Positions 1 to 35,336 of a stretch of DNA of 35,336 nt are shown one piece after another. The stretch is from Bacteroidaceae bacterium. Lineage in GTDB: Bacteria > Bacteroidota > Bacteroidia > Bacteroidales > Bacteroidaceae. The notes below the pieces were generated by a model. It ran no database searches and had not been told where the DNA came from. It was given only the letters and a program-made list of their open reading frames with translations. The DNA lies in the NCBI GenBank assembly GCA_024401225.1, contig JAKSLM010000028.1, forward strand, positions 1 through 35,336. Reading direction: 5' to 3'. Both the position numbers and the translations under genes were made by a program. Positions within the stretch are counted from its first letter, which is position 1. Each line of letters begins with the position of its first letter.

Positions 1-34
1 TCGACGAGTGCTCTATGGCATACGCATCAACTAA
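1..34 (+). CDS. C-terminal end of a probable outer-membrane beta-barrel protein (partial)
   Basis: Reading from base 2, the last ten codons give RRVLYGIRIN and then TAA at 32-34. Ending in a short alternating hydrophobic/charged strand of the form RRVxxGIRI is typical of TonB-dependent receptors and other Bacteroidetes outer-membrane barrels. A strong hairpin follows 34 bp later, as expected after a real gene. Only ten residues are visible, so the family is an inference; the existence of a gene end here is more secure than its identity. Confidence 0.45.
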   Translation, partial: RRVLYGIRIN

Positions 35-67
35 GTAAGAAACTTTTTTATAATATTGTTGTTATTT

Positions 68-101
68 ACGCCCCCAGTTCCGCGATGGAAACTGGGGGCG
101 T
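68..101. terminator. Bidirectional terminator between convergent genes
   Basis: Perfect 12-bp inverted repeat (ACGCCCCCAGTT at 68-79, AACTGGGGGCGT at 90-101) with a 10-nt loop. It lies between a plus-strand gene ending at 34 and a minus-strand gene ending at 113, so it can serve both. The plus side continues with TTTC and the minus side with AAATAACAAC, so U-tracts are modest. Confidence 0.8.
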
Positions 102-112
102 TTCAGATTCTT

Positions 113-1930
113 TTATTTCAAAAGTTTTGCTACTGGACTCTTGATGGCCTTGAGTCCCTTTGCCACGCTTTGGGCATTGGTGCGTGCACCAAGGAGGGAT
201 GTGTGGGTGTGGTCGTGATTGAAATACTTCATCGCAGCTTCCTTACCCTGCTTGCCACATTGCTTATCGAGGAAATCGGCGGTGATGTTATGGACATCAA
301 CAAATTCGGCTCCGCACTCCTCAGCAATCTGCTTGTCCCACTCAGGGATGTAGCGATCGTTGCGACGCTCGATGTAGTAGCGTCCCTTCTGCTCATTGAC
401 TGGATAGAACGAACCGCGAACCTCTCCCTTGCCTTCATGCCACTCGTTGCGTGGAGTGAATGAGAGTACAACCGGATGCGCTCCCTTCTCCTGGCAGTCG
501 CGTACCATCTTCTTGATGTACCAACCGAAGGAATAGATGACCTTGTTCTTGCCGTTCGACTTGAGGTGGTACACGTGGCTCGTATCCTGTGGGCATGCTA
601 TCACGCCACGCTCCTTGTCCTTATCGATTCCGCCAATATCGTTGTGACCGAACTGAATGAGCACCACATCGCCTGGTTCAAGCGAGTTGTAGACCTCCTC
701 CCAGCGTTCCTCATCAAGGTAGGTACGGGTTGAACGACCCGCCTTTGCTTGATTCTGGAACACGCACTTCTTCGCATCAAAGACGGTGTAACCCTGCGAG
801 CCCCATCCCCACATACCATCAGGATTCTTGTCCTCGTTCTTGCCTGTGGAGTCGCCACAGAGGAATACCATTGGCTTACCCTTCTCACGCTTCTGATCGC
901 AACGCTTTGGGACAACCCTATCATTCATGAACGACTTGAGGCGTACGAGCTGAGGATCATTGCTTGCTGCCACGCCCTCTGCTGCACTTCGTGCATTCAT
1001 CATGGCTCCGAATGCCGATGAGTGGATCTTATCGAGGTAGAAGTGATAGTCTGTCTTCCATGGGCCGTACGATTCCAACTTCTTAGCAGAGATGTCGTTA
1101 AGATCTATCACAGGTACACACATCTCCTTGCCGATAGCAAAGATGGCTGGAGTGAAATCGGTGAGTTTGCGGTCGATAAAGACCCTCTCACCCGACCTCT
1201 CTCCCGTTAGGGCGAGAGGAGAGCCATCCGGATGAGAAATCTGCGAGTCCCCCTCCCCATAACGGGGGAGGGTTGGGGAGAGGGTCTTCACATAAGCATT
1301 GCGTGGAGTAAGTGTGAAGAGTACTGGGATGCCGCCCTTCTCGCGTACATCATTAATAAACATGCGAGTATAGTCGCCGAAGGTGTAGACAGTCTCCTGC
1401 TGCTTTGACACCTTATTATATATAGATACAGAATCGTGCTTGATGCAGAGTTTGCCATCAGGACGATAACTTGAACGTGCACGGATGGAGTCGATAGGTC
1501 CGTTATCGTTGTGGCCAAGTTCGAGGAACACATAGTCGCCCGGACGGATGGCTTCACGGATAGGTGCCCAGAGATCACGGTAGAAGGTACGTGGAGAGGT
1601 GCCTCCGAGGGCATGGTTCTCTGCTGTTATCTTTTCTGCATCGTAGTATTCGTGAGCATAGTAGCCCCATCCCCACTGGCCATTGTCACCGTTGCCTCGG
1701 GTTCCGGTACGCATAGTGGAATTGCCCACGAGGAAAAGAACGGGATTATTGCCCTTGCGGGAAGATCCTGGAACAGGACGGGCCTGGTTTGCAATGTCAA
1801 GTGAGTCGGCAGTAAGGTCACGGACTCCGTTGATGTCGAGCCAGATGTCACCTTTCTCCTTCTTGTCGTTCTGAGCAAATAGGGAGAGAGACAAGAGGAA
1901 TACCGAGATGGTAGTTAGGAATTTAGTCAT
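113..1930 (-). CDS. Secreted tandem SGNH/GDSL esterase, rhamnogalacturonan-acetylesterase-like
   Basis: Predicted 605-residue exported esterase with two SGNH domains, resembling rhamnogalacturonan acetylesterases (CE12) that remove acetyl groups from pectin. I start it at the ATG at 1930, because it begins a clean signal peptide (MTKFLTTISVFLLSLSLFAQ); the 14 codons upstream lie in a simple repeat. Domain 1 shows GNST (Ser71), GGTSPRTF, GHND and the Asp/His pair DKIH (300-303). Domain 2 shows GDST (Ser361), KAGRSTRTY, GHND and a DHTH motif near the end. Both catalytic sets look complete, although block I of domain 1 has Asn in place of the usual Asp. Residues 215-251 are an in-frame insert encoded by the palindromic element at 1179-1288. 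It is the last gene of the GH31-queA-GH30-Nudix run, which suggests a role in plant polysaccharide breakdown. Confidence 0.85.
   Translation of the reverse strand: MTKFLTTISVFLLSLSLFAQNDKKEKGDIWLDINGVRDLTADSLDIANQARPVPGSSRKGNNPVLFLVGNSTMRTGTRGNGDNGQWGWGYYAHEYYDAEKITAENHALGGTSPRTFYRDLWAPIREAIRPGDYVFLELGHNDNGPIDSIRARSSYRPDGKLCIKHDSVSIYNKVSKQQETVYTFGDYTRMFINDVREKGGIPVLFTLTPRNAYVKTLSPTLPRYGEGDSQISHPDGSPLALTGERSGERVFIDRKLTDFTPAIFAIGKEMCVPVIDLNDISAKKLESYGPWKTDYHFYLDKIHSSAFGAMMNARSAAEGVAASNDPQLVRLKSFMNDRVVPKRCDQKREKGKPMVFLCGDSTGKNEDKNPDGMWGWGSQGYTVFDAKKCVFQNQAKAGRSTRTYLDEERWEEVYNSLEPGDVVLIQFGHNDIGGIDKDKERGVIACPQDTSHVYHLKSNGKNKVIYSFGWYIKKMVRDCQEKGAHPVVLSFTPRNEWHEGKGEVRGSFYPVNEQKGRYYIERRNDRYIPEWDKQIAEECGAEFVDVHNITADFLDKQCGKQGKEAAMKYFNHDHTHTSLLGARTNAQSVAKGLKAIKSPVAKLLK
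1179..1288. repeat. GC-rich composite palindromic element inserted in a coding region (copy 1)
   Basis: A 110-bp element with inverted ends (AAGACCCTCTC at 1179, GAGAGGGTCTT ending at 1288). Inside are two hairpins: CCTCTCtCCC/GGGcGAGAGG around GTTA, and CCCTCCCC/GGGGGAGGG around ATAA. It is read in frame through the esterase gene and adds about 37 residues (215-251), rich in Pro, Gly, Glu and Ser. Related copies lie at 4850-4889, 33657-33722 and 34556-34620. Confidence 0.8.
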
Positions 1931-1939
1931 ATAATAGTT

Positions 1940-1996
1940 AGTTATTAAGTTTTTAAGTTTTTGAGTTCTCAAGTTATTAAGTTCTCAAGTTATTAT
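1940..1996. repeat. AT-rich imperfect tandem repeat between genes
   Basis: Reiterated AAGTTTTTAAGTTTTTGAG and TTCTCAAGTTATTAAG units fill the gap between the Nudix gene stop (1998) and the esterase start (1930). It is a simple-sequence spacer of the type also seen at 4420, 22170, 27955 and 33918. Confidence 0.7.
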
Positions 1997-1997
1997 G

Positions 1998-2516
1998 TTA
2001 TAAGTCTATGAGCTTTGTACGTTTTAGTTCGCTTTCAAAGTTTGGAGTGAAGACATCCTTCCCGAGGTTCTCCTTTATCTCTTGTACTGACCAAAAGCGA
2101 CCGCCATCAGTTTCAGCCGAAGGCTTTATTTCTCCATCGTAGATGGTCTTATGAACGAAGACAAGTTCTTTCTCGCGAGTGCTTTCGAATACATAGTGAG
2201 TGACCTTCTCTGGAGAAAAATCAGTAATGCCAAGCTCTTCCTCCACCTCGCGCATCAAAGCTTGTTCTACGTTCTCGCCAAGGTCGATGTGGCCTCCTAC
2301 TGCGGTATCCCACTTGCCTGGCTGGATATCCTTCCATTCAGGACGTTTCTGAAGGTACAGTTCCCCCTTGCTATTGAACACATGCAGATGCACTACGGGG
2401 TGAAGCAGTTTGCTGCCGCTGTGACATTCGCCTCGGGTTGCTGCTGAGATGATGTTGCCGTCTTCATCTACGATTGGGAACATCTCCTCGGAATTATCTT
2501 TCGTTGTTGCTATCAT
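1998..2516 (-). CDS. Nudix hydrolase (MutT/IPP-isomerase-like)
   Basis: Nudix enzymes hydrolyse nucleoside diphosphates linked to another group, using a metal bound by the Nudix box. The full 23-residue box GX5EX7REUXEEXGU is present at residues 75-97 (G75, E81, REVEEELGI), so it should be active. The N-terminal region (VDEDGNIISAATRGECH, then LHPVVHLHVFNSKGELYLQKR) matches the subgroup annotated as isopentenyl-diphosphate-isomerase-like or YfcD-like Nudix proteins; the substrate cannot be told from sequence. At 172 residues it has normal length and no signal peptide, so it is cytoplasmic. It starts 30 bp after the GH30 gene and is probably co-transcribed with it. Confidence 0.9.
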   Translation of the reverse strand: MIATTKDNSEEMFPIVDEDGNIISAATRGECHSGSKLLHPVVHLHVFNSKGELYLQKRPEWKDIQPGKWDTAVGGHIDLGENVEQALMREVEEELGITDFSPEKVTHYVFESTREKELVFVHKTIYDGEIKPSAETDGGRFWSVQEIKENLGKDVFTPNFESELKRTKLIDL

Positions 2517-2546
2517 TGTTGACTGTTTGTTTATCCTTGTTTATGA

Positions 2547-4061
2547 TCAGAACACAAAGGTATTGAACGAATGTGCCTCGACTGTAATATTGAGGTACTT
2601 GCCAGCAATCTTCACATTCATGTCGGTTGGAGAGTCGGTAAAGTTGCCTGCAGTTACCACGTAGCCCTTGGCTGTCTTGAATACTACCACAGGAGTGTCG
2701 CTGTGTTCGCGGCCAGCCGATGCTATCATCTTGGTGCCCGATACGACGAAGTGAGAGAAATGCTTGTATGCGAAGTACTCGGCTGTGTAGCGCATCTTGC
2801 GAGTCTTGCTATCCACCTGCACAAGGGCGTTCTGTGTCCACCCCCATGTCGACATACCATTGTCCTTGAGGATGAAATTCCAGTTGTAATATTCGTCCAC
2901 TCCATTAGCAAGGTTATCGCTCAAGAGGAAGAAGGTATGTTCGCCAGCCTTCCAATCCATGCTTCCGTTGCCACATTCGCTCTCCGACTGCATGAAGCGA
3001 AGATTAGGATAGCGTTCACGGAGCTGAGGAAGATTATTGCGGCATTCCCATTGTACGCCCACACCCTTTATGTTGCTCAGCAAGGTCTTGTCATCGAGAG
3101 TTCGCTCCACGTAATCAAGACGATTGGTATTGATAGTACCCAACCAGAGTTCCACCTCTGGATGATTCTTACGGAGTGCAGGAGCAAGGTATTCGTTGTT
3201 GAATCGGATGGTACCTTCTGCCGTCCAAGGACAACCCGGATAAGGGGTGTAAGAGTAAGCCTCGTTCTGATACATCACCTTTGTGATGGGTAACCCCTCT
3301 GCCTTGTAAAGGTCGATAAACCTGCAGAACATATCCGCATACGCCTGAAGGTAGCGTGGTTCCTGAATGAAATAGTCCTGTGTGGCAAGGCGACGAGGGA
3401 ACACGCCATTTCTATCACCAAGCAACTTCATCTCATCGGGATCAACAGCCTTGCCCGATGTAGCATTCTTGTCGGCATAGAGCAGATAGTCCAGCTTTGG
3501 GTCCTGATTGTTGTACTTGCTCGAAAGCACGCAGTAATTGTTGTTGATCTTCATCCATGCAGGAGGGCTCCAAGGACTCATGAAGAGCTGCAACTCAGGA
3601 CAGTACTTTTGTGCTGCACGAGCCAGCGGAATGATATTGCGGCGATCGTGATCAATATTGAAATACCTGAGTTCGAAGTCGCCTGGCACCTCGCTGCAAC
3701 TATACCATTCGCGAGCATAGTCGTTGGCATTCATCGATACTCGTCCATGAGTGAAATGCAGGTCGCCCTTTGGAGAGTAGAGGTTGAACATCAGCTCGTC
3801 CTGCTCATCTCGACTCAAGAGAAGGAATGCATCCCAATCGAGTTCGTTGAAGGTTGTACCCCAAGCGCGGAAAGTCGTGCCATCCTCCTTGCCGCTCACT
3901 TCCGCCACAGTCTTGCCCGAAGGTTTTGAGGACAATGCTGTTCGCGACTCCTTCCATGATATGCTTTCTGTTGTGGTGTATTTCTTCACACTCTGTGCAC
4001 TAACGGCAAGAGCAGAAATGCTGAAGAGCGAGAGAGCAAGGAGTCTGTATGTAAGTTTCAT
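2547..4061 (-). CDS. Secreted glycoside hydrolase family 30 (glucosylceramidase-like fold)
   Basis: A 504-residue exported GH30 enzyme: signal peptide MKLTYRLLALSLFSISALAVSA, then a (beta/alpha)8 barrel and a C-terminal beta-sandwich. GH30 enzymes are retaining hydrolases with two glutamates. The acid/base is Glu267 in MYQNEAYSY and the nucleophile lies in MQSESECGNG (Glu360 by alignment of the motif; Glu362 is next to it). The early motif WGTTFNELDWDAF and the block MSPWSPPAWMK are also GH30-like. Bacteroidetes members act on beta-1,6-glucan, glucosides, fucosides or xylan, and the subfamily is not clear here. Its position 14 bp after queA and in one run with GH31 and the esterase points to plant or fungal glycan use. 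Confidence 0.85.
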   Translation of the reverse strand: MKLTYRLLALSLFSISALAVSAQSVKKYTTTESISWKESRTALSSKPSGKTVAEVSGKEDGTTFRAWGTTFNELDWDAFLLLSRDEQDELMFNLYSPKGDLHFTHGRVSMNANDYAREWYSCSEVPGDFELRYFNIDHDRRNIIPLARAAQKYCPELQLFMSPWSPPAWMKINNNYCVLSSKYNNQDPKLDYLLYADKNATSGKAVDPDEMKLLGDRNGVFPRRLATQDYFIQEPRYLQAYADMFCRFIDLYKAEGLPITKVMYQNEAYSYTPYPGCPWTAEGTIRFNNEYLAPALRKNHPEVELWLGTINTNRLDYVERTLDDKTLLSNIKGVGVQWECRNNLPQLRERYPNLRFMQSESECGNGSMDWKAGEHTFFLLSDNLANGVDEYYNWNFILKDNGMSTWGWTQNALVQVDSKTRKMRYTAEYFAYKHFSHFVVSGTKMIASAGREHSDTPVVVFKTAKGYVVTAGNFTDSPTDMNVKIAGKYLNITVEAHSFNTFVF

Positions 4062-4075
4062 AATGACAATTTATT

Positions 4076-5383
4076 TTATGGTATTAACAGCGATGAGTCA
4101 CCGTAGCTCAGGAATCGGAAATCGTGAGCCAGCGCATAGTCGTAAATCTTGTGCCAATCACCCTTGACGAATGCCGACACAAGGAGAAGGAGTGTGGATT
4201 GTGGTTGATGGAAATTGGTCACCATTCGCTTCACAATGTGATACTCATAGCTTGGTGCAATGATGATCTGAGTCGATGATTGCAGCACATCAAGACCATG
4301 GCGATCCATGTAGTCGAGGAGCGACTTGAGAGCATCAATCGTAGGGATTGACTCCGTCTCGTAAGGCATCCATTGAGGTATGTGCAGTTCCTCTGCATCA
4401 CCTGTCTCAACATACTCTGACTTTTCACTTTTCACTTTTAACTTTTCACTCAGAATACCCATATAATAGAGACTTTCAAGTGTGCGGACCGAGGTAGTGC
4501 CGACCGCTATGGCCTCACCGTTGTGGGCTATGAGCTTCTCTATGGTCTGCCTACGAACAGCGATGTGCTCGGTATGCATATCGTGTCCGCCTATATCCTC
4601 ACTCTTGACAGGCTTGAACGTTCCTGCACCTACATGCAGGGTGAGTTCCTCGCGCTCCACACCAGCTTCATCAAGAGCCTTGAGCACACGTTCGGTGAAG
4701 TGGAGTCCTGCGGTCGGAGCAGCCACTGAGCCCTTTATCTTCGAATACACGGTCTGGTAGGTTTTCTTGTCCGACTCCTGCGTCTCACGGTTCAGGTATG
4801 GAGGAATTGGGAGTTCGCCAATTGCATCGAGGATTTCTGCCCAGGTATAGAGAGCTCCACCCCTACCCTCCCCATTAGGGAGGGAGTCTGTAGATACTGA
4901 TTCCCATGCGAACTCAATGATGTGGCTTGTGCCGTGGATGCCTTTGCGTTCACATGAGAGTTCAATCTTCGATCCATCAGGCATGTCTATTATGCGGTAC
5001 AGTTTGCCTTCCTTCCACTTCTTCAGGTTGCCCACAAGGCAATACCATTGTACAGAGCCTCGTGTGGAGAAGTTCAACTGATAATCGTTGGGTAATGCTG
5101 GTTCGAGGCAGAACACCTCAATCAATGCACCCTGGACAGTCTCCTGCACCTGCGCCTTTCGGAAATGCAGTCGTGCCTGGATGACCTTCGTATTGTTGAA
5201 GATCATCAACGCACCCTTTGGGAGATAATTAGGAAGCGAGGTAAATGTGTCCTCACTTACCTCACCATGATTATAGACCAGCAACTTGCTGCTATCGCGC
5301 TCTGCCAAAGGGAACTTTGCGATGCGTTCATCAGGCAACGGGTAGTTGTAGTCGGATATGTGTATTTGCTTTGGATTATTCAT
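4076..5383 (-). CDS. queA: S-adenosylmethionine:tRNA ribosyltransferase-isomerase
   Basis: QueA transfers and isomerises the ribosyl part of SAM onto preQ1 at tRNA position 34, making epoxyqueuosine. Recognisable blocks are DYNYPLPDERIA (residues 11-22), the GALM-IFNNTKVIQARL segment, IPPYLNRE, GSVAAPTAGLHFT (about 218-230), LHVGAGTFKPVK, TTSVRTLES and VTNFHQPQSTLL near the C-terminus. The protein has 435 residues, whereas the family usually has about 340-360. The excess is largely two segments: residues 161-181, encoded by the GC-rich palindromic element at 4850-4889, and residues 311-324, encoded by the heptamer repeat at 4420-4450. Both keep the reading frame and lie outside the conserved blocks, so activity is probably retained. 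It sits in a glycan-degradation operon, an unexpected place for a tRNA-modification gene. Confidence 0.95.
   Translation of the reverse strand: MNNPKQIHISDYNYPLPDERIAKFPLAERDSSKLLVYNHGEVSEDTFTSLPNYLPKGALMIFNNTKVIQARLHFRKAQVQETVQGALIEVFCLEPALPNDYQLNFSTRGSVQWYCLVGNLKKWKEGKLYRIIDMPDGSKIELSCERKGIHGTSHIIEFAWESVSTDSLPNGEGRGGALYTWAEILDAIGELPIPPYLNRETQESDKKTYQTVYSKIKGSVAAPTAGLHFTERVLKALDEAGVEREELTLHVGAGTFKPVKSEDIGGHDMHTEHIAVRRQTIEKLIAHNGEAIAVGTTSVRTLESLYYMGILSEKLKVKSEKSEYVETGDAEELHIPQWMPYETESIPTIDALKSLLDYMDRHGLDVLQSSTQIIIAPSYEYHIVKRMVTNFHQPQSTLLLLVSAFVKGDWHKIYDYALAHDFRFLSYGDSSLLIP
4420..4450. repeat. Heptanucleotide tandem repeat inside queA
   Basis: Four units of 7 bp (ACTTTTC, ACTTTTC, ACTTTTA, ACTTTTC) followed by ACT. 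Read on the minus strand it encodes a Lys/Ser/Glu/Val-rich stretch (residues about 311-321 of QueA). Seven is not a multiple of three, so a change of one unit would shift the frame; three units would keep it. Confidence 0.75.
4850..4889. repeat. GC-rich palindromic element in queA (copy 2)
   Basis: Core hairpin CCCTCCC (4866-4872), loop CATTA, GGGAGGG (4878-4884), flanked by AGAGCTCC and AGTCT. Read through in frame, it gives the queA insert around residues 161-181, with the motif LPNGEGRGG. It is shorter than the copy at 1179-1288 but has the same core. Confidence 0.75.
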
Positions 5384-5393
5384 TGTTGTTAAG

Positions 5394-5423
5394 GGCGCAC
5401 CTTTGATGCTTGAAAGGTGCGCC
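5394..5423. promoter_or_regulatory. Hairpin between GH31 and queA
   Basis: Perfect 11-bp inverted repeat (GGCGCACCTTT at 5394-5404, AAAGGTGCGCC at 5413-5423) with an 8-nt loop. On the minus strand it follows the GH31 stop (5434) and ends only 10 nt before the queA start codon (5381-5383). There is no U-tract, so it may be an incomplete terminator, an RNA-stability hairpin protecting the GH31 message, or a structure that limits queA translation. Confidence 0.65.
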
Positions 5424-5433
5424 TATAAATAGA

Positions 5434-7698
5434 TCAATATTTCTTCACAGTCTTCTTGTTCCACTGAATCTTGTCAGTACTCTGTGCCACAGGAACATGA
5501 GGTATCTTTGCACCTTGCTTTACAAGGACTACGATCTCAATCTCGCCAGTCTTGATGGTCTGCCAACCAGGATTGTAGACCTTACCAGTCTGATAGTCCA
5601 CCCATTTCTGACCCTTTGGCAAGTAGACGAGACGTTCCTTTCCATCTTCAAGCATTGGAGCCACAAGCATGTCGGATCCAAACATGTATTCGTCCTCAAT
5701 ATTCCATGCACCTGGATCGTCAGGGAATTCCAATAGGAGGGCACGCTGCATAGGCCAACCCTTCTCAACGCATATCTTAGCCTGATCGACGATGTAAGGC
5801 ATGAGCTTATACTTCATCTCAGCACACTTGCGGTAGTAGTCAACGAACTCATCGTTGTAGAGCCAAGGCTCTGTGTCAACTCCATGAGTGCGGGAATGGC
5901 TGGTGAAGAATCCGTATGGTACCCAGCGACGGTACAGGTTCTCTGGGCTCTTTGTCACGAAGCCACCCATATCGTTGCTCCAGAAGCAGAAGCCAGAAAG
6001 ACCGAATGAGAGTCCGCCGCGGATATCGCCCTGCAGACCGGTATTGGTAGTCGCTGCATCACCACCCCAATGCAATGGATAGCGCTGCGAACCGGCCCAA
6101 GCCGAACGTCCCCAGATGATGCCTTCGCCATTGTTGGTCTTCTTGATGATGTCGTAAGCAGCCTTGTTGTAGCGTACAGGATAGAGATTGTGCTCATACA
6201 AACCTGTCTTTCCGCTGTGGTACACACCATTGAGATAAGGAGCAGCCTCACCGAAGTCAGCCTTGATCACGCCAACACCCTGCTTCAAGAGTCCTGCAAG
6301 CTTGTCCTGATACCATGCAACAGTAGCAGGATTGGAGAAGTCGAGACACACATCCTCATAAGGCAACTGACCCTTATCGTTATGCACATACAGGTCCTTC
6401 TCTACGAGTTCGTTGAAATATTTGTTCTTTGGAGTGAAGTATGGCAACTGCCACAAGCACACGTGGAAGCCATCATCCTTCAAGTCAGAGAGCATCTTGG
6501 CAGGATCGTCAAAGCGGTCGGGTGCAAACTGATAGTCACACTGCCAGTCAACTCCAAACCATCCTGTATCGAAATGTATCACATCGGTAGGGATCTTCAA
6601 GTCGCGAAGCTTCTTTGCTACCTCACGCCCTTCCTTCTCCGAGAAGTAAGTGATGCGGCTCTGCCAAGTGCCGAACGACCACAATGGTGGCATTTCAGGG
6701 CGACCAACCAACGAGGTGTACTCAGTAAGGATATCCTTTGGTTCGCCAAAGAAGATGAAGAAGTCCATCTCCTCATCAGCCATGAAGAGCTTGTTGGCGC
6801 CGATGTACGACTGACCGAAGTCGCAAGTCACAGGAGCCGAGGTGTGCATGAACATACCGTAACCCTTGTTGCTGAAGAAGAAAGGTATTGGCTTATACAT
6901 ATCAGGGCTCTCTGGTCCCTGAGGGTCGGTAACGAAGAGGTTGACCTTCTGTCCCACCTTATTGAGCGAAGTGAACGATTCGCCACATCCGAATATCTTC
7001 TCACCCGGAGCGAGAGAGAACACCGGATTGATGGCACGACTATTGTCCGAACCGCGCTTCATGAAAAGGAATGGAGGCACCTTGATCTGCGTGCTGTCAT
7101 TATCCTTCCATGTGCGTGTGTGGGTGAGTTCCTTTCCGTTCTTATCCTTCAGGACAATGCGCCAAGGATAGCTGTTGATCACCACCGATCCCTCCGCCGA
7201 CTTATACTCTACTCCAGTAGCAGTCTTTGTTACCTTCCACGAGGCTGATCCATCAGCAGGTTTCCCTACCAACATCAGTTCATCGTCGTAATTATCCTTT
7301 GGAACGATAGGCGACGTATAGACACGGATTCGCATAGTACGAGCATCCACTGGCTCGAGTGCAAACTGAAGCTGCGGATTGTTGTCGTAGGCTGGAGTTG
7401 GGAAGTCGAGCATCTGAAGTGGCTGATGCAGATACGTATTAGCATTGAAAGCCTGGCGAGGCATCAGTTGCTCGCGTTTCCACTGGAGTGTACCTCGGCC
7501 TGTTGCCGTGTCGAAGTTCACAAGGCTGTCAGCAAAGAAATAGATGTTGCTGAAGTCAGTAAACTGCTGGCTTACATCGACTGGAAGTCCTTGAAGGTAC
7601 TGAACGCCATTGTTGGTAGTCAGCTGTGCCGATGCCGTAGTAGTGGCAAGCGACATCAAAGAGGCTGCAATAAACTTGTAGATAGAAGTTGATTTCAT
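5434..7698 (-). CDS. Secreted glycoside hydrolase family 31 (alpha-xylosidase/alpha-glucosidase)
   Basis: A 754-residue exported GH31 enzyme with signal peptide MKSTSIYKFIAASLMSLATTTASA. An N-terminal galactose-mutarotase-like beta-domain covers about residues 30-330, the catalytic barrel runs from about 335 to 640, and a C-terminal beta-domain follows. The nucleophile is Asp481 in VIKADFGE and the acid/base is Asp547 in HWGGD. Pocket blocks PPLWSFGTWQSR and HFDTGWF are clear. KADFGE is the form found in YicI-type alpha-xylosidases, so release of alpha-xylose from xyloglucan-like material is the best guess; alpha-glucosidase remains possible. It is the first gene of the minus-strand run, with a TATCTTTG promoter just upstream. 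Confidence 0.9.
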   Translation of the reverse strand: MKSTSIYKFIAASLMSLATTTASAQLTTNNGVQYLQGLPVDVSQQFTDFSNIYFFADSLVNFDTATGRGTLQWKREQLMPRQAFNANTYLHQPLQMLDFPTPAYDNNPQLQFALEPVDARTMRIRVYTSPIVPKDNYDDELMLVGKPADGSASWKVTKTATGVEYKSAEGSVVINSYPWRIVLKDKNGKELTHTRTWKDNDSTQIKVPPFLFMKRGSDNSRAINPVFSLAPGEKIFGCGESFTSLNKVGQKVNLFVTDPQGPESPDMYKPIPFFFSNKGYGMFMHTSAPVTCDFGQSYIGANKLFMADEEMDFFIFFGEPKDILTEYTSLVGRPEMPPLWSFGTWQSRITYFSEKEGREVAKKLRDLKIPTDVIHFDTGWFGVDWQCDYQFAPDRFDDPAKMLSDLKDDGFHVCLWQLPYFTPKNKYFNELVEKDLYVHNDKGQLPYEDVCLDFSNPATVAWYQDKLAGLLKQGVGVIKADFGEAAPYLNGVYHSGKTGLYEHNLYPVRYNKAAYDIIKKTNNGEGIIWGRSAWAGSQRYPLHWGGDAATTNTGLQGDIRGGLSFGLSGFCFWSNDMGGFVTKSPENLYRRWVPYGFFTSHSRTHGVDTEPWLYNDEFVDYYRKCAEMKYKLMPYIVDQAKICVEKGWPMQRALLLEFPDDPGAWNIEDEYMFGSDMLVAPMLEDGKERLVYLPKGQKWVDYQTGKVYNPGWQTIKTGEIEIVVLVKQGAKIPHVPVAQSTDKIQWNKKTVKKY

Positions 7699-7723
7699 TG
7701 TCGTTATTAGGTTATAATTTTCG

Positions 7724-7731
7724 CAAAGATA
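7724..7731 (-). promoter_or_regulatory. Bacteroidetes -7 box for the GH31-queA-GH30 operon
   Basis: On the minus strand TATCTTTG fits the TAnnTTTG -7 consensus, 26 bp before the GH31 start codon. A clear TTTG -33 box is not obvious, so recognition may need an activator. Confidence 0.6.
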
Positions 7732-7789
7732 CGAGTTTTAATTTACAATTAAAATAATAATAGATTAAAAACCGTCGTTTGCACAACAA

Positions 7790-7823
7790 AAATGCGGGTA
7801 AACCTCGAAGATTACCCACATTT
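7790..7823 (-). terminator. Hairpin with U-tract, shared with the one at 13926
   Basis: AAATGCGGGTAA (7790-7801) and TTACCCACATTT (7812-7823). On the minus-strand RNA the single mismatch becomes a G-U pair, so the 12-bp stem is complete and is followed by TTTTTG. It would stop minus-strand transcripts coming from the toxin-antitoxin operon at 8066-8903. The 19 nt beginning CAACAAAAATGCGGG recur exactly at the terminator after the gene at 13998. Confidence 0.65.
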
Positions 7824-7924
7824 ACCACATGCAAAGCAATTCGTTCGCTCATCATGTAGTTCTCAACGAATCATCCATGAAGCTGGTCATCCAAGGCTAA
7901 CTACACATTATTATATAATATAGA

Positions 7925-7958
7925 TCCGTATTCACCGTCTGCTCTTGGTGAATACGGA
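7925..7958. repeat. Perfect 12-bp inverted repeat in an intergenic gap
   Basis: TCCGTATTCACC (7925-7936) and GGTGAATACGGA (7947-7958) around a 10-nt loop. It lies in the 370-bp gap between GH31 and the antitoxin gene, which contains no coding sequence I can support. It lacks a U-tract on either strand and could be a processing hairpin, a protein site or a mobile-repeat remnant. Confidence 0.6.
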
Positions 7959-8016
7959 CCTAATTCATAGTTTTGCTATTGCTGTCAAAACAAGATATTT
8001 ATGACGATGCACGCCA

Positions 8017-8053
8017 GGTTCAAAGGGCGGATAGAAGAACCGTCCCAGCTATT
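8017..8053. repeat. 37-bp direct repeat, left copy
   Basis: The sequence starting GGTTCAAAGGGCGGATAG and ending CCCAGCTATT is identical over 37 bp to 9230-9266. On the minus strand it folds as GGGaCGG/CCGCCC with a 9-nt loop followed by TTTG, a weak terminator-like hairpin. It begins 12 bp after the antitoxin stop codon. Both copies are also preceded on the plus strand by TGACGAT within 20 bp. Confidence 0.85.
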
Positions 8054-8065
8054 CACGATTGGTTG

Positions 8066-8428
8066 TTATTTCCAGTATTCTGCAACATCCTCGGCTACCA
8101 TAGTTGCTTCTGTCTCGGCATCGTGATATTGGTAGGTTTCGTGCCAGACAGATGACGTTGCATTAATAATGTCATCACCAAGGACCGTTGCCATCTTGGC
8201 AATGGTGGCAATGGTTAGGTTGTGAGTGCCCGACAGCCATCGGCTGACTTCTGTTTCGGTTTTGCCCAATGCACGCGCAAGGTCACGCTGACTCATGCCA
8301 CGTTCCTCCAGCAGGTCGTACACCCTATTGGCAATGGCTACACACATATCCACTTGCTTCTGTACTTCGGGAGGTGTCTGCTGTCGGATCATCTCCATTA
8401 TGGGATTCACTTTATTCTTTATCATCAT
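8066..8428 (-). CDS. XRE-family helix-turn-helix antitoxin (HigA-like)
   Basis: A 120-residue protein with a single XRE/Cro-type helix-turn-helix at residues 45-66 (SQRDLARALGKTETEVSRWLSG), preceded by a helical N-terminal arm. In type II modules of HigBA type this protein binds and neutralises the toxin and represses the shared promoter. The start overlaps the end of the upstream gene by 17 nt (8412-8428), giving translational coupling; a second ATG at 8425 is equally possible. Toxin-first order is that of higBA. The C-terminal tail (AETEATMVAEDVAEYWK) is acidic. Confidence 0.8.
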   Translation of the reverse strand: MMIKNKVNPIMEMIRQQTPPEVQKQVDMCVAIANRVYDLLEERGMSQRDLARALGKTETEVSRWLSGTHNLTIATIAKMATVLGDDIINATSSVWHETYQYHDAETEATMVAEDVAEYWK

Positions 8429-8903
8429 CGTCTATTGTAAAGATTAGAGGACCTACAAGCTGAGTACCTGTAATCGTGATAATCTGTTGTTTTTCCTTAT
8501 GCTTAATCTCAATGTCGATTTTCTGAAGTGTCTGAACACATTTGTGCAGTCGTATGTCTTCTTCATAAGTTCTGGTTGTCTTAACGCCACCACTACCCAG
8601 TATCAGTACCTTATGACTGATGTTCAAACAATACAATCTCAGTTCAGAAGTATCAATATGCGAAGGTAATCCCATCACTCTGTCATTCATGGAACCTTCG
8701 TATCTGAAATATCTGTCCTCAGCACCATTTTGCTTGATAATGCCTAATCTGCGTACAAGCACCTGAACATCGTGAGCATGAGAATCCTTAAATTTCAGTA
8801 GGAACTTTTCAAATTCAGTATATTCTTCTCCCTCGAATCGTGGAGAATACAAGCTTACCTTCTCGCCCGTTTCAAGTAGTTCTAGGAGTAAATTCTTTTC
8901 CAT
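8412..8903 (-). CDS. Probable type II toxin partner (RelE/HigB-like)
   Basis: A 163-residue cytoplasmic protein. The segment LRLYCLNISHKVLILGSGGVKTTRTY resembles the core of RelE/HigB-type mRNA interferases or their Gp49-like relatives, where a basic strand and a Tyr/Arg are involved in RNA cleavage. The family is inferred from this block and from the overlapping XRE gene. I start it at the ATG at 8903 and not at 8924, because the -7 box TATTTTTG occupies 8922-8929. The C-terminus is markedly acidic (DDDDKE). It may be inactive or a diverged family member. Confidence 0.65.
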   Translation of the reverse strand: MEKNLLLELLETGEKVSLYSPRFEGEEYTEFEKFLLKFKDSHAHDVQVLVRRLGIIKQNGAEDRYFRYEGSMNDRVMGLPSHIDTSELRLYCLNISHKVLILGSGGVKTTRTYEEDIRLHKCVQTLQKIDIEIKHKEKQQIITITGTQLVGPLIFTIDDDDKE

Positions 8904-8921
8904 TGTTGTACAATTTGGGCA

Positions 8922-8929
8922 CAAAAATA
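8922..8929 (-). promoter_or_regulatory. Promoter of the toxin-antitoxin operon
   Basis: TATTTTTG on the minus strand fits TAnnTTTG. A TTG about 20 nt upstream can act as the -33 element. The expected transcription start is around 8915, leaving a leader of about 12 nt before the ATG at 8903. Confidence 0.55.
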
Positions 8930-8988
8930 AACATAAAAGTTGAATCTAACAAGGATTTTTTGCTACAAATCAACTTTTATGCTTATTT
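8925..8988. promoter_or_regulatory. Inverted-repeat operator candidate at the toxin-antitoxin promoter
   Basis: Arms at 8925-8943 and 8970-8988 match over 18 of 19 positions, with CATAAAAGTTGA and TCAACTTTTATG as the perfect 12-bp core. They straddle the -33 region and overlap the -7 box, where autoregulating XRE antitoxins usually bind. Confidence 0.6.
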
Positions 8989-9024
8989 TTAACATTTAAT
9001 CAAAGGAATCGTACTGCTTATGGA

Positions 9025-9181
9025 TTAATCATCGCGTGCCATGCGGAATTCCAGTTCGTAGGTTTTGATGAAGGAGTTTTTTCTATTTGCTTGTTCCTTC
9101 CACTATCTTTATTTCATCCTCAGTCAAGCCGTAGAGGTCATAGACGAGGCTGTCGATTTCGGCTTCGAGAGCGGAGGTTAT
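9025..9181 (-). pseudogene. Remnant of a DNA methylase/restriction gene C-terminus plus a second fragment
   Basis: From 9181 to the stop at 9083-9085 the minus strand reads 32 codons containing EIDSLVYDLYGLTEDE and then IKIVEGTSK. This closely matches the usual C-terminal end of N6-adenine DNA methylases and type IIG restriction enzymes (EIDxLVYxLYGLTEEEIxIVE). An in-frame TGA lies just upstream, so only the tail survives. In another frame, ending with TAA at 9025-9027, the strand reads NSFIKTYELEFRMARDD, which also looks like a protein C-terminus of unknown family. The remainder of the 8989-9229 gap holds nothing else I can support. Confidence 0.6.
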
Positions 9182-9229
9182 TCAATTTTGCAGTTCTGAA
9201 CCTGGGAATTTGACGATATGCGTCACTAT

Positions 9230-9266
9230 GGTTCAAAGGGCGGATAGAAGAACCGTCCCAGCTATT
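9230..9266. repeat. 37-bp direct repeat, right copy
   Basis: Identical over 37 bp to 8017-8053. It ends 7 bp from the stop codon of the C10 peptidase, on the 3' side of that gene, just as the left copy lies at the 3' side of the antitoxin gene. TAGCTATT is duplicated next to this copy. Confidence 0.85.
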
Positions 9267-9273
9267 TAGCTAT

Positions 9274-11637
9274 TCATTTTACAAAGAAAACCTTACCTTT
9301 CTTTATTACTATACCCTTTTGATTCTTGCTTACACGAACACCATTAAGATTATATACCTTGATTGAGTCTTTATCAACTGCAATTCCATGTATAACAGAA
9401 GATAGATTCTCCTCTATTTCTTCTGCAACCGAAGCAGGGGCGGTATAGCTGTATGAAATGTCCTCTGTCACATCCTCACCGTTTATATTGAAACTACCTG
9501 CGGCAATGATAACCTCAACAGACACTTCCCCTTCTGCTGCACGTGCTACGGACTTCCAGAACGCCATAAGCTTGGCACGTGCACCCTCTTCGTTGTCAAT
9601 AAAGTTGAACTTTATCGTTACAACGCCATCTTCCTCGCTGATGTCATCCTTACCGGCAGTACCCTTCAATACGCCATCAATCAGCAACTCTGCGCTTGCA
9701 TCCTCGTTCACCTCAAACGTCTTCACTTCGTTCAATGCCAACTTGAACTCTGTTATATCCTCTGCATTCTCCTCGTTGATATCCATGCCTTCTTCTACAA
9801 CTGGTGAGATAACATAAATCACATTTCCATTTTCATCAAGTTCATCAATCCATTTGGCATTGATCTCAAGAACATTCTGTGCACCTGTTCCCATGGATAA
9901 ATCCAAAGTGTAACTTCCTTTCGTGTTGTGACGAGGGAGTTTAAACATAAGAGGCTCTACAAATGGATTTGACGCATCTGTCCATTCATAAATAGAGCCA
10001 TACCATAATACATCCTCGAGATCTAACAAATCTACATAGTAGTTACCTGTACAAGGAAATGCTCCTGCTCCAATCCCAACGCTAAACTCCCCTAAAGTCT
10101 TGCTATGCACGTTGGCCGAGAATTGATAATAGCCTGCCGGGATATTTTCAATTGTAGCTTTATACTCACCATATGATACGTTTAAGAATTCCCAATATTT
10201 TTCAGAATATTCTGTTGGAACCAAAATGTTAAGTGTTGAATCTCGATTCGTCAGATTAAACTCTACCTCTCCAACCGAATATGATTCAAGGTGGAATTGT
10301 TCAAGAATAACCTGCAATTCCCAAAAATTACCTCCAAAACGTTCATCAATATTCGAGTAGAAAGTAAGACGACAATCATGAGGAACCGACAAACGACTTG
10401 TTCCTTTAACCAAAGATGGTGAATAGTGGCTATAGAATGTATATAACTCATATTCAGAAGGTACTGGCATAGGAACAGAGATTTGTTTTCCAGACTCGTA
10501 TTCCAAACAGTATTCGTATTCTCCTGCAGAAAGTTGCATTACAGCTATGTTCGAATCATAAACAAACAATCCTGTAAGAACATTCGTAGAAGGAACTAGT
10601 TCCATTTCTTGCTTGAACACCTCTCCTGTTGTCAGGTTGTGGAAGACTGCAGTTCCTGCTTCATCTTCTTTAAGAAACAAACCTTCGTCATTGTAATCAG
10701 GGTATAGAGTAATGGCATAAATACCTTGATTGTATGTCCAAAGTTCGGGTGTACTCCAACAATTCCAAGATTCACCCCATCCAAGGTTAAGGTGGAATTC
10801 TCCTTCAGAATTATAACCATCAGCAATGAAAGAATGCCCCATGTTGTTATTATCTGTGGCATTTATGATAACTGGTCTTTGCTGATTAAGTTGAGTCTTC
10901 AATGGTTCAACAACATTAAGAAAATCTGTTTGTATAACCTCGGTTAAATATCCAAATCTCTTTTGAATAGCAAAAGATTGGTAATTAAAAAAGGTACCTG
11001 TTTCATCAGAAGAAAAAGAAGCTTGTTGTGCAAAGGCAATAGCTTCGCATAGTTCGGCAGGACTTAAGTTGTCACTCCATCCATTGAAACTATAATCTAC
11101 ATGATATACAGGCATAGGACACGATACTTCACTTGGATCATACCATCTAGTGATATTATTGTGTTCCATCACTCCAGAGTCTGAATATGTTTGGTCATAA
11201 GACACCGTCCAAGGTTTCATGTAGCGATAGTAGTTCACCACCTGAGCTGTGCTGATTGTAGAGCAACCTGCTGGAACATGTACACCATTAATGGTTGGCA
11301 TGAGGTCGTTGTATGGAGCTCCCTGATCCCACGAGGTTGTTATCAGCGGTTCCACAATGGTTGTTGCAGGAGCATGATTCATGCCAGCATTCTTCTTCAC
11401 TCTGTTTACTGGCTTGATGGCATCAAGTGAATCAACAACATACTTGATGAATGGAGGCATATTGTTGAAGTCCACATGGCCAGTACCATGGAAAAGGACA
11501 TCGTCTCCATGTGTGATAGTCCATTCCATTTCATTCTGGTTCAAGGAAACATAGTGTCTCTTATCCTGCGAATAGGATGGAAGAACCAAAATAATTGCCA
11601 AAAGCAGTAGAACCTGCCTAAATATACAATTGTTCAT
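9274..11637 (-). CDS. Secreted C10-family (streptopain-like) cysteine peptidase
   Basis: A 787-residue exported protease. Residues 1-23 are a signal peptide, about 25-95 a propeptide-like region, and about 96-315 the catalytic domain. Cys125 in GCSTISTAQVVNYY aligns with the catalytic Cys of SpeB/prtT-type enzymes (usually GCxATAxAQxMxYY). His268 in GHSFIADGY is the catalytic His, and LGWGESWNCW (284-293) is the Gly-Trp-Gly block of the active site. The Ser-Thr-Ile after Cys125 is an unusual variant. The long C-terminal part has beta-rich repeats and an acidic region, ending in VYNLNGVRVSKNQKG and a short basic tail, the Prevotella-type C-terminal sorting or anchoring tail. It is expected at the surface or in the medium, degrading host or microbial proteins. 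Confidence 0.85.
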   Translation of the reverse strand: MNNCIFRQVLLLLAIILVLPSYSQDKRHYVSLNQNEMEWTITHGDDVLFHGTGHVDFNNMPPFIKYVVDSLDAIKPVNRVKKNAGMNHAPATTIVEPLITTSWDQGAPYNDLMPTINGVHVPAGCSTISTAQVVNYYRYMKPWTVSYDQTYSDSGVMEHNNITRWYDPSEVSCPMPVYHVDYSFNGWSDNLSPAELCEAIAFAQQASFSSDETGTFFNYQSFAIQKRFGYLTEVIQTDFLNVVEPLKTQLNQQRPVIINATDNNNMGHSFIADGYNSEGEFHLNLGWGESWNCWSTPELWTYNQGIYAITLYPDYNDEGLFLKEDEAGTAVFHNLTTGEVFKQEMELVPSTNVLTGLFVYDSNIAVMQLSAGEYEYCLEYESGKQISVPMPVPSEYELYTFYSHYSPSLVKGTSRLSVPHDCRLTFYSNIDERFGGNFWELQVILEQFHLESYSVGEVEFNLTNRDSTLNILVPTEYSEKYWEFLNVSYGEYKATIENIPAGYYQFSANVHSKTLGEFSVGIGAGAFPCTGNYYVDLLDLEDVLWYGSIYEWTDASNPFVEPLMFKLPRHNTKGSYTLDLSMGTGAQNVLEINAKWIDELDENGNVIYVISPVVEEGMDINEENAEDITEFKLALNEVKTFEVNEDASAELLIDGVLKGTAGKDDISEEDGVVTIKFNFIDNEEGARAKLMAFWKSVARAAEGEVSVEVIIAAGSFNINGEDVTEDISYSYTAPASVAEEIEENLSSVIHGIAVDKDSIKVYNLNGVRVSKNQKGIVIKKGKVFFVK

Positions 11638-11665
11638 ATTGTTATTATTAATAGATTTACAGCAA

Positions 11666-11673
11666 CAAAGTTA
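11666..11673 (-). promoter_or_regulatory. Promoter of the C10 peptidase gene
   Basis: TAACTTTG on the minus strand fits TAnnTTTG. TTTTG about 19 nt upstream matches the -33 element. The start codon is 29 bp downstream. Confidence 0.65.
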
Positions 11674-11850
11674 CACAAAAAAAACTATTTCACAAAATTT
11701 CGTACAGAAAAAGTATAGAATCTCCATAAAGGAGCCATAGAAGAGCTATAAAGGACATCAGTATAAGCCGAACATTCACGGAACGATAACAGAACGTTAA
11801 CTGACTTCATTAAATGTTTAACTCAAACTTTGGGGTTCACTTCAACCCTA

Positions 11851-11908
11851 TCCCTGCGACCCGCTTTTCATCCAATAGATCAACGGACCTGTCCCTGCGA
11901 CCCGCTTT
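11851..11908. repeat. 17-bp direct repeat in an intergenic gap
   Basis: TCCCTGCGACCCGCTTT occurs at 11851-11867 and again at 11892-11908. The gap 11674-12003 otherwise contains a promoter region and no coding sequence I can support; an open frame across the repeats lacks any family signature. Confidence 0.7.
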
Positions 11909-12003
11909 GCCGGCCAAGAGGTTACTTAATGCAACCTTTCATTTACTCAATCAGTTTAACGCCATGATGAGCCTTGGGCGTGTATGTTTATATCAATGTA
12001 TTC

Positions 12004-12420
12004 TTAATAATTCTTCAGTTCTTCTAAAAATTGAAGAATATCAATTACTTCAACATGTGGAAAAGGAATGGACTTTAACACATTAAAATGTCTGTCGTTG
12101 GAGACAATATACTTTGCGTCTGCCTTTATTGCACAATCAACGAATTTATTATCATCCTTGTCCGCCTGAATAAGTTCGAAATGGTAATACACCTCGATGT
12201 GCCTTGCGTTACTTCTGTTTTGAATAGCAGAAATAACATTGCGAGCAATCTCTGCAGAACCAGTTCGTTCTTCTATGATTTCTTGATATTCATCCAATAT
12301 ATCATCCGTAAAGCACAAACAATACTTGCCGGCTATGAAGTCTCTCCATATCGGATAAAAGCAGCTTGTTCTCTTCAACGATGAGACCAAGCAATTTGTA
12401 TCTAACACGATCCTCTCCAT
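12004..12420 (-). CDS. PIN-domain toxin of a type II toxin-antitoxin system
   Basis: A 138-residue PIN-domain protein, a metal-dependent RNase fold. The acidic residues are Asp7 (LDTN), Glu44 (DEY), Asp90/Asp95 in DDNKFVDCA and Asp109 in VSNDRHF, so the catalytic set is complete. The pattern (LDTNCLVSSL, then DKDDNKFVDCAIKADAKYIVSNDRHF) is that of COG1569-type PIN toxins, relatives of VapC. It starts 5 bp after the small upstream gene, its likely antitoxin, and both should share one transcript. Confidence 0.85.
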   Translation of the reverse strand: MERIVLDTNCLVSSLKRTSCFYPIWRDFIAGKYCLCFTDDILDEYQEIIEERTGSAEIARNVISAIQNRSNARHIEVYYHFELIQADKDDNKFVDCAIKADAKYIVSNDRHFNVLKSIPFPHVEVIDILQFLEELKNY

Positions 12421-12425
12421 CCGGA

Positions 12426-12716
12426 CTAATATACGTAAGGAGTGCGCATGTGTTCTGTTTGCCAGGCCTCAATAGTTTGATCAGACAGCCTTCCCTCATC
12501 ACAAAGCTTGTCCATGGCATCGAGAGCCTTGTTTGAAAAATACTCTGCAATAAGGTTGCGTATCTCCAACAACTCACGTTCATCCTTCACATTGGCTATA
12601 CTTTCGAGTATTTGCATCTGGTAGCCGGTGAATACTGGTGCTGTTCTAGCATTATAGACAGCTGCAGATTCGTTAACCATCTGCGGCTCTTGCTCCTCTA
12701 TTGTATACAGTTTCAT
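12426..12716 (-). CDS. Probable antitoxin partner of the PIN toxin
   Basis: A 96-residue acidic, mostly helical protein, directly upstream of the PIN gene with a 5-bp gap. I recognise no named DNA-binding domain. Partners of COG1569 PIN toxins in Bacteroidetes are typically small unassigned proteins in this position, so the role is inferred from context. The C-terminal half (LCDEGRLSDQTIEAWQTEHMRTPYVY) probably wraps the toxin. No TAnnTTTG box is obvious upstream. Confidence 0.65.
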   Translation of the reverse strand: MKLYTIEEQEPQMVNESAAVYNARTAPVFTGYQMQILESIANVKDERELLEIRNLIAEYFSNKALDAMDKLCDEGRLSDQTIEAWQTEHMRTPYVY

Positions 12717-13175
12717 ATCAGTAGTATTGTTGAATTATTATTTGCTTTTCTTTGTTTAATACTGTTTGACATTAGGTTTTCGCCCTTCGCACCCTGTCAA
12801 TTTAAGCAGACTAAATTTCCGCAAAAATAATAAAAATATTGCGATTGTTGCTATTGTTTGTGTCATTTTTTCTTATTATACATATAATGTGTAGGTTTTA
12901 AAGGCATAATCGAAGCAAAATGTACATTAAGATAGCAAGAATGCCGTCGACTTTTCTCCTTCCTTTTTTTTCGTTAGCCACAAAGCACGAAGTTTTTTTT
13001 CGATACCTCCTATATAACAAACATAATTTTGTTATTCCTGGTTTCGTTCGTGGGAAGGCTCCAGGTGGTTAACTGAGTAGTTACTTTTGACTCATAGTTT
13101 AATCTCCGAGAGCATCATCCATTGGAATAAGGATTAAGGCGGTTGTCGGCACAAGCTTGCAACTATTTACACAAC

Positions 13176-13231
13176 TCCTTGCAAGGAATCAGCAAAGTCC
13201 TTGCAAGGAGTTGGTTGTTTCCTTGCAAGGA
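13176..13231. repeat. Three TCCTTGCAAGGA palindromes at 22-bp spacing
   Basis: The 12-bp palindrome TCCTTGCAAGGA occurs at 13176-13187, 13198-13209 and 13220-13231, separated by unrelated 10-bp spacers. The same core with the same period occurs at 35040-35095. The surrounding gap 12717-13997 is otherwise AT-rich and nearly gene-free. Confidence 0.85.
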
Positions 13232-13303
13232 CTTAGCCATGTTCTTACTATGTGTCAAGAGTTGATGAGTAACGAGGGGACGATGATTGTATAGAGTAGT
13301 GAG

Positions 13304-13369
13304 AATAAGATAGTATATGCTATTGGATAGGATATGCTATCCAACGGAATAAGATAGTATATCTTGTTG
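13304..13369. repeat. Second palindrome array with 22-bp units
   Basis: Three 22-bp units. Units 1 and 3 begin AATAAGATAGTATAT and the middle one is GATAGGATATGCTATC plus six bases. The palindromic cores include GGATAG/CTATCC and AAGATA/TATCTT. It lies 73 bp after the TCCTTGCAAGGA array but has an unrelated sequence. Confidence 0.6.
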
Positions 13370-13549
13370 CGAATGGAAAGTAACGTTGAGGCAAGGTTTT
13401 TATAGCAGGTTGGTATGTTGTGTGGATGGCGACTCTGCTGCTTTACATGCGAAAAGTTGGTTTTTTATATACATTAAATACATGGTATGCATAATCATTT
13501 GTATACCAATAACTACACTATGTATATAAGTATGTACATAGGCATTTTG

Positions 13550-13605
13550 CTATATACACAAAACTACATGGCATCGTTTGGCGCCATGTAGTTTTGTGTA
13601 TATAG
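13550..13605. repeat. Perfect 23-bp inverted repeat
   Basis: Arms at 13550-13572 and 13583-13605 are fully complementary (inner end ACTACATGGC, loop of 10 nt ATCGTTTGGC, then GCCATGTAGT). The surroundings are rich in TATATAC motifs. There is no U-tract, and no gene lies within 150 bp on either side. Confidence 0.85.
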
Positions 13606-13768
13606 ATATTTTATAATATACATAGTTATATACATTCTTAAACGCTTGAATATTCGATTGTTAACTTGTCTATGTATATTATGTATATTAAATCACATAC
13701 TTTCGCATGATATACTGGTATTATCGGGATTTTCACTCCCTTTGCAGACACATTAAAACAATAACATT

Positions 13769-13864
13769 ATGAAGATAACAGTAATAGGAAAGAGTAAGTG
13801 TGGCAAGGATGGAGCCATCAGCGAATCGTTTGTGAACATGGAGGTTAGCGCATGGCTTGAGTGA
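13769..13864 (+). pseudogene. Short 31-codon gene fragment, unknown family
   Basis: ATG at 13769 opens MKITVIGKSKCGKDGAISES and continues to a TGA at 13862-13864 (31 residues). The composition and start look like the N-terminus of a real protein cut short, not random sequence, but I cannot name the family. TCCCTTTGC about 30 bp upstream is a degenerate -7 box. It is the only plus-strand coding-like sequence in the 12717-13997 gap. Confidence 0.35.
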
Positions 13865-13925
13865 ATAAAGTTGTTCCTAATTGTATACTGTTCCAAAAAC
13901 TTATTTGATCCGTACACCTCAACAA

Positions 13926-13959
13926 AAATGCGGGTAAAGCCGAAACTTTACCCGCATTT
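13926..13959 (-). terminator. Rho-independent terminator after the surface-protein gene
   Basis: Perfect 14-bp stem AAATGCGGGTAAAG (13926-13939) and CTTTACCCGCATTT (13946-13959) with a 6-nt loop. On the minus strand it is followed by TTGTT after the stem T-run. It lies 39 bp past the stop of the gene at 13998. Confidence 0.85.
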
Positions 13960-13997
13960 ATTATCGTAGGAATCAAGTACGAACACTTGATGTCACA

Positions 13998-16109
13998 TTA
14001 CTTAACCATGATCTTCTTTACCGATCCGTCTGAGAGCTTAACGATGTTTATACCCTTCTGTGGAGTAGTGAGGCGAGTACCATTGATTGAGTAGATGGCA
14101 TCGACCTTAGTGCTTGCAGGAGCAGCAGTAACGGCTGTTGGGTCGAACTCATCAGCAGGGAGGTTGTCGTAAGTGTAAACGTCGATGTAGAATACGTGTG
14201 GGTTGTTGCCCAATGTGATAGAGTAAGGTGCATCGACTGGAGCCTCACCAATCACAGGATAGCGTGAGTTAGTGTAGTTTGAACCACCGTAACCGATGTA
14301 CATCAATACGAGCTCACCTGCAGCTACAGCCTCACGTGGGAATGTGAACACTGGCTTAGTACCGAAGTAAAGACCAAGATCGTCGTTGATGTAGAGGAGG
14401 ATAGAGCTTGTCTGAGCATTTGCAGAGTTTACGTATGGAGGGTTGCTTACATCGATGCCTTCCCAGATCTTGGCAGCATCCTCTTCATAACCGTAACCAT
14501 CAGCATTGGCATTCCAACCGCCTTCGATAACCTTGAGCGATGTACGGCCCTTGCCTGTATCAAACTCCCACCAGCCAGATGACTTCATGGCAGCCTCATA
14601 GTTTGAAACATCAACACCTTCAGCCTCGAGCTTGTTGTACTCCTCTACGCTGATGTAAGTAGTGTCGCTGGTCTCAGCATTTACTACGTAGTACTTATCG
14701 ATTGCCTCAGGAACCGATGGGTCCTGCTGGATGAGAGCCTTCTGGTAGTCAGAGAGGTGAACGAAGTCCCAGTCGTGAGCACCAGCAGCTGCCTTATCGG
14801 CGTTCTTGCGGCGAATGTTTACACCCGACTTGAATGCCTCGTCCTGAAGCACACCGTCAGTATAACCTTCTACGGTTACAGTCACCTTATAGTCAGTAGT
14901 TGCTGTGAATGTCTCACCGATACCTGCGTTTGGCTCAAATACTGTATATGAGCTGCCGCCATCAGCCTCGCATGAGATGTTGAATGACTCACCGCAAAGG
15001 GTGTTGTTAGCCCACTCGATTGAGTAGATACGCTCTGCGCCGTTGAAACCTACGAGGCTAACTGTAGGAGCATTGAGGACTACCTCACCTACATTAACCT
15101 TGAACTCAACGATCTCAGACACAGCACCATTCTCAGAAGTAGTAGCAGCAATGATAGTTACGATACCGTCACCATCAGAGTCGTCGGTAGCTGTAACTGT
15201 GAAGTAGCCAGACTCCTGATCGTACTCATAGTCATCGTACGAACCGCCTTCGTCTACAATACCGTAAGTAGTCTTACAAGCAGCACCGAGAGTAGACTCA
15301 CCTACTGTGAGTTCGATGTTACGAGCTGTGCCGTTTACGCCTACCACCTTGTACGATGGAGTAGAAACCGACTCCTCAGCAGCAGCATCGATCCAGATCT
15401 GAACACCCTGGATAGCTGCGTTCTTACCGAATGCGATGTAGAGAGGGCCATCGATGATGACACGGAAGTAACGATAGTTGTCTGCAAGGCTTACAGCATC
15501 CTCAGCAGTCATATCTACGCCTTCGTTCTGGATAGCGTGAATCTCGTCTGTGATTTCCTCAACTACGTTCTCGCTATTGTTGTTTGAGAGGTATGAAGCA
15601 GTCCATGCTGGGATAGTACCATCAAGACTCTGCTTCTGGATACGGTTACAGTTGACAGCATAAGTGTGAACCTCACCAATCTCTGGCTCAAGGATGTTTG
15701 TACCGCCCTCGCCCTGGATACAGAGTATCTGACCTTCCTTCAGTCCGCTGAGGATGGCATAACGGATACCATTCTTGTTGTTGTAGAGTCCCTTTGAAGC
15801 ATTGAACTCAATGTTGCCGATACCCATGTACCAGCCTTCCATACCCTCGTTAGTAACCTTTACAGGAACATAGCCGTCGCATACAGGCATACCAGTGTCA
15901 TCAGCATCGCCTGTAGTGAATACATCAGGAGTGATTGGCTTATCATTGACTGTAAGGGCAATGAAGTTCCATGTCTTAAACAGACGCATGTTGTACGTTT
16001 CGTTCTGAAGCACACCATTCTCTGATGGAAGGGTGAACTCCTGCGCCTTAGCTACCACCGATGCAAGCATCAGGACAGCAAATGCAAAAAATGAGTAGAA
16101 TTTCCTCAT
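13998..16109 (-). CDS. Large secreted surface protein of unknown function
   Basis: A 703-residue exported protein starting at the ATG at 16109 (MRKFYSFFAFAVLMLASVVA signal peptide); a second ATG two codons upstream is less likely. I recognise no catalytic domain. Residues about 255-440 contain repeated Ig-like beta-strand patterns (VVGVNGTARNIELTVGEST, then VSLVGFNGAERIYSIEWANN) suggesting two related beta-sandwich units. The protein is very acidic and low in Lys. It ends with IYSINGTRLTTPQKGINIVK and a short basic tail, the same class of C-terminal tail as in the C10 peptidase, so it is probably displayed on the surface or secreted. It is transcribed alone, with its own promoter and terminator. 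Confidence 0.75.
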   Translation of the reverse strand: MRKFYSFFAFAVLMLASVVAKAQEFTLPSENGVLQNETYNMRLFKTWNFIALTVNDKPITPDVFTTGDADDTGMPVCDGYVPVKVTNEGMEGWYMGIGNIEFNASKGLYNNKNGIRYAILSGLKEGQILCIQGEGGTNILEPEIGEVHTYAVNCNRIQKQSLDGTIPAWTASYLSNNNSENVVEEITDEIHAIQNEGVDMTAEDAVSLADNYRYFRVIIDGPLYIAFGKNAAIQGVQIWIDAAAEESVSTPSYKVVGVNGTARNIELTVGESTLGAACKTTYGIVDEGGSYDDYEYDQESGYFTVTATDDSDGDGIVTIIAATTSENGAVSEIVEFKVNVGEVVLNAPTVSLVGFNGAERIYSIEWANNTLCGESFNISCEADGGSSYTVFEPNAGIGETFTATTDYKVTVTVEGYTDGVLQDEAFKSGVNIRRKNADKAAAGAHDWDFVHLSDYQKALIQQDPSVPEAIDKYYVVNAETSDTTYISVEEYNKLEAEGVDVSNYEAAMKSSGWWEFDTGKGRTSLKVIEGGWNANADGYGYEEDAAKIWEGIDVSNPPYVNSANAQTSSILLYINDDLGLYFGTKPVFTFPREAVAAGELVLMYIGYGGSNYTNSRYPVIGEAPVDAPYSITLGNNPHVFYIDVYTYDNLPADEFDPTAVTAAPASTKVDAIYSINGTRLTTPQKGINIVKLSDGSVKKIMVK

Positions 16110-16169
16110 AAACAATTTATTTAAGATTTATAAATAGGGTTTTGTTTCACTTTCGTAGAAAAAGCACGG

Positions 16170-16177
16170 CAAAGATA
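16170..16177 (-). promoter_or_regulatory. Promoter of the surface-protein gene
   Basis: TATCTTTG on the minus strand, 60 bp before the ATG at 16109. It is divergent from the tadA promoter 43 bp away. Confidence 0.55.
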
Positions 16178-16220
16178 ATAAAAAAAAGCGTCTTTACTTC
16201 CATAATTGGCAATAAATGCA

Positions 16221-16228
16221 TACTTTTG
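16221..16228 (+). promoter_or_regulatory. Promoter of tadA
   Basis: TACTTTTG fits TAnnTTTG and lies 30 bp upstream of the tadA start codon, giving a leader of roughly 22 nt. Confidence 0.55.
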
Positions 16229-16257
16229 CACATAAATAGCAACAAAAACACTCGAAA

Positions 16258-16698
16258 ATGACAATTACAGACGATGAACGATTCATGCGACAGGCTCTCA
16301 TCGAAGCGCACAAAGCCCTTGAGGCAGATGAGATTCCTATCGGTGCCGTGGTGGTAGCCAACGGCAGCATCATAGGCCGAGGCCACAATCTCACGGAGAC
16401 TCTCCACGATGTGACAGCCCACGCAGAGATGCAAGCCATAACGGCTGCCGAGGAGTATCTGGGAGGCAAGTATCTCGACAAGTGTACCTTGTATGTCACC
16501 GTTGAGCCATGCATCATGTGTGCCGGAGCCATAGGCTGGAGCCAGATGGGACGCATCGTATTTGGTGCCTCCGATCCTAAGCGAGGCTATCAGACCTACG
16601 CACCACGCGCATTTCATCCAAAAGCCACGATGACAAGCGGCGTGCTGGAAGAGGAATGTGCTCAGCTGATGAAGGAGTTTTTCAAGAGCAAGAGATAG
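16258..16698 (+). CDS. tadA: tRNA-specific adenosine deaminase
   Basis: TadA converts adenosine 34 of tRNA-Arg(ACG) to inosine. The zinc-deaminase motif is complete: His55-Ala-Glu57 (HAEMQAI) and PCIMC with Cys85 and Cys88. IPIGAVVV precedes it and RIVFGASDPKRG follows, as in bacterial TadA. At 146 residues the length is normal for the family. The 3' end overlaps the convergent MATE gene by 17 bp (16682-16698). Confidence 0.93.
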   Translation: MTITDDERFMRQALIEAHKALEADEIPIGAVVVANGSIIGRGHNLTETLHDVTAHAEMQAITAAEEYLGGKYLDKCTLYVTVEPCIMCAGAIGWSQMGRIVFGASDPKRGYQTYAPRAFHPKATMTSGVLEEECAQLMKEFFKSKR

Positions 16699-17995
16699 CG
16701 CCCTCCCTGGCCGAGTAGCGGAACCTCACGTAGTATAGCACTCCTGCCGTAGTGAGTCCGAACGGAAAACTCCACCACACGCCTTCTGCGCCACCATCCA
16801 ACACGAAGGCAAAGATGTAGGCAAAAGGCACGCTCACTATCGCATAGGCTATCACGGCAAAGAGCATCAGGTACTTCACATCCGCAATGGCGCGAAGGCA
16901 GTTGGCAAATATGGTCTGCATGCAGTCACCCACCTGGTAGCACACCAGAGGCGGAATGAGCGTAACCACCATTGCCACCACCTCCGGGCTGGTAGTGAAC
17001 AGCGCGGCTATCTGGTGTCCGAACAGACACATAGGCACGATGACCATCAACGACGAGACGAACGACATCCATAGCGCCGTGAGTGCGGTGGCCCGTACTT
17101 CGCCCCATTCGCCCTGCCCTTTGTAATAAGCAATGCGTATAGCCGCGGCAGCACCTATTCCATAGTATACCATGAATCCCATAGTACTTACGGTACACAT
17201 CACTTGATGGGCAGCAAGAGCCGTTGCTCCTATCCATCCCATGAACAATGCGCACACATTGAAACTGCCAGCTTCAAGACACAACTGTACACTGATAGGA
17301 ATGCCCAGTCGAGTCAATCGTCCTGCATCCCTGAACGTCCAGTCGCCCTTGAACTTTGCAAGGTACGACCCCTTCCTGCGATAAGCCAGCAGCACAGCAA
17401 GCATCATGACTCGCGCCACCAGCGTAGCTACTCCAGCACCAGTCAGTCCAAGTTCCGGGCACCCGAGGTTGCCGAAGATGAGGAGGTAGTTGAGTGCCAC
17501 ATTGAGCACATTGCCGCCAAGCATCACGTACATCGGTGTCTTGGTGTCGCCCGTAGCATCGAAGCATTGCTTCAAGGCATTGAATGCGGCAAGAAAAGGC
17601 AACGAGGACAGCAGCACCAGGAAGTATGGCTTGATGAGAGGCATCAGTTCCACAGGCTGCCCCAGTCGCTCCACATTATTATATAATAGGAGAAGCAGTC
17701 CTATCACGACTACGCTTGCTATGACATTCACCAGCACGCTGCTTCGCCTTGCCTGAACCACCGAGTCGTAGTCGCCCTTGCTGAAGTAGTCGCCCACCAC
17801 CGGTGTGGAAGCATAGGAGATACCCAAAAGGAAATATATGACAAGGTTGAATACGTTGTTCACAAATCCCGATGCCGAAAGCTCCGGAGTGCCGTACCAC
17901 CCCACCATAATGGTATCAGCCCAGCCTTGCAGAATACTGCCAAGCTGGGCTATAACTATAGGTAATGCTAATGTGAGGATTGCCTTACTGCGCAT
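16682..17995 (-). CDS. MATE-family multidrug/cation antiporter
   Basis: A 437-residue inner-membrane protein with about 12 hydrophobic helices arranged as two related halves, typical of MATE transporters that export drugs or metabolites in exchange for Na+ or H+. ALPIVIAQLGSILQGWADTIMVGWYG is the classic first-helix MATE motif, and TGDTKTPM is another hallmark. I start it at the ATG at 17995, whose first 11 nt overlap the serB stop; an upstream in-frame Met would place 27 unlikely residues inside serB. The overlap suggests translational coupling with serB. The substrate is unknown. Confidence 0.88.
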   Translation of the reverse strand: MRSKAILTLALPIVIAQLGSILQGWADTIMVGWYGTPELSASGFVNNVFNLVIYFLLGISYASTPVVGDYFSKGDYDSVVQARRSSVLVNVIASVVVIGLLLLLYNNVERLGQPVELMPLIKPYFLVLLSSLPFLAAFNALKQCFDATGDTKTPMYVMLGGNVLNVALNYLLIFGNLGCPELGLTGAGVATLVARVMMLAVLLAYRRKGSYLAKFKGDWTFRDAGRLTRLGIPISVQLCLEAGSFNVCALFMGWIGATALAAHQVMCTVSTMGFMVYYGIGAAAAIRIAYYKGQGEWGEVRATALTALWMSFVSSLMVIVPMCLFGHQIAALFTTSPEVVAMVVTLIPPLVCYQVGDCMQTIFANCLRAIADVKYLMLFAVIAYAIVSVPFAYIFAFVLDGGAEGVWWSFPFGLTTAGVLYYVRFRYSAREGAISCS

Positions 17996-19229
17996 TCTCG
18001 TCGAGATAGCTGTCCTTGAATCCAAGGAAGTAAAGCACACCATCCAGTCCGATGGTATTGATTGACTGACGGGCATTAGCCACTACACGTGGCTTGGCAT
18101 GGAAGGCTATACCAAGACCCGCCTCCGAAAGCATTGGAAGGTCGTTGGCTCCATCGCCCACGGCAATGGTCTGCTGGAGGTCCACCTTCTCCACCTGTGC
18201 AATGAGTCGCAGCAGCTCAGCCTTGCGCTTTCCATCTACGATCTCGCCCACATAGTTGCCTGTCAGGTGACCAGTCTCATCTATTTCCAGTTCGTTGGCA
18301 TACACATAATCGATGCCATACTTCTTCTGGATGTATTCGCCAAAGAAAGTGAAACCACCCGAGAGGATTGCAATCTTATATCCATACTTCTTGAGCACGT
18401 ACATCAGTCGATCCACACCCTCCGTGAATGGAAGGTTCTCTGCGATGTCGCGCATCACGCTCACATCAAGTCCCTTGAGCAACTTGCATCGCTGTGTGAA
18501 CGACTCCTTGAAGTCGATCTCGCCCCTCATGGCACTCTCCGTGATGGCTGCCACCTCATCGTACACACCGTGCTTACGTGCCAGTTCGTCGATAACCTCT
18601 GCCTGAATGAGCGTGGAGTCCATATCGAAACAGATGAGTCGGCGCATGCGGCGGTACATATTGTCGCGCTGGAACGAGCAGTCGATCTCCAGGTCGCCAC
18701 ACATCTTCAGAATCTCGCTGTGGAGTGCGCCCTTATCCTTTGGAGTGCCTCGCACAGAGAACTGAATGCAGGCGCGTGTCTTCTCCTTCGGATGCACGAT
18801 GCTCGCACGTCCTGTCAGACGCTGGATGGCATCGATGTTGAGTCCCTGATCAGCGATGAGCTTAGTCACGGCTTCAATCTGACGCGCCTCAAGGCGACGT
18901 CCCAGCACGGTAAGCATGTAGCGGTTCTTGCCCTGGCGTGATACCCATGCCTCATACTCATCCATAGTGATTGGGTAGAACTTGATGTTCACATTCAGTT
19001 CGCTGGCCTTAAACAGCAACTCCTTCATGACACGACCTGAGTTCTCCTCATTCACGCGTATCAGGATGCCAAGACTCAGCGTTGAGTGAATGTCAGCCTG
19101 ACCGATGTCCTGAATGTGCACATCGTAGCGTGCCAGAATGCTCATTATGCTTGCTGTGAGTCCAGGTCGATCCTCACCCGTGATGCGAAGCAGCATCAAT
19201 TCCTCTTTCTGAATATCTGCGGTATTCAT
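17985..19229 (-). CDS. serB: Phosphoserine phosphatase with N-terminal ACT domains
   Basis: SerB removes phosphate from O-phosphoserine, the last step of serine synthesis. At 414 residues it has a long form. Two ACT-like domains (about residues 10-90 and 102-180) may sense an amino acid. They are followed by the HAD domain with FDMDSTLI (nucleophile Asp202, acid/base Asp204), ILSGGFT and GDGANDLPML. The first ACT domain carries ITGEDRPGLTASIM, the usual effector-loop pattern. It lies 4 bp after the methyltransferase gene. Confidence 0.93.
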   Translation of the reverse strand: MNTADIQKEELMLLRITGEDRPGLTASIMSILARYDVHIQDIGQADIHSTLSLGILIRVNEENSGRVMKELLFKASELNVNIKFYPITMDEYEAWVSRQGKNRYMLTVLGRRLEARQIEAVTKLIADQGLNIDAIQRLTGRASIVHPKEKTRACIQFSVRGTPKDKGALHSEILKMCGDLEIDCSFQRDNMYRRMRRLICFDMDSTLIQAEVIDELARKHGVYDEVAAITESAMRGEIDFKESFTQRCKLLKGLDVSVMRDIAENLPFTEGVDRLMYVLKKYGYKIAILSGGFTFFGEYIQKKYGIDYVYANELEIDETGHLTGNYVGEIVDGKRKAELLRLIAQVEKVDLQQTIAVGDGANDLPMLSEAGLGIAFHAKPRVVANARQSINTIGLDGVLYFLGFKDSYLDENAQ

Positions 19230-19233
19230 GTGT

Positions 19234-19962
19234 TTATCTGTTTTTTGATTTAGTTATGCACGTTAGGTAATCGTAATGCTCGCCCTCAGCCACCATCTCT
19301 GCCTCGTAGCCAGCCTCCTCGGCATAGCCCTGCAGCGTGGCGAAGTCGATGTAGAGCCAAGGAAACGGATTGCCCTTCACCCTCTTGTACTGCATCTGGT
19401 ATTCAAGTTCGCCGTAGTAGCTGTCATCAAGATTGATGGCAAACGAGCCATCGTCCTCCTCAAACACATACCTGATGTCGGACGAATCCATGATCAAGCG
19501 TCCTCCTTCATTGAGCAATGCGTCCAGATGGGCAAAGAAGTCTGGCAGACGGTCCACGCTGCCTATGATACCCGAACCGTTCATCAGCATCAGTATGGTG
19601 TCGTACTTTTCGCCCTTGATGTCAAAGAAGTCCTTGAGCATGGCATGCTCCACTCCCCTCTCCTGCATGGTCTCGACCGACAGAGGCGAGATGTCGATCG
19701 CCTCCACCTCTTTCTTCATGTCCTGCAGCACAAGTGCATGGCATCCGGCTCCAGCACCTACATCAAGTATGCGTCCTTCGGCCATCTGGAGCGCCTTCTG
19801 CTCTATAGCAGGCATCTCGTCCCATTCCCGGAACAGGGTTTCGACAGGAATCTCATCCTCTTCAAACTGAGGTGAGAACACACGCAACCTACCTGCCACT
19901 CCATTCTTCTGGAAGTCGGCTATCGCACGTCCCATCGGGTCCTTCTCTTTGACTAGAATCAT
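19234..19962 (-). CDS. Class I SAM-dependent methyltransferase, substrate unknown
   Basis: A 242-residue cytoplasmic protein with a Rossmann methyltransferase core. Motif I is ILDVGAGAGCHALVL (residues 65-79), the acidic end of strand 2 is VEAIDIS, and TILMLMNGSG is the motif IV region. An N-terminal helical arm of about 60 residues precedes the core. No substrate-specific motif is recognisable. It is sandwiched between tyrS and serB on the same strand, 4 bp from serB, and separated from tyrS by a terminator. Confidence 0.8.
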   Translation of the reverse strand: MILVKEKDPMGRAIADFQKNGVAGRLRVFSPQFEEDEIPVETLFREWDEMPAIEQKALQMAEGRILDVGAGAGCHALVLQDMKKEVEAIDISPLSVETMQERGVEHAMLKDFFDIKGEKYDTILMLMNGSGIIGSVDRLPDFFAHLDALLNEGGRLIMDSSDIRYVFEEDDGSFAINLDDSYYGELEYQMQYKRVKGNPFPWLYIDFATLQGYAEEAGYEAEMVAEGEHYDYLTCITKSKNR

Positions 19963-19971
19963 TAATTATGG

Positions 19972-20021
19972 TATGAAAAAAAAATTAAAGAGTGCCATCA
20001 TCAGCAAAGATGATAACACTC
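19972..20021 (-). terminator. Terminator after tyrS
   Basis: On the minus strand a hairpin GAGTGttATCATC/GATGATggCACTC (19990-20021) is followed by TTTAATTTTTTTTT down to 19972. The U-tract overlaps the region just upstream of the methyltransferase start at 19962, so some read-through into that gene is possible. Confidence 0.85.
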
Positions 20022-20035
20022 CTATACGTTTATTC

Positions 20036-21331
20036 TTACTTAGCAATGATAAGGAAGTACTTCTTCTTGCCCTGCTGCACGAGGAGGTATTTGCCATCGA
20101 GCAGGTCGGCAGTAGTGAGCACCTGGTCAGGCTGAGCAAGCTTCTCCTTGTTGACCGAAACGCCGCCACCCTTCACGAGTGTCTTCATCTCGCCCTTCGA
20201 TGGGAAGCACTGAGCCTTCTCAACGCAAAGGTCAGCAGCCTTGATGCCAGCCTCGAAGTCAGCCTTTGCAACCTCAAACTGTGGTACACCGGCAAACACA
20301 TCGAGCAGAGTCTTCTCATCAAGCTTCAGCAGACTTTCCTTTGTCGACTTGCCAAACAGGATGTTGGAAGCCTCGATAGCCATGTCAAGATCCTCCTTCG
20401 AGTGAACCATGACAGTCACCTCTTCAGCAAGGCGCTTCTGGAGCACACGACGTCCTGGGTCGGTGTCGTGCTCTGCGATGATAGCATCGATCACTTCCTT
20501 CTCAAGCGATGTGAAGATCTTGATGTACTTCTTTGCATCCTCATCTGGCACATTGAGCCAGAACTGGTAGAATGTATATGGAGATGTACGCTCACGATCG
20601 AGCCAGATGTTGCCTGATTCTGTCTTACCAAACTTGCGGCCATCGCTCTTTGTAACGAGTGGGCAAGTGAGAGCGAAGCATTCGCCACCGTTCTTACGGC
20701 GTATGAGCTCCGAACCTGTAGTGATGTTACCCCACTGGTCTGCACCTCCAAGCTGCAGGCGGCATCCCTTGTTCTCATAGAGCCAGAGGAAGTCGTAGCC
20801 CTGAAGGAGCTGGTATGTGAATTCGGTGAACGAAAGTCCATCGCGAGCCTCACCGTTCAGACGCTTCTGTACCGACTCCTTTGCCATCATATAGTTGACA
20901 GTAATGTGCTTACCGATGTCGCGAGCAAAATCGAGGAATGTGAAGTTCTTCATCCAGTCGTAATTGTTCACGAGCTCAGCGTGGTTAGGAGCGTCGCTAT
21001 CGAAGTCAAGGAAGCGTGAGAGCTGCTCCTTGATGCAAGCCACATTGTGCTTCAATGTCTCCTCATCGAGAAGGTTGCGCTCCTGGCTCTTGCCTGAAGG
21101 GTCGCCGATCATACCTGTTGCACCACCCACGAGAGCCAGAGGCTTGTGGCCGCAGCGCTGGAAGTGGCGAAGCATCATCACGCCACACAGGTGGCCGATG
21201 TGAAGTGAGTCGGCAGTAGGGTCAATACCCAGATATGCTGTGGTCTGCTCCTTGTTGAGCAGTTCGTCCGTACCTGGCATCATCTGGTGAATCATACCGC
21301 GCCAGGTCAGTTCCTTTACAAAATCTTTCAT
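20036..21331 (-). CDS. tyrS: Tyrosyl-tRNA synthetase
   Basis: Class I aminoacyl-tRNA synthetase charging tRNA-Tyr. The HIGH motif is at residues 44-47 (LHIGHLCG), and the KMSKS loop is the KFGKT variant (233-237), typical of bacterial Tyr[14 protein letters not shown], which contacts the substrate, is present. The C-terminal 70 residues form an S4 RNA-binding domain ([14 protein letters not shown]). At 431 residues the length is standard. It has its own promoter upstream and a terminator downstream. Confidence 0.96.
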
Positions 21332-21366
21332 GTCGTTGTCGTTTGTTTATGATATTTATTTGCGTG

Positions 21367-21374
21367 CAAAGGTA
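21367..21374 (-). promoter_or_regulatory. Promoter of tyrS
   Basis: TACCTTTG on the minus strand, 36 bp before the tyrS start codon. No good -33 box is seen. Confidence 0.6.
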
Positions 21375-21570
21375 CGAAATAATAATTAGAAACCACCCCT
21401 CCCTACTAATATTTTTGCATTATCGCGCAAAAATCTGCGCCGTCTCTCCCCAAACACTCGTATTACACTGTCAAAATGCAAGGATTTGTCAACAAAACGA
21501 TGACATTTGGGCATAATACGGAAAGAAAATATCATTTTTTCGTTGTTTTTATCAATTTTCTTACATTTTG

Positions 21571-21602
21571 TTTGGTCACAAATATACAAATGCTTACCTT
21601 TG
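21571..21602 (+). promoter_or_regulatory. Promoter of the PII-amtB operon
   Basis: TTTGG at 21571-21575 and TACCTTTG at 21595-21602 are separated by 19 bp, an almost ideal -33/-7 pair for the Bacteroidetes sigma factor. The predicted start near 21609 leaves a leader of about 210 nt before the ATG at 21820. That leader (21610-21819) is very rich in ACA/CACA, poor in G and without obvious hairpins. Confidence 0.75.
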
Positions 21603-21819
21603 CAGCGTCAAAACAAGATTAACGCTTACTTTTTGACAAAACGACACAACACAAACTAAGTGCGACACAGCACAACACAAACACTTCAGAGACTAAGCAC
21701 AAACACAATAGAAGCAAGTGACACAGACGCAGAATATTTCACGGCAATATTTATAAAAAAAACTAAAGACGCAAACAACAAAACATTCACAAACATAAAC
21801 ACAAAAACATTTTAAAGGT

Positions 21820-22167
21820 ATGAAAAAGATTGAAGCTATTATCCGTAGGACAAAGTTCGAGGATGTCAAGGAGGCTCTTCTTGCTGCCGACATCGACTGG
21901 TTTGAGTATCATGATTGTCATGGCATCGGACAAAGCCGCCAGGAGCGCATCTATCGAGGAGTAGTGTATAGCACCGATATGATCGAGCGTATGCACATTA
22001 CCATCATTTGCCGCGACATGCTTGTTGACAATACAGTATCTGTACTGCTTCAGGCAGCCCACACCGGACAGGTTGGTGATGGCCGTATCTTCATCAGCGA
22101 AGTCATGGACTGCTACTCTATACGTACAGGCGAGCATGGCGACACCGTATTGAAGGACAAGAAATAA
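21820..22167 (+). CDS. glnK: PII nitrogen-regulatory protein (GlnB/GlnK type)
   Basis: A 115-residue PII signal protein, a trimer that senses ATP/ADP and 2-oxoglutarate and controls ammonium uptake. The start MKKIEAIIRRTKFEDVKEAL and the B-loop HTGQVGDGRIFI fit the family. The T-loop is one residue shorter than in E. coli GlnB and has a different first half (GIGQSRQERIYRGVVY). Tyr50 aligns with the uridylylated Tyr51, so the modification site is kept. Position directly before amtB argues for the GlnK role, blocking the transporter pore when nitrogen is plentiful. Confidence 0.93.
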   Translation: MKKIEAIIRRTKFEDVKEALLAADIDWFEYHDCHGIGQSRQERIYRGVVYSTDMIERMHITIICRDMLVDNTVSVLLQAAHTGQVGDGRIFISEVMDCYSIRTGEHGDTVLKDKK

Positions 22168-22169
22168 GG

Positions 22170-22252
22170 GCATGCGCCATGTACAATTTACCATGTACAA
22201 TGTACTATTCAGTATATACCATTTACCTCGTACAATGTACATTTCTTACAAT
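22170..22252. repeat. Simple-sequence spacer with repeated TGTACAATTTACC-type units
   Basis: CCATGTACAATTTA, CCATGTACAATGTACT and CCTCGTACAATGTACAT follow each other in the gap between the PII and amtB genes. TGTACA palindromes recur four times. It is a low-complexity intergenic tract with no coding potential. Confidence 0.65.
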
Positions 22253-22279
22253 CATTCATTTTAACACAAACGCACATTT

Positions 22280-23527
22280 ATGTTACACACTATATTAGAC
22301 GCTGCTCCTGCTTTGGTTGAGGAGGCAGTAGACCACGTGAATGGTCTTGATACTCTTTGGGTTTTACTTGGTGCCATGCTGGTGTTCTGGATGCAGCCAG
22401 GATTCGCTCTTGTAGAGGCAGGCATGACGCGTTCGAAGAATACAGCCAACATCCTTATGAAGAACTTCTGCGACTTCATGGCAGGTTCGGTACTGTTCTG
22501 GATCGTTGGTTTCTCACTTATGTACGGTGCTGACCATGGATTGCTTGGCTGGAGCGGTTTTGGATTCATTGGAGAGGACTCCAACATCCCTGCCGAAGCT
22601 ACATTCATCTTCCAGACCGTGTTCTGTGCCACTACAGCTACAATCGTCAGCGGTTCGATGGCTGAGCGCACAAAGTTCTCTATGTACATCGTTTATTCCA
22701 TCCTCATCAGCCTCTTCATCTACCCTATCGAAGGCCACTGGTCTTGGGGCGGTGGATGGCTCTCAGAGCTTGGTTTCCACGACTTTGCCGGTTCAACAGT
22801 CGTTCACCTCTGCGGTGGAGCACTCGCCCTTGCAGGTGCCATCGTGCTCGGCCCTCGTATCGGCAAGTACGATAAGGACGGCAACAGCCGCGCTATCCCA
22901 GGTCACAACCTCACACTCGCTGCTCTTGGCGTGTTCATCCTCTGGCTCGGATGGTTCGGATTCAACCCTTGTTCTACAGTTGCCATCACAGGCTACGACA
23001 ATGCAGTAAGCGCATCGCACGTGTTCGTTACTACCAACATGGCAGCAGCAGTAGGCGGTATCGCAGCCCTCATCTACACTTGGCTGGTGGATGGCAAGCC
23101 TTCGCTCTCGATGGTGTGCAACGGTGTGCTCGCAGGCCTTGTAGGTATCACAGCTGGTTGCGACTGCGTTGACATCTGGGCAGCAGCGGTGATCGGTGGC
23201 GTGGTAAGCGTAGTAATGTGTCTCAGCGTCAGCTTCATTGATAAGGTGTGCAAGATTGACGATCCTGTAGGTGCTGTTTCAGTACACGGTGTAGGCGGTC
23301 TGCTCGGTACCATCCTCACAGGTGTGTTCTGCAACCCTGACCTTGATGGTGTAGAAGCATCGGTAGGCATTCAGGCTCTCGGCGCTGTAACAGTAGCGGT
23401 ATTCGCATTCGTAGTCGGCCTCATATTGTTCGAGGTCATCAAGCACACTCACGGTCTCCGCGTTGAAAAGCGCATCGAGGAGGAAGGTCTTGACATCTAC
23501 GAGCACGGAGAGACTGCTTACAACTAA
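22280..23527 (+). CDS. amtB: Ammonium transporter
   Basis: A 415-residue inner-membrane protein of the Amt/Rh family with about 11 helices. Signature blocks are FWMQPGFALVEAGMTRSKN, SGSMAERTKF, GSTVVHLCGGALALAGA and GWFGFNPCS. The two pore histidines are present, in VVHLCGG and in SVHGVGGLLGT. It starts with MLHTILDAAPALVEEAVDHV, which may form a short exported N-terminus. It is coupled to the PII gene 113 bp upstream, the classic glnK-amtB pair. Confidence 0.95.
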   Translation: MLHTILDAAPALVEEAVDHVNGLDTLWVLLGAMLVFWMQPGFALVEAGMTRSKNTANILMKNFCDFMAGSVLFWIVGFSLMYGADHGLLGWSGFGFIGEDSNIPAEATFIFQTVFCATTATIVSGSMAERTKFSMYIVYSILISLFIYPIEGHWSWGGGWLSELGFHDFAGSTVVHLCGGALALAGAIVLGPRIGKYDKDGNSRAIPGHNLTLAALGVFILWLGWFGFNPCSTVAITGYDNAVSASHVFVTTNMAAAVGGIAALIYTWLVDGKPSLSMVCNGVLAGLVGITAGCDCVDIWAAAVIGGVVSVVMCLSVSFIDKVCKIDDPVGAVSVHGVGGLLGTILTGVFCNPDLDGVEASVGIQALGAVTVAVFAFVVGLILFEVIKHTHGLRVEKRIEEEGLDIYEHGETAYN

Positions 23528-23605
23528 GCTCAGTAGAGTATAAGCAATTTATACATTACTTATCAAGCAATATATTCTAATTTTTTTAATTCTTTCATTA
23601 ACAAC

Positions 23606-25321
23606 GTGTGTGGAATAGCAATGATTAGGCTGCTTAAGCCTAAGGAATATTACGAGAAGAAGTATGGCAACGGATGGGCTCTCGGCAAACTCTATCTGAT
23701 GATGGAGAAGCAGCACAACCGCGGTCAGGAAGGCGCAGGCATCGCCTGTGTCAAGATGAAGCAGCCCGATGGCCAGGAATACATGTTCCGCGAGAAGGCC
23801 GAAGGCAAGGATGCCATCACAAAGATATTCGAACAAGCTTACCACATAGGTATGGATCAAGGCAGCGAGATGTACATGGGACATCTTCGTTACTCAACTA
23901 CAGGAAAGGGCGGACTGCAATATGTCCATCCTTTCCTTCGTCGTAACAACTGGAGAGCCAAGAACCTGTGCCTGTGCGGCAACTTCAACATGACCAACAT
24001 CGATGAGGTGTTCGACACCATCACCAGCCAGGGGCAGTCGCCACGTATCTACAGCGATTCGTACATCCTGCTCGAACTGATGGGGCACCGACTGGACCGT
24101 GAGGTGGAGCGCAACTTCGCCATAGCAAAGGAGCAGGGCCTTGAGGGACGTGCCATCACCGACTACATCGACAACAATGTAGACATAGGCAATGTGCTCC
24201 GCACCACTATGCCACACTTCGATGGTGGCTACGTGATGTGCGGTATGACCGGTAGCGGTGAGATGTTTGCCATGCGCGACCCTGCAGGCATCCGTCCAGC
24301 CTTCTATTACCGCGATGACGAGATTGTGGCAATAGCCAGCGAGCGTCCGGTGCTGCAGACCACCTTCAGCATCCAGCACACCGACATCACCGAACTCCAG
24401 CCTGGTGAGGCTATCACCATCAACCGTGCCGGACGTGTGGACATCCTGCAGATCATTCCAAGGAGCGACACCGTACTGCCTTGCTCGTTCGAGCGTATAT
24501 ATTTCTCACGAGGCAACGATATCGATATCCATCACGAACGCAAGCAACTGGGCGAACAGCTCTGCGGGCAGATAGTTGACGCCCTCGGAGGCGACATCAA
24601 GAACACCGTGTTCTCTTACATTCCAAACACAGCCGAGGTGGCTTACTACGGTATGGTACACGGCCTGAAACAGATGTCGCCCGATATACGTTCGGAGAAG
24701 ATAGTGGCAAAGGACATCAAGCTGCGCACCTTCATCACCGAGGGCAGCACACGCAACGACCTTGCGGCTCACGTCTACGATGTCACCTACGGAGTGGTGC
24801 GCCCAGGCATCGACAACCTCGTGGTGATCGATGACAGCATAGTGCGAGGCACTACGCTTCGCGAGAGCATCATCAAGATACTCAACCGCCTGCAGCCACG
24901 CTCGATAGTCATCGTAAGTTCTGCTCCACAGATACGCTACCCCGACTTCTATGGTATAGACATGAGCAACATAGGCGACTTCATTGCCTTCCAGGCATGC
25001 ATCTCGCTGCTCAAGGAGAAGGGCATGTCCAACATCATTGATGAGGTGTACATCGGTTGTCTCAAGGGCGATGAGCACGCTCTGCAGATGCTCTACAAGC
25101 CATTCACTGCCGAGCAGCTTAACGAGCAGATGGTCAAGCTACTTCGTCCCGAGGGGGTTGACACACCTATACGCCTTGTGTTCCAGACCATTGAAGGTCT
25201 TCACAACGCCATTCCAAACCATCCAGGCGACTGGTACTTCACTGGCCATTATCCAACAAAGGGAGGCTACCGTCTGGCAGCCAAGTCATTCATTGATTAC
25301 TACAAGAAAAACTTTTTATAG
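23606..25321 (+). CDS. PurF-like glutamine amidotransferase/phosphoribosyltransferase
   Basis: A 571-residue two-domain enzyme resembling amidophosphoribosyltransferase (first step of purine synthesis). I start it at GTG 23606, because this places Cys at position 2 (MCGIAMIR), the N-terminal nucleophile of class II glutamine amidotransferases once Met is removed. RYSTTG (95-100) and GNFNMTN (125-131) bind glutamine. The PRPP loop is VVIDDSIVRGTT (406-417). It is longer than typical PurF (about 500), with an insertion after the N-terminus. Bacteroidetes often carry such a second PurF-like gene, so its exact product is not certain. It lies 79 bp after amtB and 6 bp before pyrG. Confidence 0.82.
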   Translation: MCGIAMIRLLKPKEYYEKKYGNGWALGKLYLMMEKQHNRGQEGAGIACVKMKQPDGQEYMFREKAEGKDAITKIFEQAYHIGMDQGSEMYMGHLRYSTTGKGGLQYVHPFLRRNNWRAKNLCLCGNFNMTNIDEVFDTITSQGQSPRIYSDSYILLELMGHRLDREVERNFAIAKEQGLEGRAITDYIDNNVDIGNVLRTTMPHFDGGYVMCGMTGSGEMFAMRDPAGIRPAFYYRDDEIVAIASERPVLQTTFSIQHTDITELQPGEAITINRAGRVDILQIIPRSDTVLPCSFERIYFSRGNDIDIHHERKQLGEQLCGQIVDALGGDIKNTVFSYIPNTAEVAYYGMVHGLKQMSPDIRSEKIVAKDIKLRTFITEGSTRNDLAAHVYDVTYGVVRPGIDNLVVIDDSIVRGTTLRESIIKILNRLQPRSIVIVSSAPQIRYPDFYGIDMSNIGDFIAFQACISLLKEKGMSNIIDEVYIGCLKGDEHALQMLYKPFTAEQLNEQMVKLLRPEGVDTPIRLVFQTIEGLHNAIPNHPGDWYFTGHYPTKGGYRLAAKSFIDYYKKNFL

Positions 25322-25327
25322 CAAACC

Positions 25328-26938
25328 ATGCAAACTATGCAGACTAAATACATATTCGTCACAGGAGGTGTAGTATCATCGCTCGGCAAGGGCATCATAT
25401 CCTCATCCATCGGCAAACTCCTCCAGGCACGCGGCTACCGCATCACCATTCAGAAGTTCGACCCTTACATCAATATCGACCCAGGCACGCTCAATCCTTA
25501 CGAGCACGGCGAATGCTACGTGACCAATGATGGCATGGAGACCGACCTCGACCTCGGCCACTACGAGCGCTTCACAGGCATACGCACCACCCGCAACAAC
25601 TCTGTCACTACAGGACGCATCTACAAGACGGTCATCGATCGCGAGCGCCATGGCGACTATCTGGGCAAGACCATCCAGGTGGTGCCTCACATCACCGATG
25701 AGATCAAGCGCCGCATGCTGCGCCAGGAGGATAGCACCGACTACGACTTCATCATCACCGAGGTGGGTGGAACGATAGGCGACATCGAGAGCGCACCATT
25801 CATGGAGGCCATCCGCCAGCTGCGCTGGGAACTGGGCCGAAATGCCGTGAGCGTGCACCTCACCTACGTGCCTTACCTCAAGGCTGCTGGCGAGCTGAAG
25901 ACCAAGCCTACGCAGCACTCCGTGAAGGAGATGCAGGGCATGGGTATCCAGCCCGACATACTCATACTTCGTACCGAGCTTCACCTCTCCGATGGCATAC
26001 GCAGCAAGGTGGCATCGTTCTGCAACGTCGACCTCGAGTGCGTGGTGCAGAGCGAGGACTTGCCAAGCATCTACGAAGTGCCAGTCAACATGCAGAAGCA
26101 GGGACTCGATGCAGCCATCCTGCGCAAGTTCGCCATCCCTGTGGGCGAGACTCCAGCCATGCTGCCTTGGCATGAGTTCCTCAACAAGCAGAAGACGGCT
26201 ACCACCATCGTGCGCATCGGCCTTGTGGGCAAGTACGACCTTCAGGATGCCTACAAGAGCATACGCGAAAGCCTCAACCTTGCCGGCATCTACTGCGGCG
26301 CCAAGGTCAAGATGGAATTCATCAATAGCGAAGCCATCACGAAGCAGAACGTAGGCGAACTGCTGGAAGGCTTCGCAGGCGTGCTCATCTGCCCAGGCTT
26401 CGGCCAGCGAGGCATAGAGGGCAAGATCATTGCTGCCGAGTACACGCGCACCCACGACATCCCTACGTTCGGCATTTGCCTTGGCATGCAGATGATGGTC
26501 ATCGAGTTTGCACGCAACGTGCTCGGCCTCTCCGATGCCAACAGCCGCGAGATGGATGCCGACACTCCTCACAATGTTATTGACATCATGGAGGACCAGA
26601 AGAACATCACCAACATGGGTGGCACCATGCGTCTCGGCGCCTATGCCTGCGAGCTTCGCGAAGGCAGCAAGGTAGCGTCCATATACAAAGAAGCGATGAT
26701 CAGTGAGCGTCACCGTCATCGCTATGAATTCAATAATGATTATCTTACCGACTATGAGTCGCACGGCATGCAATGCGTAGGTACCAACCCTGAGTCGCAC
26801 CTCGTGGAGATTGTCGAGATCCCTGACAATCGCTGGTACATCGGCACTCAGTTCCACCCTGAGTATTCAAGCACCGTGCTTCGTCCTCATCCGTTGTTCG
26901 TATCCTTCATCTCTGCCACTTTGCAGTCATCCTGCTGA
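25328..26938 (+). CDS. pyrG: CTP synthase
   Basis: PyrG aminates UTP to CTP using glutamine and ATP. The synthetase half shows KYIFVTGGVVSSLGKGI, the P-loop, and FDPYINIDPGTLNPYEHGE. The class I glutamine amidotransferase half has Cys384 in FGICLGMQ and the His/Glu pair in GTQFHPEYSS near the C-terminus. At 536 residues it has normal length. The start may be ATG 25328 or ATG 25337. It follows the PurF-like gene by 6 bp, so it is probably co-transcribed with the nitrogen operon. Its last 52 bp overlap the convergent DUF4435 gene. Confidence 0.96.
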   Translation: MQTMQTKYIFVTGGVVSSLGKGIISSSIGKLLQARGYRITIQKFDPYINIDPGTLNPYEHGECYVTNDGMETDLDLGHYERFTGIRTTRNNSVTTGRIYKTVIDRERHGDYLGKTIQVVPHITDEIKRRMLRQEDSTDYDFIITEVGGTIGDIESAPFMEAIRQLRWELGRNAVSVHLTYVPYLKAAGELKTKPTQHSVKEMQGMGIQPDILILRTELHLSDGIRSKVASFCNVDLECVVQSEDLPSIYEVPVNMQKQGLDAAILRKFAIPVGETPAMLPWHEFLNKQKTATTIVRIGLVGKYDLQDAYKSIRESLNLAGIYCGAKVKMEFINSEAITKQNVGELLEGFAGVLICPGFGQRGIEGKIIAAEYTRTHDIPTFGICLGMQMMVIEFARNVLGLSDANSREMDADTPHNVIDIMEDQKNITNMGGTMRLGAYACELREGSKVASIYKEAMISERHRHRYEFNNDYLTDYESHGMQCVGTNPESHLVEIVEIPDNRWYIGTQFHPEYSSTVLRPHPLFVSFISATLQSSC

Positions 26939-27945
26939 TTGCTGGCAGATGAGCTGAGTGCGAGCACACGCTCCACGTGCTGGCATATCTGCCGGTACTG
27001 AGGCGAATCCTTGAACATCGTGTTCCTGCGCATCATGACAACCACAGGTTGCTGTGAGCGCATGTAGCACGTCATCTCATTGTCCATCTGAGTCGTGTTC
27101 CTGCCAGCCAGGCGCTTGATGTCCTTCTCGCGCTCACGCCTCAACACCGTGGCTACAGGTTCGATGACACCTCCCACTACATTGTCAAACAGGTTGTGCC
27201 CCTGCAAGTAGAGGTACACGTTCTGAGGCGTCACGCCCAGTCGTGCCAGGTCGGCCTTCAGCGGCTTTATCTTCCCCTTTGCCTCCGGGTAGTGGCTCTG
27301 CATCCATGCCACGCGGCGATTCACGTTGTGTCGCAGGCGGTCCAGAGCCTCCGTAGGGTTGAAGATGTTCACCTTCTCGGGCGTTATGAAGTTGTTCAGC
27401 TTGTTGAGGGGCATCTCCGAAAAGCGGTCATGCCTGTACAGCCACATCGCCCACACGAAGAGGTCGTAGACTGCCTCCGAATATGCCTTCAGGTACTCCT
27501 CAAAATCGAATATCGTCCTATCGTTGAGCGTAGCCATCACACACACATTGTGCAGGCTTGGAGCCCAGCATTGCAGGTTCTCGATGGCATAGGCATAGGT
27601 ATGCACCACGTACGGATTGTCAAGCATCAGTCGCGAGTTGCGCGTTGCACCCTGCAGCAAGTAGTCGATATCGGCATCCACGCATGCTATCATGTACTCA
27701 CCCAGACTGTCGCCCAGACGGTTCATCATAGCCGTCTTCTTGCCTCGGTTGAGATTGGTCTTCGAAGGCAACATTACCTCAAACACGCGCTCCTCGTTCT
27801 CATACTGCGACAGAATGCTTCGCCAGAAGAAGATGTCATCGTACGATTCCACGTAGGCGACGATCTTCTTCACCTTCTTCTTCTGCAACTTGTTGGCAGC
27901 ATTGAGGTATCCGGAGTTGAGGTATGATGATAACTGTTTTGCCAT
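26887..27945 (-). CDS. DUF4435 protein with TOPRIM-like active site (AriB-like)
   Basis: A 352-residue cytoplasmic protein with a DUF4435-type N-terminal half. The metal-binding pattern of a TOPRIM fold is visible: Glu33 with Asp36/37 in YVESYDDIFFW, then Asp89-x-Asp91 in IACVDADIDYLL. In PARIS anti-phage systems the AriB effector has this domain and acts as a toxic nuclease released by the ATPase AriA when phage anti-restriction proteins appear. The C-terminal half (about 200-330) is basic and could bind nucleic acid. It lies 29 bp after the ATPase gene on the same transcript. Its 3' end overlaps pyrG by 52 bp, tail to tail. The PARIS role is inferred from domain pairing, not shown. Confidence 0.7.
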   Translation of the reverse strand: MAKQLSSYLNSGYLNAANKLQKKKVKKIVAYVESYDDIFFWRSILSQYENEERVFEVMLPSKTNLNRGKKTAMMNRLGDSLGEYMIACVDADIDYLLQGATRNSRLMLDNPYVVHTYAYAIENLQCWAPSLHNVCVMATLNDRTIFDFEEYLKAYSEAVYDLFVWAMWLYRHDRFSEMPLNKLNNFITPEKVNIFNPTEALDRLRHNVNRRVAWMQSHYPEAKGKIKPLKADLARLGVTPQNVYLYLQGHNLFDNVVGGVIEPVATVLRREREKDIKRLAGRNTTQMDNEMTCYMRSQQPVVVMMRRNTMFKDSPQYRQICQHVERVLALSSSASNQQDDCKVAEMKDTNNG

Positions 27946-27954
27946 CTATTGTAT

Positions 27955-27983
27955 TACTTCTTACTTCATACTTCTTACTTACT
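27955..27983. repeat. Simple tandem repeat between ATPase and DUF4435 genes
   Basis: TTACTTCTTACTTCATACTT and CTTACTTACT form a short imperfect tandem tract that also supplies the last codons of the ATPase gene (SK, then TAA at 27975-27977). Confidence 0.6.
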
Positions 27984-28808
27984 GGAGATCTCATTCACTT
28001 CAGTCACATTGCCCATCCATCCGTCCATGATGAGGGCAGGCGAATGGGTCGACAGGATGATCTGCGCGTTAGGATTGAGCTGGCGTATGAGGGCTATGAG
28101 CTTCTGCTGCCACTCGATGTGCAGACTTATCTCAGGCTCATCCATCAGCAGGGCATAAGGCTCCTGGTTCTCCACCAGCACGGTGAGCAGGATGACGAGC
28201 ATCTGCTTCTCGCCCGAGCTGAGCTGATAAGGGGTCAGCACCTCATCGCCCTGGATGAACTGTATCTCATTGCTCTTGCGGTCTATGACCTTGTGAGTCT
28301 CCACAAACATCTCGTCCATCATGTCCTGGAACTGCACCTTAGGCACACTCACCTTGGCTGCCTCCAGCTGGTCGTCAGCATTGCCGCTGGTCAGGAGGGC
28401 TATGATGCGGTTGCCCATGTTCACCTGATAGTCGAGGTAGCGCTTCTGCAGGCGGTATATCTGCCAGTCGAGCTCAGTCTTCACGCGTGAGTCGGCAAGC
28501 TTCTCGAGCAGGTCGCTGTTGAGCAGCGGCTTGTCGAACGAACGTATGAGGTCAAACTTTATCCATGTTGCATCCTCTGGGTACAATCGTATTGCCACGC
28601 CATGAGGAGCCTCGCCTGGGGTCATCTCACCCTTCTCAATCTTCAGCAGATTGACAGCCGAATGGTTGATGATGGTACTCTTGCCCACACCGTTTATGCC
28701 ACTCAGGATGTTGACATCAGGCTGGAGCTCCCACTTTATGTGGCGCCCACCCTTCCACAGAGCCTTGATCTCTATGCTCTTTATGTAGTCTGCACGCTTT
28801 TCCATCAT
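27975..28808 (-). CDS. Compact ABC/SMC-type AAA ATPase (AriA-like)
   Basis: A 277-residue ATPase with Walker A GINGVGKST (37-45), ABC signature LSSGEKQ (196-202), Walker B ALLMDEPE (219-226) and the switch histidine in STHSP (253-257). It is thus an AAA_15/AAA_21 OLD-like ATPase without a fused TOPRIM domain, and the partner gene next to it supplies one. A short coiled region lies around 100-160. The start ATG overlaps the stop of the cyclophilin gene (ATGA at 28805-28808); a second ATG at 28805 is also possible. The ATPase is shorter than I would expect for AriA. It could be a reduced PARIS, another ATPase-nuclease defence pair, or a housekeeping pair. Confidence 0.75.
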   Translation of the reverse strand: MMEKRADYIKSIEIKALWKGGRHIKWELQPDVNILSGINGVGKSTIINHSAVNLLKIEKGEMTPGEAPHGVAIRLYPEDATWIKFDLIRSFDKPLLNSDLLEKLADSRVKTELDWQIYRLQKRYLDYQVNMGNRIIALLTSGNADDQLEAAKVSVPKVQFQDMMDEMFVETHKVIDRKSNEIQFIQGDEVLTPYQLSSGEKQMLVILLTVLVENQEPYALLMDEPEISLHIEWQQKLIALIRQLNPNAQIILSTHSPALIMDGWMGNVTEVNEISSK

Positions 28809-29512
28809 TTCCTTACTTTATACTTTTTAGTCACTTTAGCCTTAATGATCCTTATGTCCTCCAGCGGACGGTCGTTCTTGTCGGTCTCCACCACCTGAAT
28901 GGCATCGACCACATCCATGCCGCTCACCACCTGTCCGAACACCGTGTAGCTGCCATCCAGGTGGGGTGCTCCGCCCTCGGTCTTGTACACCTCGCGCATG
29001 GCCTCTGTGAGTTTGAAGGTACCTCCAGTCCACTCGTCTATGCGCTTCTGGGTGCGGTCCAGCTCCTCATCGGTGAAGGTGCGTCCTGTCACTATCGTGA
29101 ACTGTGTGGACGACGATGCCTTCTGTGGGTTCACATCATCACCCTCGCGTGCGGCGTTCAGCATACCACGGCGATGGAAGAACTCCGGCACACGAAACTC
29201 GGCAGGAATCTCATCGCCTGGCTTCTCGTCGCCCTCACCCAGCAGCTCGCCCGGCTTGGCATGCTTGCTGAGGCGGTCGCCCGTCTGGATGATGAACTTA
29301 TTTATCACGCGATGCCACAGCACTCCGTTGTACGTGCCAGCCTTCACCTGTCGGATGAAGTTGTCGCGATGCAATGGAGTCTCGTTGAGCAGTTCAACGA
29401 CTATGGTACCCTTATCCGTCTTGAAAGTCACCTGTGCCCTCTGTTCCTTCTGCGCCATGGCCGTCATGCATGCCATGAGCACGAGCACCGTGATCGAAGC
29501 TATTCTCTTCAT
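28805..29512 (-). CDS. Periplasmic peptidyl-prolyl cis-trans isomerase (cyclophilin type)
   Basis: A 235-residue exported cyclophilin that catalyses proline isomerisation during protein folding. Signal peptide MKRIASITVLVLMACMTAMA is followed by the cyclophilin core: LWHRVINKFIIQTGD, SSSTQFTIVTG and YTVFGQVVSGMDVVDAI. An insertion around residues 130-180 (FTDEELDRTQKRIDEWTGG) is typical of Bacteroidetes members. It lies 23 bp after the beta-galactosidase gene and overlaps the ATPase start by a few bases, so all four genes appear to form one operon. Confidence 0.9.
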   Translation of the reverse strand: MKRIASITVLVLMACMTAMAQKEQRAQVTFKTDKGTIVVELLNETPLHRDNFIRQVKAGTYNGVLWHRVINKFIIQTGDRLSKHAKPGELLGEGDEKPGDEIPAEFRVPEFFHRRGMLNAAREGDDVNPQKASSSTQFTIVTGRTFTDEELDRTQKRIDEWTGGTFKLTEAMREVYKTEGGAPHLDGSYTVFGQVVSGMDVVDAIQVVETDKNDRPLEDIRIIKAKVTKKYKVRK

Positions 29513-29535
29513 ACTGTCTGTGCAATGAATATTGG

Positions 29536-33391
<3,856 letters not shown>

Positions 33392-33440
33392 AGATAAAGT
33401 CACATTTTTTTTACGTTACAGATTCATTATGCCATTCAGC

Positions 33441-33540
33441 AAAGGCTCCCGGCACGTTGATGTGTCGAGAGCCTTTTAGCAGGTCACGGTTTCGGGCACC
33501 ATGATTCTTCGCTATAATTATATGAAGATTTGCGGTGCCC
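33441..33540. ncRNA. Candidate structured RNA or leader element upstream of the beta-galactosidase gene
   Basis: Two nested hairpins within 100 bp. AAAGGCTC (33441-33448) pairs with GAGCCTTT (33469-33476), with a GGCAC/GTGTC inner stem. GGGCACC (33494-33500) pairs with GGTGCCC (33534-33540), with TCTTC/GAAGA inside. On the plus strand the first ends in TTTT. A 61-codon minus-strand open frame crosses it without any recognisable family. The class of RNA, if any, is unknown. Confidence 0.35.
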
Positions 33541-33656
33541 ATCCCTGATGATTTACGTAAGGTTAAAGTATACCTAACAATGCAAGTAATTCCCAAATCA
33601 TAATAGTATAATTTTTTTAGTTAAACAATTTATTTATTTTTTAAGTTTGTAATAGG

Positions 33657-33722
33657 AGACCCTCTCCGCCCCGAATGGTGCTCCCTCCCTCCAGGGAGGG
33701 CGGGGTGGGTCGCTGGGGGTCT
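33657..33722. repeat. GC-rich palindromic element (copy 3)
   Basis: Begins AGACCCTCTCC and ends GGGGGTCT, with core CCCTCCCT (33683-33690), loop CC, AGGGAGGG (33693-33700). It lies in the 670-bp gene-free stretch between the beta-galactosidase and the small membrane protein. Confidence 0.75.
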
Positions 33723-33739
33723 TTTTTCTTTTGACGCTG

Positions 33740-33747
33740 CAAAGGTA
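33740..33747 (-). promoter_or_regulatory. Orphan -7 box with nearby palindromes
   Basis: TACCTTTG on the minus strand, pointing into a stretch without a gene. Upstream lie TTTTCACA/TGTGAAAA (33753-33785) and the palindrome TGTGAACTTCACA (33800-33812). It may drive a small RNA or a long leader to the beta-galactosidase operon. Confidence 0.4.
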
Positions 33748-33917
33748 CGGACTTTTCACAGCGTACGCCGTACTCGTTGTGAAAACCAAACGTACAAATT
33801 GTGAACTTCACATAGTGTACGTTTCTTTCACGAAATGTACGTAATCCTTTCGTTTTTTTACCAAATTTTATCCTTCTAATTTATGCTTTTAACTTCTTAT
33901 TCTAAACGGTCTTTTGA

Positions 33918-33961
33918 TTTATGATTCATGATTTATGATTTATGATCTATGATTCATGATT
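33918..33961. repeat. ATGATT-type simple tandem repeat
   Basis: TTTATGATTCATGATTTATG and related units of 7-9 bp repeat about five times just downstream (3') of the small membrane-protein gene. Confidence 0.7.
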
Positions 33962-34004
33962 ATAATTTTTGGGTAATTTGTGTTTAATTTAGCCGTAGGC
34001 GGTT

Positions 34005-34259
34005 TCAGTCAGAAAAGCGCCCAAGCTTTTCGTCTTCTCCATCGTCTTCTCCCTTATTGAACTTAGAGATCAATGAACGAGTAACTATAGCGCTGACTCC
34101 GAAGAGTGATGTGGTCACAAGGAGGAACTGCGCTACAAGGTAGAGGTTAGCCTCGGTAAGGTCGCCCAGCGGTGGGACGATGAACCCCGCAATGGAGAAT
34201 GCAATGGCAGCCACGAAACTCGCCACCGCAATCCTTGACTGTACATTCGACTTCTTCAT
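34005..34259 (-). CDS. Small two-helix membrane protein, holin-like
   Basis: An 84-residue protein starting at ATG 34259 (MKKSNVQSRIAVASF). Two hydrophobic helices lie at about residues 9-27 (IAVASFVAAIAFSIAGFIV) and 37-58 (LYLVAQFLLVTTSLFGVSAIV). They are followed by a basic, then acidic cytoplasmic tail (KFNKGEDDGEDEKLGRF). Size and layout fit holin-like proteins found in Bacteroidales accessory modules with a DUF4248 gene and an amidase; no amidase is visible here. I do not recognise a specific family. A start 13 codons upstream is possible but less likely. Confidence 0.55.
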   Translation of the reverse strand: MKKSNVQSRIAVASFVAAIAFSIAGFIVPPLGDLTEANLYLVAQFLLVTTSLFGVSAIVTRSLISKFNKGEDDGEDEKLGRFSD

Positions 34260-34359
34260 AGGCAATGATTTTTTAAAACATCCAAAGAAAAGTTGCATCC
34301 AAAGAAAAAGTTATCGCGAAGCGCTTGCAAGGCAAGAACATTGTTTGTCCCGAATTATA

Positions 34360-34510
34360 GAATTAGAGAAACTTGTGACATTTTGAATTCTTTTGAATTG
34401 CGCTCAGCGCTTTGAATGCCGTCCGGATGGCTGAGTCCTCGCAAGGACTTTCTCAAATCCCACAAAATTCAAGCACATGTACGTAAAAGAATTCTCGAAT
34501 CCTCTAATTC
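34360..34510. repeat. Distant inverted repeat in a gene-free stretch
   Basis: GAATTAGAG (34360-34368) pairs with CTCTAATTC (34502-34510). CCCGAATTA just before the left arm also pairs with TAATTCGGG at the right arm, so either fold is possible. Between them are AGTCCT/AGGACT and a GCGC-rich palindrome. The 34260-34810 gap has no coding sequence I can support. Confidence 0.5.
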
Positions 34511-34555
34511 GGGATCAAAAAATCTTCTTTTCTCTTTTTCCTCTTCGGATGCCCC

Positions 34556-34620
34556 AATTCCCCCTCCGCATGGCCTGCTCCCCCTAATGGGGGAGATGGG
34601 CAAAGCCCAGAGAGGGTCTT
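34556..34620. repeat. GC-rich palindromic element (copy 4)
   Basis: Core CTCCCCC (34578-34584), loop TAAT, GGGGGAG (34589-34595), ending AGAGAGGGTCTT like copy 1. The left end is degenerate (CAATTCCCCCTCC). A minus-strand TAACTTTG lies at 34638-34645 next to it. Confidence 0.75.
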
Positions 34621-34751
34621 CTTCTTTATTTTCATTACAAAGTTACGACTTTTTCTGTACTTATCCAACCACTTTAATCATCGCTATTCCAATCATATAC
34701 GATAACGTCCAATAACATCCAATAACCCTTGCGTATGTCTCGAAAAATGCG

Positions 34752-34759
34752 TATCTTTG
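34752..34759 (+). promoter_or_regulatory. Promoter of the DUF4248 gene
   Basis: TATCTTTG fits TAnnTTTG, with TTG about 20 nt upstream. The ATG is at 34811, leaving a leader of about 45 nt. Confidence 0.65.
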
Positions 34760-34810
34760 CAGTATAAATAACGAAGGATAACATAACTCTTAACTTATAT
34801 AATTAGCGCA

Positions 34811-35026
34811 ATGAAAAACTCGTTTATCTACAAATCTGATCTTGCTCAGGCCTACTTCCCATGGGCTGGCAGAGATAGTGCAAGACATAAGTTCATAGCT
34901 CTCATCAACGACGATTCAGTCCTTATGCGCCAACTTACCGATTATGGCTATCGTGCCGACTGCCGTAGCCTCTCCCCTCGTCAGGTGGAACTCATCACCG
35001 ACCGCCTCGGCAATCCGTTCAAGTAA
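34811..35026 (+). CDS. DUF4248 family small protein
   Basis: A 71-residue protein with the DUF4248 pattern: SDLAQAYFPWAGRDSARHKF near the N-terminus, a central LMRQLTDYGY and the C-terminal block SLSPRQVELITDRLGNPF. The family is widespread in Bacteroidales and its function is not known. In many genomes it sits beside a VirE/primase-helicase gene, an HU-like protein and an amidase, possibly a relic of an integrated element. Here it is followed by palindromes and hairpins that run to the end of the window. Confidence 0.8.
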   Translation: MKNSFIYKSDLAQAYFPWAGRDSARHKFIALINDDSVLMRQLTDYGYRADCRSLSPRQVELITDRLGNPFK

Positions 35027-35039
35027 GAGGAGGGCCATC

Positions 35040-35095
35040 TCCTTGCACTCGTTTGCTCAACTCCTTGCAATGGTTCGACCGAATCCTTGCAAGGA
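35040..35095. repeat. CCTTGCAAGG array at 22-bp spacing (second locus)
   Basis: CCTTGC starts at 35041, 35063 and 35085, exactly 22 bp apart. The third unit is the full TCCTTGCAAGGA palindrome, while the first two have lost the right half (CCTTGCACTC, CCTTGCAATG). Same core and period as at 13176-13231. Confidence 0.8.
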
Positions 35096-35153
35096 GTTTT
35101 GTGTGGTGGAGTCTACTATTTTCAGGACGAAGGGAGTGGTTAGTGGTTTTTTT

Positions 35154-35180
35154 AGTGTGTTTTTAGAAAAAAAACACACT
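35154..35180. terminator. AGTGTGTTTT/AAAACACACT hairpin
   Basis: Perfect 10-bp stem (35154-35163, 35171-35180) with an A-rich loop. AGTGTGTTTTTT recurs at 35217. It could end the DUF4248 transcript, although the run after the stem is not a U-tract. Confidence 0.5.
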
Positions 35181-35231
35181 GAAATTCATATTCATTATCA
35201 GGTAGTTACGTAGTTTTAGTGTGTTTTTTGT

Positions 35232-35251
35232 GGGTTTTCCCTTGAAAACCC
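35232..35251. repeat. GGGTTTTC/GAAAACCC hairpin
   Basis: An 8-bp stem with loop CCTT, followed by GGGGTTTTAGGGTT near 35271. The last 85 bp of the window hold nothing else I can support. Confidence 0.55.
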
Positions 35252-35336
35252 TTATCCCGCACGCGCATTAAGGGGTTTTAGGGTTCTTCACCAATTTAGG
35301 TGCAGAAAATACACATAAAAATAATTATAAATAACT

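Follow-up and report, generated by a model that had tools for sequence, protein, structure and literature searches.

A PARIS-type ATPase-nuclease pair as a mainly vertically inherited core module of the Bacteroidaceae

The locus and its two proteins

The window, the whole stretch of Bacteroidaceae DNA that was analysed, is 35,336 nucleotides long, and within it an ABC-type ATPase gene and a DUF4435 gene are arranged head to tail on the minus strand, together spanning positions 26,887–28,808. The features of the locus are listed in Table 1. The ATPase gene overlaps the cyclophilin gene by 4 nt at the ATPase start, in line with the coupling proposed in an earlier note on this DNA, and gaps of 23 nt and 29 nt separate lacZ from ppi and the ATPase gene from the DUF4435 gene, respectively. 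The beta-galactosidase gene is probably the first of this four-gene run, and the lacZ, ppi, ATPase, and nuclease genes probably form one operon with the pair at its end. A match to a Bacteroidota-type promoter consensus lies about 30 nt upstream of the beta-galactosidase start; the pattern has three matches across the window against a shuffle mean of 0.28, and the search of the window gave none within the four-gene run. The cyclophilin ORF matches Pro_isomerase (E = 5e-39) and carries a probable signal peptide, as judged by eye from the sequence. The convergent ORF, presumably pyrG, runs 52 nt into the 3' end of the DUF4435 gene. The genes beside the pair (ppi, lacZ, and pyrG) are ordinary ones and not a defence island, as the earlier note had it.

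Table 1. Positions of the genes and features in the window
Feature	Position	Strand	Basis or details
AriA-like ABC ATPase, short	27975-28808	minus	277 aa ORF
ATPase motifs			Walker A GINGVGKST; signature LSSGEKQ; Walker B LLMDEPE (in ALLMDEPE); H-loop STHSP
DUF4435 / AriB-like TOPRIM nuclease (predicted)	26887-27945	minus	352 aa ORF
Nuclease residues			Glu33, Asp37, Asp90, Asp92, Asp94, and the Gly68-Lys69 loop
Cyclophilin (PPIase, ppi)	28805-29512	minus	ORF and Pfam Pro_isomerase
GH2 beta-galactosidase (lacZ)	29536-33330	minus	ORF and Pfam GH2 domains
Presumed pyrG (CTP synthase)	25328-26938	plus	ORF; convergent, outside the module
Bacteroidota-type promoter match TTTG-N19-TAACTTTG	33392-33362	minus	Pattern search

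The top matches of the two proteins are AriA and AriB of the PARIS system, both by PADLOC profile (ATPase to AriA, E = 2.4e-54; nuclease to AriB, E = 2.2e-54; both well beyond chance) and by predicted fold, for which each protein was modelled as a single chain. In Pfam, the nuclease ORF matches DUF4435 (E = 6e-44, 150.9 bits) and the ATPase ORF matches AAA_21 (E = 3e-18, 67.2 bits) and AAA_15 (E = 6e-16, 59.4 bits). The comparison with DUF4435 and AAA_15 models that the earlier note proposed therefore gave a match to both, and Pfam, PADLOC, and predicted fold agree with its assignment of a PARIS-type ATPase with a TOPRIM/DUF4435 partner. The published detection rule for PARIS calls for an AAA_15/AAA_21 ATPase beside DUF4435, with scores of 32/27/27 (PMC9122126); all three scores of the pair lie above these thresholds and the genes are adjacent. 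Catalytic motifs are intact in both ORFs. The three ATPase motifs named earlier (GINGVGKST, LSSGEKQ, and ALLMDEPE) were all located, and of the acidic set proposed for the nuclease Glu33 stands, whereas Asp89 and Asp91 were numbered one too low, the full ORF having Asp90 and Asp92 as well as Asp94. The catalytic Glu/Asp residues expected of an AriB-like TOPRIM protein are intact, and the model of the ATPase has the predicted AriA ATPase fold. The metal-site residues are kept, so this is not the DUF4435 fold without a TOPRIM site that would have spoken against the assignment.

Distribution, surroundings, and descent of the pair

The host family was taken as the GTDB-style Bacteroidaceae, comprising Bacteroides, Phocaeicola, Prevotella, Paraprevotella, and relatives. 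The window nuclease is matched in 285 of 301 genomes of this family (161 of the 168 high-quality ones), usually in one copy, and in 13 of the 195 genomes examined from elsewhere in the order Bacteroidales. When the whole DUF4435 family served as the query, 39/198 genomes of the order were reached, 36 of those outside the host family; this exceeds the count for the window protein because diverged and fused forms exist, and the contrast between family and order thus concerns the window orthologue, not any DUF4435 protein. A profile of the core DUF4435 copies had no match at 15 such loci and L080, and a repeat on 7 of the 15 confirmed that these forms are too diverged for it to detect. The pairing of ATPase and nuclease and their gene order are strict, and both genes are missing together from six genomes at least 90% complete, indicating that the pair is probably not essential; one of the six, G059, shows an empty site between the usual neighbours.

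The surroundings are far less constant than the pair. Relatives of ppi, pyrG, and lacZ were found beside it (either strand, E = 1e-15) in none of 116 loci, with flanks of about 4–10 kb that in some cases were ended by contig ends. This count rejects any conserved association of the pair with the cyclophilin, lacZ, or pyrG genes, as well as the idea that it always lies beside ppi and lacZ, and the lacZ-ppi context looks private to the source genome. In three relatives of the same genus (G014, G250, and G294) the surroundings of the pair differ from those in the window. In Bacteroides-type genomes the pair is repeatedly found in a block of the chromosome that also holds meaB, DUF1573, EamA, and MscS genes, and no partner gene fixed near the pair across genera was found. 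The earlier note had named presence in all related genomes, at the same place and with housekeeping-like conservation, as the outcome that would count against it; the pair is in most relatives and under strong purifying selection, but its places differ. At E = 1e-5, none of 50,697 phage records matches the DUF4435 protein; viral contigs gave one distant match (23%) to it, and the ATPase has nine matches in phage records, each below 60% identity. Among 72,556 plasmid records there are 11 matches to the DUF4435 protein, nine of them distant (20–21%) and two at 46–48% identity; of these two, a plasmid-labelled Bacteroides finegoldii record resembles a chromosomal contig and contains the meaB block, and the other lies in a region without annotation. 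Carriage on mobile elements was rejected, there being no phage-record match to the DUF4435 protein and few, mostly distant, plasmid matches.

PARIS-like accessory pairs are also present in some members of the host family. In both trees the core copies cluster apart from these accessory pairs, and the window copy falls in the core group beside copies from its own genus. The pair tree shares 3 of 20 splits with the PyrG tree, a result that marks PyrG as a poor species marker, and RpoB was therefore added as a second; here 12 of 24 splits are in common, compared with a chance mean of 0.25. Conflicts with equally supported splits number 2/7, 4/12, and 7/15 for RpoB at support 95, 90, and 80, and 2/5, 6/9, and 11/14 for PyrG, so that the pair tree and the species-marker trees are not fully congruent. 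Purifying selection is strong on both genes, similar to that on neighbour genes, and the pair evolves faster than the markers (mean identity 49–61%, compared with 75% for PyrG and 83% for RpoB). Taken together, distribution, tree grouping, agreement with RpoB, selection, and joint absence indicate a mainly vertically inherited core module and not a captured island. Since the pair is in most relatives at different places, a defence islet captured by an operon is rejected on distribution and trees, and the pair is instead a family-wide core module of PARIS type.

Possible function and competing explanations

We give a probability of roughly 0.55 to the reading that an ATPase guard restraining a TOPRIM RNase serves as a fixed, mainly vertically inherited innate immunity of the host family. 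The short AriA-like ATPase would probably form an ATP-bound oligomer that keeps the AriB-like TOPRIM protein inactive until some trigger, in the likeliest case a phage protein, alters the ATPase and frees the nuclease. The freed nuclease would dimerise and cut RNA, plausibly the anticodon stems of a few tRNAs, and growth and phage production would halt. Sequestration, release, tRNA cutting, and the immune role are all features that we infer by analogy with E. coli PARIS, in which an AriA hexamer sequesters AriB and phage anti-restriction proteins trigger an abortive defence. The E. coli site UAAUCA (36–41) occurs in a single one of the 22 distinct host tRNAs that were read, tRNA-Asn(GUU), which by this match is the predicted cleavage target. 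A more tentative version places the fixation of a PARIS-type tRNase alarm as core innate immunity in an ancestor shared by all Bacteroidaceae; its shortened ATPase may, on this view, monitor some conserved process of the host cell (e.g. restriction, tRNA, or translation integrity) and not one phage protein. Against an immune role, the near-universal presence and slow turnover are unlike those of typical defence systems, ariAB being reported in 5.2% of genomes (Rousset et al., PMC9122126). The incomplete congruence of the trees and the shortened ATPase count on the same side. An arms race might also make the sensor the faster-evolving partner, yet across the family the ATPase, the would-be sensor, is more conserved than the nuclease (mean identity 60% versus 49%). 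The ATPase is likewise the more conserved partner in 57 of 66 comparisons of accessory pairs; the difference did not distinguish core from accessory pairs and so does not separate the immune from the domesticated reading.

The main rival, which we regard as possible but on the unlikely side, is a domesticated, non-immune pair, an ATP-gated TOPRIM RNase with a role in RNA maturation, RNA quality control, or the slowing of translation under stress. The earlier note had raised domestication, and several findings support it as a possibility: the usually single-copy, largely vertical presence in most family genomes, purifying selection like that on the neighbours, the recurrent block of Bacteroides-type genomes, the lack of phage-record matches to the DUF4435 protein, and the resemblance of the AriB active site to that of RNase M5, an enzyme of ribosomal RNA maturation (PMC12409363). 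Against it stand the six genomes that lack both genes, evolution faster than that of PyrG or RpoB, the finding of no functional partner gene fixed across genera, and the presence of the orthologue in one family, odd for basic RNA maturation. Strict pairing, gene order, and joint absence would also fit toxin-antitoxin-like addiction, in which the ATPase is antitoxin to a TOPRIM toxin and the pair is kept, without present benefit, because losing the ATPase alone would be harmful to the cell. This is improbable, as the joint absence and the empty site in G059 mean that the pair can be shed, both genes are under strong purifying selection, and deleting either PARIS gene of E. coli B185 was non-toxic (PMC9122126). 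Least probable is an ordinary accessory PARIS newly taken up by the lacZ-ppi operon of the source strain; the operon arrangement in no relative and the accessory pairs of some family members speak for this, but it is contradicted by the place of the window copy among same-genus core copies in both trees and by the three same-genus relatives that have the pair elsewhere.

The new point is the distribution of the pair across the host family. In the open-access literature searched, no description of PARIS as a core system of the Bacteroidaceae was found; PARIS is listed among the predicted systems of one Bacteroides strain (PMC12135933) and is absent from the main text of PMC11834463 and PMC13356809. 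Defence surveys treat PARIS as accessory, while the pair may be a standard cell part. If it is an ancestral core alarm, the high prevalence of PARIS reported for human-gut Bacteroidales would largely reflect one inherited locus and not frequent gain of mobile defence. Statistics on PARIS prevalence and mobility would need correcting if much of their signal is this one inherited pair, and either innate immunity or an RNA-cutting function would then be built into a dominant gut family. The question is directly testable because the pair is small, self-contained, and carried by culturable Bacteroides such as B. finegoldii, and the six genomes without it, including G059, are natural controls.

Comparison with known systems

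PARIS of the E. coli B185 type (AriA/AriB) is the best fold match for both window proteins and likewise has an ABC ATPase gene adjoining a DUF4435 TOPRIM gene. The window ATPase is about 170 residues shorter than E. coli AriA, the missing part lying ahead of the signature motif, and trigger sensing and assembly may therefore differ. E. coli PARIS is scattered or mobile, whereas the window pair is carried by the majority of genomes in a single family and inherited largely vertically; it thus lacks the accessory, patchy distribution that is typical of PARIS, though not strictly defining. The ATPase is not unusually short, as had been thought: the PADLOC AriA model PDLC04164 is 253 positions long, and the ATPases of accessory pairs or other families measure 244–307 aa in 16 of 18 cases (the remaining two 360 and 443 aa). 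The family ATPases of G004 and L157 are even shorter than that of the window (225–227 aa). This short AriA model and the accessory Bacteroidales pairs share with the window a short ATPase before DUF4435 on the same strand. The accessory pairs differ in being sporadic and in branching apart from the core copies in the trees; a few adjoin mobile-type or capsule-type genes, and by eye many have a nuclease loop of about TxGCxQCLxY where core copies have RGKKTALMN. The PtuA ATPases of Septu and of retrons Eco7/Ec78/Ec83 are partnered by an HNH nuclease or a retron and not by DUF4435, whereas the neighbours here are DUF4435 and cyclophilin genes, and PtuA profiles score below AriA on the window ATPase in PADLOC. 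Unlike the window pair, an OLD-family nuclease is one fused protein and RNase M5 is not known to have an ATPase partner. The fused ATPase-DUF4435 proteins of other families of the order, about 520–545 aa long, combine the same two kinds of domain in a single gene.

The four-gene run in the window

The ATPase and DUF4435 genes of the window constitute PARIS by the published detection rule, and the identification made in the earlier note stands, with the role in phage defence, the trigger and the target being putative. Its Asp89 and Asp91 are misnumbered and correspond to Asp90 and Asp92 in the full open reading frame. The pair closes a run of four genes that are likely to be co-transcribed in the window's genome. 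This prediction is based on the spacings (beta-galactosidase and cyclophilin 23 nt apart, cyclophilin and ATPase overlapping by 4 nt, ATPase and DUF4435 29 nt apart), on a Bacteroidota promoter-pattern match ~30 nt upstream of the beta-galactosidase gene with no match inside the run in the window scan, and on the terminator scan of the window, which returned two sites, both on the plus strand, against a higher shuffle mean of 5.1. Promoter-pattern matches in the window number three compared with a shuffle mean of 0.28. Elsewhere in the same genome, the start of one contig carries a fragment with weak resemblance to DUF4435 (L002), which scores 21.5 bits and falls below the cut-off.

Coordinates of the four-gene run and of further loci discussed in the text
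Feature	Sequence	Position	Strand	Remark
GH2 beta-galactosidase	window	29536-33330	minus	first gene of run
Cyclophilin	window	28805-29512	minus	
ABC ATPase	window	27975-28808	minus	277 aa
DUF4435 protein	window	26887-27945	minus	352 aa
DUF4435-like fragment, L002	G000:C79	14-223		
Divergent pair, L057	G007	8781-10985		
DUF4435 gene, L082	G412	9335-10423		

Distribution of the pair and its relatives

The pair is a family-wide core component of the Bacteroidaceae, a distribution unlike that of accessory defence. The window DUF4435 query matches 285 of 301 host-family genomes at E 1e-10, 161 of the 168 high-quality genomes and 28 of the 30 genera, with two matches in 12 genomes. A draw of 198 genomes from the order Bacteroidales contains 16 matches at 1e-5, three of them in host-family members, leaving 13 of 195 genomes (198 minus these three, most of the genomes without a match being counted but not itemised) outside the family; with the whole Pfam DUF4435 family as query 39 of the 198 match, 36 outside the host family. 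The core locus could account for much of the PARIS prevalence reported for human-gut Bacteroidales.

Presence and absence were compared in 62 chosen family genomes, comprising one per genus (30), all 16 without a match, the two-copy genomes and extra genomes of genus g3. The ATPase is present in 47 and DUF4435 in 46, the sole mismatch being G275, where the ATPase lies at a contig end. Both genes are missing from 15, of which six are at least 90% complete and nine are <90% complete; in these nine the absence may reflect assembly gaps. Among the best 80 of 178 loci, from uncultured Bacteroidaceae, Prevotellaceae, Paraprevotella, Alloprevotella and others, the two genes share a strand in 79, and the gap between them has a median of 22 nt (≤50 nt in 58 loci, >100 nt in 13). 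One genome (G248; 77% complete, 2% contamination) has two core-type pairs, L078 and L079, on contigs C5 and C3, indicating either a duplication or a mixed bin. Two PLSDB records labelled as plasmids, NZ_OY725943.1 (L242) and OY726067.1 (L243), carry the core DUF4435 gene; the former, with the chromosomal meaB block described below, looks like a piece of chromosome.

Accessory pairs (L068-L077) occur in family genomes that also have the core pair, and many of them have a different nuclease loop, TxGCxQCLxY-like. The 10 neighbouring proteins scanned near them include VapE-like, NOV_C/Sacsin-like and sugar-polymer genes. In genus g8, all five genomes listed match the DUF4435 query distantly (1e-39 to 1e-45), and the pair of G007, the g8 genome that was read, is divergent, with an ATPase open reading frame of 379 aa in which DEAD replaces DEPE. 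The L082 DUF4435 gene is ~35% identical to that of the window, and no matching ATPase was found beside it in a 20-kb stretch. In several other families of the order, 14 genes that are single open reading frames (519-545 aa) encode all or the greater part of a DUF4435 domain (G404, G464, G359, G488, G387, G420, G408, G321, G328, G434, G441, G325, G438 and G323:C20; loci L267-L279). Since the five frames read (L267, L268, L269, L272 and L274) each have an ABC ATPase part fused to a TOPRIM part, AriAB-like fusions may be broadly conserved in these families too.

Descent and genomic surroundings

Quick trees were built from 60 DUF4435 rows, excluding two accessory rows with truncated open reading frames, and 61 ATPase rows, and included nine of the 13 order matches from beyond the family. 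In both, a single branch separates the 42 core rows from accessory second copies and other-family copies (support 93 for DUF4435, under the 95 mark, and 99.8 for the ATPase); G007 falls outside the core, joined on long branches with one accessory copy. When compared with an RpoB tree of 27 genomes, from which G007 was dropped and in which G014 represents the genus of the window's genome, whose own rpoB is truncated at the edge of a contig, the pair shares 12 of 24 splits (random mean 0.25, maximum 3 in 2000 relabellings), with Mantel r values of 0.58 for the ATPase and 0.69 for DUF4435 (p 2e-4). Conflicting supported splits number 2/7 at support 95, 4/12 at 90 and 7/15 at 80. Agreement is weaker with PyrG (23 genomes, those with partial or missing PyrG being dropped), with 3 of 20 splits in common, Mantel r values of 0.41 and 0.53, and conflicts of 2/5, 6/9 and 11/14 at the same support levels. 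Largely vertical descent, plus noise or some transfer, fits these data best. Mean identity is 60% for the ATPase, 49% for DUF4435 and 83% for RpoB. Seven genome pairs of close relatives were compared, four of which gave a dN/dS value for each gene: 0.025-0.049 in the ATPase and 0.051-0.069 in DUF4435, compared with 0.025-0.040 in the neighbouring meaB and 0.051-0.104 in MscS. In the remaining pairs synonymous sites are saturated, and dS is above 1 in several of those measured, making these ratios rough.

The earlier note had placed the pair in a housekeeping operon, a context that was seen in no relative: ppi, pyrG and lacZ relatives were found near the pair in 0/116 loci (both strands, E 1e-15; flanks of ~4-10 kb, some ending at contig ends). 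A different block recurs in genera g3, g4, g5, g10 and g27, consisting of a gene for a long protein, annotated as alpha-2-macroglobulin in the B. finegoldii record, followed by DUF1573, meaB and the pair, often with EamA just before the pair and MscS after it. It is not universal in g3: for L210 and L211, meaB is at another place. Four pair-less g3 genomes keep meaB and DUF1573 with different genes after meaB; G210 is arranged likewise, which says little because its relative G013 carries the pair elsewhere. In G059, meaB, EamA and MscS are consecutive without the pair on a 4.3-kb contig.

Active-site conservation and comparison with E. coli PARIS

The TOPRIM residues Glu33, Ser34, Asp37, Asp90, Asp92 and Asp94, together with Gly68-Lys69, are invariant in the aligned rows, as are the ATPase motif residues except for one nearly invariant signature Ser. 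With patterns allowed anywhere in the open reading frame, the Glu and Asp patterns were found in 122 of 123 family DUF4435 rows, the exception (L126) lacking its N-terminus. Strict ATPase patterns occur in 105 of 122 family rows; by eye, the other 17 comprise 12 with GKTT for GKST, two with GSGE or LSNGE, one with THA for THS, a contig-end fragment (L164) and G007 with its altered Walker B. Two family ATPases have only 227 aa (G004) and 225 aa (L157).

AriB requires Glu26 and lysines 60 and 64 (PMC12409363). Glu33 and the invariant Gly-Lys loop of the window nuclease are probably the counterparts of these essential residues, judging from matching points in the order of the fold. If the nuclease followed the E. 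coli rule (UAAUC|A), tRNA-Asn(GUU) would be its best candidate target, as it is the best match among the 22 distinct host tRNAs read (host genome 84% complete); the host tRNA-Lys(UUU) has UAAUGU instead. Compared with E. coli PARIS (PMC11455837), the conserved parts of the window pair fit the same design of a TOPRIM nuclease held by its ATPase.
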